DNA of 48,533 nucleotides from Verrucomicrobiia bacterium (GTDB taxonomy: Bacteria; Verrucomicrobiota; Verrucomicrobiia; Verrucomicrobiales; DEV007). The stretch covers positions 1 through 48,533 of the forward strand of contig JAGROX010000021.1 in NCBI GenBank assembly GCA_020440025.1, given 5' to 3'. A model generated the notes under the pieces. The model made no database searches, was not told the origin of the DNA, and saw nothing but the letters and a program-made list of their open reading frames with translations. Shown piece by piece: positions 1-48,533 of the stretch (within the stretch, counting starts at the first letter, position 1; each line of letters opens with the position of its first letter). The position numbers and the translations under genes are program-made.

Positions 1-66
1 TCAGCGTCGTTTGTTTCGGATTCACCACAAATCCGTTCTTGCCGGATTGTCAGGGCCTTCGTAGGG

Positions 67-1524
67 ATGGGGTTCCCCGCCATGACGATCCCGCCAGCGT
101 TTCTTGTTTCTCCGGTCCGATTCGTGACCTTTAGCTGTTTTTTGATCCTTTCGGGGCTGGTCGGGCAGGAAAACCCGCCCATCCCTGCGGTCGAGCCGGA
201 AATCTCGCAGCCCAATGTGGTCCTGATTTTCTGCGACGACATGGGGTATGGCGATCTGGGGTGCTACGGGTCGCCCCGCAACGCGACGCCCAACATTGAC
301 CGATTGGCGTCGGAGGGGCTTCGATTCACCGATTTCTACTCGGCCTATTGCGTCTGCTCGGCATCCCGGGCTTCGCTGATGACGGGTTGCTATCAGGCTC
401 GTATCAGCATGCCGGGAGTGATCAGTCCCGGATCACGGGTGGCTCTGAATCCGGACGAGATCACGATTGCCGATTTGTTGAAATCCAAGGGCTACGCCAC
501 CGCCTGCATCGGCAAATGGCATCTGGGAGATTCGCCCCAGACCCTGCCGACGGCCCAGGGATTCGATTCCTACTTCGGCATTCCCTATTCCAACGACATG
601 AAGAGAAAGCGGGCCTGGGGAAATGACGCCACCAATCTGGATCGGATCTGGCGGGAACGGCGCTGGGACATTTATGAAAACGAACTCTACCGCGATACCA
701 AGGTGGTCGAGAGCCCGGTCGATCAGACGACCCTGACCGTGCGCTACACCGACGAGGCGATTGCCTTCATCGAGGCAAATCGTGAAAGGTCGTTTTTCCT
801 CTACTGGGCGAATGCCATGCCTCACGTGCCGCTTTTCGTTCCCGACGATCGTTTTGACCCCAATCCCCACGAGGCCTATCGACTCACCATCGAGCACATA
901 GACGACTGTGTCGGTCGGGTCATGGAGACTCTGGATCGATTGGATTTGGCCAAAGGCACCTGGGTGATTTTTACCTCGGACAATGGACCGTGGTTGAGCA
1001 AAAAGCATCACGGCGGGAGCGCCGGAATCTTGAGGGAAGGAAAAGGAACTGTTTACGAAGGCGGGATGCGGGTGCCATGCGTGATGCGTTGGCCTAGCCA
1101 CATTCCGACTGGAAAGGTGAGCGATCAGGTGGCGTCCACCATTGATTTTCTTCCCACGTTGGCGGCCATCACCGGTGCCGAGATTTCCGAGGACCGACCG
1201 GTCGACGGCCGGGATATTCGCGCTCTTCTCGATGATTCAGGCGGCGTTTCGCCTCACGATGAGGAAGGCTTTTACTACTACCGTTTCAACAAGCCCCAGG
1301 CCGTTCGAGTGGGGAAATGGAAGCTCAAGCACGAAGTGGTCGGGAAGCCGGAACTCTACGATCTGCGAGCCGACCCCGGAGAGACTCGTGATCTCGTCAA
1401 GGAGCAGCCGAAAATCGTGGAACGGCTCAAGGCCATGATGAAAGCCAAGGAGGAACAACTCAAGACCGAGGCCAGGCCGCCATGGAAAGCAAGGGAGGCA
1501 AAGAAAGCGGCGGAAGCCGGTTAA
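67..1524 (+). CDS. Secreted type I sulfatase (arylsulfatase A family)
   Basis: Predicted formylglycine-dependent sulfatase that hydrolyses sulfate esters, probably on sulfated polysaccharides outside the cytoplasm. The sequence shows an N-terminal hydrophobic segment (about residues 18-33, signal-peptide like), the first metal-binding pair DD at 57-58 (CDDMGYGDLGCYG), the modification motif CSASRASLMTG with Cys97 as the predicted formylglycine, GKWHLG near 160 and the second metal site TSDNG around 303-307. The 485-residue length is normal for the family. The ATG at 67 gives the longest form; the ATG at 82 leaves a tidier signal peptide and may be the true start. No maturase gene (anSME or FGE) is in the window. 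The substrate cannot be read from sequence. The assignment to S1 sulfatases is firm. Confidence 0.93.
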   Translation: MGFPAMTIPPAFLVSPVRFVTFSCFLILSGLVGQENPPIPAVEPEISQPNVVLIFCDDMGYGDLGCYGSPRNATPNIDRLASEGLRFTDFYSAYCVCSASRASLMTGCYQARISMPGVISPGSRVALNPDEITIADLLKSKGYATACIGKWHLGDSPQTLPTAQGFDSYFGIPYSNDMKRKRAWGNDATNLDRIWRERRWDIYENELYRDTKVVESPVDQTTLTVRYTDEAIAFIEANRERSFFLYWANAMPHVPLFVPDDRFDPNPHEAYRLTIEHIDDCVGRVMETLDRLDLAKGTWVIFTSDNGPWLSKKHHGGSAGILREGKGTVYEGGMRVPCVMRWPSHIPTGKVSDQVASTIDFLPTLAAITGAEISEDRPVDGRDIRALLDDSGGVSPHDEEGFYYYRFNKPQAVRVGKWKLKHEVVGKPELYDLRADPGETRDLVKEQPKIVERLKAMMKAKEEQLKTEARPPWKAREAKKAAEAG

Positions 1525-1709
1525 GGACCGATCCGCCTTTGATTTTTCCGAGCCGTCAACTTAGGGTGAGTCAGGAGTTGGCTCGCAGTCTCGAAGTCTT
1601 CAGACTCAGAAATTGCCCACTCGGCGAATTGATCCAGTAAGAAGAGTCACTCTCCCACGTCTCAGTCCGACAAGTATTCAATCATTCATCCAAACCAACG
1701 AAAAACATC

Positions 1710-2342
1710 ATGGCCCACGAACTTCCCGCCCTTCCTTACGCCCTCGACGCGCTCGAGCCGCACATCGATGCCAAAACCATGGAGATCCATCATGGCAAGC
1801 ATCACAACGCCTACGTGACCAACCTCAATGCCGCCATTGAAGGCAACGCCGATCTTGAAGCCAAGTCGGCCGATGACCTCATCCGCGATCTCGCTTCCGT
1901 GCCCGATAGCATCCGCGGCGCGGTGCGCAACAACGGTGGTGGTCACGTGAACCATTCCCTTTTCTGGACCGTGATGGGTCCGAATGCCGGTGGTGCTCCG
2001 AGTGGCGATCTCGCCGCTGCCATCGATGCCGCCTGTGGCAGTTTCGATGCTTTCAAAGAGGCTTTCAAAAAGGCTGCCATGACCCGTTTCGGTTCCGGTT
2101 GGGCCTGGCTCTGCGTCAAAAGTGACGGCAGTGTTGCTGTTTGCTCCACCGCCAATCAGGACAATCCCATCATGGGTGAGGCCGTTGCCGGATGCGGTGG
2201 CACGCCCATCCTCGGGCTCGATGTCTGGGAGCACGCCTATTACCTCAACTACCAGAACCGTCGCCCCGACTATGTCGATGCTTTCTGGAATGTGGTGAAC
2301 TGGGACGCGGTCGCCGAGCGATACGCCGCTGCGAAGGGTTGA
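1710..2342 (+). CDS. sodA: Superoxide dismutase, Mn type
   Basis: Converts superoxide to hydrogen peroxide and oxygen; cytoplasmic, with no signal peptide. The 210 residues cover the whole Fe/Mn-SOD family from [16 protein letters not shown] to the C-terminal helix. Metal ligands are visible in [10 protein letters not shown] (first His), NHSLFW (second His) and DVWEHAYY (Asp and third His). The GGGH before NHSLFW and the glutamine in TANQDNP are the residues that usually mark the Mn rather than the Fe subtype, though cambialistic use is possible. It stands alone, 185 bp after a sulfatase gene, and is followed by a good intrinsic terminator, so it is probably monocistronic. Confidence 0.96.
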
Positions 2343-2373
2343 TCCATTCACGGGAGTCACTACTCCTCTTTCG

Positions 2374-2411
2374 AAAACCCCGGAGTCGGCATTGCTGGCT
2401 CCGGGTTTTTT
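2374..2411 (+). terminator. Intrinsic terminator after sodA
   Basis: A 9-bp GC-rich stem (CCCGGAGTC at 2379-2387 pairing with GGCTCCGGG at 2397-2405, one G-T wobble) with a nine-base loop is followed directly by six T residues (2406-2411). It lies 36 bp after the sodA stop and before the next gene on the same strand, so it should separate the two transcripts. Confidence 0.85.
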
Positions 2412-2463
2412 GTGAAATGATTTCGCCGTGGACCCCGAGGGTTCTCGGATTCATCGTAAACCC

Positions 2464-3987
2464 ATGCGGGCACTCTATGGAGACATTCACAATCACTGCG
2501 GCATCAGCTACGGGCACGGATCTCTGACCGAAGCACTGGCGAACGCCAGGGAACGGCTCGATTTTGTCTCCGTCACCGGACATGCCCACTGGCCGGACAT
2601 GCCCGATCCGGTGGAGGAACCTCGACTCAAGCCCATCGTGGATTTTCACCAGCGCGGCTTCGCGAAACTCAAAGCCTGTTGGCCCGAAATGTTGCGCGAA
2701 TTGGAAAATGCGAACATCGATGGTGAATTCGTGATCTTTCCGGCCTTCGAAATTCACTCCTGTGCCCACGGCGATCGCAACGTGCTCTATCGAGACATCC
2801 GTGATGATCTGAAAATCCTCTATCCGGTCAGCATTCCGGAACTGCATCAGCAACTCGCCGAATTGCGGTCAAGCGGCGTCGACTCACTCAGTCAACCGCA
2901 TCATGTCGGCTATCGGCAGGGGACCCGAGGCATCGACTGGGTATCACACGACCCCGAGTTCGAGCCGTTGGTCGAGCTGATTTCCATGCATGGCTGCAGT
3001 GAATCCAGCGAGACGCCTCGACCCTTTCTCCATGTCATGGGGCCCTCGGATGTCGAGTGCACTATTCGCCACGGGTGGGCGCAGGGGCACGTGTTCGGCG
3101 TCACCGGAGGAACTGACCACCACAGCGCCCATCCGGGGAGCTACGGTCACGGCATGCTCGGTGTCTGGGCGGAAAGCGGGCATCGCGACGCGATCTGGGA
3201 CGCCTTTTATGCCCGGCGAACTTGGGCGATGTCTGGCGATCGTATCGAGTTGGATTTCAAAATCGACGATGCCTGGATGGGCGAGATCGTTGCTCCGGGG
3301 GCGGCGCGGCGCGTCGCCATTGATGTTGCCGCCGGGGGAGCCATCGACGCCATCGACATTCGAAAAAACAACGTCCTCATCCAGCGTATTTCTCCCGCCT
3401 TGGGACTCCTGCCGCCCGCCCCAGAGACCTTGCCCGCGCTGATTCACACCAAACTTTACCTCGAACTCGGCTGGGGACCGCGAGGCGAGCGTGTCGACTG
3501 GAAAGTGGGCTGCGGGATTCGCGATGGCCGCATCCTCTCGGTTGAGCCACGATTCCGGGGGCGCGAGGTGGTGTCGCCGCTGGAGGGCGAAGATGAGGAA
3601 TGCGGATTTTTCGAAAGCCGAGTCACCGAGCGTGGCCAACAATCCATCGCCTTCGAGACCGTCACACGAGGAAATCCGAACAATGTGACCAACGCTTCCC
3701 AGGGAATCTGTCTGGAGGTCGAGATGTCGCCCGATGCCGAAGTCTATGCCGAGTGGGAAGACGGCTCGGTCGCATTTCCCCTGAGATCGCTTCTGGCTGG
3801 TGCGCGTTCCGGATTGATCAATGGGCTGGAGTCACCCGCCTGGCGGTGGCATCGCGCGCCATTGCCTGCCGAGTGGCAGTATCGCGGTCACTTCGAACTC
3901 GATCTCGAGTCGGGCGATTTTGTCGATGTTCGCGTGCGCCAGACCAACGACCAATGGGCCTGGAGCACGCCCGTGTTCTGCCGTTGA
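2464..3987 (+). CDS. PHP-domain (DUF3604-like) metal-dependent hydrolase
   Basis: A 507-residue protein starting MRALYGDIHNHCG. The N-terminal GDIHNH (residues 6-11) and TGHAHWPD motifs are typical metal ligands of the PHP superfamily. HPG and histidine clusters (GGTDHHSAHPGSYGHG, about 215-230) complete a plausible metal site, and the C-terminal half resembles the beta-rich region seen in DUF3604-type proteins. The substrate is unknown; related proteins occur next to sulfatases and glycan-degrading genes. A GTG at 2428 would add 12 residues, but the ATG at 2464 puts the start immediately before the PHP motif and is preferred. No signal peptide is visible, so it is probably cytoplasmic. Confidence 0.75.
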   Translation: MRALYGDIHNHCGISYGHGSLTEALANARERLDFVSVTGHAHWPDMPDPVEEPRLKPIVDFHQRGFAKLKACWPEMLRELENANIDGEFVIFPAFEIHSCAHGDRNVLYRDIRDDLKILYPVSIPELHQQLAELRSSGVDSLSQPHHVGYRQGTRGIDWVSHDPEFEPLVELISMHGCSESSETPRPFLHVMGPSDVECTIRHGWAQGHVFGVTGGTDHHSAHPGSYGHGMLGVWAESGHRDAIWDAFYARRTWAMSGDRIELDFKIDDAWMGEIVAPGAARRVAIDVAAGGAIDAIDIRKNNVLIQRISPALGLLPPAPETLPALIHTKLYLELGWGPRGERVDWKVGCGIRDGRILSVEPRFRGREVVSPLEGEDEECGFFESRVTERGQQSIAFETVTRGNPNNVTNASQGICLEVEMSPDAEVYAEWEDGSVAFPLRSLLAGARSGLINGLESPAWRWHRAPLPAEWQYRGHFELDLESGDFVDVRVRQTNDQWAWSTPVFCR

Positions 3988-4086
3988 ATTGATTCGGCTC
4001 TGTTCCCGCAAATCGCTACTTGCGCGGCTCCCGTTCCGGCTTTTCTTTCCGACTCCCCAAAGAAAAATAGCATTTTCAGAATCAAC

Positions 4087-5241
4087 ATGAAATACCTGCC
4101 CGCCTTTCTCGGAATTCTCGCCGTCGGCCTCGCGTCCGTCTCGGCTGATGAGCCCACCATCCTTTTCAAACAAGGTGACAATGATTTCGGCATCTTCCGG
4201 GCACCCGGTCTGGTCCGCGCCGCTTCCGGAAACCTCATCGTTTCGGCCGAAGGTCGCAAAAATCCTGAGATGCGCTGGAGCGAGACTCGTCCCTTCATCC
4301 GGGTTTCCACCGACGGAGGCAAGAGCTGGAGCGATGCCGCACAGTTTGCCGATGCGCCGGCCGACGCGAAACCGAATCCGATTTTCGTCGAAAAAGGAGC
4401 CGCTGAGGCTGGTCAGATCGGCGTTCACAACCTCACCGGAACCGCTGACAAGGACGGTGGTATCCACTGGCTCTATGCCGTCGATTTCCATCGGGTCTTC
4501 TATGTGAAGACCGATGACAAGGGCTCGAAGTCCGGCGACGCCGTCGAGATCACCGCCACTTTCGACAAATTCAAAGAGGAGGTGGACTGGAAAGTCATCG
4601 CTCCCGGTCCCGGGCATGGCATTCAACTCGCCAGCGGTCGACTCGTGGTTCCCGTGTGGCTCTCAGACGGCAGCGAAGGCATCGGCCTGCAGGCGGCCGC
4701 CGTCAGCACCATCTATTCCGACGATGGGGGAAAGACCTGGGAGCGTGGCGAGATCGTCGCCAAGCATTTCACCCTGGAAAACACCAAGACCGGCACCCCG
4801 ATCGAGCTTCCCAGCGAAGGCGCCATCGCTCAAGCCAAAGACGGCACCGTGGTGCTGAACATTCGCAACAAGGCCCTCAAAGGCAATCGCGCCCAAGCCA
4901 CCAGCGCCGATGGTGCTACCGGTTGGAGCGAAGCTGTTTTCGTTGACGGTCTCATGGAGCCGATTTGCCAAGGCAGCCTGACTTCCGCTGGAGATGCCGG
5001 GCTCGTGTTCGCCAATCCCGCCAACATGATCATGCGCAAATCGCTCACCGCCCGTCTCAGCACCGACGGCGGCAAAACCTGGCCCGCCAGTTACGTGATT
5101 GATGACGGTATCGCCGGATACTCCGATCTAGCCAGCGACGGCACCACCACTTGGGTGGTCTATGAGCGCGGTGCCGCTCCGTCCGACCGCGACCCGGAGG
5201 CCATCGCCTTCACCAGCTTTGGGGTCGATGCCCTGAAGTGA
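4087..5241 (+). CDS. Secreted sialidase / BNR-repeat exo-alpha-sialidase (GH33-like)
   Basis: Predicted six-bladed beta-propeller glycosidase that would remove terminal sialic acid or a related sugar from glycans. Residues 1-20 form a signal peptide (MKYLPAFLGILAVGLASVSA). An FRAP motif at 37-40 corresponds to the FRIP/YRIP arginine of the sialidase triad. Asp boxes of the S-x-D-x-G-x-x-W type occur at least three times (STDGGKSW, SDDGGKTW, STDGGKTW), with a weaker one at SADGATGW. The length of 384 is close to the bacterial catalytic domain. It lies between a PHP protein and an esterase in a run of extracellular glycan-degrading genes and ends with a palindromic terminator. True substrate specificity is uncertain, because many environmental members of this family have not been tested. 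Confidence 0.88.
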   Translation: MKYLPAFLGILAVGLASVSADEPTILFKQGDNDFGIFRAPGLVRAASGNLIVSAEGRKNPEMRWSETRPFIRVSTDGGKSWSDAAQFADAPADAKPNPIFVEKGAAEAGQIGVHNLTGTADKDGGIHWLYAVDFHRVFYVKTDDKGSKSGDAVEITATFDKFKEEVDWKVIAPGPGHGIQLASGRLVVPVWLSDGSEGIGLQAAAVSTIYSDDGGKTWERGEIVAKHFTLENTKTGTPIELPSEGAIAQAKDGTVVLNIRNKALKGNRAQATSADGATGWSEAVFVDGLMEPICQGSLTSAGDAGLVFANPANMIMRKSLTARLSTDGGKTWPASYVIDDGIAGYSDLASDGTTTWVVYERGAAPSDRDPEAIAFTSFGVDALK

Positions 5242-5287
5242 TTTTTCGGTCGGTGAAGGGATTGGCGGAAGCCGATCTTTCTTTTGA

Positions 5288-5324
5288 TTCAACCCTCTTT
5301 GGTCGTCGACCAAAGAGGGTTGAA
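5288..5324 (+). terminator. Perfect inverted repeat, terminator-like
   Basis: A 37-bp perfect palindrome: 18 paired bases on each side of one central T, starting TTCAACCCTCTTTGGTCG. It is followed within three bases by a CTTTTT run (5328-5332). It sits 46 bp after the sialidase stop and 69 bp before the next start, so it most likely ends the sialidase transcript. The stem is unusually long and symmetric, and it would work in either direction. Confidence 0.8.
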
Positions 5325-5392
5325 TGCTTTTTGGCGGGTAAGAATTCGGGCATTTTTTGCGACCTCAGCCAAAAAAGGCGGTTTGATTGGGC

Positions 5393-6520
5393 ATGATGAC
5401 TCCTCGTTTCCTTTTTCCCTTCCTCGGCCTGGTCCTGATCTCAGCCGTGGCCTCAGGACAGCAGTCGAAGACCACTCGGTTTGACCAGTGGGATCGGAAT
5501 GCCGACGGAAAACTCACCCGGGAAGAGTTGCCGCAACCAATCAGGGCAAATTTCGATCGGGTTGATCGTAACAAGGACGGATTCATTTCCCGCGAGGAAG
5601 ATGCCGCCATGGGGGCGGGACGGAACCAGCCAAGGAATTCGGCGCCGCGTTCTCTTGAGGGCGTGAGGGTGATGCGGGATCTCGACTATGCTGGGAACGA
5701 TAATCCTCGGCAGAAGCTGGATCTTTATCTCCCGGAGAAAAGAGCGACCGATAGCAGCAATCTGCCGGTGATCGTTTTCATCCACGGCGGCGGATGGCAG
5801 AATGGTGACAAAACATCGGGCGGACAAAAGATCGCTGCTCTCGTGGCCAGCGGCAAATATGCGGGCGCCTCCATCGGCTATCGATTGACTAACGAGGCGC
5901 AATGGCCATCGCAGATCCACGATTGCAAAGCGGGCCTTCGATGGATTCGTGCGCATGCGGCTGAGTATGGTCTCGACCCAAACCGCATTGCCGTCTGGGG
6001 AACTTCTGCCGGAGGTCATCTGGTCGCCATGCTGGGCGTCTCTCACGGTGTGGAAGGCCTGGAAGGGGCGATCGGCCCGCATTTGGATCAATCCAGCGAA
6101 GTGCAGGCGGTGGTCGATTTTTTTGGTCCCACCGAAATGCTGACCATGGGTGATCACCCCAGCAAGATAGATCATAACGCGATCAACTCTCCCGAGTCAA
6201 AATTGATCGGGGGAGCGGTGCAGGAAAATCCAGAAAAGGCAAAGAGTGCCTCGCCCATCGAGCACGTCAGCGCCGACGACGAACCGTTTCTGATCGTCCA
6301 CGGAACCGCAGACGATTTGGTGCCCTATCCGCAATCGGTCGATTTCGAAAAGAAACTCGAAGCGGCTGGCGTGTCAGTCACTCTCCTCACTGTCGAAGGT
6401 GGCGGTCACGGCAAGGGCTTTGGCCCCTCGGTTGACGCTGCCGTGGAAGCGTTCCTGGCGAAACAATTGCTCGGCGAAGAACGGGAATTGAAAGACAGCA
6501 CGGTGAATGCCGGGGAGTGA
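5393..6520 (+). CDS. Secreted EF-hand alpha/beta hydrolase (BD-FAE / esterase-lipase type)
   Basis: A two-part secreted esterase. After a signal peptide (MMTPRFLFPFLGLVLISAVASG) come two canonical EF-hand loops, DRNADGKLTREE and DRNKDGFISREE, expected to bind calcium. From about residue 90 onward there is an alpha/beta-hydrolase with the oxyanion-hole motif HGGGW, the nucleophile elbow GTSAGG (Ser205 counted from 5393), an Asp in HGTADDLVPY and the catalytic His in GGGHGKGF. This matches the BD-FAE/carboxylesterase group often found with carbohydrate degradation, where it removes acetyl or feruloyl groups. A TTG at 5387 is an alternative start, but the ATG pair at 5393/5396 is preferred. The substrate is not determinable from sequence. 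Confidence 0.9.
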   Translation: MMTPRFLFPFLGLVLISAVASGQQSKTTRFDQWDRNADGKLTREELPQPIRANFDRVDRNKDGFISREEDAAMGAGRNQPRNSAPRSLEGVRVMRDLDYAGNDNPRQKLDLYLPEKRATDSSNLPVIVFIHGGGWQNGDKTSGGQKIAALVASGKYAGASIGYRLTNEAQWPSQIHDCKAGLRWIRAHAAEYGLDPNRIAVWGTSAGGHLVAMLGVSHGVEGLEGAIGPHLDQSSEVQAVVDFFGPTEMLTMGDHPSKIDHNAINSPESKLIGGAVQENPEKAKSASPIEHVSADDEPFLIVHGTADDLVPYPQSVDFEKKLEAAGVSVTLLTVEGGGHGKGFGPSVDAAVEAFLAKQLLGEERELKDSTVNAGE

Positions 6521-6744
6521 AGCTGGCATTCATAATTTGATCGCTTTGCGCTCGGAGATGAAAAGCGAGGCCGACACAAGTCGGTTGCTGGGGTGGAAAA
6601 TACTAATCAAAGGAATTTACCAATTCAGATCAGAAGAGTTCAGGCCCCGGTCAGAATCTCCGAAAAATGAGGATTGGTCGATTTTTGTGAGATCTTCTTC
6701 CTGTTGACCAGCCGCCGCGTTTCTGGCACGCCTGTAGACTGCCT

Positions 6745-8166
6745 ATGAAGATCCTCTCTCGAATTTCCCTGTTGATTGCTCTGATTCTGCCGACTTTGGC
6801 GTCGGCTGCTGACAAGCCGAACTTGATCTACATCCTGCTGGATGATGCCGGATACGGTGACCTGAGTTGTTACGGGCAATCGAAATTCCAGACGCCCCAG
6901 ATCGATCGGCTGGCCTCTGAGGGGATGAAGTTCACCCAGCACTATTCGGGCAGCACGGTATGTGCGCCGACGCGTTGCGTGTTGATGACGGGGGTTCACA
7001 CCGGGCACAGTTTTGTGCGGGGAAATCGCGAGGTGAAACCCGAGGGGCAGGCCCCGATGCCGGCGGATCTGGTCACCATCCCCAGGTTGCTGAAGCAGGC
7101 CGGCTACGCGACGGGGGCTTTCGGAAAGTGGGGGCTCGGCGCGCCGCGTTCTGAGAGCGATCCGGCGGAGCACTTCGATCTTTTCTACGGCTACAACTGT
7201 CAGCGCGAGGCGCATAATTACTATCCGGATCACCTCTGGAAAAATCACGACCGGATCGAACTGGATGGCAAAACCTATGCCCATGATCCCATCATGGAAG
7301 AAGCGCTTCAGTTTGTCCGCGATCAAAAGGACGGGCCGTTTTTTGTCTACCTGCCGGTGACGATTCCTCATGCTGCCATGCATGTGCCGGAGTCCTATTC
7401 GAAACCGTTTCGGAAGCTCTTTCCGGAGTTCGAGGGGGTTATCGGCAAGTATGCGGGGCCGCCGGTGGACAATCCGGTGGCGGCTTTTGCCGGGATGATG
7501 ACGAAGCTGGATGAGGACATCGGACGTTTGCTGGCATTGTTGAAAGAGTTGAATATCGATGACAATACCCTGGTAATGTTGAGTTCCGACAACGGCCCTC
7601 ATCAGGAAGGTGGTCACAAGCCTGATTTCTTTGACAGCAATGGTCCGCTGAAGGGACACAAACGAGATCTCTACGAAGGGGGCATCCGGGCTCCGTTGCT
7701 CGCGCGTTGGCCGGGTAAGATCGAAGCGGGCTCTGTGAGCGATCTGATTTCCGCTCACTGGGATATGCTGCCGACTTTCTGTGAACTGGCCGGGGTGGCC
7801 GTGCCGAAGAACATTGATGGGATTTCGCTGGTGGCGACGCTCGAGGGACGATCTCAGGACCAGAAGACGCATGATTCACTCTATTGGGAATTTTATGAAG
7901 GCGGCGGAAAACGGGCGGTGCGTTTTGGCGATTGGAAAGCGGTGCAGTTGAATCTTGGCCAGAAGGGAATGGAGGGACCGATCGAACTCTACGATTTGAG
8001 CCAGGATCTCGGTGAGGAATCCAATGTGGCAGATGGTCATCCCGATCTCGTGGCGAAGGCTCGGGAGTTGATGAACGCGGCCCACACGCCTTCACCGCTC
8101 TGGGAGTTCAAAGGCGCGGCGCCGAAAAAGGCCAAGGCTAAGGCTAAGGCGAAGGCCAAGAACTGA
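6745..8166 (+). CDS. Secreted type I sulfatase with Lys-Ala tail
   Basis: A 473-residue sulfatase with signal peptide MKILSRISLLIALILPTLASAA. Metal-binding DDAGYGD is at 32-38. The modification motif CAPTRCVLMTG has Cys73 as predicted formylglycine; Thr replaces the usual Ser two places before Arg's end of the motif, a substitution the family tolerates. GKWGLG and SSDNGPH complete the active site. It is likely an exo-sulfatase on sulfated glycans. The last 15 residues are a Lys-Ala repeat (APKKAKAKAKAKAKN) encoded by tandem AAGGCN hexamers, not part of the catalytic fold. The gene is followed 16 bp later by a small secreted-protein gene and may be co-transcribed with it. Confidence 0.94.
   Translation: MKILSRISLLIALILPTLASAADKPNLIYILLDDAGYGDLSCYGQSKFQTPQIDRLASEGMKFTQHYSGSTVCAPTRCVLMTGVHTGHSFVRGNREVKPEGQAPMPADLVTIPRLLKQAGYATGAFGKWGLGAPRSESDPAEHFDLFYGYNCQREAHNYYPDHLWKNHDRIELDGKTYAHDPIMEEALQFVRDQKDGPFFVYLPVTIPHAAMHVPESYSKPFRKLFPEFEGVIGKYAGPPVDNPVAAFAGMMTKLDEDIGRLLALLKELNIDDNTLVMLSSDNGPHQEGGHKPDFFDSNGPLKGHKRDLYEGGIRAPLLARWPGKIEAGSVSDLISAHWDMLPTFCELAGVAVPKNIDGISLVATLEGRSQDQKTHDSLYWEFYEGGGKRAVRFGDWKAVQLNLGQKGMEGPIELYDLSQDLGEESNVADGHPDLVAKARELMNAAHTPSPLWEFKGAAPKKAKAKAKAKAKN
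8128..8160 (+). repeat. AAGGCN hexanucleotide repeat at the sulfatase 3' end
   Basis: Five consecutive AAG-GCN codon pairs followed by AAG encode the Lys-Ala tail of the upstream sulfatase. The third base of the Ala codon varies (C, T, T, G, C), so this is an old or selected coding repeat and not a recent slippage product. Confidence 0.8.
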
Positions 8167-8182
8167 GGCGATTTCTTTGTCG

Positions 8183-9073
8183 ATGATTTCCAAAGCCATC
8201 TTCTTTGCTGCGGTTTGGACAGCCGGATTGTCGGAAGGGGTGGCTCAGGAGGACTGGGTATTTCTCGACAACGGAGAGATCCGTTTGGGGGTGAATCGTT
8301 CCGCCGGAGCCGCCATCGGTTGGTTCTCGGAGTCTGGCAAAGGGGTGAACCTGCTCAATCATTACGACCACGGGCGCTACCTGCAACAATCGTGGTATGG
8401 CGATGCCGACGGTTCCGATTGGAACGGAAAGCCCTGGGTGTGGAATCCGGTGCAGGGAGGGGGATGGCGAGGCGAGCCTGCGGAAACCTTGGAATTGATC
8501 GCAGACTCGGCGACCGCTCTATCGGCCAAGACTCGACCGACCCATTGGGCTACGGGGAAACCCATCGATGACGTGATTTTCGAGCAGTGGATCACGCTCG
8601 AAGGACCGGTGGCGCGGGTTCACTTTCGGATGACCTACACTGGCGAGAAGGTCAACCAGCCCCGACATCAGGAGCTGCCGGCGGTGTTCATCAATGACCA
8701 GTTGACCACGCTGGTGCACTATGATGGGGACGCGCCGTGGACCGGAGCGGAGTTGTCGAAATCGGAACCCGGCTGGCCCAACGAACGTCGCGAAATCACG
8801 GAACATTGGGCGGCCTACATCGATCCGGCGACAAATCGCGGCGTGGGCGTCTATGTTCCGGTGGCCGATACGATCACGTGCTATCGTTTCAGCAAGCCGG
8901 GAGCGAAAGGGGCCTGTTCCTATTTTGCTCCGGTGAAGACCATGGCGATCGTGCCAGGGTTCACTTTCGAATATGAAATCTATCTGACCAAAGGGACGCC
9001 CGAGGCGATGAGGAACCGCTTTGCGGCGATTCATCGGAAGGCTTCTGATAAAGGGAAGATGATCAAAAAATAA
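8183..9073 (+). CDS. Secreted protein of unknown function, PVC-type
   Basis: A 296-residue protein with a likely signal peptide (MISKAIFFAAVWTAGLSEGVAQ). I do not recognise a named domain with certainty. The body is beta-rich and aromatic: DNGEIRLGVNRSAGAAIGWFS, HGRYLQQSWYG, WVWNPVQGGGW, HWAAYIDPATNRGVGVYVP. This pattern (a conserved 'GR-QQS' strand and a 'WNPVQGG' strand) looks like a carbohydrate-active or carbohydrate-binding beta-sandwich, but that is inference. The start is the ATG at 8183; the TTG six bases upstream is unlikely. It follows the sulfatase by 16 bp on the same strand, which suggests a shared transcript and a role in the same degradation pathway. Confidence 0.75.
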   Translation: MISKAIFFAAVWTAGLSEGVAQEDWVFLDNGEIRLGVNRSAGAAIGWFSESGKGVNLLNHYDHGRYLQQSWYGDADGSDWNGKPWVWNPVQGGGWRGEPAETLELIADSATALSAKTRPTHWATGKPIDDVIFEQWITLEGPVARVHFRMTYTGEKVNQPRHQELPAVFINDQLTTLVHYDGDAPWTGAELSKSEPGWPNERREITEHWAAYIDPATNRGVGVYVPVADTITCYRFSKPGAKGACSYFAPVKTMAIVPGFTFEYEIYLTKGTPEAMRNRFAAIHRKASDKGKMIKK

Positions 9074-9094
9074 GAGATTCGTTTCACGAACCCT

Positions 9095-10054
9095 ATGAAG
9101 CCACCGCGCGTTTTCGTAACTCTGAAGATCCCGACGGAAGATCTGTCTCCGCTGGAGGGATTGGCAGAGATCGTGATGTCGCCCTATGACTGGCAAGTGA
9201 TGCCGAGGGATGAGATTGTTGGCCTGCTAGACGATTGTGCCGGACTCATCAGCCAGGGCGAGCTCCGGGTCGATGACGAGATTCTCGATGCTGCGCCCAA
9301 CCTGAAGATTGTGGCCAATGCGGCGATGGGAATCGACAATCTCGATCTGAAGTCACTGACCCGGCGGGGGATCTGGGCGACCAATACGCCGGCGGCTTTT
9401 GTGGAATCAACGGCCGATCTGACCCTCGGCCTCATTCTTTCCACGGTGCGGAGAATTTGCGAGGGCGATCGCTTCGTCAGGCGAGGGGATTGGGAAGCCA
9501 ACGGATTTCAACCGGTCCGCTGGGAGGGGCGACTGCTCGGTGGCAAGACCCTGGGCATGGTTGGCTACGGCAAGATCGCGAAGGCGGTCGAGAAACGGGC
9601 GCAGGCTTTTGGGTTGCGCGTGATTCACTGTCGCACCCGGCCTGATGATCATCCCAATTGCCGATCGTTTGAGGAGTTGCTGGCCGAGTCTGACATCGTG
9701 GGTCTTTTTGTGCCTCACTCGCCGACCACACACTGTCTGATCAATGAGCGAACCCTGTCGATGATGAAGCCGGGCGCGGTATTGGTCAATGTTGCCCGAG
9801 GAAAGGTCGTTGCTGAGTCGGCGCTGGTCGAAGCGTTGCGTAGCGGGCATCTGGGTGGGGCGGGGCTCGATGTGTTCGAGGCTGAGCCTAGAGTTCATCC
9901 GGATCTGACAACGATGGAGAACGTGACCCTGACGCCTCATCTGGGTGGCAGCACTCGCGAAGACAGGCGCGGCGGGCGGATGGAGGCGGCGGAAAATGTG
10001 GCCCGGGTGTTGCGCGGAGAGTTGCCATTGACGCCGGTGAATCAGCCGGATTGA
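9095..10054 (+). CDS. D-isomer-specific 2-hydroxyacid dehydrogenase
   Basis: A cytoplasmic NAD(P)H-dependent oxidoreductase of the phosphoglycerate/glyoxylate/hydroxypyruvate reductase family. The 319 residues contain the Rossmann motif GMVGYGKIAKAV (about 150-161; the third Gly of GxGxxG is Ala), VNVARGKVV with the catalytic Arg, DVFEAEP with the catalytic Glu and TPHLGGST with the catalytic His. It lacks the C-terminal ACT domain of regulated SerA, so it may be a short SerA or a glyoxylate/hydroxypyruvate reductase. A class V aminotransferase of the serine/glyoxylate type lies 3 kb away on the other strand, which would fit serine or glyoxylate metabolism, but the two are not in one operon. 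Confidence 0.9.
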   Translation: MKPPRVFVTLKIPTEDLSPLEGLAEIVMSPYDWQVMPRDEIVGLLDDCAGLISQGELRVDDEILDAAPNLKIVANAAMGIDNLDLKSLTRRGIWATNTPAAFVESTADLTLGLILSTVRRICEGDRFVRRGDWEANGFQPVRWEGRLLGGKTLGMVGYGKIAKAVEKRAQAFGLRVIHCRTRPDDHPNCRSFEELLAESDIVGLFVPHSPTTHCLINERTLSMMKPGAVLVNVARGKVVAESALVEALRSGHLGGAGLDVFEAEPRVHPDLTTMENVTLTPHLGGSTREDRRGGRMEAAENVARVLRGELPLTPVNQPD

Positions 10055-10089
10055 ATGAAGGGGATGACGGACGAGATTGCCAAGACACC

Positions 10090-10992
10090 ATGAATCCAGT
10101 CGACGAATCGCTCGCCGTTGAAGGAGAGTTGGAATCAGTCCGGGTGGATGTTTGGCTTTGGGCGGTGCGTCTATTCAAGACGCGAACCTTGGCTGCCGAG
10201 GCTTGTAAAAAGAATCAGGTGTCGGTGAATGGTCAGCGGGTCAAGCCAGCTCGTCAGGTGAGAGTGGGAGATGAATTGATCGTCAAAAAAGGTGCTCTGG
10301 TTCGCACCGTGGCCGTCCGTGCTTTGCTGAGCAAACGGGTGGCCGCGAAGGAGGTGGAGAGCTATCTGGAGGATCGCACGACGGAGGAGGCTTGGGCGGC
10401 AGCGGCCGAAGCGCGACAACGACAAAAGGAGGGGGGCCTTTCCCGAGATGATGGCGCGGGACGCCCAACGAAGAAAGAACGGCGTGAACTGGATGACATC
10501 ATGGTCGAAGCTGAGGAGCGCGAGGCCCTTTTCCGAAAACTGGCAAAATCCATGAAGAACCAACTCCTGATCCTCTTTTCCCTGGTGGGAATCTCTGCCC
10601 TGGCGATGGCTGCAGATCCACCGAAACGCAGCTTTGAACCTTCGGAGAAATCGGTCGTCTTTCAGCTGGCAGAAAATCTCAGTGTTTCGGCCGAGAAACT
10701 CGCCCCCGAACTGGATGAGTCCACCGGAGCGATGAAAGGACTGGCTGCCTCGGGCCACGTAATCATCAAATCAAAGCCAAAGGGCGCCGAAAATATGATC
10801 GTGGTGGCCTGCGACAAGGCAGTCTATCAGAGTGAAGGCGATGTGATTGTCCTCACCGGCTGGCCAGCGGTGAAATCCGGGATGCAAATCCTGAGGGCGA
10901 CTTCGGAGGAAACCTATGTCCGGGTGGAGCGAGGCACCGGAAAATGGGCCATCAAGGGGCCACATCGCATTGATTTGAGCTTCGGGAGGTGA
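10090..10992 (+). CDS. S4 RNA-binding (Hsp15-like) / OstA-LptA-like fused reading frame
   Basis: One uninterrupted frame encodes two unlike proteins. Residues about 15-75 form an S4 domain (VRVDVWLWAVRLFKTRTLAAEACK, VSVNGQRVKPARQVRVGDEL) followed by a charged tail, as in Hsp15-type ribosome-associated proteins, which are cytoplasmic. At residue 155 (ATG at 10552) a classical signal peptide begins, MKNQLLILFSLVGISALAMAAD. It leads into about 120 residues resembling the OstA/LptA lipopolysaccharide-transport fold (VVACDKAVYQSEGDVIVLTGWPAV). A single product would place a signal sequence in mid-protein. More likely the second part is translated from the internal ATG, or the stop of the first gene has been lost. 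The start is the ATG at 10090; a TTG at 10051 overlaps the preceding stop. Confidence 0.75.
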   Translation: MNPVDESLAVEGELESVRVDVWLWAVRLFKTRTLAAEACKKNQVSVNGQRVKPARQVRVGDELIVKKGALVRTVAVRALLSKRVAAKEVESYLEDRTTEEAWAAAAEARQRQKEGGLSRDDGAGRPTKKERRELDDIMVEAEEREALFRKLAKSMKNQLLILFSLVGISALAMAADPPKRSFEPSEKSVVFQLAENLSVSAEKLAPELDESTGAMKGLAASGHVIIKSKPKGAENMIVVACDKAVYQSEGDVIVLTGWPAVKSGMQILRATSEETYVRVERGTGKWAIKGPHRIDLSFGR

Positions 10993-11015
10993 GGGAATCC
11001 GCTCGAAGAGATCGC

Positions 11016-12920
11016 CTAATGGGATTCATAGATGCGAATGCTCCAGAAGGCTTCGATGCCTTTCTCCAAGCGGATCAGCTCGAAGCGATCGGGATCATCC
11101 AGTCGCTGGAAGATGTGGGGATATCGTTGACGGGCTTCTTCGGGACCGATGACATAGACGGCGAGATGTTGACCGGTGCTGATGGCCTGTTGTTGAAGGG
11201 CTTCGAAATCATCCAGCGTATTGGGTGTGTTGACGCGAGGATCGTAGGAATGAAGTTGCTTGGCCCCGGCTCCGATGGCGACGGTTGCCCAACCGTCGGC
11301 AGGCCCCAACGCCGGTGCTTCGCCGCGAACCGACTCGACCGCATCACGCATGGGATGACGTGGATAGGCCATCGTGAGTTGGCGGGGTAGGTGACCTACC
11401 CAGGCGTAGGCCACCACGAAAAGAAGGACGGGAGCCCAGGAAGCGGCGCGCGGAGCTCTCTGTAAGGAGGAAAAGGGTAGCACCAGGAAGAGCTCTCCGA
11501 GAAATCCGATCGCGATCGAAAACCAGAGGACCGCGTAGATGGCATACCAAATGTGAAAAGGAGCCGGACTGAAGTGGCGATAGATCGCGATCAAAATGAT
11601 GGCGGGGGCCACGGAGAGAATCAGCAACCGGGCGCCGGCACAGCGGGTGATCGCGAGATACGTCCCGACCAACGCGAGTAGGGGAATGCCGATCAGGATG
11701 ATGGCATTTATCATCCAACCTGAGTTGAGTAAATCCTCGACTCCGATGCCAAACTCCAAGTCAGGCCTCCCCGCATTCCAATGAGTTCCGAGCATGAGAT
11801 GTCCCCAGAATTCCCTGAGATGATTCCAGTCATTCAGGTGTTCGCTTTCGTTGAGGGATTCAGACCAACCCATGGAATACATGATGGTGGGTAACAGGAA
11901 AAAAGCGGTGACCGAAGCGCCGCAGATTCCCACCATGAGCCAGCGGCGGAGGCCGAAGCTGTCACGGTTTCTCCAAAGCAGGATCAGGATCAACAGATTA
12001 ACCGGAACGATGAGAAACAGAGTGCCGGCGAAGCTGAGAAGGGCCAGTGCCTGGGCGATTCCGAATCCGATCCAGTATCGCCAGGCCCGGGATTTTAGGG
12101 CGGGACTGAGGCAGAAGAACATCAACACCAGAAAAAAGAGGAGCAGTGAGTAGCCACGCGCTTCGACGGCGTAGCGGATGTGCCAAGGATTGAAGGCGAG
12201 CACAAACGCGGCGGTGATGCCCGCCCGGGGATGCCCCTCTCGCGCCAGCCAGTAGCCGAGCATGAAGACGGTGCCGAGTCCTGCGAGCAGCGAACCCAGT
12301 CGCAGGGCGGATTCGCTGATGTCGCCGGGAACGGCACCGGTAAGCGCGGCCCAGCATTCGTGTGCCAACCGACTCACCACGCTCTGAGTGATGTGATTGT
12401 TGCCACCAAGACTGTGAAAAAAAGTTCTGCTCCAGGGGACTTGAATGAAGGATAGGTCTCCCGTTTCAGGATCGATCTGATGGCTTCCGAGCACATACTT
12501 TCGCACGGCCAGTTCTTCGTCGTTCCAAAGACTGTGATCCATTCGTGGGATTCTGAGAATACCAGCCAAGGTCACGGCTATCAGGATCAAGATCCAAAAT
12601 GATCGCTCCAATCCGACACGAGAGGCTGGCGGGAGCAGTCTATCAGGAAGTCGGCGAGCCCAGAATCCACAGGAGCCCAAGAGAACGACACCTACGGTGG
12701 CGATACCGATGACGGCGGTCCAGATGCCGACATGGATGGTTTCTCTGATGAACAGTCGCCCACCGGAATCGGCCTTTTGCGTGATGCCGAGGTCGTGGGG
12801 CGAGTCTCCGCTTGCCAGGTAGGTGACCAGTCCGATTTCTGCCACCAGCAAAGTTCCGATCAGCAGTATTCCGGCGACACCAAAGCGTCTCAGAGCCGCC
12901 CCCCGGAGGGAGACCAGCAT
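11016..12920 (-). CDS. GT-C type membrane glycosyltransferase (PMT/ArnT-like)
   Basis: A large integral membrane protein (634 residues from the ATG at 12920; a TTG at 12992 would add 24). It has a long first transmembrane helix, a periplasmic loop with the acidic motif WNDEE (in MDHSLWNDEELAVRKYVLG) and about ten further hydrophobic helices, ending in a soluble C-terminal domain of about 120 residues. The early acidic pair after the first helices and the overall layout match polyprenyl-phosphate-sugar dependent GT-C transferases of the GT39/GT83 kind. Donor and acceptor are unknown; lipid A, exopolysaccharide or protein glycosylation are all possible. It converges with the S4/OstA-like frame, leaving 23 bp between stops. 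Confidence 0.8.
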   Translation of the reverse strand: MLVSLRGAALRRFGVAGILLIGTLLVAEIGLVTYLASGDSPHDLGITQKADSGGRLFIRETIHVGIWTAVIGIATVGVVLLGSCGFWARRLPDRLLPPASRVGLERSFWILILIAVTLAGILRIPRMDHSLWNDEELAVRKYVLGSHQIDPETGDLSFIQVPWSRTFFHSLGGNNHITQSVVSRLAHECWAALTGAVPGDISESALRLGSLLAGLGTVFMLGYWLAREGHPRAGITAAFVLAFNPWHIRYAVEARGYSLLLFFLVLMFFCLSPALKSRAWRYWIGFGIAQALALLSFAGTLFLIVPVNLLILILLWRNRDSFGLRRWLMVGICGASVTAFFLLPTIMYSMGWSESLNESEHLNDWNHLREFWGHLMLGTHWNAGRPDLEFGIGVEDLLNSGWMINAIILIGIPLLALVGTYLAITRCAGARLLILSVAPAIILIAIYRHFSPAPFHIWYAIYAVLWFSIAIGFLGELFLVLPFSSLQRAPRAASWAPVLLFVVAYAWVGHLPRQLTMAYPRHPMRDAVESVRGEAPALGPADGWATVAIGAGAKQLHSYDPRVNTPNTLDDFEALQQQAISTGQHLAVYVIGPEEARQRYPHIFQRLDDPDRFELIRLEKGIEAFWSIRIYESH

Positions 12921-13047
12921 CTTCTGGAAGCTACGGTTGGAGTTCGCCAAGCGATTCACAGAGAGAGGGGAGCGTCGAGGGTTGAACGACAAACCCTTAA
13001 CATCGCCTCAGAATGATGAACCGCAAAGTGCGGGACTGGGAAACGCC

Positions 13048-14130
13048 TCAGAGCTTGGCCAAGGAATCGTCCAGGGCTCCGAGCAGATTGGCGATGGTCT
13101 CGTCAGTCTCGTCACCCATGTTGGAGATCCGGAAGGTCTTGCCCTTGATCTTGCCATAGCCACCGTCGAGGGCGATGCGATGATCTTCCCGCATCAGTTT
13201 CACCAGGCGATCGGTGTCGATTCCCCTGTTGTTGGCGACGCAGGTCAGCGACTTGGAGCGGAAACCTTCGGGTGCGAAAAACTCGAAACCATTCTTTCTG
13301 ACCCACTCGTGGACGGTCTGATTGAATCGTTCGTGGCGAGCTTGCCGATTCTCGATGCCTTCGGCAAAAATCGTATTCAACTGATGGCGCAGGCCATAGA
13401 TGGTCGCGATGCACGGCGTGCTCGGAGTCATGTCCTTCTCCTGATTCGAGGCAAATTCCAAGAAATCGAAATAGTAGCCACGATCCTTGATCGTTTCGGC
13501 TTTGGCCATGGCGGCTTCGGAAACGGAAAACAGAGCGAGACCGGGAGGCAGCGCCAGCGCTTTCTGGCTGCCGGTCAGCATTACGTCCACACCCAACTCG
13601 TCGGTCGGGGTCGGAACGACGGAGAAAGAGGAAACCGTGTCCACCACCAACATGACACCGTCGAACTTGCGAACGGCAGCTGCCACTCCTTCCAGCGGAT
13701 TCATCACACCGGTCGAAGTTTCGTTGTGAATGAAAGTGACTACATCGAACTCGCCGGTGGCCAATTTTTCTTCGATGTCGGCAGGATTCACTGGCGCGCC
13801 CCATTCATACTGAAGGGCTTCGGCATCCTTGCCGCAGCGACGGGCGACATCGACCCACTTGTCGGAAAAGGCGCCGGAGCAACAGCAGAGCACCTTCTTC
13901 GATGCGAGATTGCGGAGAGCGCCTTCCATCACGCCCCAAGCGGAAGAGGTGCTGAGGAAGACCGGTTGTTTGGTGCCGAAAAGCTCCTGAAGCTTGGGCT
14001 GCATCTCGGCGTAGAGATTCTGAAAATCCTTGCTGCGGTGACCGATCATGGGAGCGGCCATGGCCTCGTAGGTGGCAGGTGAGACCTCAACAGGTCCCGG
14101 GATATGGAGTCGAATGTGATCTTGGCTCAT
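13048..14130 (-). CDS. Class V PLP aminotransferase (serine/alanine-glyoxylate type)
   Basis: A 360-residue fold-type I PLP enzyme. Visible landmarks are HIPGPVEVSP at the N terminus, STSSAWGVMEGALRNL (cofactor phosphate region), NETSTGVMNP, VVDTVSSF (Asp that pairs with the PLP ring nitrogen) and TGSQKALALPPG with Lys190 as the Schiff-base lysine. The motif set fits the alanine/serine-glyoxylate aminotransferase group, which also includes phosphoserine aminotransferase-like members. The direct product might therefore be serine, glycine or phosphohydroxypyruvate-derived. Cytoplasmic. The stop is 55 bp upstream of the glycosyltransferase TTG start on the same strand. Confidence 0.9.
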   Translation of the reverse strand: MSQDHIRLHIPGPVEVSPATYEAMAAPMIGHRSKDFQNLYAEMQPKLQELFGTKQPVFLSTSSAWGVMEGALRNLASKKVLCCCSGAFSDKWVDVARRCGKDAEALQYEWGAPVNPADIEEKLATGEFDVVTFIHNETSTGVMNPLEGVAAAVRKFDGVMLVVDTVSSFSVVPTPTDELGVDVMLTGSQKALALPPGLALFSVSEAAMAKAETIKDRGYYFDFLEFASNQEKDMTPSTPCIATIYGLRHQLNTIFAEGIENRQARHERFNQTVHEWVRKNGFEFFAPEGFRSKSLTCVANNRGIDTDRLVKLMREDHRIALDGGYGKIKGKTFRISNMGDETDETIANLLGALDDSLAKL

Positions 14131-14250
14131 GGGTAAAGGAAGCTTACGAAGGGCGCACGTGGTCGGATGGTCGCCGAGCGGGAAATAAGGATGCTGCCCG
14201 CCCGATGTAAACCGGAAATGCGGAGAGGAGGGGGATCTGCGAAAATCGGG

Positions 14251-16821
14251 TCAGTTGCCTGGTTCCTCCCAAATAAAGTGTCGTAATCTCAGGCGATCGG
14301 CAATGCGGGCAGCCTCAGTAGCGCGGGGACCGCCGGACTGGGCCACTCGATCCGCCACGGCGACGGCAGCTTCCCAATTTCCCTCGCGTTGAAGCAATCG
14401 AATCGCAGCCAGTCCTGCCCGGAAAAACCAGTCAAATTCCGCGGTGGGAGAGGCCGCGACGGGGCCGGCGGGGGCACCGTCGCGCACCAGATTGACATAG
14501 AGTTCCATCGCCTTGTCCTGTTGCCCCAGGGCTTCGAGACATTTGCCCCGACGCACGGAGGCCTGCAGTCGCCAGGACTTGGTGGCGGCTTCCTGTTCGA
14601 CAACCTCGGCGAAAATACCCGCCGCCGCCTCCAGCAACGCCGTCCTCTCTTCCGAGGGAGCGATCGCTGCTTTGGCGTAGTAGGTCTCCCCCTTGTCCGC
14701 TAGCGCCGCGATCTTGATCTCAGGATCCACCCCCTCCATCGCGGAAACCATGTCGAAGGAGGCGGCTGCCTCGTCGAACGCTTCCAGAGAAAGTTTCAAT
14801 AGCCCCTGCTCATGACGCGCGGCTCCCGCCAGAGGACCTCCGGCGATCGCGACTCGGTCCCAGAGTTCGATCGCACGCTGCTGATCCTTGGGTTGGAGAG
14901 TCTGGCTGGCGGCTTTGGCGGCAAAAAACAACGCGGCTTCGGCATTGTCAGCCTCGGGAGTCTCGGTGGCCAGCGCTTCGAATCGAGTCACCGCATTGGG
15001 ATAGTCAGCCAGATGGTAATAGGTTTCCCCCAACACCATGGAAACGCTGGGGCGTCGCGCTGATTTCGGCCAGTCTGTCAGAAATTGGCTGGCGCGGTCG
15101 ATGATCCTTGTTGGGGATTGAGCCGCGACTTCAATCCAGATGGCGACGTAGTCCAGCCACTCTCGCTGATCCAGTGTCAGCGGTTTTTCCTCCACGGAAT
15201 CCAATGATTCCCGGGCCGAAACGGGCTGGGAGGGAACTTGATTCAGGTAGAGTTCTGCCAGCGCGATCTTGGCATCGGCAACCTGGGGATGTTCAGGGAA
15301 ACGACGCACGAAGGTGTCGAGGTGTTCGAAGGCATTGGGTTCCGCTTGAGCGGATTCGTAGAGCCCCCGCTCCAACATCAAGTCACCAGCGAGTCTATCG
15401 TTACCCGTGCCGCTGAGATTCTCGGCGAAGCGATCGTAGGCTTCCTCGTCACCGGCCAGCACTGCCGCCATGGCACCATTGAATGCACCGGTTTCGCGAG
15501 AACTGCGAATGACGGCGGAGGTCACCGTGGCTTGAAAAAGAGGGACCGCTTCCTCCGGATGACCCATTGCCGTTTGAACGCGGGCCCGGAGAAGGGGGAT
15601 TTGCTCGCGAGTGATGGGTATCGCGGCGCTGGTTTCCAACGACGCCAAGGCATCGGAAGCCTCGTCGAGTAGACCTGCGCCAATCATCATCTCGATCTGT
15701 TGTATCTGGGCGGCTTCGCGGAGGGGATGTCGGAGGAAAGCGGACAAAAATCGATTCAAGAAATCCAAAGCCGTCAGGTCGTCTCCGACTTCGCTGGCCG
15801 CCAGGGCGCTATAGAGGAGGGCCAGTGACTGTCGCGAAGGCAGGGTCGTGTCCGAGGACCATCGGCGAAACTGGACGGTGGTGGGAGCCAGATTCAATCC
15901 ACCGATTGCCGCCAAGCGTTCGAAAGCCGAGCTCAGAATGGGGGATTCTGGTACCATCTCAATGAAGTCCAACAGGATTCCCGCCGCCTTTTTTGGGGAT
16001 CCCTCCTCGGCCGCAACCATGGCTTGGCCAAAGATGGCGCGCTGTCCCGCCAAACTGGTGGAGGCCTCCGGTGCCAGATTCTCAAAAATCGTTCGTGTCG
16101 CCGTTGGTCGTTCTTTGCGGAGAGCGAGCCATCCCCGCAGAAACTCCCTGTCCTTACCGGCCGTGATATCGACACCTTCCACGCGAATGGGCGAGTCCAA
16201 GAGTTCGCTCGCGTCATCGAGACGTCCTCGATCCATCTGAATTCGAGCGGCCAACAGGATCGCCTTTTCGTGAATGTCTCCGCGAGTCGTTTCGGATCTG
16301 AGTAGTGGCCCCAAGGTTTCCAAGGCGATTTCACTGCTGCCGAGGCGATGGCGGATGGTGGCGAGGTTCAGAGTCAGCTCCTCGCCATGAGGGAAACTCT
16401 CATCTTTCAAGTTCTCGATCGATTCGAGTCGGGCCAATGCTTCCGCATCGCTGCCTGCCTGAATCAGGGCGAGCCCATGCCAAAAGGCTTTCTCCGCACT
16501 TTCACCAAAAGAGGGATCGGCAGCGACCCCGAGCGCCGATCCCGTGGCGCCCGAGCGGACCAGCGACTCTATTCTCAGACGCAGGAGTCGGTCTTTTTCG
16601 ATGGGGGTGAGTAGGTCGGCGGTCTCCAGCAACTCCGCCAGTTTCACCGCCGCGGTATCCGGATTTCCATTCTGGAGAGCCGAGATCGCCGCGACATAGC
16701 CGGGGCGTTCTTCCAGCGACTGAGCTGTGGCGGACGACGCGGAGACTGCGGCACTGATCAGTGCTGCTGCCATCGCCGCCACCAGTCGAATCCCTGTCCA
16801 GCACCCGTTCATTTGTCCCAT
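14251..16821 (-). CDS. Large secreted/periplasmic tetratricopeptide-like repeat protein
   Basis: About 856 residues with a signal peptide (ATG at 16821 or 16812; hydrophobic segment VAAMAAALISAAVSASSATAQ). The body is almost entirely alpha-helical repeats of TPR type, alternating Ala/Leu-rich helices such as AVKLAELLETADLL, YHLADYPNAVTRFEALATE, AAKAASQTLQPKDQQRAIELWDRVA and GKCLEALGQQDKAMELYVNLVRDG. The last two resemble YbgF/CpoB-type TPR units. It probably serves as an envelope scaffold or outer-membrane assembly partner; no enzymatic motif is seen. The start sits 18 bp after the stop of the upstream DUF5069 gene on the same strand, so the two are probably one transcript. A TTG at 16842 would overlap that gene. 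Confidence 0.8.
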   Translation of the reverse strand: MGQMNGCWTGIRLVAAMAAALISAAVSASSATAQSLEERPGYVAAISALQNGNPDTAAVKLAELLETADLLTPIEKDRLLRLRIESLVRSGATGSALGVAADPSFGESAEKAFWHGLALIQAGSDAEALARLESIENLKDESFPHGEELTLNLATIRHRLGSSEIALETLGPLLRSETTRGDIHEKAILLAARIQMDRGRLDDASELLDSPIRVEGVDITAGKDREFLRGWLALRKERPTATRTIFENLAPEASTSLAGQRAIFGQAMVAAEEGSPKKAAGILLDFIEMVPESPILSSAFERLAAIGGLNLAPTTVQFRRWSSDTTLPSRQSLALLYSALAASEVGDDLTALDFLNRFLSAFLRHPLREAAQIQQIEMMIGAGLLDEASDALASLETSAAIPITREQIPLLRARVQTAMGHPEEAVPLFQATVTSAVIRSSRETGAFNGAMAAVLAGDEEAYDRFAENLSGTGNDRLAGDLMLERGLYESAQAEPNAFEHLDTFVRRFPEHPQVADAKIALAELYLNQVPSQPVSARESLDSVEEKPLTLDQREWLDYVAIWIEVAAQSPTRIIDRASQFLTDWPKSARRPSVSMVLGETYYHLADYPNAVTRFEALATETPEADNAEAALFFAAKAASQTLQPKDQQRAIELWDRVAIAGGPLAGAARHEQGLLKLSLEAFDEAAASFDMVSAMEGVDPEIKIAALADKGETYYAKAAIAPSEERTALLEAAAGIFAEVVEQEAATKSWRLQASVRRGKCLEALGQQDKAMELYVNLVRDGAPAGPVAASPTAEFDWFFRAGLAAIRLLQREGNWEAAVAVADRVAQSGGPRATEAARIADRLRLRHFIWEEPGN

Positions 16822-16838
16822 CGAGAAGGAGAGAAAGT

Positions 16839-17351
16839 TCAATCCTTCAAATAAGCCAGCACCTTGGCATCATCCCCATTCGATGCCCACACCGCCCGCA
16901 GAAAATCTGCCGGAGCCACGTCGTGCTGACGAAGGAAGGCGCGGTCGCCCCCACAGCAAAACATGATATCGGGGTGCAACTCGCCACGCAGTTTCGCCCG
17001 GGCTTTCACGAGGATTCTCGGCAGCCAGCGGATGCCATCGAGTTCCGAGTCTTTGGCGGGCAATTGATCCGGGGTGATCTCCTGATCACTCAGCTGACCT
17101 TTCATCACAGTGTCCAGATAGTCCCGTCTCACCGAGGCGATCATCACGGCCGTCGTCAGGCTGGGTTCGCCGCCGTCGCCATAATCTTCGACAAAGTCAA
17201 AAAGCTCACGTGGCTTGTATCCGATTGATGTCAGGAATTCAAGATCCTCTGACGTGTAGTAAGTGGCGAAATCCTCGTCTCCGGCGCGATAGCGGGCGAG
17301 GCAGCGTTCGAAAAGTTCGGTGAATTGGGTGTCCCAACGATAGTGGCTCAT
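16839..17351 (-). CDS. DUF5069 domain protein
   Basis: A 170-residue cytoplasmic protein recognised as the DUF5069 family by RWLPRILVKARAKLRGELHPDIMFCCGGDRAFLR, with its paired Cys and the GGDR loop, followed by a short helical tail ending AYLKD. The function of the family is unknown. Members are common in Verrucomicrobia and Planctomycetes. It lies 91 bp after the DUF4350 gene and 18 bp before the TPR protein, in the middle of a same-strand gene run. Confidence 0.85.
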   Translation of the reverse strand: MSHYRWDTQFTELFERCLARYRAGDEDFATYYTSEDLEFLTSIGYKPRELFDFVEDYGDGGEPSLTTAVMIASVRRDYLDTVMKGQLSDQEITPDQLPAKDSELDGIRWLPRILVKARAKLRGELHPDIMFCCGGDRAFLRQHDVAPADFLRAVWASNGDDAKVLAYLKD

Positions 17352-17442
17352 GATGTGGAAGTGAGAGGTGTTTTTTTGAAAAATAGAACCCGCCAGATGG
17401 CGGTGAAAGTCACCACAAGGTAACCCTGACCCGGGCGTCTGG

Positions 17443-18765
17443 CTATGGGCGGTTTGATCTTCGGTGATCGTCCGGATGGGCGAGGATGTGGGCGATTATT
17501 CGAAAGGCGTCGATGGCAGTCGTCTGCTTGGGGGCCTGCTCGTGGGCCGCGAGAACGGCATCGATGGCTTGACGCTGTCCCTCGCTCTCGGAGCGAAGCC
17601 GTTTTCCGGCAGTCTGTCGCCAGGTATCGAGACAGGTTCGCAGCAGGCGGTTTTGGGGGACGTTGTGCCGGAGCATTCGGATCAGGCCCGCAGAAGTCTC
17701 TTCTCCTGCTACTGAGGTGGTTCCGTCCCCTTGGATCAAACCCCGCTCCAGGGCCTCACTCCCCGGGGCGAGTGAGGAAGCGCCCTTCCACGCCAGCAGC
17801 CCGACGAAGATGAGGAGACCGTAGAAAAATCCATGGAATCGGTACCGGCGAATCATTTTCATGACGCCTCCGGATTCGACCGTGCCGTGGATGGTCTCGT
17901 CAAAAATGATTCGGCCTTTTCCTCCCGCCAGCCACATGAGAAAATCGGGACTCGGCTCGGCCCACAGTGCTTCATTGCTGGCGAAATAGGTGTCCGTGGT
18001 CAGCGCCACCGTTCCCTGCCCAAGTTTGCGTTCGATGATGACCGGGGCCTTCTTGATCTTTCCCGCGATCAGCCAGGCATCGCCCACATCGGTGAAACGA
18101 AATTGACTGCGCCAGTTTGGAAGGTCGGCAGGCAGGGCATCCGGAGCCACGGCGGTACCGCGTTTGACTTTCCAGCCCTCATCCGGGCGCTCAAAAGCCT
18201 CCAGAGATTCAATGTCGACTTCCAGCATCTCGGTCAACGCCATCGCCAGAAGCTCCTCCTCCTCATCTTTTTCTTTCTCAGAGTCTTTGTCCTCCGCCTC
18301 GTTGCCTTCCTCTCGAAGCTTTTTGCGTAGTCGCTCACGCCTTTCCAACCAGTTGTCCTCCTCCTTGAGTTCGTATTTTTCTGGAACCAACTGCGGATTG
18401 ATCGTGATCACGAGCCGTGCTCCTCGCTCCTTGACAGCTTGAATCACCGGAGAATTATCCGGAGCCAACAGTTTTTCAAACGCGGCACGTGAAAGTCCGC
18501 AGAGCCAAAGGGTGGTGTTGCCGTCGATGTTGGCTATTCCCATGAGGTTGTTGCGATTGCGGGTCACCTCCAGACCGGGCAGGTCGGCCAGTGACTCGTA
18601 GAGCGCCTGGGCTCCGAGCGGATCGCTGCGCTGAGTCGAGTAGTGGGGGTAGATGTCGCCGGAGGCGAAGCGTTTTTCCAGCACCGCGACAAAGCCGATC
18701 ACCAGTGCCGCCAACAGAATGGCGAAACCGATGAGGGGAGCGATGCGGGAACCGGAAGCTCTCAT
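17443..18765 (-). CDS. DUF4350 membrane protein
   Basis: A 440-residue inner-membrane protein. It has an N-terminal transmembrane helix (IAPLIGFAILLAALVIGFVAVL), then the DUF4350 signature YPHYSTQRSDPLGAQALYESL, a domain with a strongly acidic insertion (EDKDSEKEKDEEEE), a second membrane helix near FHGFFYGLLIFVGLLAW and a cytoplasmic helical tail. The family usually sits in operons with MoxR AAA+ ATPase, DUF58 and DUF4129 genes and is thought to be part of a membrane-associated MoxR system. Here the start codon overlaps the stop of the upstream DUF4129 gene by 4 bp (ATGA), so the two are translationally coupled. Confidence 0.88.
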   Translation of the reverse strand: MRASGSRIAPLIGFAILLAALVIGFVAVLEKRFASGDIYPHYSTQRSDPLGAQALYESLADLPGLEVTRNRNNLMGIANIDGNTTLWLCGLSRAAFEKLLAPDNSPVIQAVKERGARLVITINPQLVPEKYELKEEDNWLERRERLRKKLREEGNEAEDKDSEKEKDEEEELLAMALTEMLEVDIESLEAFERPDEGWKVKRGTAVAPDALPADLPNWRSQFRFTDVGDAWLIAGKIKKAPVIIERKLGQGTVALTTDTYFASNEALWAEPSPDFLMWLAGGKGRIIFDETIHGTVESGGVMKMIRRYRFHGFFYGLLIFVGLLAWKGASSLAPGSEALERGLIQGDGTTSVAGEETSAGLIRMLRHNVPQNRLLRTCLDTWRQTAGKRLRSESEGQRQAIDAVLAAHEQAPKQTTAIDAFRIIAHILAHPDDHRRSNRP

Positions 18766-20591
18766 CGAAGGTGATCTTGAGAAGGGTTTGACGTTCCGCC
18801 CGCGCCGCGGGTGGTAACGTCATTTTCGGACGAAGGAGGCTTCACCGTGATGCGCTCGTAGTTGGCGGTGAAACGATCGATCGCATCGCGACCGATCTCG
18901 TGCAGGCCGTACCAGACGCGCTCGAAGAGGCCGACGTTTTCGCCGAAAGCCGACTGCAACTCCGGCAGGGTTCGCGCTTTCAATGACAACTCCCTGGTGT
19001 AGTCGCGATTTGATTTGAACCGGGCCACCCGCAGCAATCCGCGATCGCCCAGATGTGCGAGGCTGGCGAGAAAGAGTGCGCGGACGGCGAGACGATGCTC
19101 GCCCTTGGCGATCTGTTCGCGGGCCAGTCGCATCCATTCATCTTCCGGGAGTTGGGTGGCCACAATCTGATCGCTTTCCAAATCGATGGGACCCGCCGGA
19201 CCGATGTCGTCGATCGGCATCAGGCGCTCGCGTCGAGAGTGATTCACCAGTAGATAGCCTACCCAGATCAGCAAACCTACCAGGAGGGCGATGAAAAGTC
19301 CCTGAGCCACCACTCCGACGCCGGCTCCCAACCCAGCCCCGCCGGGAATTGGCTCACTTCGGGAGGCGCGTTTCCCTTCAAAGATTTTTCGGAAAAACTC
19401 GGACACTGCGTCGCTGACTCGTTTCGTCGCGCGTTCAAAGGAGTCCGCGAGATCGCTCATCACCGTCGCCAGCCAGCCCTTTTGTGCGTCGACACTCCCA
19501 TCCAGTTCCTGCTTGGGAAGTCGCCATTGGTATTCCTTGTCGCGAAGCGTTTCCGTGATCGAACGCGCCAGATCGTCGGAAGTGGGTGGTGCCATTTCCA
19601 GGGCGGGCTCACGGGCCACTTCATCCGCAGCCTTGACCGGGGTGGTCAGACTCAAGGAGAGCGCCAGAAGGGAGATCAGCAACACGGACATCGCACTTCC
19701 GCGATTCGTCAGTTTCACCCGGTCCAACCGGCTGATCAGGTCCGCGCCGGTGTGTCGGGAGAGACTGCGAAAGCACCGCAGAGTGTAGATTGCCTTCAGC
19801 AGAGGATCGACAATCAGGAAAGCCAACAGGAACGATCCGAAGAGAAACGGGGTGCTTAAAATCGTGCTTTCCGGATTCAGAGTGAACACCGTTTCGATAC
19901 CGAAGAATATCTTCAGGCCCATCGGAATCAGCACGACGGCGCCGAGCAGGTTCGCCCAGATGAAAACGCTCATGACCACCACGAGAAGGAGGATCAGGTA
20001 GTTTTGCATCCAGTTTTCCTGAGCGAATCGGGCCGACAGGCGCAGCACCTTTCGCAGGGGTTGGCGTCCAAAATCCTGAGAAAATGCCAGCACCGAAACA
20101 TTCTGAAAAAACGCCACTGTCCAGCCGATGAAAATCAGAGACAGCAGCCTTGTGGGCAGGGCGAAGGCATGGAGAAACGCCTGGGCCGCAAAGTAGCGAG
20201 CGTAGCGTCTGGCGGAGAACTCGGCCTGATTGCCACTGGGATGCAGTTGCTGCCAGAGCTGCCGACAGAATCGTCCCTGCCAGAACTTCATCCAAAGATA
20301 GACTGCGGCCAAGCCGACCGCTCCGATGGCGGCGTCGCGTTCGGCGTAGCTGGATCGACTCATGTCGGCCCAGAAAACGAACACCCCAAGGACAAAAGGA
20401 ATGGCCCCGAGGTAGTAGAGCCAGAGCGTCGTCAACGGTGTGGTGCGAAGCAGGTGAAACGCTTCCTCGGTCAGGGCCACTGCACCGATCTGATCCCCGT
20501 CTTTCGCTCGCCTCTTCTGCCTTCGCCGCGGCGCACCGAAGCTCGCCGCAGAGGCGGGAGTGGCTTGGGCGATGGGAGCGTTGACGGGCAT
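18762..20591 (-). CDS. DUF4129 multi-helix membrane protein
   Basis: A 609-residue membrane protein with about seven hydrophobic helices, the first starting at LTTLWLYYLGAIPFVLGVFVFW and the last at GLFIALLVGLLIWVGYLLV. The C-terminal DUF4129 domain is visible as LAREQIAKGEHRLAVRALFLASLAHLGDRGLL and FERVWYGLHEIGRDAIDRF. It partners with DUF4350 (4-bp overlap downstream) in what is usually a MoxR-type operon. The N-terminal half carries membrane segments like those of the helix-rich proteins normally encoded separately in such operons, so it may be a fusion, but this is inference. It follows the B-box protein by 42 bp. Confidence 0.8.
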   Translation of the reverse strand: MPVNAPIAQATPASAASFGAPRRRQKRRAKDGDQIGAVALTEEAFHLLRTTPLTTLWLYYLGAIPFVLGVFVFWADMSRSSYAERDAAIGAVGLAAVYLWMKFWQGRFCRQLWQQLHPSGNQAEFSARRYARYFAAQAFLHAFALPTRLLSLIFIGWTVAFFQNVSVLAFSQDFGRQPLRKVLRLSARFAQENWMQNYLILLLVVVMSVFIWANLLGAVVLIPMGLKIFFGIETVFTLNPESTILSTPFLFGSFLLAFLIVDPLLKAIYTLRCFRSLSRHTGADLISRLDRVKLTNRGSAMSVLLISLLALSLSLTTPVKAADEVAREPALEMAPPTSDDLARSITETLRDKEYQWRLPKQELDGSVDAQKGWLATVMSDLADSFERATKRVSDAVSEFFRKIFEGKRASRSEPIPGGAGLGAGVGVVAQGLFIALLVGLLIWVGYLLVNHSRRERLMPIDDIGPAGPIDLESDQIVATQLPEDEWMRLAREQIAKGEHRLAVRALFLASLAHLGDRGLLRVARFKSNRDYTRELSLKARTLPELQSAFGENVGLFERVWYGLHEIGRDAIDRFTANYERITVKPPSSENDVTTRGAGGTSNPSQDHLR

Positions 20592-20633
20592 GAGTCGAAA
20601 AAAGGAGGTATCGAATGCTTGGCGAGTTCTCTG

Positions 20634-20951
20634 CTACTTCCAGATGGTGCCGTCGTGGAGATCGACCGGGATCGAGAGCAGGATCTGGGCAAAGGCGTGA
20701 TAGATGAACCAGAGTGTGATCAATCCCGCCAGAAACTGAATTGCCGGCATGATCGGCAATCGGATTTTCACCCGGGAAGGTTTCTCTACCGGAGGCGCCT
20801 GCTCGGCGGCCAGGCAGCGGGCGCAGGTGAGGCGTCCCTCGTGTTCGGTGATGCATTCCGCGCAGTAAAACGTGCCGCAGCTGGGACATCGGGCCGACGC
20901 GGGGCGGGCCGGATGAATCAGGCAGATCGTCTTGGAAAGCGGAAGGCTCAT
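20634..20951 (-). CDS. Small B-box/zinc-ribbon membrane protein
   Basis: A 105-residue protein with a compact Cys/His cluster in the N-terminal half (CLIHP, CPSCGTFYCAEC, CARC), which reads as a B-box-like double zinc site. One membrane helix (MPAIQFLAGLITLWFIYHAFAQILL) follows near the C terminus. Small proteins of this sort are frequent in DUF4129/rhomboid-type operons, where they are thought to be membrane-tethered adaptors. Its start overlaps the stop of the upstream membrane protein by 4 bp, so it is tightly coupled in translation. Confidence 0.8.
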   Translation of the reverse strand: MSLPLSKTICLIHPARPASARCPSCGTFYCAECITEHEGRLTCARCLAAEQAPPVEKPSRVKIRLPIMPAIQFLAGLITLWFIYHAFAQILLSIPVDLHDGTIWK

Positions 20952-21991
20952 GGCAGGGGTGGCGACGTGGGGGATTCAGCCGCCAAATCCGGGCCGAGAC
21001 GCAGGCGCCACCGATTCGTCAGGAAGAGACCGGTCGCGGCAATCCCGAGATGAGCCAGACTCATCGAGAGAAAAATGAGATAAAAGGCGAAGCCCCCGAA
21101 AGCAGTGATATCGGCAAAGGCCTCGAGTGGTCCAGTAATACTGACGGTGAGCGAGGGATCGTTGATCGCTTGATCGAGAAAGTAAATCGAGGCCGTTGCC
21201 GCGAGAATCAGACCTGTCACCAACTGCGCCCAAAGCGCCTGCCGAATCCCATCGGGAGTTGGGTGCCTCACACTGCTGGCAAGCACGATCAGCAGCGGCA
21301 CCATGCCGAGAAGGGCAATCATGAAGAAAAGTCCACTGAGCCATACGCTGGACAGGTGGAGCAGGAGGAGAAGCGACAGCCCAAGAGCAGCTTGGCTCGC
21401 AAAGGCAGGCAGCGTCAGTTTCGGAATCTGCAGATGTTGCGAAATTCTCGAGCGAGGAGTTCCCAGGACGTTTTCTGAAATTCCGAGGGTCGCTGGAACC
21501 AGATCCATCTGAGCGGCGCGAATCTTTTCCTCCAGCTGGGCAAAGGTTTCGCGGGCGCGATGGACCCGGTTTACCGAGGTGATCGATTCCTGTTTCAGTT
21601 CGGTCTGTATCTGAAACAGACATTTCGGTCCCAGCATCCAGTGGCGGATCATCAGGGCCAGCAATAGCACTGAAAGCGGCAGCGGTCCGATCAGCGTCGC
21701 CACCAGAAATCCCACATCGCCCGGCTCACGGGCAAACAAAAAGCCGAATCCGATGGAGGCCACCACGAAAAGGGCCACCAGGTATCCCACCACCCCGAGC
21801 CAGACTCCTGAAGTCCGCGCCATCGTCAGTGCCTGGATATCACGGTAGCGGAAACGTTTGTATTCTTCGGAGTAGGGGAGCAGAAAACCACTCCCCTTGA
21901 CGTAGAGCAGGTGATCCTCGCCCATCCACAAGCTGGAAAAACCGAGGGCGCTGTGGGCCAGTCGCCGATAATCTCCGAAGGTCTTTTTCAT
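20948..21991 (-). CDS. Integral membrane protein of unknown function
   Basis: A 347-residue protein not assigned to a named family. The first 60 residues (LWMGEDHLLYVKGSGFLLPYSEEYKRFRYRDIQALTM) look like a small PH-like beta domain. Two helices follow (about 65-90 and 95-115), then a soluble stretch of about 80 residues, and then at least four more transmembrane helices. It lies 20 bp after pdxJ and overlaps the B-box gene by 4 bp, so it is the first dedicated member of the DUF4129/DUF4350 operon. Its likely role is a membrane subunit or stress-sensing component of that system. Confidence 0.72.
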   Translation of the reverse strand: MKKTFGDYRRLAHSALGFSSLWMGEDHLLYVKGSGFLLPYSEEYKRFRYRDIQALTMARTSGVWLGVVGYLVALFVVASIGFGFLFAREPGDVGFLVATLIGPLPLSVLLLALMIRHWMLGPKCLFQIQTELKQESITSVNRVHRARETFAQLEEKIRAAQMDLVPATLGISENVLGTPRSRISQHLQIPKLTLPAFASQAALGLSLLLLLHLSSVWLSGLFFMIALLGMVPLLIVLASSVRHPTPDGIRQALWAQLVTGLILAATASIYFLDQAINDPSLTVSITGPLEAFADITAFGGFAFYLIFLSMSLAHLGIAATGLFLTNRWRLRLGPDLAAESPTSPPLP

Positions 21992-22011
21992 GCGCTCGAT
22001 CCCGCCAACGA

Positions 22012-22815
22012 TCAGGTGAGATCCGCCGATGTCTCAGTCGCGGCGGTGTTCCATTTTTCATAGCAGGCCATCATCGCCAGCATCTCGCGAACCGCGGGTC
22101 CGATGCCACCAAAAATTGCCCGCGAGATCAGGTGATGCCCCACGTTCAGTTCCGCGAGATGGGGCACCTCCATCAGCCTCACCAGATTCATCAGGTTGAT
22201 GCCATGTCCCGCGTTCACCTGCAGGCCCAACTGATGACCTACCACGGCGGCGGTTTTCAACAATTGCAGTTCCGCCGGCCCGCCGCCGATCTCCGCGTTG
22301 GCGAAGGCACCGGTGTGAAGTTCGATCATTTCCGCCCCGGTCTTTGCGGCCGCTTCGATCTGTTTGGGATCGGGATCGATGAATAAACTGACGCGAATCC
22401 TCGCCTCGCGCAGGGCGTGAATGGTTCGCTGAAGGGACTCATCGGCGCCCAACACATCCAGCCCGCCCTCGGTCGTGATCTCCTGGCGATTTTCCGGTAC
22501 CAGACAGACGAAGTCCGGTCGCACTCGCAAAGCGATGTTCAGGATCTCGGGCGTGTTACCCATTTCCAGATTCAGCTTGGTGTGAATGTGCTCCTTCATC
22601 TCATAGACATCGCGATCCTGAATGTGGCGGCGATCCTGTCGCAGATGGATGGTGATCGAGTCCGCTCCATTCGCCTCAGCCTCATGAGCGGCGGCGAGCA
22701 GATTGGGCTCGGCGATGGGGGAGTCGAGCATGGTGGCATAGCGGGCCTGTCGCAGGGTGGCGACATGGTCGATGTTGACACCGAGCTTGAGGAGTCGATT
22801 CGAGGGCTGATTCAT
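22012..22815 (-). CDS. pdxJ: Pyridoxine 5'-phosphate synthase PdxJ
   Basis: Condenses 1-deoxy-D-xylulose 5-phosphate with 3-amino-2-oxopropyl phosphate to pyridoxine 5'-phosphate in the DXP-dependent vitamin B6 pathway. The 267 residues show the family blocks in order: KLGVNIDHVATLRQAR, DSITIHLRQDRRHI, LEMGNTPEIL, CLVPENRQEITTEGGLDV, SLFIDPDP, IELHTGAFAN and VNAGHGINLMNL. Cytoplasmic octamer in known members. It heads the same-strand run leading into the DUF4129 operon, 20 bp before the next start, and it supplies the cofactor used by the nearby class V aminotransferase, though that is not evidence of coupling. Confidence 0.97.
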   Translation of the reverse strand: MNQPSNRLLKLGVNIDHVATLRQARYATMLDSPIAEPNLLAAAHEAEANGADSITIHLRQDRRHIQDRDVYEMKEHIHTKLNLEMGNTPEILNIALRVRPDFVCLVPENRQEITTEGGLDVLGADESLQRTIHALREARIRVSLFIDPDPKQIEAAAKTGAEMIELHTGAFANAEIGGGPAELQLLKTAAVVGHQLGLQVNAGHGINLMNLVRLMEVPHLAELNVGHHLISRAIFGGIGPAVREMLAMMACYEKWNTAATETSADLT

Positions 22816-22919
22816 GAGGTTGAAAAAAGAAGGTCCGGAGGGTGAAAGGACGATTCGGATGGGCAGGGATTACGCCGAATCGTCATATTCATACGCAAAG
22901 GCGGTCATCTGGCCAACCT

Positions 22920-23561
22920 TCAATCCTCTTTCTTGCGGACCGGCGGATCGTCCCAGCCTTTCACCGGTGCTGGCCAGATCTCGCGAGTCGGTTCCCGACG
23001 TTTTGCATAGGATGAGTAGGTAGGGCGACTGCTTCGTCCACGAAACAGATCCCCGACCGATTCTACCAACTCGGGATGAAACACTCGGATCGCCCACCAG
23101 AAGGCGGTCCCGAGGCCACTCAGGATCACGAGGAGCACCAGCCACGACACCAGATTGGGATCATGTTCGCCCATCACATGGATGATCGAGGTGAAGCCCA
23201 CTAGTCCCAGCCACCAAGCCATCGCCGGTTCCTCGGAATAGATGAAAACCACGAAAACCACCGCCATCACCGCCATGGCAAAAAAGAACAGCCAGATCGA
23301 GGCATTGGCCGCCGACATCGCCGTCGACAGCGGCCAGCAAACCATGATCAGGATCTCGCCGATGACCCCGAGACCGCTGCCGAAGAAGTGGTCGAAAACT
23401 TCCCAGGGCCGCAGGAGATCGCGAAACTCTTCAAAGGCCAACGACATCCTGCCGAGGAAAAGTCCGCACCAACCCGCCGCAAAGAACAGCATGATCCGAC
23501 CGAACAGCGACTGCGCCACCCGATAGTAATTGCTGACGGGATCGATGGAGAGTTGAGCCAT
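22920..23561 (-). CDS. Membrane protein of unknown function
   Basis: A 213-residue inner-membrane protein with about four to five helices (IMLFFAAGWCGLFLG, GVIGEILIMVCWPL, ASIWLFFFAMAVMAVVFVVFIY, MAWWLGLVGFTSIIHVM, WLVLLVILSGLGTAFWWAI) and a basic cytoplasmic C-terminal tail of about 50 residues. I recognise no family. It begins 2 bp before the stop of the upstream sulfatase is reached on the same strand, so the two are likely co-transcribed; 104 bp separate it from pdxJ. Confidence 0.7.
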   Translation of the reverse strand: MAQLSIDPVSNYYRVAQSLFGRIMLFFAAGWCGLFLGRMSLAFEEFRDLLRPWEVFDHFFGSGLGVIGEILIMVCWPLSTAMSAANASIWLFFFAMAVMAVVFVVFIYSEEPAMAWWLGLVGFTSIIHVMGEHDPNLVSWLVLLVILSGLGTAFWWAIRVFHPELVESVGDLFRGRSSRPTYSSYAKRREPTREIWPAPVKGWDDPPVRKKED

Positions 23562-23563
23562 GG

Positions 23564-25147
23564 CTAATCGAGCTTGTCCTTCTCAAAATCCGTTTCATTC
23601 ACCCAGCCCGCCTTGAGCTTTTCACCGCCCAAGAAGCGTTCGTAGAAATTTCGGGTGCCGGGATTGGCATACTCGTAATGATCGAAAATGTCGCCGTTGC
23701 CATCCATTCGCGGGTCCTCCTGCTGTCTCAGAGAATCCTCTAACTGTTGACGCAAGGCCGCTTTGAGTTCCGCGTGGGCGGGATCGTCGGCGAGATTCGT
23801 CAGGCAATCGCGATCCTTCACCACGTCGAAAAGTTCCTCTTCCTGTCGCTTGCCGAAGTTCCATTCCCAAAATTGCTGGTTTTCCCCCGACCGCCGGAGA
23901 TTCAAAATCTCCGTCTTGGTGGCCCCGCCGTCCGTGTTCAGATAGCCCGTCTCGGGATTTCCCGCCGGCCAGCGTTCGGTCTTGAAATTACGCAGGTAGA
24001 GCGTCCCGTCTTTCACGATTCCTCGCACCGGATAACCCTGATCCTCCGGTCTGCCGATGTCGTGGCGTTCCTTGCCGATGAGCACGTGGTCGCGTGCCGG
24101 ATTCACCTGACCGGATTTCTCCGATTGGAAAATATCGCTCAGGCTGCGACCGGGCGAGAAAGCCATTCCGCTGTCTTCCCAGGCCAGTCCGGCGGCTTCG
24201 AGAAAGGTCGGTGCGAAATCGATGAAGCTGACGTAGTCCTCGATCACCCGGCCCGGTTTTTGAATCCCGCGCGGCCACATGATGGCCAGCGGCAGGTGAT
24301 TCGACATCTCGTATTCCTGCCCCTTGATTCGGGGAAACGGCATCCCGTTGTCCGCCGTCACCACCACGATCGTGTTCTCCAATTCACCGCGAGCCTCCAG
24401 CAGGTTTAGCATCCGCACCAGGTGCGAGTCGAACCACTCGATCTCAAACGCGTAGTCCAACATGTCATTGCGCACCGCCTCCGAGTCCGGCCAGAAAGCG
24501 GGCACCCGGTCGATTTCATCGATGTGTTTCCCGCCTTTCGCCGCGCCTGAGCCGAATTCATAAGCGCGGTGAGGTTCCACCGATCCATACCAGAAACACC
24601 ATGGCTGACCGTCCGGTCGATCGCTGAGGAAATCCTCGAAATTTCCCGCGTAGTCATTTGTCGAAATCTCCTTGGTCGGTGATTTGAGCTTTCGCTTGTT
24701 GTAGGCCGCGCCTGTCATCTGGCGAGGTTTTCCGTCGGCATCGTTCGCGACTCCCGGTGCCCAGCCTTTCATCGTGTGACCGGTGAAGTAACCGCCCTTC
24801 TCTTTCAGCGCTTCCATGAATCCCGGAAACTTCGCCGGGAAATAACAGATGTGATTGGCCGCTTCCTCCAATTGCCAGGAATTCCGTCCCGTGAGAATGC
24901 AGGCGCGAGACGGCGCGCATTTCGCATTCGGCGTGTAGGCTCGGTTGAAAAGCAAACCCTCGCGAGCCACCCGGTCAAACCCAGGCGTCTTGATCCAATC
25001 TGTCCCATAGGCCCCCATGTGAGGAAACGACGCGTCATCCGCGATGGCGAAGAGGATATTGGGTCGTTTCGCATCCGACTGGGCAGAAGCCTGAGCCAGA
25101 GGAAAAGCGAGAGTGAGAAGAACCAGAAAAGATCGAAGAATAGTCAT
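23564..25147 (-). CDS. Secreted sulfatase (N-sulfoglucosamine sulfohydrolase-like)
   Basis: A 527-residue type I sulfatase with signal peptide [23 protein letters not shown]. Metal site [13 protein letters not shown] is at 36-48; the motif [11 protein letters not shown] has Cys77 as predicted formylglycine; [10 protein letters not shown] is the second metal site. The D-D-A-S-F-P start and long C-terminal part ([18 protein letters not shown]) fit the heparan N-sulfatase branch of the family, which acts on N- or O-sulfated amino sugars. It is transcribed away from the large secreted protein at 25.3 kb and leads into a small membrane-protein gene 2 bp downstream. Confidence 0.92.
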
Positions 25148-25323
25148 CGGGGGAGCGGGGAAAACAGAAGCACCCGATAGTAACCGTTTCCCGTCGCAGA
25201 ATTCAACCTGTGATCTGAGCCTGCCAGCTGTCTATGTGGCACTTTGATGAGGCAACAGGTAGGGGTGTCGAATTGTCGCTCGCGGCTTGACAGAAAAGGG
25301 AATTCGGGGTCAACTTCTCAGGG
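25148..25323. other. Divergent intergenic region
   Basis: A 176-bp region between the divergent sulfatase and giant secreted-protein genes, expected to hold both promoters. A TTGACA hexamer at 25287-25292 is the only strong-looking promoter element; the expected -10 position 17 bp on (TCAACT) is poor. No repeat, operator or RNA structure is apparent. Confidence 0.4.
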
Positions 25324-28300
25324 ATGAGCCGTCTTCGCCTGTTTCTCCCTCTCCGTCTTTTTCAAGGTGAGGTGATACCTGATAAATGGAGGCCAAGAGT
25401 AAAGAAGGGAATGTTGGCCTCTTCCCTTGAATGGGGATGGGATATTCCAGGGTCGAAAGCTGCCAGAATCGCAGCTGCTTTCATCGTCTTGGCGAGCTCT
25501 CCGGCGAGAGCTGAAGACCTCAAGTCGTTGATCTATTATGGAGAAGACGTGCCGGGGATGCCGGGAGTTCCCATCACATTTGTGTCAGGTGATACCCTAG
25601 GGCCTGCCGGACATGCTTTGGTTAGTGTGAATTTCACTAATCCAGCAGACAGCATGACAGACAGCGCCGTGGTAATGGTCGCTCCCGGAGGCGGTTCGGC
25701 GGAGACTCTTTTGAAATCCGGCGATAGTGTTCCAGGAGGTCAGGGAGTTGTCACGTCACCGCGGGGGTATGCTCTGTCTGAGGCAGGCGAGGTACTTTTG
25801 AATGTGAATGTCGATGTCTCCGGAAATTCCCGGCAGGCATGGGTCGCTGGGACTCCGGGGAATCTGGCAACCATTTTACAAAGGGGCCAGTCGCTACCCG
25901 ATTTTGCTCCGGGGGCAACTGCCAGCACTGAGATTTTCGACGAGTTTTCGATCGGGATGAATCGACGCGGTGAGATCGCGTTTCTGACCAAAGTCTACAA
26001 TGGCAGCCCATTTGGAAGTCCCATTGGATTCGGAGTCTGGAAAGGCACTTCAGGCGGCATGACTTTAGAGCTTCGCACAGGCACTCACTACCCGGGCATG
26101 CCAACGGGTGCATTCCTGACCTCCATTGAAGACGTCTGGATCAACGATGATGGATTACTGGCGTTCGTCGGGTTGATCAAGGATGGCTCAAACTATCAGA
26201 GTGGCATTTGGACCTACCAAGGCGGCGCTGTCACCCCGGTGCTCCTATCAGGGAACTCTGCAGTCGCCAGCAATATGCCATCGGGGCAAACGTGGTCGGG
26301 TTCGTTTGTGATTCACTCCTTTGCCAACAACGGTTGGATCGCCTTTTCGGCAACGGCGAGCGGCAATGAAGGCGGTTTGTTCGTTGCCCAGGGCACCAGT
26401 GTTTCTAGGGTCACCCGAGATCATTCGTCCATCGCCGGCATCGCCCCGGGAACGGGAGGAGCGGAGTTTAACATTAGAACGACTTCACCAGGATTTACCG
26501 CCACCTATTTCAAAATATCATCGTCCGGTCGCGCAGTCCTGACGGCTGACCTTGTGGCGGGTACTGGATCCCCAGCCGTTAACAATAGTAACAATCGAGG
26601 CATTTGGATTTGGAATGGGTCGGGACTCACTTTATTGCTGAGAGAGGGAGATCCCGCGCCCGGATATACCGGAGGGCAAAACCTTTTGGCAATAGGATCA
26701 GCCCGTTTTTCGCAAGAGGGGCGCCTGCACTTCGATAGTACTGCGCTTAACAGTAGTTCGACATCGATTTGGTCTGAGAATGACGCAGGAGGATTCGATA
26801 TCACTGCGGAAATGAACCAAACGGTCGACAACCCAGAGGCTGGAAACTCGTTGGTCGATTCGGTTGCTTTTGCGGTAATTTCCTCCGTCGTTGGTGCCGG
26901 TAACAGCGTTGACGGTCGTCCAACAGCGGTAAATGCATTGGGTGGGGTTCTTATCCGAAGCAGTGAAGTGAATTCTCCAAGACGGGCGTTTATCGCCGTC
27001 GCCGATGCAGGGACGCTAAACATCCCCGGAAGCATCTCGGGGCGAGTGCGGTTTGACACCGATGGCGACGGGGACCCGACCGACGCGGATTCCGGGGTTC
27101 CCGATCTGACCGTGGAGCTGTACTTGGACAATGGTCAGGGCCTTTCCACCGGACCAGTCATTGCTGAGACGATGACAGCAGGGGACGGTAGTTTTTCCTT
27201 TGGTGGCGTCAATCCCGGTGACTACGTGATGCTCGTTTCAGCGAGTTCCGATATGTTGGCGGCCAATCACATCTGGACCCTGCCCGAAGGGCTTCCTGCT
27301 GGCATCCTGGCCCCCGTGACCGTGGAGCCGGGCCTCGCCTCGCCGACGGTGGAAGTGCTGTCCACCAATCCTGTCGACGCGACCGGCATCGTTACTGAAG
27401 ACACCAACAACGACACGACGGGAGATCTTCCCCTGGAAGGCGCGACCGTCGAATTGGTCCGAGTCTCGGATGACCAGACCATTGCTACGGCGATTTCGGG
27501 ACCGGACGGAGTTTTCCATTTCTCGCAAGTTCGCCCTGGCCTCTACGCCATGCGAGAAACCGATCTCCCAGACTACATTTCCATCGAAGACAGCGAGGGT
27601 GATCCGAATGACAACCTGATCTTCATCGCGTTGACATCAGGCGTCGTTCCTCCTCAGCAGGAGTTTGTGGACCGCAATGATTCCAATTTTATCGTCAGCT
27701 TGCGCGGACTGGTCGCACCACCAGACACGAAAACCGTCACCCAAGAATCGTTCGGTCTGGGATTGGTCGACCCTGGATTACCCTTGATTCTTAGGCCCGA
27801 TTACAACCTGCTCGATATCTCGCCAATCGTCGCAAAGGGCTTAGTTGCAGACGGAGTGACTCCACTGCTGATCGGGCTTAAATCTCAGATTCCGCTGAGC
27901 GAAGAGAAAACCCTCGAATGGCGAGTCGAGATTTCGGGTGGGGAGATTGCCGGAGGAATCTACCCGAAAATGAAAGTGTGGGAATCTGGAACTTTTTGGC
28001 GCCCGTCCATTACACCCACACCGGAATCACCAAACACCATCACGGTGTCAGCCGGTCCGGCCGGACGAAGCGGCTTTCTGCAAATAGGAGCCTTGCAACC
28101 GTGGGATCTCGTTTTCGCAGGCCAGACCGAATTGCGACTAGTCCTCAGTTTCCATGAAGTCGGCAAAACACTCCCCGCGACCTCGCGGACAATTCTGATT
28201 CGGAGGCCCCCCATCGGAATCATCTCCGACCTCGGTGCGGGCGAGATTGGAGCCGGCTTTCGAGCGCAGTTGGAACTCAGTCGCCCCTCCGAATTCATCG

Positions 28301-30246
28301 TTCCCTTGGATTCGGCGGAGGTGGGCCCCCAGAGCTTCGAACGCTTTCGCAATGACTGGAGTTTCGTGCAGGGAGATATCATCGGCCACGGGCGTGGCGG
28401 TATCCTCGCTATGCAGGCATCGGGACAAAGTGAATCCAATTTCTTTCGCGGCGGGTTCCGTCGCATGGTGGGCGTCGGCGTGCCTCACAACGGGAGTCTG
28501 CTCCACACTTATCTGGGTCTGATGGAGGGGCGACTACGCAGCGTGGACTCCGTGGAGCCGACGACACACTACCTGCCGGCGAGCATAGCCCGAGTGGCGC
28601 TTTGGGATGATTTGCGACACCAGGGGGACGACGCAGAAGCCCTTCTCACTCTCGATCCTTTGAGCCCGTTTTTTCAAGAAAAGCCTTTTTCCGGAGTTCC
28701 GAGATCACTGGAATCCTCATTGACAGGACTTCTGCCATTTTCCATTCATCACATCGCCACCCGTATCGACCCGGAACAATCTCTCGTCCTCAAACAACTC
28801 GGACTCGGATTCCGGACTCCCTATCCCTCTGCTGCCACGGGCCTCTACAAATTTGTCGCTACCTCGGACGGTTTGGTTGATCTCGCCAGTCAGACCGCGG
28901 GACTCCGGGACTCGGGAGAAGAAGACTTTTTAACCCTACGTCCCTACAACTCTCGCCTGTCGGAGATCGACTTGGATCACCCGGCTCACGGAGATCCTGC
29001 GATCATCTTCGGTGGAAGCACCACCCAGCTGCAATCACAGGAAATCGCTCGCCGCTCTGTTGAATGGTTGGACCATCCCCTCTCAATTCGAGCCGATGGG
29101 ATCTACCGGGCCCCTAAACCTCTCTCCTCGCAGATTCTCAAAACCATCGAACTCTTGATCAGCCAGCGGACACGCGATACCATCATCGACATACTACCTT
29201 TGCTTTCCTCCGCTAGTTTCAAAGTCGCCTCTTCGAACGAGGGGGCGGCCCCGCTCGCCGTCACGGAGTATCGCTTTGAGATCCAGCCACCCGTTGAAGC
29301 TCCCGTCATGGGTTCCATCAACTGGTTTGCGGAAATCCATGGGCCTGACGGCCCCTCTACGCTTGGCGTCAGTGTCGCTCCAGATGCCGTTGACCCCCTG
29401 AAGGTCACTGTATCCGTTGCCGAAGGACTGGTCGGCGATGTGATGATCTACGTCTCCTATGAAACCACGAATGACCAAATCGTCTATGGCCGACCCGATA
29501 TCGTCGTGTCGCTGCCCCCCGATGGTGAAACGCTGATCGGGATCGATTTGCAACCGGAAACCCTCAACCTACCGATTGGACGATCCATCGAACCCGATAT
29601 CATGGCCGTCTACAGTCAGGGAACTCGACTTCGCCGTGTTGTTGCCGCCACGGATTTGGGTGCCGTATCCAGTTCCAACCCTGCCGTGCTCGACGTCAGC
29701 AACCCGTTGGACTGGCAGGCTCTTGCAGAAGGCACCGCCACGGTGACATTCAGCGCGTTCGGTTTTACCGATACCGCCACCATCACGGTCACGGAGCCTT
29801 TCCCGCGAAAGACACTGCAACAATGGAAGGAAGACCACTATAACACTGAAGAGTTGTTGGATTCTGCGATCACCGGCAACGACGTCGATCGTGATGGCGA
29901 CGGGCTCGACGTTCTCATGGAGTACCTCACTGGAGGGGACGACCAAGAATACGACCTCTCCTTTTTACCTCACCTGAGAATCACCCAGCCATCCGAGCCC
30001 GAACCCGGTCGCAAGGTTTACACCGTCCGTGTTTCCAACACTCTTTTGGGAGTAACGAACTTTGAAATCCGTTCATCCCTCAACCTGACGCAGTGGACGC
30101 CCTTTTTCGACTTCAACAGCGATGCCATTGATCTCTCCGATTCGCGAATCGTCGATTTTCGAGACTTTGGCACCTTCACCGAAGTCGATTTTGCCCCACC
30201 TGCGCTTGGAGATCCTGAGTTCCTCCACTTGGAGGGCAGCCTCTAA
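25324..30246 (+). CDS. Giant modular secreted protein with NxxGxxAF-type repeats, SdrD-B-like, lipase-like and Big2-like domains
   Basis: A 1640-residue extracellular protein. The hydrophobic stretch AARIAAAFIVLASSPARAED at about 45-64 is the signal peptide; the ATG at 25411 may be the true start. Residues about 65-560 carry repeats of the pattern N-x-x-G-x-x-A-F (RRGEIAFLTKV, DDGLLAFVGLI, NNGWIAFSATA, QEGRLHFDSTA), suggesting a beta-propeller. Around 570-800 are two Cna-B/SdrD-B-like domains (FDTDGDGDPTDADSGVPDLTVEL, GPDGVFHFSQVRPGLY). Around 960-1260 is a lipase-like fold whose elbow reads GHGRGG (1021-1026), with Gly in place of Ser. After this come a Big2-like Ig domain (about 1400-1490) and the C-terminal DVDRDGDGLDVLMEYLTGG block. 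It is probably a cell-surface binding protein; hydrolase activity is doubtful. Confidence 0.85.
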   Translation: MSRLRLFLPLRLFQGEVIPDKWRPRVKKGMLASSLEWGWDIPGSKAARIAAAFIVLASSPARAEDLKSLIYYGEDVPGMPGVPITFVSGDTLGPAGHALVSVNFTNPADSMTDSAVVMVAPGGGSAETLLKSGDSVPGGQGVVTSPRGYALSEAGEVLLNVNVDVSGNSRQAWVAGTPGNLATILQRGQSLPDFAPGATASTEIFDEFSIGMNRRGEIAFLTKVYNGSPFGSPIGFGVWKGTSGGMTLELRTGTHYPGMPTGAFLTSIEDVWINDDGLLAFVGLIKDGSNYQSGIWTYQGGAVTPVLLSGNSAVASNMPSGQTWSGSFVIHSFANNGWIAFSATASGNEGGLFVAQGTSVSRVTRDHSSIAGIAPGTGGAEFNIRTTSPGFTATYFKISSSGRAVLTADLVAGTGSPAVNNSNNRGIWIWNGSGLTLLLREGDPAPGYTGGQNLLAIGSARFSQEGRLHFDSTALNSSSTSIWSENDAGGFDITAEMNQTVDNPEAGNSLVDSVAFAVISSVVGAGNSVDGRPTAVNALGGVLIRSSEVNSPRRAFIAVADAGTLNIPGSISGRVRFDTDGDGDPTDADSGVPDLTVELYLDNGQGLSTGPVIAETMTAGDGSFSFGGVNPGDYVMLVSASSDMLAANHIWTLPEGLPAGILAPVTVEPGLASPTVEVLSTNPVDATGIVTEDTNNDTTGDLPLEGATVELVRVSDDQTIATAISGPDGVFHFSQVRPGLYAMRETDLPDYISIEDSEGDPNDNLIFIALTSGVVPPQQEFVDRNDSNFIVSLRGLVAPPDTKTVTQESFGLGLVDPGLPLILRPDYNLLDISPIVAKGLVADGVTPLLIGLKSQIPLSEEKTLEWRVEISGGEIAGGIYPKMKVWESGTFWRPSITPTPESPNTITVSAGPAGRSGFLQIGALQPWDLVFAGQTELRLVLSFHEVGKTLPATSRTILIRRPPIGIISDLGAGEIGAGFRAQLELSRPSEFIVPLDSAEVGPQSFERFRNDWSFVQGDIIGHGRGGILAMQASGQSESNFFRGGFRRMVGVGVPHNGSLLHTYLGLMEGRLRSVDSVEPTTHYLPASIARVALWDDLRHQGDDAEALLTLDPLSPFFQEKPFSGVPRSLESSLTGLLPFSIHHIATRIDPEQSLVLKQLGLGFRTPYPSAATGLYKFVATSDGLVDLASQTAGLRDSGEEDFLTLRPYNSRLSEIDLDHPAHGDPAIIFGGSTTQLQSQEIARRSVEWLDHPLSIRADGIYRAPKPLSSQILKTIELLISQRTRDTIIDILPLLSSASFKVASSNEGAAPLAVTEYRFEIQPPVEAPVMGSINWFAEIHGPDGPSTLGVSVAPDAVDPLKVTVSVAEGLVGDVMIYVSYETTNDQIVYGRPDIVVSLPPDGETLIGIDLQPETLNLPIGRSIEPDIMAVYSQGTRLRRVVAATDLGAVSSSNPAVLDVSNPLDWQALAEGTATVTFSAFGFTDTATITVTEPFPRKTLQQWKEDHYNTEELLDSAITGNDVDRDGDGLDVLMEYLTGGDDQEYDLSFLPHLRITQPSEPEPGRKVYTVRVSNTLLGVTNFEIRSSLNLTQWTPFFDFNSDAIDLSDSRIVDFRDFGTFTEVDFAPPALGDPEFLHLEGSL

Positions 30247-30247
30247 T

Positions 30248-32263
30248 TCAGTCTGCCGCTTCCAGCAATACCTGCCCCGAAAGAATCGGCGAATTGCGAA
30301 GAGTCACCGGAGGATCCGCTGTCGGATTGGCAAGCTGGTTGACTAAAAAATATCCAGTTCCCATCTGCAAGTCAGAGCGAAGGATCCCTAAATAAACCAC
30401 CGGTCGCCGAATCAATTTCCCGGAATCCGGGTCAACATCCTGAAGCAGAAAGCCTCCACGAAACCATCCCGTCCGACGATTAACTGAAAATACCGTGCGA
30501 GCCGGATTTTCAGGAGATCCCGGTTTCGGTACGAGCCCGCGACCACTCGCGTTGGCAGTAAAAATGAGATCCGGGTTTGACGCGGTCTCATTCAGCCCTC
30601 CTTCGGTGAATGAAAGCTGTGCGTTCCCGGTATCTTCAGGAAGCCCAAGGAGAATCTCGCCTCGGCTCGGGGGAAAGTATCTCCCGCCACCGACCAGCTG
30701 ATTGATGGGATCTCCCACGCCAAACCCGTCCCGATAGTTCCGTTGCCGAGGGCTGGACTGTGGATGCTTCAACCAGTTCCACTGACCATCAACTGTGTTG
30801 TCGGAGAAATCGCCGTCATTCCCCGGATCACTCATGATGGCACCACTTCCAATGACAGAACCAGTGTTGCGATACAGAGTGCGAAACAGAAGATACTCGC
30901 CATTCGGTCCCAAGATTCCTGCAGAAGTCAGCGGAGATCCATCAGCCATTTTGCCCATCCAACGGGCATTTCCGCTGCGAAGAACTGTCAGCCCTGAAAA
31001 TCCATTCCCCTGTGGTATTGAAATCTCTCCCTCCAAACTTTGCAGAGGATCCAGATCCATCCAAGTGGTGTAGTAGCCCTCATAGCCTTCGGGCCGGTGA
31101 GTTCGTGGATGCCAGGTTTGGTGAATCCCGTCTACTTGAGTGGTTTCTTCATCGGCTCCGATGATTCCCTCGAAAGTTTCCGTGTCGAGATCAAATGCCA
31201 GATCCACGGAAATCGGGGTTGCCCTGCGTCGATTGATGGTGACCGATGCTGTCGGGTTCAAGGGAACGCCAGAAGCGATTGCCGCATCCAATTCCCCTCG
31301 GAAACCATAGCTGCGCCGTCCGATCACGAGTCGTCCCGTCAATCGTCCGTTTTGGGCAGTCTTCAGTGTCAGTTTTCCACCCAATGCCTCGTTGACGGTC
31401 GACTCTCGTGCCACCAGCCCCTCAAAATTGCCGATGATTTGATCAGGAAGTTCAGCAACGTTCATTTCTACGATCAGCGGGCCGCTGGTGCCGGAGCCGT
31501 TTCGCACCCTGATCTTGAGCTGAAAACTTCCAGCGCGACTCAATCGACCAGAGATCAAACCGGTCCGAGGATCAAGACGCAAGCCAGGGGGCAATCCCTG
31601 AGCGATGAAGCGAGACGGATTCCCCGTTCCCTCCAATTGCAATGAAACCGACTTTCCCACGATCAAGTCAGGACTATCCGCCACCGCGATAAGAGAGGTG
31701 GAGGGCAGAGACGCGGTCAAATCAACGGCCCCGCCCAGAGTTTGATCCAAAACCCCGAGCACATAGCTGCCGCCATCTTCCGGAAGACTGAAATCCATGT
31801 TTCCGATGATTTCCTCCGGCTGATCAGTCCTATAGGTAAGGAAAGTTTCGCCAGCCCTGATTGCGTTGCCCTCGGCGCGTCCCGGAAAGGCGTAGAACAC
31901 CAGTGCCTGCCCTTCAGCCAAACCAAGGGCATCGTAGTCGATCGGTCCCACAAATTCAGCGAACCCACTCCCGGCAGTGAACGGATCACCTGACGTGATC
32001 GGAAAAACGGAAATGATTCGGTCGTTGCTGGCTCCCACTGAACTCCCTGGAGCGAGAACCGTCCCCACCGCCTGCTGGGGGGATTCGAAACCATCGCCTC
32101 CCGTGTCTGCCACGATCACACCCAAGGAATTGCTGGGAATGGGAACAGCACCCAATTGAAATTCGAAAGTCACCGAAGCACGGCTGAACTCTGAAAATCC
32201 GCAAACTGTCAGGATTACCGAAAGGAGAGCGGCTCTTTGTGGGTGGGCGGCAAAAACTTTCAT
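30248..32263 (-). CDS. Secreted protein with putative Ig (He_PIG-like) domain
   Basis: About 671 residues, with a signal peptide beginning at the ATG at 32263 (MKVFAAHPQRAALLSVILTVCGFSEFSRA); an upstream ATG at 32293 adds ten residues. A stretch at about 200-260 (GLPPGLRLDPRTGLISGRLSRAGSFQLKIRVRNGSG) is a clear putative-Ig (He_PIG) unit as found in large bacterial surface proteins. The rest is beta-rich repeats such as NGRLTGRLVIGRRSYGFRGELD and RRTGWFRGGFLLQDVDP. I see no enzymatic motif. The stop is 1 bp from the stop of the giant protein on the other strand, and it is followed upstream by the TIGR02597-type gene in the same direction, so the two may share a transcript. Confidence 0.75.
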   Translation of the reverse strand: MKVFAAHPQRAALLSVILTVCGFSEFSRASVTFEFQLGAVPIPSNSLGVIVADTGGDGFESPQQAVGTVLAPGSSVGASNDRIISVFPITSGDPFTAGSGFAEFVGPIDYDALGLAEGQALVFYAFPGRAEGNAIRAGETFLTYRTDQPEEIIGNMDFSLPEDGGSYVLGVLDQTLGGAVDLTASLPSTSLIAVADSPDLIVGKSVSLQLEGTGNPSRFIAQGLPPGLRLDPRTGLISGRLSRAGSFQLKIRVRNGSGTSGPLIVEMNVAELPDQIIGNFEGLVARESTVNEALGGKLTLKTAQNGRLTGRLVIGRRSYGFRGELDAAIASGVPLNPTASVTINRRRATPISVDLAFDLDTETFEGIIGADEETTQVDGIHQTWHPRTHRPEGYEGYYTTWMDLDPLQSLEGEISIPQGNGFSGLTVLRSGNARWMGKMADGSPLTSAGILGPNGEYLLFRTLYRNTGSVIGSGAIMSDPGNDGDFSDNTVDGQWNWLKHPQSSPRQRNYRDGFGVGDPINQLVGGGRYFPPSRGEILLGLPEDTGNAQLSFTEGGLNETASNPDLIFTANASGRGLVPKPGSPENPARTVFSVNRRTGWFRGGFLLQDVDPDSGKLIRRPVVYLGILRSDLQMGTGYFLVNQLANPTADPPVTLRNSPILSGQVLLEAAD

Positions 32264-32320
32264 TCTGAAAACCGAGTGGCGATTGATACCCATGCGACTA
32301 ATCGAATTATCCTCCGCCTA

Positions 32321-33460
32321 CTAATAGCGAGGGGTGTTTATCCACACTGTTTGCGCTCCATCAGCCGTGGAAACCTTGCGAACCATCAGGCCTGCACCCG
32401 GACCGATTTCAACATCATCGGCGATCGGAAAACTTTGCGACTGATCGCTTTCCACCCATTGCCCGCCCACCCGGAAATAAATCGCTGAGGCCTTCCTATT
32501 GATGGCCGAGGCGGTGTTGTCAAAGACATGGAGCTCGTCCTTTCGGTCTGAAATTGCCGTCGAGGCGCTTTCGGAGAAGGCTGGCGCCTCCAAATCAAGG
32601 TTCCGGAGTTTGACGGGAACCGGTCTCACCGAAGCCAGGTGATTGTCCCGAGGTTGATCGACTGATGTCTTCAAAGGATAGGCCTTGATGTCACTGTCGA
32701 CCTTCTGGAAGGCCACAAAGGTAGTGCTTGCGGCATTGGCAGGGTGGCGAATGACGAAACTTACCCCGGGAGGAATGGTCACCTGATCCGCGTCGGGAAA
32801 TCCGCGAATCGCTTCCTTCCAACCTTGAGCGGTGCGGAAAAATTTCCGGCTGGGGGCCAAATCAATCGAAGCTGATTCACGGTCGAAAAATAATATCTCG
32901 GAACCTCGACCGCTGAGAAGCAAATTGGTTGAGTCATGGATCGTCGAGTCTCCAATCGGGAAAAGGGTCTCTAGAGTCCAGTAAGGAATCACCTCAAAAA
33001 CGTCGCCGATACTCAAATCCGGTAAATTTTGCTGACCCAGTTCGATCTTCAAAGTTGCCTCATCCTGAAATACGATGGGAAAGTGCCACCCGCTTCCCGA
33101 GGAAGCTCCACGGAAAACCAGATAGTGTGGTTCGCTCAAAAAATCCCTGCTCACAAAAATTGGGGAGGCTTCAGGAACCAGCGAAGCGATGGAGCCGGAG
33201 AGATTGGGCAGGGAGGCGAGTTTGCCCTGTTGCACTGGCGTTCGCTGGAAGGGCACTGAAACGATGGTGTCTGAGCCAGGCAAACAAGGAACCGAATAGT
33301 AGCCTACCGAGTCACTGACAAACGCCTCTCCACGCAAATCGCCAGACCCGAGTCCGACTAGGAAAAGGGAAATGCAAATTCCTCCGACCCGGAAACCAAG
33401 TGGATCGGTGGAAAATCGAGAACTTGTTAGGAATCCAATCATGCCGACAATGGTGATCAT
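32321..33460 (-). CDS. TIGR02597-family secreted protein
   Basis: A 379-residue secreted protein. The start at 33460 is supported by a GGGAG Shine-Dalgarno six bases upstream and is followed by a long hydrophobic signal region (FRVGGICISLFLVGLGSG). The core matches the TIGR02597 family, known mainly from Verrucomicrobia: VGYYSVPCLPGSDTIVSVPFQRTPVQQGKLA near the start, YLVFRGASSGSGWHFPIV, FEVIPYWTLETLFP and the ending RVGGQWVESDQSQSFPIADDVEIGPGAGLMVRK. The function is unknown; the family is thought to be cell-surface associated. It lies 57 bp upstream of the Ig-domain gene on the same strand. Confidence 0.85.
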   Translation of the reverse strand: MITIVGMIGFLTSSRFSTDPLGFRVGGICISLFLVGLGSGDLRGEAFVSDSVGYYSVPCLPGSDTIVSVPFQRTPVQQGKLASLPNLSGSIASLVPEASPIFVSRDFLSEPHYLVFRGASSGSGWHFPIVFQDEATLKIELGQQNLPDLSIGDVFEVIPYWTLETLFPIGDSTIHDSTNLLLSGRGSEILFFDRESASIDLAPSRKFFRTAQGWKEAIRGFPDADQVTIPPGVSFVIRHPANAASTTFVAFQKVDSDIKAYPLKTSVDQPRDNHLASVRPVPVKLRNLDLEAPAFSESASTAISDRKDELHVFDNTASAINRKASAIYFRVGGQWVESDQSQSFPIADDVEIGPGAGLMVRKVSTADGAQTVWINTPRY

Positions 33461-33757
33461 CAGGCTCCCGCCTTGACGATTCAAGCTCGGAATGGACAAA
33501 ATGGAACTTTTTTCCCATCGGATTCTGAAGGGGGAAGATGAACAGGAGATTTGTCCGTTATCTCGATGGCCAACTGAATGTTGTGCAAAAGAAGTCAAAG
33601 GAACCACGTCAACTTAACTCCTGAAGTTGGCTTGGGAGCTTGATGACTCACCCGCATCAGCCGTCCCATTCAAGAGGGGTAGGTCGGAGACCTGACAGGG
33701 TTGAATCGAGGAGTGGCTCGACTGGCTCTTGGATTCGACGACAGCGAGAGGCGTTCC
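33461..33757. other. Intergenic region between TIGR02597 gene and pseudogene
   Basis: About 300 bp upstream of the TIGR02597-family gene. A weak hairpin (CAACTT / AAGTTG, 8-base loop, near 33610-33630) is visible. No convincing coding frame, promoter or repeat is seen. Confidence 0.4.
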
Positions 33758-35440
33758 TCATTGCGGGGTCTCTGGGGTAGCGATCTGGATGCCGCCCGTT
33801 TCGCCATCTCCGATAAAGACGCCGGTGATCAGATTCTGCTTTTGGAAGGCGATTGAGAGATAGCGAACTCGTGTGGCTGACTGGGGATCAATCATCCATC
33901 CTCCGACGTAGCCGATTCGCGATCTGGCGGCTCCCGAGATGCGGATATCACTCTGAAAGAGGAATCGATTTCTGGCCGTCCAAGTGATGGGGTGGGTGCC
34001 GGGAGTCAGGGCGAGATTGCCCCCCTGCATGGAGAAATCGGCATTGTCTGCGCTCATCTCCAGCGCTGACAGAATCAGTTCGCCCGATTGAATCGATGGG
34101 GGGAGGTATTTCGATGCGATCACTGGCTGCTGGAGATCGAACCCCTCGGAGTAGCGTCTCTCCATCGCGCGGGCTTCGACCCAGAAATAGTAGGTCTGTT
34201 CTGCCACAGCGGTCATGTCCGAGCAGATGAGGAAAAGGGTCGTTTCAAGGTTCTCGGCAACCTCAGGATCGGACACTTGGGAGCGGTAGATGGTGTAATC
34301 CTGGGCGCCGACCACCGCAGGCCAGGCGAGGAAAATCTCTGTTTCGCGATCGCTACTGGCAGCCACCAGTGAAGGGCTCCCCAAAGGCTACGTGTCCCAT
34401 CTGAGAAGTCCCTGGGGTTCCCAGACTATTGTCCACGTCCTCGGCTAGGACCCAGTAGTGGTAGATCGCTCCCGGACTTGCCGAGAAGTCGTCGAACTGC
34501 GTGGAGGAGGTGTCCCCAATCTCGGAAGCAGAGGCGAAGTGGTTCGTCGTTCCGCGAAACACTCGATAGAGGATTGCCCCATCTGCAGCGCTCCAAGAGA
34601 GGGGCAGCGCCCCCGAGCGCATGGGATAGCCCGATGGCGAAGTTTGGGTTTCCTCGAAGCGGCGGTTCGATGGCCACCATTTCGGGGACGATCGCACCGC
34701 TTCCGGCGAGACCGTCGGTGGCGACTTGTGCCTGTTGGGAGGATCCTTCGAAAAGGGCAGGGTAGTTGCGGCTGTCTATCCAGAGTTCCAGCGCTGCCGG
34801 AAGAGCGCTTGCGACTGCCAGCGGCTTGCATCCCTTGATTCGAGTTTCAATCTGGGACCAATCTCTCCCTTGGTGAGCCATTTCCACCTCGCTTTGAGGC
34901 GGCCCCGGAACTGATGACCACCACATTGGTGATGGGATCTCGAAAAGTCGTTGTCGCCCGGCCATCCCAGAAAAGGCTGTTGGCGTATCCCTCGTTGATC
35001 GCGGACGGCGCGTAGCGGCCAGGTGACCTGGCGCGTCATGCCAAAGTAGTCATCGAGATCGTAGAGGCCATCGCCCCAATTGAGGATGACTCCGGGAGAA
35101 CCGGTGATGTGATCGGAAGTGCCCGAGATTCCATCCGGGCCCGGGTTGGTGGAGATCGCGTCTCCGATTGTCGAGCGAGGATCTGCTCCCCCGGTCACCG
35201 GGTGATGGCAGGTTCCGTAGGAGATGGTTCGACTCGATGAAAGTTGTTCATCCCAAAAGAGCACCTTTCCGAGATTCGTTTTGGCGCGGTGATCGGATTC
35301 CCCGCAGGTGCTGCTGGAGGTAACAGTGGCTGAAGCGGAGGAGGTGGGGGCGGTGGACCTTGAGCGAGCGTCCATTGCAGGGCACCGGCATGAGGCAACC
35401 CGGCGATAGGCAAGAGACGTGTGATAGAAAATTGGGGGCG
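33758..35440 (-). pseudogene. Frameshifted cytochrome c peroxidase-like / fibronectin III protein
   Basis: Recognisable protein pieces lie in order on the minus strand but in changing frames. From 5' to 3': a proline-rich lead and GNPIT (ending about 35285); NLGKVLFWDEQLSSSRTIS..YGTCHHPVTGGADPRS (about 35280-35030), with Tyr replacing the first Cys of the haem motif; GRYAPSAINEGYANSLFWDGRATTTF (about 35020-34905); SEVEMAHQGRDWSQIETR (about 34905-34745); then two fibronectin III-like units, LSWSAADGAILYRVFRGTTN (to about 34390) and AWPAVVGAQDYTIYRSQVSD (to 33758). At least five frame changes are needed, and the second haem half of the peroxidase is missing. In intact relatives this would be a secreted dihaem peroxidase (MauG/CCP family). 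Surrounding genes are clean, so sequencing error is an unlikely explanation for all of it. Confidence 0.8.
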
Positions 35441-35614
35441 TCATGCTGATCACTCTGCCCGGAGAAAATGACAATCGCTTGGGCGCCTCTTTGACAGTTC
35501 CGTCATTTTGGGAAAACCGAGTTGGTTTTCGATTCCTGCCAAGGTTTCGGAGCAATCAAGCGGAGTGGCTGATTCAACAGGGATAGTTTGATGGTTTCAC
35601 AGGGTTGGATGACG

Positions 35615-37393
35615 TTACGGAGTGGTCATCGGCAGTAGATAGCACGCGGCCTCTTGGGCGTTTCGCACATAGAGCCGCTCGCCGATGACCACGGGATGAT
35701 TCCACGTTTTTCCCTCGATCGCCTGGAATCGAGTCAGTTCCGTGTGGGCTTCGGGGGTGGCTCTCAGCAAGACGATTTCACCCTGTTCGGCGGCGATCAG
35801 GAGCAGGCCCGAGGTTTCCAGCAACAAGACCTGACCCTTGCCATAGCGACCGCCTTTCCAGCTTCGCTCGCCGGTTTCGAGATCGATGCAGGTGAAGATG
35901 GAGGCATCGAATCCATAGGCGTGCCCCTCATAAATGACGCAGTCGTTGAAATCGGGTTTCAGGTGGCGTGATGTCCACATCTCTTCACCGGCAAACTTCT
36001 CTCCTTCTTTCGAGATTCTGATTCGTCGGGTACCGATGTTCATTCCGGTGGGTAGGAGGATGGATTCGTCTCCGATGACTGCCGGTTGAATGCTGCGGTA
36101 GGAGTTTGCTAACCAATCGTAATCGAGTCGCGAGACGCCGGATTCGGGATCGAGGAGTTCGATGCCCCGGTTGGTCAACATCAGAACCGTCTCCTCGCCG
36201 AGGATGGTGGTGAGTTGTGGTGAACTGTAGGAGTGATCCCCCGACGCGGCTGACCAGCGGAGGTCTCCCGATTTAATATCGAAGGCAAGAGTGCCTTTGT
36301 CACCAGCACCACCTGCATGGACGATGACCACAGAACCGGTGACCAATGGCGATGAGGAGAATCCCCACTGAGGCGGTTTGCGATCCGCGACTTGTCGAAG
36401 GTCTTGCTTCCAGACGATCTCCCCGGTGGCTGGCGCAAGCCTCATGAGCCAGCCCTCGGTCGACTGAGCAAAGAGTCCTCCCTCGGCAAGGGTGGGGGTT
36501 GCGCGCGGTCCTGGTCCGCCCAACGGATCGAAGAATCGGGACTCGACCCCACTGGCCCAGATTTCCCGTCCGGTGTCGGCGTGATAGCAGACGACGGTTT
36601 CCATCGGGCCCCGTTGTTCCTGGGTGAAAAGGTAGTCGCCCGCCACGGCAAAGGATGACCACCCTGGGCCGACAGGAATCTTCCACAATAGTTCGGGTGG
36701 ATTCGTATCCCAATTGGATGAAATCGCTGGTCCCCGATGAGTAGCGGTACGGTCTGCCCCGCGGAATCCAGGCCACTCGGGATGAGCGACGGCCGCCTCG
36801 ATACTGGCAATCTCGTTCGCAGCGGTCGGAGTCGCGTTGTCGGTGGCACTCTTATCCGCCAGCATGATTTCTTCGGGAGAGGCTGTCCATCGCCAATGGA
36901 GCTTCAGGGCATAGTCGCCTGACATGCCGCTGTTGCGGACAAAGGCGGAAGCGCCGAACCCAAGAAAGGCCAGAAGAAGCGCCAGCCAGGTGCGACGGAA
37001 GGAGAGATTTCGCCGGAAGAGGGTGGCACCGATGGCGAAACCGGCGATTCCCATGGGCCCCATGGGAAACATGAAGCCTGATCCCCGCATGGAGGGATCG
37101 ATAAGTCCGGTGGCAATGATAAAGGTGATGATGACGCCGAAAAAGCCGACGAGTTTTTCCCGACCGGTTGCCCGACTCGCCGTCAGCCACCAGATCAGGA
37201 TGAAGACGCAGCAGCCCATGGGGCCTACCACGGAAGCGATCACCAGAATCAGCGGCTTCTCTTCGAAAAGATTGGGTGACAGGCGAATGATCACCATGAG
37301 GCCCACCAGCATGAGGGCGGGCCAGGTTCGCAAGATTCGCCAATGAACGGCTTTCTTGGGATCTACGGCGGGAAGTTGAGTTTCGGTTTCCAT
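35615..37393 (-). CDS. Membrane-anchored PQQ-like beta-propeller protein
   Basis: A 592-residue fusion. Residues about 20-155 form five transmembrane helices (ILRTWPALMLVGLMVIIRLS, PLILVIASVVGPMGCCVFILIWWL, LVGFFGVIITFIIATGL, MGPMGIAGFAIGATLF, WLALLLAFLGFGAS). From about 215 (WPGFRGADRTATHRGPAI) to the end is a PQQ-like/WD-type propeller with blades marked by DTGREIW, ATGEIVWKQDL, KSGDLRWSAASGD, ESGV and ETGERSW. The propeller is expected on the periplasmic side. Proteins of this type rarely bind PQQ; function is unknown, possibly scaffold or redox partner. It lies 85 bp downstream of the truncated-haemoglobin gene on the same strand and could belong to that operon. Confidence 0.85.
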   Translation of the reverse strand: METETQLPAVDPKKAVHWRILRTWPALMLVGLMVIIRLSPNLFEEKPLILVIASVVGPMGCCVFILIWWLTASRATGREKLVGFFGVIITFIIATGLIDPSMRGSGFMFPMGPMGIAGFAIGATLFRRNLSFRRTWLALLLAFLGFGASAFVRNSGMSGDYALKLHWRWTASPEEIMLADKSATDNATPTAANEIASIEAAVAHPEWPGFRGADRTATHRGPAISSNWDTNPPELLWKIPVGPGWSSFAVAGDYLFTQEQRGPMETVVCYHADTGREIWASGVESRFFDPLGGPGPRATPTLAEGGLFAQSTEGWLMRLAPATGEIVWKQDLRQVADRKPPQWGFSSSPLVTGSVVIVHAGGAGDKGTLAFDIKSGDLRWSAASGDHSYSSPQLTTILGEETVLMLTNRGIELLDPESGVSRLDYDWLANSYRSIQPAVIGDESILLPTGMNIGTRRIRISKEGEKFAGEEMWTSRHLKPDFNDCVIYEGHAYGFDASIFTCIDLETGERSWKGGRYGKGQVLLLETSGLLLIAAEQGEIVLLRATPEAHTELTRFQAIEGKTWNHPVVIGERLYVRNAQEAACYLLPMTTP

Positions 37394-37478
37394 GATGAGG
37401 GGCTCGCTTTTGAAGGAGGAGGTTAGCTCATTTGAGTTGGATTTCCGAATTTTTACGGGGAAGAGCCTCCCTGAATGT

Positions 37479-37919
37479 TTAAGTATCCGGACGTGGAGAG
37501 TCAGGAGCGAATACGAAACCGGAAGGTTCGCCGGTGATACGGGACAGCATCACCCGAGCCATGTCGGCGGCGGCGTTCTTGATGTGTTCGGCGCGTTCGC
37601 CGACAAAAAGGGAATCGACAGTGGCGAAAAAGAGCGTCTGCCAACGCTCGAACTGGACGCTTCCGATGGGCGTTCTCGCGCTGACTTCGAGATGAGGGCG
37701 GAGGGGATTCCCCCGGTAGGCTCCTGATCCAAAAATAATAGTCTCCCAGAAGTCTACCATTTTGGGGAGATGCTCATCCCAGTCGATGGAGGCAACATCG
37801 TTGAAGATGAACCCGAGCAAGTCGTCATCGCGAACCTTTTCGTAGAAGGAATCCACGAGGAGTCGCAGATCTTCGCGATCTCGGATATCTGGCAGAGGAG
37901 GGTAAGAGACGGCGGGCAT
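37479..37919 (-). CDS. Group III truncated haemoglobin
   Basis: A 146-residue 2-on-2 globin. The group III signature is clear: LVDSFYEKVRDDDLLGFIFNDVASIDWDEHLPKMVDFWETIIFGSGAYRGNPLRPHL. The His of RPHLEV is the probable proximal haem ligand, followed by FERWQTLFFATVDSLF. Members of group III (for example the Campylobacter Ctb protein) bind O2 and NO tightly and are induced under nitrosative stress. The start is 7 bp after the stop of the DUF3365 haem protein, so the two form an operon; the NsrR-like operator upstream of that operon supports a role in nitric-oxide handling. Cytoplasmic. Confidence 0.92.
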   Translation of the reverse strand: MPAVSYPPLPDIRDREDLRLLVDSFYEKVRDDDLLGFIFNDVASIDWDEHLPKMVDFWETIIFGSGAYRGNPLRPHLEVSARTPIGSVQFERWQTLFFATVDSLFVGERAEHIKNAAADMARVMLSRITGEPSGFVFAPDSPRPDT

Positions 37920-37926
37920 GAAAGGT

Positions 37927-38472
37927 TCAGTTTTCCGGTTTCTGGAGCGGAATAGAAATCGCGAGTCCAGCGACGCGATCCTCCAGGGAGGAGCGATGCG
38001 GCACGTGGCACTTCAGGCATTCGTTCTGCATTCGGATGGCGCCGACGAAGCGGAAATTTCCGCGCTCAATGCTCTCGTATTCGGTTTTTCCAGCGACAAG
38101 GGCGGCTGCGGCTGCTTTTTCGAATTCATCCTTGGGATCGTGGTCGACACTTTTGGTGGCATTCACTCCCAGCCAGCGAATTTCGATATTCCAACTGCGG
38201 GCAATTTCCTTGAAGACGTCCTCAAGGGATTGCGAAGGAAGACTGAGATCTTCGTCTCCACCGAAAAAGTCTCGATGCATCACCTGAAGCGCCCCGTGGA
38301 TGGTTTCGTGCAGGACTTTGGCTCGCCCGCGCGCTTCGTCAGCAGTGGTCGGGAGGTCCGATTTGACGTGGTTGGTGGCAATTTCCACACCGTTAGTTTC
38401 GGAGTCCGCTGCAAAGGTGGCGGGGGCTGGCAAGGCGCAGGAAAGGATGAGGGCAAAAGCGAGGATTCTCAT
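37927..38472 (-). CDS. DUF3365 (Tll0287-like) c-type haem protein
   Basis: A 181-residue exported haem protein. The start is the ATG at 38472 (MRILAFALILSCALPAPATFA is the signal peptide); an upstream frame to 38640 has no signal and crosses the operator, so it is rejected. The DUF3365/Tll0287-like domain is visible from about residue 50 (ETIHGALQVMHRDFF) through DPKDEFEKAA to the single haem site CLKCH at 152-156 near the C-terminal end. The family has a PAS-like fold holding one c-type haem and is suspected of redox or gas sensing. It is the first gene of an operon with a truncated haemoglobin and is preceded, 10 bp upstream of the ATG, by an NsrR-like operator. Confidence 0.87.
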   Translation of the reverse strand: MRILAFALILSCALPAPATFAADSETNGVEIATNHVKSDLPTTADEARGRAKVLHETIHGALQVMHRDFFGGDEDLSLPSQSLEDVFKEIARSWNIEIRWLGVNATKSVDHDPKDEFEKAAAAALVAGKTEYESIERGNFRFVGAIRMQNECLKCHVPHRSSLEDRVAGLAISIPLQKPEN

Positions 38473-38481
38473 GATGGTTGA

Positions 38482-38504
38482 AACTTGTACGGAGTATGCA
38501 ACAA
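38482..38504 (-). promoter_or_regulatory. Predicted NsrR operator upstream of DUF3365-globin operon
   Basis: A 23-bp imperfect inverted repeat of 11-1-11 layout; the plus strand begins AACTTGTAC and ends ATGCAACAA. The core TTGYAY-N5-RTRCAA is symmetric by purine/pyrimidine. It is embedded in a 36-bp block (38476-38511) that matches the block upstream of nsrR at 30 of 36 positions without gaps. The only flanking genes it can serve are the haem-protein/globin operon, whose ATG is 10 bp away, and the leftward LRR gene region. On the minus strand a CATACT within it could be a -10 element, so repressor binding would block RNA polymerase. Confidence 0.72.
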
Positions 38505-38639
38505 TAGCAACTCGCAAAGGCCGGGATGGAAGTGCGGAATCGCGTTCCCATTCGCAGGTTTCCCAAGCTTGATTTGCTCCATTCCTTTCGCCAACAATTT
38601 GCTGTTTCATCCCGACCTCTATCCGTGCCTCGCTCTGCA

Positions 38640-38857
38640 TTTGCTGGCGAGGCCGGGGTGCGAAGGCGAAGTCTTTCTTTCAGGAGCAATTTGTGGCTTG
38701 TCACGGCGAGAAAAAACACAAGGGTGATCTGCGCGTGAGTGGACTGGTCTTGGATGTTTTGTCATCCAAAGTTGATGACGCACTGACCGGGGGAAATCCT
38801 GAAGCGAATCATCATACGAAAAATGCCGCTCACGAAGGTTCCCGTGCCAATTCTAAT
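38640..38857 (+). pseudogene. Remnant of a Planctomycete-type cytochrome c (PSCyt1-like) domain
   Basis: In the plus-strand frame running into the LRR gene, the stretch KSFFQEQFVACHGEKKHKGDLRVSG (about 38670-38750) matches the N-terminal haem region of Planctomycete cytochrome domains, normally written F..HCVACHG.KKQKGDLRLD. Here Phe replaces the first Cys of the CxxCH site, and the block breaks off after DDALTGGNPEAN. No upstream signal peptide or complete domain is present. I read it as a decayed fragment next to the LRR gene. Confidence 0.55.
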
Positions 38858-39853
38858 ATGAAAACAACCGTTCTCCTTCTCACTTTGCTTCTCACATCGA
38901 ATGCCAAGGCACTCGATCCTCACGTCGGAGCCGTCGTCCGCATTGTCGAGGGCGCCAAGGGCAAGGTCGAAAAGACCGAGGATGGCCAGAGTCTGATCCT
39001 CGTGGATTTGGCCGTTCCCAATGCCGGTCCCCACGACCATCGGGAATCCGATCCCTATGATGCGGATTTTTTTGAGCATCTCGGGCACATTGCGACGTTG
39101 GAGTCGCTCAACATCATCTCGACAAAGATGAACGACGACTGGATCGCTCCGATCGGCAAACTCACCCAGTTGAAATCTCTCCGATTCACAAACAATGGGT
39201 CGCTCACCGACGCCGGAATGGAACAACTCGCTGGCCTGACCAATCTTGAGACCTTTTCCTTTGTCGGCACGAAAATGACAGGGTGTGCTTACGCGAAATT
39301 CGAGGGATTCACGAAGCTCACGAAAGTCAGTCATCGCGGCAGCAGCATAGATGACGAGGGGTTGAAACAGTTGTGCCAGCACCTCCCCAACCTTGAGAGC
39401 ATCAGCCTCGCTCACGCGAAGTTCACCGACGCGGGTGCGGTCCATCTCAAGAGGCTCACGAAATTGAAAGGTCTCGAACTTGGTACCCACAACGCCTCTC
39501 CAGCCTCCCTGAGTCATCTTGCCGGTCTCCCTCTCGAATATCTCCAACTCGGTGACGGTCTAGACGCGCCCGCTGGAATCTCTGCGATCAAAGCGATCTC
39601 CACTCTGAAGCGGGTCACGTTGACCAACTGCAAAGAATTGGACGACACCGGTCTAAAACTCGCCGCCGAACTCACCCAGCTTGAGCAACTCGAACTCGGC
39701 GGACTCGATCTCCCAGATGAGCGTCTTCCTCAATTGCAGGCCTTTTCCTTTCTGAAAGAACTGAAGCTCATCCGCCGTCCCCAAAGCTATCCCGAGGAGA
39801 CCCAGGCGAAGATTAAGGCTCTCCTTCCGATGGTAGCGGTGAAGTTTCAGTGA
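38858..39853 (+). CDS. Secreted leucine-rich repeat protein
   Basis: A 331-residue protein with signal peptide MKTTVLLLTLLLTSNAKA. The rest is about ten leucine-rich repeats of the bacterial LRR type: LTQLKSLRFTNNGSLTDAGMEQLAG, LTNLETFSFVGTKMTG, LPNLESISLAHAKFTDAGAVHLKR, LTKLKGLELGT and LTQLEQLELGGLDL. It is a likely periplasmic or surface binding protein. A GTG at 38693 opens the frame further upstream into a decayed cytochrome remnant, but the signal peptide fixes the start at 38858. It converges with the PQQ-like propeller gene, with 76 bp between stops. Confidence 0.85.
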   Translation: MKTTVLLLTLLLTSNAKALDPHVGAVVRIVEGAKGKVEKTEDGQSLILVDLAVPNAGPHDHRESDPYDADFFEHLGHIATLESLNIISTKMNDDWIAPIGKLTQLKSLRFTNNGSLTDAGMEQLAGLTNLETFSFVGTKMTGCAYAKFEGFTKLTKVSHRGSSIDDEGLKQLCQHLPNLESISLAHAKFTDAGAVHLKRLTKLKGLELGTHNASPASLSHLAGLPLEYLQLGDGLDAPAGISAIKAISTLKRVTLTNCKELDDTGLKLAAELTQLEQLELGGLDLPDERLPQLQAFSFLKELKLIRRPQSYPEETQAKIKALLPMVAVKFQ

Positions 39854-39929
39854 CTGTCGGTCTTACGGGCAACACCCTGTTTCTGACTCTCGGATTGAGC
39901 AGGTCAAGCGCGTCGCATTCGATCAGGAA

Positions 39930-42590
39930 CTAGCGGGTCTCCCAAGCGGGAGAGAGACGTTTGGCGTCTTCGCCGCAGACGGCGGACATGATCAGTCCAC
40001 TGGCTTGGGAGATGTAAAAGATGCGCCCGTTGGACACGGCGGAGCCGAGGCATTCGCGGGAGTCGATGGCGGGGCCGGTGGCGACCAACTTGTGACCGTT
40101 GCGGAGATCGATCATGTCCATGTTGGCTCCCATGAGGAAGGGCTCGGACAGGGTGAACCGAGTGCAGGCGTAGTCGAGGTCAAACTGGTAGGAAATCTTG
40201 CCGGTTTCGCGATCAAAGAGTTGGCAGAGCGAACCAATGGCGTTGGAGAAAAGAAACTGATCGCCGACGGAAACGACGTTGATGGCGGATTTGACCGGTT
40301 CGGATCGCCACACCAGGGAGCCGTCCTTGGCATCGAGACAATGAATGAAACGGTCTTCGGTCTCATCGTCCGGTTGATTGAATCCGCCGAGATAGAGGCG
40401 TCCATCCTTGGCGGTGAGCGTGCAGCCTCCGGTGACAAAGTAATCCGTCGTCTGCCAGCGCACTTCGCCGGTCTCGGGATTGATGGCCGCCGTGAGCCCG
40501 TTGACCTCCTGTTTCAAACCGCGACGTTTGAGTTTCTTGGCCTGGTAGCCGAAGAAAGTGGAATAGTAGAGTTCGCCTTCCATCAGGGCGATGCCGCAGT
40601 CGTTTCCGCCCGAGCCAATGTTGGAAAAGTCCTTTTCCCAGACCAGTTCTCCCGTCTCCACATTCCACGCCCAGATGCGGGGACGGCTGTTTCTGGGGTA
40701 GAAAGGATTGTTGTGGCTGTAGATGAAACTCATCACTTCCTTGTCGGGTGCGGTTTCCTCGACGGCCCGCCAGGCGAAGGCCTTTTCACTGCCTGCCGGC
40801 GCGTAGTCACCGGAACCGGACGCGTAGATGGCGAGATTTCCATGAATTACCGGCGGAAACTGACGGCTCCAACTGGCGGACCCGGTGAAGGGAGCCTCCC
40901 AGAGCATCTCGCCAGTGGCGGCATCGAGACATTGCATGACAGAGCCGTTGATACCGCTCTGAGGCACGATGATCTTTTCGTTGTGGTAGATCGGCGAGGT
41001 GAAGGAGAGAAATACGCCTGGGTGATACTTTCGCCAGAGCAGACGACCGGTTTCCTGCTCCACCGCGATGACCTGTCCCTCGGCGGTGTGGACATACATG
41101 CGGCCGCCGCCGCAGACGGGGATGTGTTTCACGGTTCCGTCGTTGCGCAGAATCCATCGCATCTTCAAGGGCGGTTCGATGCCCTGTTGATTGGAGTTGG
41201 TGGACCCCATGTTGCCGTAGTTGGTGTACCAATCGTATTTCGGATCGGTGTAGGATCCTGAAAGGCCGGTGCGGATCTGATGGATGCCGAGATTGTCGGC
41301 TTTCAATGCCACGTTTTTTCCCGGGGCGAGGACGTAGAGGTAGCCATCTTCGCCTCCAAAAACGACGCGCCCATCGGCAACCGCAGCCGGGGCAGTGACC
41401 GGATGACCGAAGAGGGTGGGGAACGTGAAGGGCTCTCCGTCGCCACTTAGTGGGGCGATGTGCAACGCTCCCTCGAGTCCACCGAAGATGGCGTGATTTT
41501 TCACCAATACCGGCGGAGAGATGGAAGCGAAACTGCTGAGCGATTTTGGCTCGGCAGTGTCCGATCGATGTCGGCAGAGGCCGAAGTCTTTCTCGGGTCG
41601 GGTGCGGTAGATGTCGTCGCCACGCAGGCTGACGGAACTGAAGCTCATCAGTCCGGGGGCATCGATGTAGGTCTCGCTTCCCGGCAGCATGGCGAACTCG
41701 AGGGTGTCATCATCCTTCAGGCGCAGGATTTCGGTGCGGGCGGCGTTGTCGCGGCGGTGCCATTGTACATAAGCCGCTCCATCCTCGGCGAGGCTCAGGC
41801 CAAAGGCGGCGGGATATTCGGAGCCATGCTGTTTGGGGATCTCCCCAATGATACGAACCCGTGGCTTTTCGCCTTCATCTTCGAGAAAAATGACGCGTCC
41901 CCCGGCAGGGATGACCACGGTCTTGCCATGGACCGCCAGGTTTCGCGAGGCGCAGAAGTGGTCTTTCCAGTTCACCCGGCCTTGCTTGTGGGCATACCAC
42001 TCTTCGCCGCTCCAGCGATTGCCGGGAAAGCCGATCACTTCTTTCACGAAGTCCCATCGCCATGATTCGATGCCATCGTGAGACAGCGCGAGCACCTGGG
42101 CTCCCAGGGTGACGAGGTAGACTCGGTCGCCGCTGACTACAGGAGTTGAAAAAATGGGATCGCGCAGATCGATTTCCCGGACGACGGAGCCATCGGCTCG
42201 ATTCAGGACATAGTAGATGCCTGCCGTGGTGCCGAAGTGGAGGTAGGGCCCGGCAATGGCGGGAGAGCTGACATTGTTGCAATTGCCGGGGCCGCCTTTG
42301 GTCGGCGTCTTCCAAGTCACTGCGAGAGTTTCTGCGTCGATGGCAAACGCCACTCCGGAGCCGTCGAGGACATAGATGGTTCCGTCGGCGATGACGGGGG
42401 CGGTGTAGATGCCATCGGTCAGGGGAACGGCTCCCTGGAATCCCAGTTTGGCCGGATCGATCTCGCGATCGGCGGCATTGCCAGAATGGCGCGAGTCGAA
42501 TTTGAACTGGGGCCAATCCTCGGCGAATCCGGGAAGGGGAAGGGCGGCGCCAAATACCAGTGCGACGATCGCAAGTCGGGAGAGTTTCAT
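39930..42590 (-). CDS. Secreted PQQ-like beta-propeller protein
   Basis: An 886-residue exported protein with signal peptide MKLSRLAIVALVFGAALPLPGFA, long enough for two propellers. Blade markers of PQQ-like repeats are frequent: DAETLAVTWKTPTKGG, RADGSVVREIDL, GEDGYLYVLAPG, QETGRLLWRKYHPG, ATGEMLWEAPFTG, VETGELVWEKDF, PETGEVRWQTTDY and DAKDGSLVWRSEPVK. GGPGNCNNVSSPAI near 100 is typical of the first propeller. No Trp-docking or catalytic quinoprotein motif is seen, so a structural or binding function is more likely than dehydrogenase activity. It starts 21 bp after the dipeptidase stop, likely one transcript. Confidence 0.88.
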   Translation of the reverse strand: MKLSRLAIVALVFGAALPLPGFAEDWPQFKFDSRHSGNAADREIDPAKLGFQGAVPLTDGIYTAPVIADGTIYVLDGSGVAFAIDAETLAVTWKTPTKGGPGNCNNVSSPAIAGPYLHFGTTAGIYYVLNRADGSVVREIDLRDPIFSTPVVSGDRVYLVTLGAQVLALSHDGIESWRWDFVKEVIGFPGNRWSGEEWYAHKQGRVNWKDHFCASRNLAVHGKTVVIPAGGRVIFLEDEGEKPRVRIIGEIPKQHGSEYPAAFGLSLAEDGAAYVQWHRRDNAARTEILRLKDDDTLEFAMLPGSETYIDAPGLMSFSSVSLRGDDIYRTRPEKDFGLCRHRSDTAEPKSLSSFASISPPVLVKNHAIFGGLEGALHIAPLSGDGEPFTFPTLFGHPVTAPAAVADGRVVFGGEDGYLYVLAPGKNVALKADNLGIHQIRTGLSGSYTDPKYDWYTNYGNMGSTNSNQQGIEPPLKMRWILRNDGTVKHIPVCGGGRMYVHTAEGQVIAVEQETGRLLWRKYHPGVFLSFTSPIYHNEKIIVPQSGINGSVMQCLDAATGEMLWEAPFTGSASWSRQFPPVIHGNLAIYASGSGDYAPAGSEKAFAWRAVEETAPDKEVMSFIYSHNNPFYPRNSRPRIWAWNVETGELVWEKDFSNIGSGGNDCGIALMEGELYYSTFFGYQAKKLKRRGLKQEVNGLTAAINPETGEVRWQTTDYFVTGGCTLTAKDGRLYLGGFNQPDDETEDRFIHCLDAKDGSLVWRSEPVKSAINVVSVGDQFLFSNAIGSLCQLFDRETGKISYQFDLDYACTRFTLSEPFLMGANMDMIDLRNGHKLVATGPAIDSRECLGSAVSNGRIFYISQASGLIMSAVCGEDAKRLSPAWETR

Positions 42591-42611
42591 GAGAAAAGAG
42601 ACAGCTGAAGT

Positions 42612-43970
42612 TCAGATTTTAGCGACGGCATCCACCATGCTGGCACGAGACACGCGCATCACGTTTCCGCCGAGGATCTTTTGAATGTCTTCATCGGAAT
42701 AGCCGCGTTGCACCAGACCCACGGTGAACATGGGCCAATTGGTCCAGGCAAGACTGGCGGCGGCTTCGGCGGTGGGAATGAAGTCGTCCTTGGGCCAGAG
42801 GGAACGGAAGGGCTCGCGTTTGCGGCGGAGTCCGCCGACAGCGGCTTTCTTATTTTCCTCGGCACTGTTGCGGGAGCCATAGGCGACATCGGTACCGATG
42901 GCGACGTGATCGACGCCGAACTTTTTCGCGACGTAGTCGATGTGGTCGAGGAAGGCGTTGATGTCGCCTTTGCCTCGGAGAAATCGCGAGATGCAACAGA
43001 TGCCGATGTATCCGTCGGTGTCGGCGATCGCCTTGATCACTTCGTCTGGTTTGCTGCGGATGTGAGCATAGAGCGCGCCGGCAACGGAGTGACTCGCCAC
43101 GACCGGCTTTTCCGAAATCTGAGCCGCTTCCAGACTGGTCTGCCAACCGGAGTGGGCGCAGTCGGGAATGACGCCGACCCGATTCATCTCGGCGATGACG
43201 GCCTTGCCAAAATCACTCAGCCCCGCGTTGGCTTCCTCGCCACAACCATCGCCGATCATGTTCCGCCGCTGATAGGTGAGATGCATCATGCGAATGCCGA
43301 GTTGGTAAAAGACCCGCAGGTAGCGGAGTTCGTCGGGAATCGATTCCCATTGCTGGGTCAGGGGCACGCCGTTGCCGGTGAAGTAAAGACAGTGGCGACC
43401 CGCCTTTTTCACCGCATCGATGTCATCGGGCGTCACCGCTTTGGAGACAAAGTCGCTGAGCATGTCGGTGGTGAAAGTGAATCGCGCCAGGCGCTTGAGC
43501 AGGCGCATGGGGTCCTGGCCTTCCTGCCCGGCATTTTGAAACACGCAGGTGACACCTGAAGCTCGCCATCCCTCGCGATACTCGCGTTGCTCAGCCGCAT
43601 CGGTGACGCAGCGGATCATGCCCATCTCCTCGCGCATGTCCTCGAGTTCGAGATCGGAGGCTCCGGCGAGAACGGCCGCCTTCAAGGCTTCGCCGTCCAC
43701 CGCAGATCGCGGAGAGAAACCATAGGAATCGAATACGAGGGAGTCGGCATGGAGTTGGAGTCCATGCTCCAGATCCTTCGGCGTGGGCTGGAGGATGGCC
43801 AAGGCAGCGTCCCGACCTTTCTGGATCGCGGGATTAAGATTTTCAGTGAGGGCCGCCACCGAATTTCCAGAAGGTTCCTCGACAGCGATTGCTGCCGTAG
43901 CGGCAGCGGCGGTAGTCCCGGTGACGATCAGGGGAGCGGCGGCGTTCTTGAAAAAATCTCTGCGTTCCAT
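42612..43970 (-). CDS. Exported membrane-dipeptidase-like enzyme (peptidase M19)
   Basis: A 452-residue protein that starts MERRDFFKNAAAPLIV, a twin-arginine (Tat) type signal. The M19 family is recognised from VFDSYGF, TGNGVPLTQQW, LGIRMMHLTYQRRNMIGDGCGE, DCAHSGWQTS, VVASHSVAGALY, VDHVAIGTDVAYGSRN and the C-terminal ILGGNVMRV. Metal ligands normally sit in an HxD pair near the N terminus, read here as H-A-D (LHADSLVFDS), and in the HS residues. The enzyme would cleave dipeptides or D-amino-acid-containing peptides outside the cytoplasm. An upstream ATG at 44039 is unlikely. It is followed by the PQQ-like propeller and preceded by a monohaem protein in the same direction. Confidence 0.88.
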   Translation of the reverse strand: MERRDFFKNAAAPLIVTGTTAAAATAAIAVEEPSGNSVAALTENLNPAIQKGRDAALAILQPTPKDLEHGLQLHADSLVFDSYGFSPRSAVDGEALKAAVLAGASDLELEDMREEMGMIRCVTDAAEQREYREGWRASGVTCVFQNAGQEGQDPMRLLKRLARFTFTTDMLSDFVSKAVTPDDIDAVKKAGRHCLYFTGNGVPLTQQWESIPDELRYLRVFYQLGIRMMHLTYQRRNMIGDGCGEEANAGLSDFGKAVIAEMNRVGVIPDCAHSGWQTSLEAAQISEKPVVASHSVAGALYAHIRSKPDEVIKAIADTDGYIGICCISRFLRGKGDINAFLDHIDYVAKKFGVDHVAIGTDVAYGSRNSAEENKKAAVGGLRRKREPFRSLWPKDDFIPTAEAAASLAWTNWPMFTVGLVQRGYSDEDIQKILGGNVMRVSRASMVDAVAKI

Positions 43971-44045
43971 GTTCCCATCGGGATAGCACGGGCGGGATTC
44001 GCCGGGCAATGGAAAGTTCGCCCGCTTCGCGCCATCCATGGGGCC

Positions 44046-45389
44046 TTAGTCGACCGAGCCCACCAAGGTTTTGGTCAACGGAAAGCCCGGCAGGGTTTCC
44101 TCCAGAATCTCCCGAATGCGTTCCCGCTCGGAACCGGAGAGGTGATCCCCGATGGTCCCGCTGTCGCGACCGAGCAGGATGTCATCGAGGCGCGTCAGGA
44201 TTTCGTGACTGAGTTCTTCGGGCAGGTTTTGAAAAGCCTCGGAGTAAATCATGTAGCTGCACCGGTATTTGAAGAGCCGGTCGAGCAACTGAAAATCGCG
44301 CAGGGACCGGCCTTCGCGATTCGGTCTGGCGGCATCTCCGAAAGCAGCCGCAAAGGTGCCCTTGGAATCGATCCCGCCCTCGGGAAGTGCGGCTTCATCC
44401 TGAAAGAGCAGGTATTCCAGAATGCGTTCGGCCTGGTGATGAATGATGCGGATGCAGGATTCGCTGAGACCGTTGGGATCGTCGAGACCGAGTTCCCGAT
44501 TCAGCTGGCGACTGCGATAGATGGCCGAGCGGACCGTGAAGTCGCCTTCGATGATTCGATTGTGAACCGCAGACTGATGCTCCATCACCATGAGGGCAAC
44601 GATGTCGCTGGTGGGAACGAGGTAGTCGGAGATGTCGAAAAACGACTCCAGCTTCTCGATGTTGGCCCCTGGCTCACGGTCAAAGCTTGCCCGGCCATCT
44701 GGCAGGGCTTCGGAAAAGATGTTGCCGAGATGGCGGGACTCGCCGTGGTATCCGGTCACGTACCAGCCACCCCACCGGTCCTCGAAGGGCGTGGTGTGAT
44801 CCACACTGAAACTGCCCGCCGAAAAGATGGGCTGACCATTTTCCTCCACATAGAGCGAGCGGATCACGGTGCCGGGACGACCACCGGTGCGTCCACCAGC
44901 GTGGCAGGAAAAGCATTCTGCCGATTCCTGAAAGATCTCGACTTTGCCCGCGTTGGGATCGCGCTCCAGCAGGTAAAAGACCAGTCCCAGCTTGGGATCG
45001 GTGGACATGATCTCGAACTTGTTGCTCCCGTGCGACCACCCGAAATACAGGTCGTCGCTGAAATACAGAGCGCGAGGTTGCTTGGGGTTGATGTGGGAAT
45101 TCTGGAGACTGGTCTTGGAAAAAACCAGAGTTTGTGAGGCGGCGGGCACCTCAAGAATTCTGAGCAGTTCGCCGACAAAGGCTTTCTCGGGAAGGGTGGC
45201 GTCGAGATGGACCGTGCCGTCCTTCAGCTGATCGCGAAGCCTGGCAATGCGATCGGTCGGAGTCGTCTTCGAATAGTTGATCGGCGGCAGATCGAAGGTG
45301 TCCTCGGCCACCGCCTGAGGCGCGGCGGGAATCAGCCAGATCAGCGCGGCGAGGGCGCCGAGGTAACAGGGTTGAGTCAGGGAGTGCAC
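44046..45389 (-). CDS. Exported monohaem c-type protein of unknown family
   Basis: A 447-residue protein starting from a GTG at 45389, with a signal region (LGALAALIWLIPAAPQAVA). There is a single haem-binding motif CFSCH at 159-163 in the context QESAECFSCHAGGRTGGRPGTVIRS. The remainder is mostly soluble and helical with no second haem. I do not recognise a named family; similar single-haem proteins are known only as hypothetical in PVC bacteria. It lies 75 bp downstream of nsrR on the same strand and 75 bp before the dipeptidase start, so it may be part of the nsrR transcript. Confidence 0.78.
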   Translation of the reverse strand: MHSLTQPCYLGALAALIWLIPAAPQAVAEDTFDLPPINYSKTTPTDRIARLRDQLKDGTVHLDATLPEKAFVGELLRILEVPAASQTLVFSKTSLQNSHINPKQPRALYFSDDLYFGWSHGSNKFEIMSTDPKLGLVFYLLERDPNAGKVEIFQESAECFSCHAGGRTGGRPGTVIRSLYVEENGQPIFSAGSFSVDHTTPFEDRWGGWYVTGYHGESRHLGNIFSEALPDGRASFDREPGANIEKLESFFDISDYLVPTSDIVALMVMEHQSAVHNRIIEGDFTVRSAIYRSRQLNRELGLDDPNGLSESCIRIIHHQAERILEYLLFQDEAALPEGGIDSKGTFAAAFGDAARPNREGRSLRDFQLLDRLFKYRCSYMIYSEAFQNLPEELSHEILTRLDDILLGRDSGTIGDHLSGSERERIREILEETLPGFPLTKTLVGSVD

Positions 45390-45464
45390 AGGGTCAGGTG
45401 GTTGGGGCCGGGCTGATGTCAGTGTGAATGAGAGCGAGGGGACGCACGACGGATGAACAGGGAA

Positions 45465-45935
45465 TTACCCCGCATTTTTTGTGGTCAATAGGCCTCCGGA
45501 ACCGCCATCGAGAGCCGAAAGCACTGCTCTTCGATCGGCCACGATGTCGGCGAGAGTGGTCTCTTCGAGGGTAGCGAGAAAGGCTCGGGTCGCGTCAGAG
45601 AGGACGCCCCGGAGGACACACACAGGAGTGAGACGACATTGATTTTTTCCGTCTTTCTGAAAGCACTCGGCCATCTCGAAGCCGGGTTCGGTAGCGCGTA
45701 CGATTTCGGCCACGGTGATGTCCTCCGCCGGTTTGCCGAGACGGATGCCGCCGCCTCTTCCTCGCGTCGTGCTCAGGTAGTCGAGATGCCCGAGTTTTCG
45801 CACCACCTGAATGAGATGATTGCGCGAAATTCCGTAGGCCTCCGCAAGCTCAGTCAATGAAACTTGCTCAGGCGCACGGGCTGCGGCATAAATGAGAACC
45901 CGCAGGGAGTAGTCGGTGAAGGTGCTTAAATGCAT
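45465..45935 (-). CDS. nsrR: Rrf2-family nitric-oxide-responsive regulator NsrR
   Basis: A 156-residue winged-helix repressor. The N terminus MHLSTFTDYSLRVLIYAAARA and helix-turn-helix LTELAEAYGISRNHLIQVVRKLG, followed by the wing TTRGRGGGIRLGKPAEDI, match NsrR closely. The cluster region reads ECFQKDGKNQCRLTPVC, giving Cys91, Cys100 and Cys106 (C-x8-C-x5-C), the ligands of the NO-sensitive iron-sulfur cluster; IscR has a different spacing (C-x5-C-x5-C) and surrounding residues. NsrR represses its targets until NO destroys the cluster. The ATG at 45935 is chosen; an ATG at 45986 would cross the operator. The 36-bp operator block just upstream implies autoregulation. Confidence 0.88.
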   Translation of the reverse strand: MHLSTFTDYSLRVLIYAAARAPEQVSLTELAEAYGISRNHLIQVVRKLGHLDYLSTTRGRGGGIRLGKPAEDITVAEIVRATEPGFEMAECFQKDGKNQCRLTPVCVLRGVLSDATRAFLATLEETTLADIVADRRAVLSALDGGSGGLLTTKNAG

Positions 45936-45947
45936 TTTCTTGGTTGA

Positions 45948-45970
45948 AAGGTGTACTGATAATGCAACAA
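45948..45970 (+). promoter_or_regulatory. Predicted NsrR operator between nsrR and dihaem cytochrome gene
   Basis: A 23-bp imperfect inverted repeat with 11-1-11 layout; the plus strand begins AAGGTGTACTG and ends ATAATGCAACAA. Compared with the NsrR site described for proteobacteria (RTGYAT/ATRCAY core, 11-1-11), about 17 of 22 defined positions agree by my hand comparison. It sits in the 36-bp block 45942-45977, filling nearly all of the 42-bp gap between the divergent starts, so binding should control both genes. The same block, 30/36 identical, lies upstream of the DUF3365/globin operon. Confidence 0.78.
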
Positions 45971-45977
45971 TTGCAAG

Positions 45978-46721
45978 ATGGCGCATTCAAGTTTTCCTCA
46001 TCAGCGGTTCCGTCTGGCGATTTTGATGGCTTCCATGGTGGCTGTCACATCAGTCTGGTCACAGGAGGACGATCCTGCTCCCGTTACAGAATCCGAGGCT
46101 CCTTTTGCTTCAGCGGCTGAAGGCGAGGCGGATCTCGAGGCGGGCAAGGCGCGATACCAACAGGTGTGTGCGCAATGTCATGGCGAGCGGGGCGAGGGAA
46201 ATTTTCAACTGAAGGCGCCATCGATCGCGAATCTTCCCGATTGGTATGTGGCGGGGCAGATCGGCAAATTTCAAAAGGATTGGCGTGGGTCGCGTCCCGA
46301 GGATGTGCCGGGAAATCTGATGCATGCCATTGCCATGTCACTGGACCCAGTGGCAATTCGGGATGTGGCGGGTTACATCCGATCCATGACCCTGGTTCCC
46401 ACGGTGGTGACGCTGAAGGGCGGTAATCCGGAAAGAGGGGCCGAATTGTTTCGCGAACGTTGCATGGAGTGCCATCGATACAATGGACGCGGCGAACCTG
46501 CGTTTCGCAGTGCTCAACTGATCGGTCTGCAGGATTGGTACATCGTTTCGCAGTTGAAGAAGTTTCGCGACGGCATTCGCGGCGCGCACGAGAACGATGC
46601 CGAAGGCACGAAGATGCATCGCATCAGCGAACGCATGACCGACGGGAGTTTCCATGACGTCGCCTCTCACATCGCCGAGCTAGCTGAGAAATATGCCGTG
46701 GAGCGTCCGCGTCGGCGCTGA
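45978..46721 (+). CDS. Exported dihaem cytochrome c
   Basis: A 247-residue protein with a signal peptide (RFRLAILMASMVAVTSVWS) and two cytochrome c domains. Haem sites are CAQCHGERGEG (64-68) and CMECHRYNGRG (162-166); the first domain has a likely axial Met in MHAIAMSLDP and the second in MHRISERMTDGS. The class resembles cytochrome c4 or dihaem c-type electron carriers, which pass electrons to terminal oxidases or to NO and nitrite reductases. The ATG at 45978 directly abuts the operator block, so the mRNA may be leaderless or very short. It is divergent from nsrR. Confidence 0.9.
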   Translation: MAHSSFPHQRFRLAILMASMVAVTSVWSQEDDPAPVTESEAPFASAAEGEADLEAGKARYQQVCAQCHGERGEGNFQLKAPSIANLPDWYVAGQIGKFQKDWRGSRPEDVPGNLMHAIAMSLDPVAIRDVAGYIRSMTLVPTVVTLKGGNPERGAELFRERCMECHRYNGRGEPAFRSAQLIGLQDWYIVSQLKKFRDGIRGAHENDAEGTKMHRISERMTDGSFHDVASHIAELAEKYAVERPRRR

Positions 46722-46728
46722 GTCTCGT

Positions 46729-48533
46729 CTATTTTGAAAGAATCACGTCTTTCGATGATTCGAGTTTTCGAGGCGTTTGAGTGAGATAGCTCTGCGGTCG
46801 ACCCAGGTGATAGCCCTGGGCGAAGTCCACATCGAGTTCGCGGAGCAAGATGGCGGATTCCTCATCCTCAACATGTTCGGCCACGCAGGTCATGCCGATG
46901 GCGTGTGACAGATCCGTAATCGCACGAACGAAGGCCGCGCTGGCTGGGTCATTGGAGATCGATTGGGTGTAGGAACCATCGATTTTGATGATCTCCACGG
47001 GGAGTTCGCGCAGGTAACTGAAGCTGCTGTAGCCGCGTCCGAAGTCATCGAGCGCGAAGCGGAATCCCTGAGTGCGCAGGTTCGTGAGTCGCTCGATGGC
47101 GAGGGAGAGGTCGGAGATCAGTTCTGATTCGGTGATTTCAAAAATGATGCGAGCCGGGTCCACTCCCGCGCGTCTGAGGCTGCTGGTGAGGAACTCGGGC
47201 AGGCGGGGGTCGCTGACGGTGCGGCCGGTGAGATTGATGCTGAGACGGAGCGAAGGATCGAACTGGAGAAGGTCGAGGGAATTTCGAACCACGCAGCGAT
47301 CCAGTTCCGGAAGCAGATTGTATCGTCGGGCGGGAGGAAGGAACTGGTCGGGTGGGCAGGCGCCATCCGATCCGGGAAGGCGGAGCAGTACTTCCTGAAA
47401 GGCGGTCTTTCCAGAAGTGAGGGAGACGACTGGTTGGAGCCAGAGATCGATGGTGTCGTGAGCGATGGCATCGAGCAATCGAGTGTGCCACGCCTGATCG
47501 GCGGCGGAGTCGGTGCTTTCCAATCCGTTTCCGAGGGTGACCAGATTTCGTCCTCCACGTTTGCTGGTGTAGCAGGCGGCGTCGGCGTGGGCCAGGGCTT
47601 CTTCCATCGACATGCGTGACTGGAGCGCGATGAGCCCGATGGAGGTCGTGACCCGGAAGGTGCGCCCTGGAATGCTGAAATCGAGATGCTGCACGGCGGC
47701 TCGAATTCGCTCGGCCACCGCTTCAGCCTGTTCGAGTCGGGTATCTGTCAGCACGACGACAAACTCGTCGCCGCCGAGTCGAATGACAGTGTCGCCCGGA
47801 CGAACTTGGCTGCTGATCAGATGCGCCACCATCTGAAGCAGGGCATCGCCCGCCGCGTGGCCAGCGGTGTCGTTGACGATTTTGAAATCATCCAGATCCA
47901 AGCAAAGCAAGGCAGCGGGTCGCCCATCGCGGGTGGCATCGAGAGCTCGCTGGAGAGCTGGGTCGAGCTGCGAGCGGTTGAACAAATGGGTCAGGGGATC
48001 GCGTTCGGCCAAAAAGGCGAGCTGAGATTCCAAGCGGCGACGTTCTGTGATGTCGGTACCTACGCAGACCATCAGGGGAGCCGCCTCGGGATCGCTGGCG
48101 GCGGAGTGGCGACAGACCCAGGCGAAATCTCTCGACTGACCATCGGTCGAGGTGACTTGAGTTTCGAATTGGCAGGAACCGACTTTGCCGCTGGCGAGGG
48201 CTTCGAGCTTTGTGGCAATGGTCGCGTCTCGACCGCGACCATCGGGGAACAGTTCGCGAAAGCTCCGACCTTCGACTCTCGAGGCGGGCGATCCTTTGAG
48301 TTGGAGGGTGGCGTCGTTGGCCTTGGCGATTCGCTGTTCCGAATCGAGAGCGACGATGCAGGCCGCGGCCGTGTCAAAGACGGCGGCGACAAGGCGTTGT
48401 TCTCGTTCGAGAGCGTGAGTGAGCCGGTCCTTTTCGGTGCGGGCGGCGAGACGTTCCGCCGCGACGGCGACGCGAAGATCGAGAATGCGGGATTCGTAGG
48501 GCTTCTCGACGTAGTCATCCGCACCCGCATCGA
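46729..48533 (-). CDS. REC-PAS-GGDEF-EAL cyclic-di-GMP enzyme, 5' end outside window
   Basis: The frame stays open from the stop at 46729 to the window edge, so at least 600 residues are present and the start lies outside. In order: the end of a receiver domain (DAGADDYVEKPYESRILDLRV, first 20 or so residues), a coiled linker, a PAS domain (ACIVALDSEQRIAKANDATLQ, about 70-160), GGDEF (RLGGDEFVVVL, 251-261) with an inhibitory RxxD site at 244-247, and EAL from about 355. The EAL motif is EVL (380-382) but Glu is kept, as are EITESELI, DDFGRGYSS, KIDGSY and the final QGYHLG. Both diguanylate cyclase and phosphodiesterase activities are therefore possible. The ATG at 48072 is internal. Confidence 0.88.
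   Translation of the reverse strand, partial: DAGADDYVEKPYESRILDLRVAVAAERLAARTEKDRLTHALEREQRLVAAVFDTAAACIVALDSEQRIAKANDATLQLKGSPASRVEGRSFRELFPDGRGRDATIATKLEALASGKVGSCQFETQVTSTDGQSRDFAWVCRHSAASDPEAAPLMVCVGTDITERRRLESQLAFLAERDPLTHLFNRSQLDPALQRALDATRDGRPAALLCLDLDDFKIVNDTAGHAAGDALLQMVAHLISSQVRPGDTVIRLGGDEFVVVLTDTRLEQAEAVAERIRAAVQHLDFSIPGRTFRVTTSIGLIALQSRMSMEEALAHADAACYTSKRGGRNLVTLGNGLESTDSAADQAWHTRLLDAIAHDTIDLWLQPVVSLTSGKTAFQEVLLRLPGSDGACPPDQFLPPARRYNLLPELDRCVVRNSLDLLQFDPSLRLSINLTGRTVSDPRLPEFLTSSLRRAGVDPARIIFEITESELISDLSLAIERLTNLRTQGFRFALDDFGRGYSSFSYLRELPVEIIKIDGSYTQSISNDPASAAFVRAITDLSHAIGMTCVAEHVEDEESAILLRELDVDFAQGYHLGRPQSYLTQTPRKLESSKDVILSK

Follow-up and report, generated by a model that had tools for sequence, protein, structure and literature searches.

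A predicted NsrR-type regulon of haem proteins in a Verrucomicrobiia bacterium

Overview

Two similar 36-bp elements in a 48,533-nucleotide stretch of Verrucomicrobiia DNA (the window) are almost certainly binding sites of the NsrR-type repressor encoded beside one of them, which is predicted to sense nitric oxide (NO). Very probably, this Fe-S repressor controls its own gene (nsrR) together with the c-haem gene at 44046-45389, the divergent dihaem cytochrome c gene, a DUF3365/group III globin pair, and nirK elsewhere in the genome, and NO would relieve this control. The elements, sites, conservation, and gene identities were computed, and on these the NsrR regulon proposed in a preliminary description of the window is well supported, with NO sensing and binding as its predicted part. 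The features are as follows.

37479..37919, minus strand: group III truncated haemoglobin, separated from the upstream DUF3365 gene by 7 bp
37927..38472, minus strand: DUF3365/Tll0287-like (sCache_heme) stand-alone exported c-haem protein without axial Cys (PF11845, E 1.5e-8)
38478..38505, plus strand: promoter-like TTGAAA-16-AACAAT over operator 2, directed away from DUF3365 (consensus match only)
38482..38504, minus strand: operator 2 (predicted), core 38484-38502 GTTGCATACTCCGTACAAG, ahead of the DUF3365 and globin genes
38861-39853, plus strand: LRR ORF, downstream of the promoter-like sequence at operator 2
39930..42590, minus strand: gene for a PQQ-repeat-like protein in the nsrR-to-DUF3365 stretch (family named by eye)
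42612..43970, minus strand: membrane-dipeptidase-like gene in the same stretch (family named by eye)
44046..45389, minus strand: downstream partner of nsrR, encoding an exported protein with a single haem site (CXXCH) from an undescribed family
45465..45935, minus strand: NsrR-type Rrf2 regulator, 156 aa, Asp8 and C-X8-C-X5-C (PF02082, E 5e-35)
45944..45971, plus strand: sigma-70-like promoter TTGAAA-16-AACAAT over operator 1, towards the cytochrome gene (consensus match only)
45948..45970, minus strand: operator 1 (predicted), core 45950-45968 GTTGCATTATCAGTACACC, in the gap separating nsrR from the divergent dihaem cytochrome c gene
45978..46721, plus strand: dihaem cytochrome c, transcribed away from nsrR with operator 1 between the two (PF00034, two matched stretches)

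The 36-bp Element Pair

The stretches 38476-38511 and 45942-45977 showed 29/36 identities without gaps, and shifting both starts to 38475 and 45941 gave 30/36. The pair described earlier is real, but its reported count of 30/36 belongs to the frame one base upstream. The number of pairs expected by chance in the window was 0.009 at 29/36 and 0.0007 at 30/36, and no second direct pair at ≥30/36 was present within it. Identity of the neighbouring 36-mers dropped to 10/36 and 4/36, in agreement with the abrupt ends noted before. Both placements were also as first described: copy 45942-45977 occupied the 42 bp that separate the starts of the Rrf2 gene (45935) and the cytochrome gene (45978), and copy 38476-38511, at the start of the DUF3365/globin operon, ended 3 bp ahead of the DUF3365 start codon (38472). 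The 11-1-11 inverted repeat attributed to each copy was overstated. Only 4/11 and 5/11 arm positions paired (4/7 in the 7-N5-7 core), and the palindrome is therefore poor evidence from the window alone. The dyad was clearer in relatives, such as GATGTATTGCAAGTACATC, where 6/7 positions paired.

Operator Conservation and Match to the NsrR Consensus

The 27-bp core TTGTTGYATNNNNNGTACANSTTTCAA recurred with 0 mismatches in 7 other genomes from 3 genera, where it likewise separates nsrR from the divergent cytC. Some more distant orthologues had a related sequence directly before nsrR (e.g., ATTGCATCTAAAATACATC), and in genome G037, where nsrR and a YHS-globin gene diverge, GATGCATTTCCAATACATC lay between the two. 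The core also stood directly upstream of the DUF3365 orthologues of G001, G002, G003, and G018, and in G015 this position held the sequence with the clear dyad. These upstream sites scored 13-14/14 in G001, G002, G003, G015, and G018, and a weaker site in G034 scored 12/14. A hold-out matrix left out the own genome and used seven nsrR operators taken from others. Over the window it placed operator 1 at rank 1 (39.4 bits) and operator 2 at rank 2 (30.4 bits), and the third site reached −1.8.

The published NsrR operator consensus is gATGyAT-N5-ATrCATc (PMC1274295). The operator core of this nsrR family agreed with it at 10-12 of 14 positions with identical N5 spacing, and near-perfectly in G015 and G037. 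The lineage departs from the consensus by A2 to T in one half-site. The window half-sites deviate from the consensus and pair poorly.

As the 36-bp similarity exceeds the 23-bp operator, the second element could instead be a functionless chance or duplicated copy, for example part of a small repeat. However, the extra length contains the promoter-like TTGAAA and AACAAT, the own genome (G000, 6.38 Mb, 87% complete) holds just the two window copies at ≤3 mismatches, and the DUF3365 orthologues retain the site although their flanks differ. We consider a functionless copy extremely unlikely.

Promoter-like Sequences and Gene Neighbourhood

The promoter-like sequence at 45944..45971 had 9/12 consensus matches (shuffles, mean 0.2) and implies a cytochrome transcription start at about the ATG. 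The one at 38478..38505 also had 9/12 matches (shuffles, mean 0.0), and as it points away from DUF3365, the DUF3365 promoter must run the opposite way. This direction would suit an action of operator 2 on a plus-strand transcript with the LRR ORF, and not on the DUF3365-globin pair. Nevertheless, the site stays with DUF3365 in G001, G002, G003, G015, and G018, and in G003 the DUF3365 gene directly follows the PQQ gene and the LRR gene is missing, so that LRR control is very unlikely and the DUF3365-globin pair is the favoured target. Gene order in G003 was as in the window (nsrR, 44046 gene, dipeptidase, PQQ, DUF3365), and the PQQ gene adjoined DUF3365 in G015. The divergent nsrR-cytochrome pair was kept in G001, G002, G003, G009, G018, G023, and G030.

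Genome-wide Occurrence of the Core

The genome-wide scan suggested in the preliminary description was run in outline as an exact-pattern search. The core pattern GTTGYATNNNNNRTACAHS, widened to fit sites already seen, was used with its reversed form as control. It gave 3 matches in the own genome (control 0): operators 1 and 2 of the window, and a site at G000:C78:5524-5542. This third site lies upstream of nirK, which encodes a copper nitrite reductase (TIGR02376, 355 bits against a cut-off of 296), an NO-producing enzyme, here with a cytochrome c domain at its C-terminus. In Nitrosomonas and Neisseria, NsrR is known or predicted to control nirK (PMC1274295). The nirK site was seen in the own genome only, with none at the other nirK genes checked. 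The preliminary description missed nirK, which belongs to the regulon picture.

In four congeneric genomes, 11/11 exact matches lay at nsrR/cytC, DUF3365, globin, or nirK genes (control 0). G001 had a group III globin gene away from DUF3365 with its own site copy, and its exported PF01152 globin gene was also preceded by one. The best argument for counting the globin among the targets comes from these separate copies. Two further exact matches, G018:C18 and G006:C55, were taken as chance because both lie inside ORFs. A one-mismatch core search was dropped, as its matches were near the control level and included repeats in G002.

The Regulator and its Signal

The regulator scored 120.9 bits against PF02082 (Rrf2; cut-off 30), and orthologues of 61-83% identity were present in the genus and family. 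Its closest solved structure was S. coelicolor NsrR (5n07, E 7.8e-19), compared with 1.6e-8 for IscR. Asp8 and the three Cys, which are the [4Fe-4S] ligands of S. coelicolor NsrR, all aligned with 5n07, and close orthologues had the same pattern. Among the NCBIfam equivalogs NsrR was the best at 128.9 bits, below a cut-off of 182 that is a naming threshold and not a biochemical feature, and RirA was next at 122.7 bits. The NsrR model, PRK11014, was built on enterobacterial-type NsrR. As the score was below the cut-off and near that of RirA, sequence alone would not settle the NsrR name.

Because the Rrf2 family is common to all of these regulators and the two NCBIfam scores are similar, the elements could be true operators of this protein with a signal that is mainly iron, O2, superoxide, or Fe-S status, as for RirA- or IscR-like proteins. 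Against such a signal, Asp8 and the Cys pattern align with NsrR, the operator matches the NsrR consensus, and nirK and globins are among the targets. In G006, a run of the orthologous nsrR, a YHS-globin gene, a 44046-type gene, and a group III globin gene also adjoins NnrS and NirK. A non-NO signal is thus improbable, and NO is the favoured one.

The DUF3365 Protein and the Globin

The DUF3365 protein scored 35.6 bits against PF11845 (cut-off 24.1), and its CXXCH is present as CLKCH. No axial Cys was found; in the readable orthologues, the cysteines after the signal peptide were those of CLKCH only. The earlier label PAS-like should be replaced, as a 2026 preprint puts the family in the Cache superfamily (PMC12889525). 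In that work, the one stand-alone member tested, with Cys/His ligation, bound NO weakly, a membrane-anchored member without the Cys bound NO tightly, and C59A by itself gave no slow NO release (PMC12889525). The present proteins are stand-alone yet lack the Cys, and both weak and tight NO binding are therefore possible. No paper treating NsrR together with DUF3365 was found in the literature searched.

The best structural relative of the globin was Campylobacter Ctb (2ig3, E 2e-14; next 0.016), and the haem-pocket Tyr, His, His, and Trp were conserved in the alignment, so the group III assignment stands. The proposed use of these proteins in place of flavohaemoglobin agrees with the own genome, where no Hmp-type globin domain (PF00042) was found; two congeners do have PF00042 domains. 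Since the own genome is 87% complete, the missing Hmp is no proof of absence.

The c-Haem Protein at 44046-45389

The 44046-45389 gene was overlooked in the preliminary description and belongs to the regulon picture. Genes of its type partner nsrR in most orthologues (at least 12 genomes). Invariant features of the family are a single CXXCH, the motif WGGWYV, and further residues. The window protein itself matched nothing in Pfam, NCBIfam, or PHROG, and across the family no match to these collections was consistent. At least 575 relatives occur in Verrucomicrobiota and Planctomycetota, and titles were examined for the best 80 of them. Among these 80 loci, about 18 had a nearby NsrR-type gene, about 20, mostly from Planctomycetota, had another Rrf2 subgroup, and 9 had a DUF3365 gene.

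The AlphaFold model of the protein reached a pLDDT of 93.4 and a pTM of 0.91. Foldseek against the PDB returned nothing at E ≤ 0.001. The best VIA Z was 3.7, and several of the top-ranked entries were the haem enzyme indoleamine 2,3-dioxygenase; for this model, such matches are within noise and are evidence neither of a relation nor of a new fold. An earlier model from 13 sequences was poor, and the fold search with it was meaningless.

We suggest, as a speculation more doubtful than probable, that the protein might be a periplasmic NO-converting or NO-sensing enzyme, acting together with the dihaem cytochrome and DUF3365 proteins and replacing Hmp and NO reductase in bacteria with NirK but no NOR. 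The qNOR domain PF22085 was found in none of 7 genomes, though its control was detected in one genome only. Judged by eye, the haem-copper oxidases encoded in the own genome resemble the aa3 and cbb3 types with no NorB, and G002 has a NorB-like haem-copper oxidase.

Proposed Mechanism

Without NO, the repressor would occupy operators that overlap the promoters, and this overlap would keep the controlled genes repressed. NO would nitrosylate the cluster and the repressor would leave the DNA, as NsrR biochemistry suggests. Derepression would then supply haem proteins that may bind, oxidise, or give electrons to NO. Here it is binding, NO as the signal, repression, and the role of each haem protein that we infer. 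Points against the explanation are the NsrR score below the cut-off with RirA close, the poor half-sites, the other nirK genes without a site, the weak NO binding of the tested stand-alone DUF3365 protein (PMC12889525), and the promoter direction at operator 2.

Comparison with Known Systems

NsrR regulons are an established type of system, and the one in Legionella already includes a truncated globin. The DUF3365 protein, the dihaem cytochrome, and the 44046-type family look like new members of an NsrR regulon in the literature searched. The predicted regulon would give an NO response to a phylum without one in that literature and tie stand-alone DUF3365 haem proteins, which are poorly understood, to a regulated NO response. 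It also makes a large undescribed c-haem family of Verrucomicrobiota and Planctomycetota, both nitrogen-cycling groups, a candidate for NO handling.

Campylobacter Ctb (2ig3) is likewise a group III truncated globin with conserved haem-pocket residues. Ctb is controlled by NssR, an activator of the Crp-Fnr type, whereas an Rrf2 repressor is predicted here.

The NsrR regulons of beta- and gamma-proteobacteria, Bacillus, and Streptomyces (Rodionov et al. 2005, PMC1274295) share with the predicted one an Rrf2 protein with the NsrR ligands, the N5 operator, autoregulation, and the nirK target. Compared with those regulons, the half-site is GTTGYAT in place of gATGyAT, the search of the own genome for an Hmp-type globin domain gave none, and predicted control reaches to a c-haem protein with DUF3365, a dihaem cytochrome, and the undescribed 44046-type c-haem family. 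In Legionella pneumophila, which has no hmp, the NsrR-glbN operon likewise puts a truncated globin under NsrR control; it combines a heme-containing cyanoglobin with a ferredoxin reductase (PMC1274295), whereas a group III globin and a c-haem protein are paired here. Tll0287 and the stand-alone sCache_heme protein of P. putida are similar in being stand-alone exported DUF3365 domains with CXXCH (PMC12889525). In contrast to these two, the proteins of the present lineage lack the axial Cys, a feature shared with the NO-binding protein of P. azotoformans (PMC12889525).

Predicted Operators Near Globin and NirK Genes

In a related genome, a predicted operator copy (G001:C129:3252-3270, locus L142) lies upstream of an exported PF01152 globin. 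YHS-domain/globin fusion proteins were observed beside or near nsrR genes at three loci, two of them with near-perfect predicted NsrR-type operators:

L115, 7511-8212, YHS-domain/globin fusion
L077, 4918-5607, YHS-domain/globin fusion
L134, 5513-6085, YHS-domain/globin fusion

The window's own genome, G000, showed a putative NsrR-type operator upstream of NirK; neither NorB nor an Hmp-type globin was found in this genome.

G000:C78:4248-5542 (L141, L255), NirK carrying a cytochrome c domain at its C-terminus

The 44046-Type Protein Family

The window gene at 44046-45389 (-) belongs to a large undescribed mono-c-haem family of Verrucomicrobiota and Planctomycetota (loci L156-L235), which showed linkage with Rrf2 regulators and DUF3365. 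Its AlphaFold model was confident, and comparison with the PDB gave no convincing match. At six planctomycete loci (L175, L176, L181, L217, L226, L230), the 44046-type gene lies near DUF3365 and near Rrf2 proteins of a subgroup that carries the motif CPLG...LCPLH and lacks the NsrR pattern.

Other Window Features

5282-5330, possible terminator formed by an almost perfect inverted repeat around CCTCTTTGGTCGTCGACCAAAGAGG
38693-39853 (+), LRR ORF between the PQQ gene and DUF3365

The LRR ORF separates two genes that adjoin in the related genome G003. Its extended N-terminus, MACHGEKKHKGDL, appears from its sequence to resemble a fragment of a planctomycete-type cytochrome.
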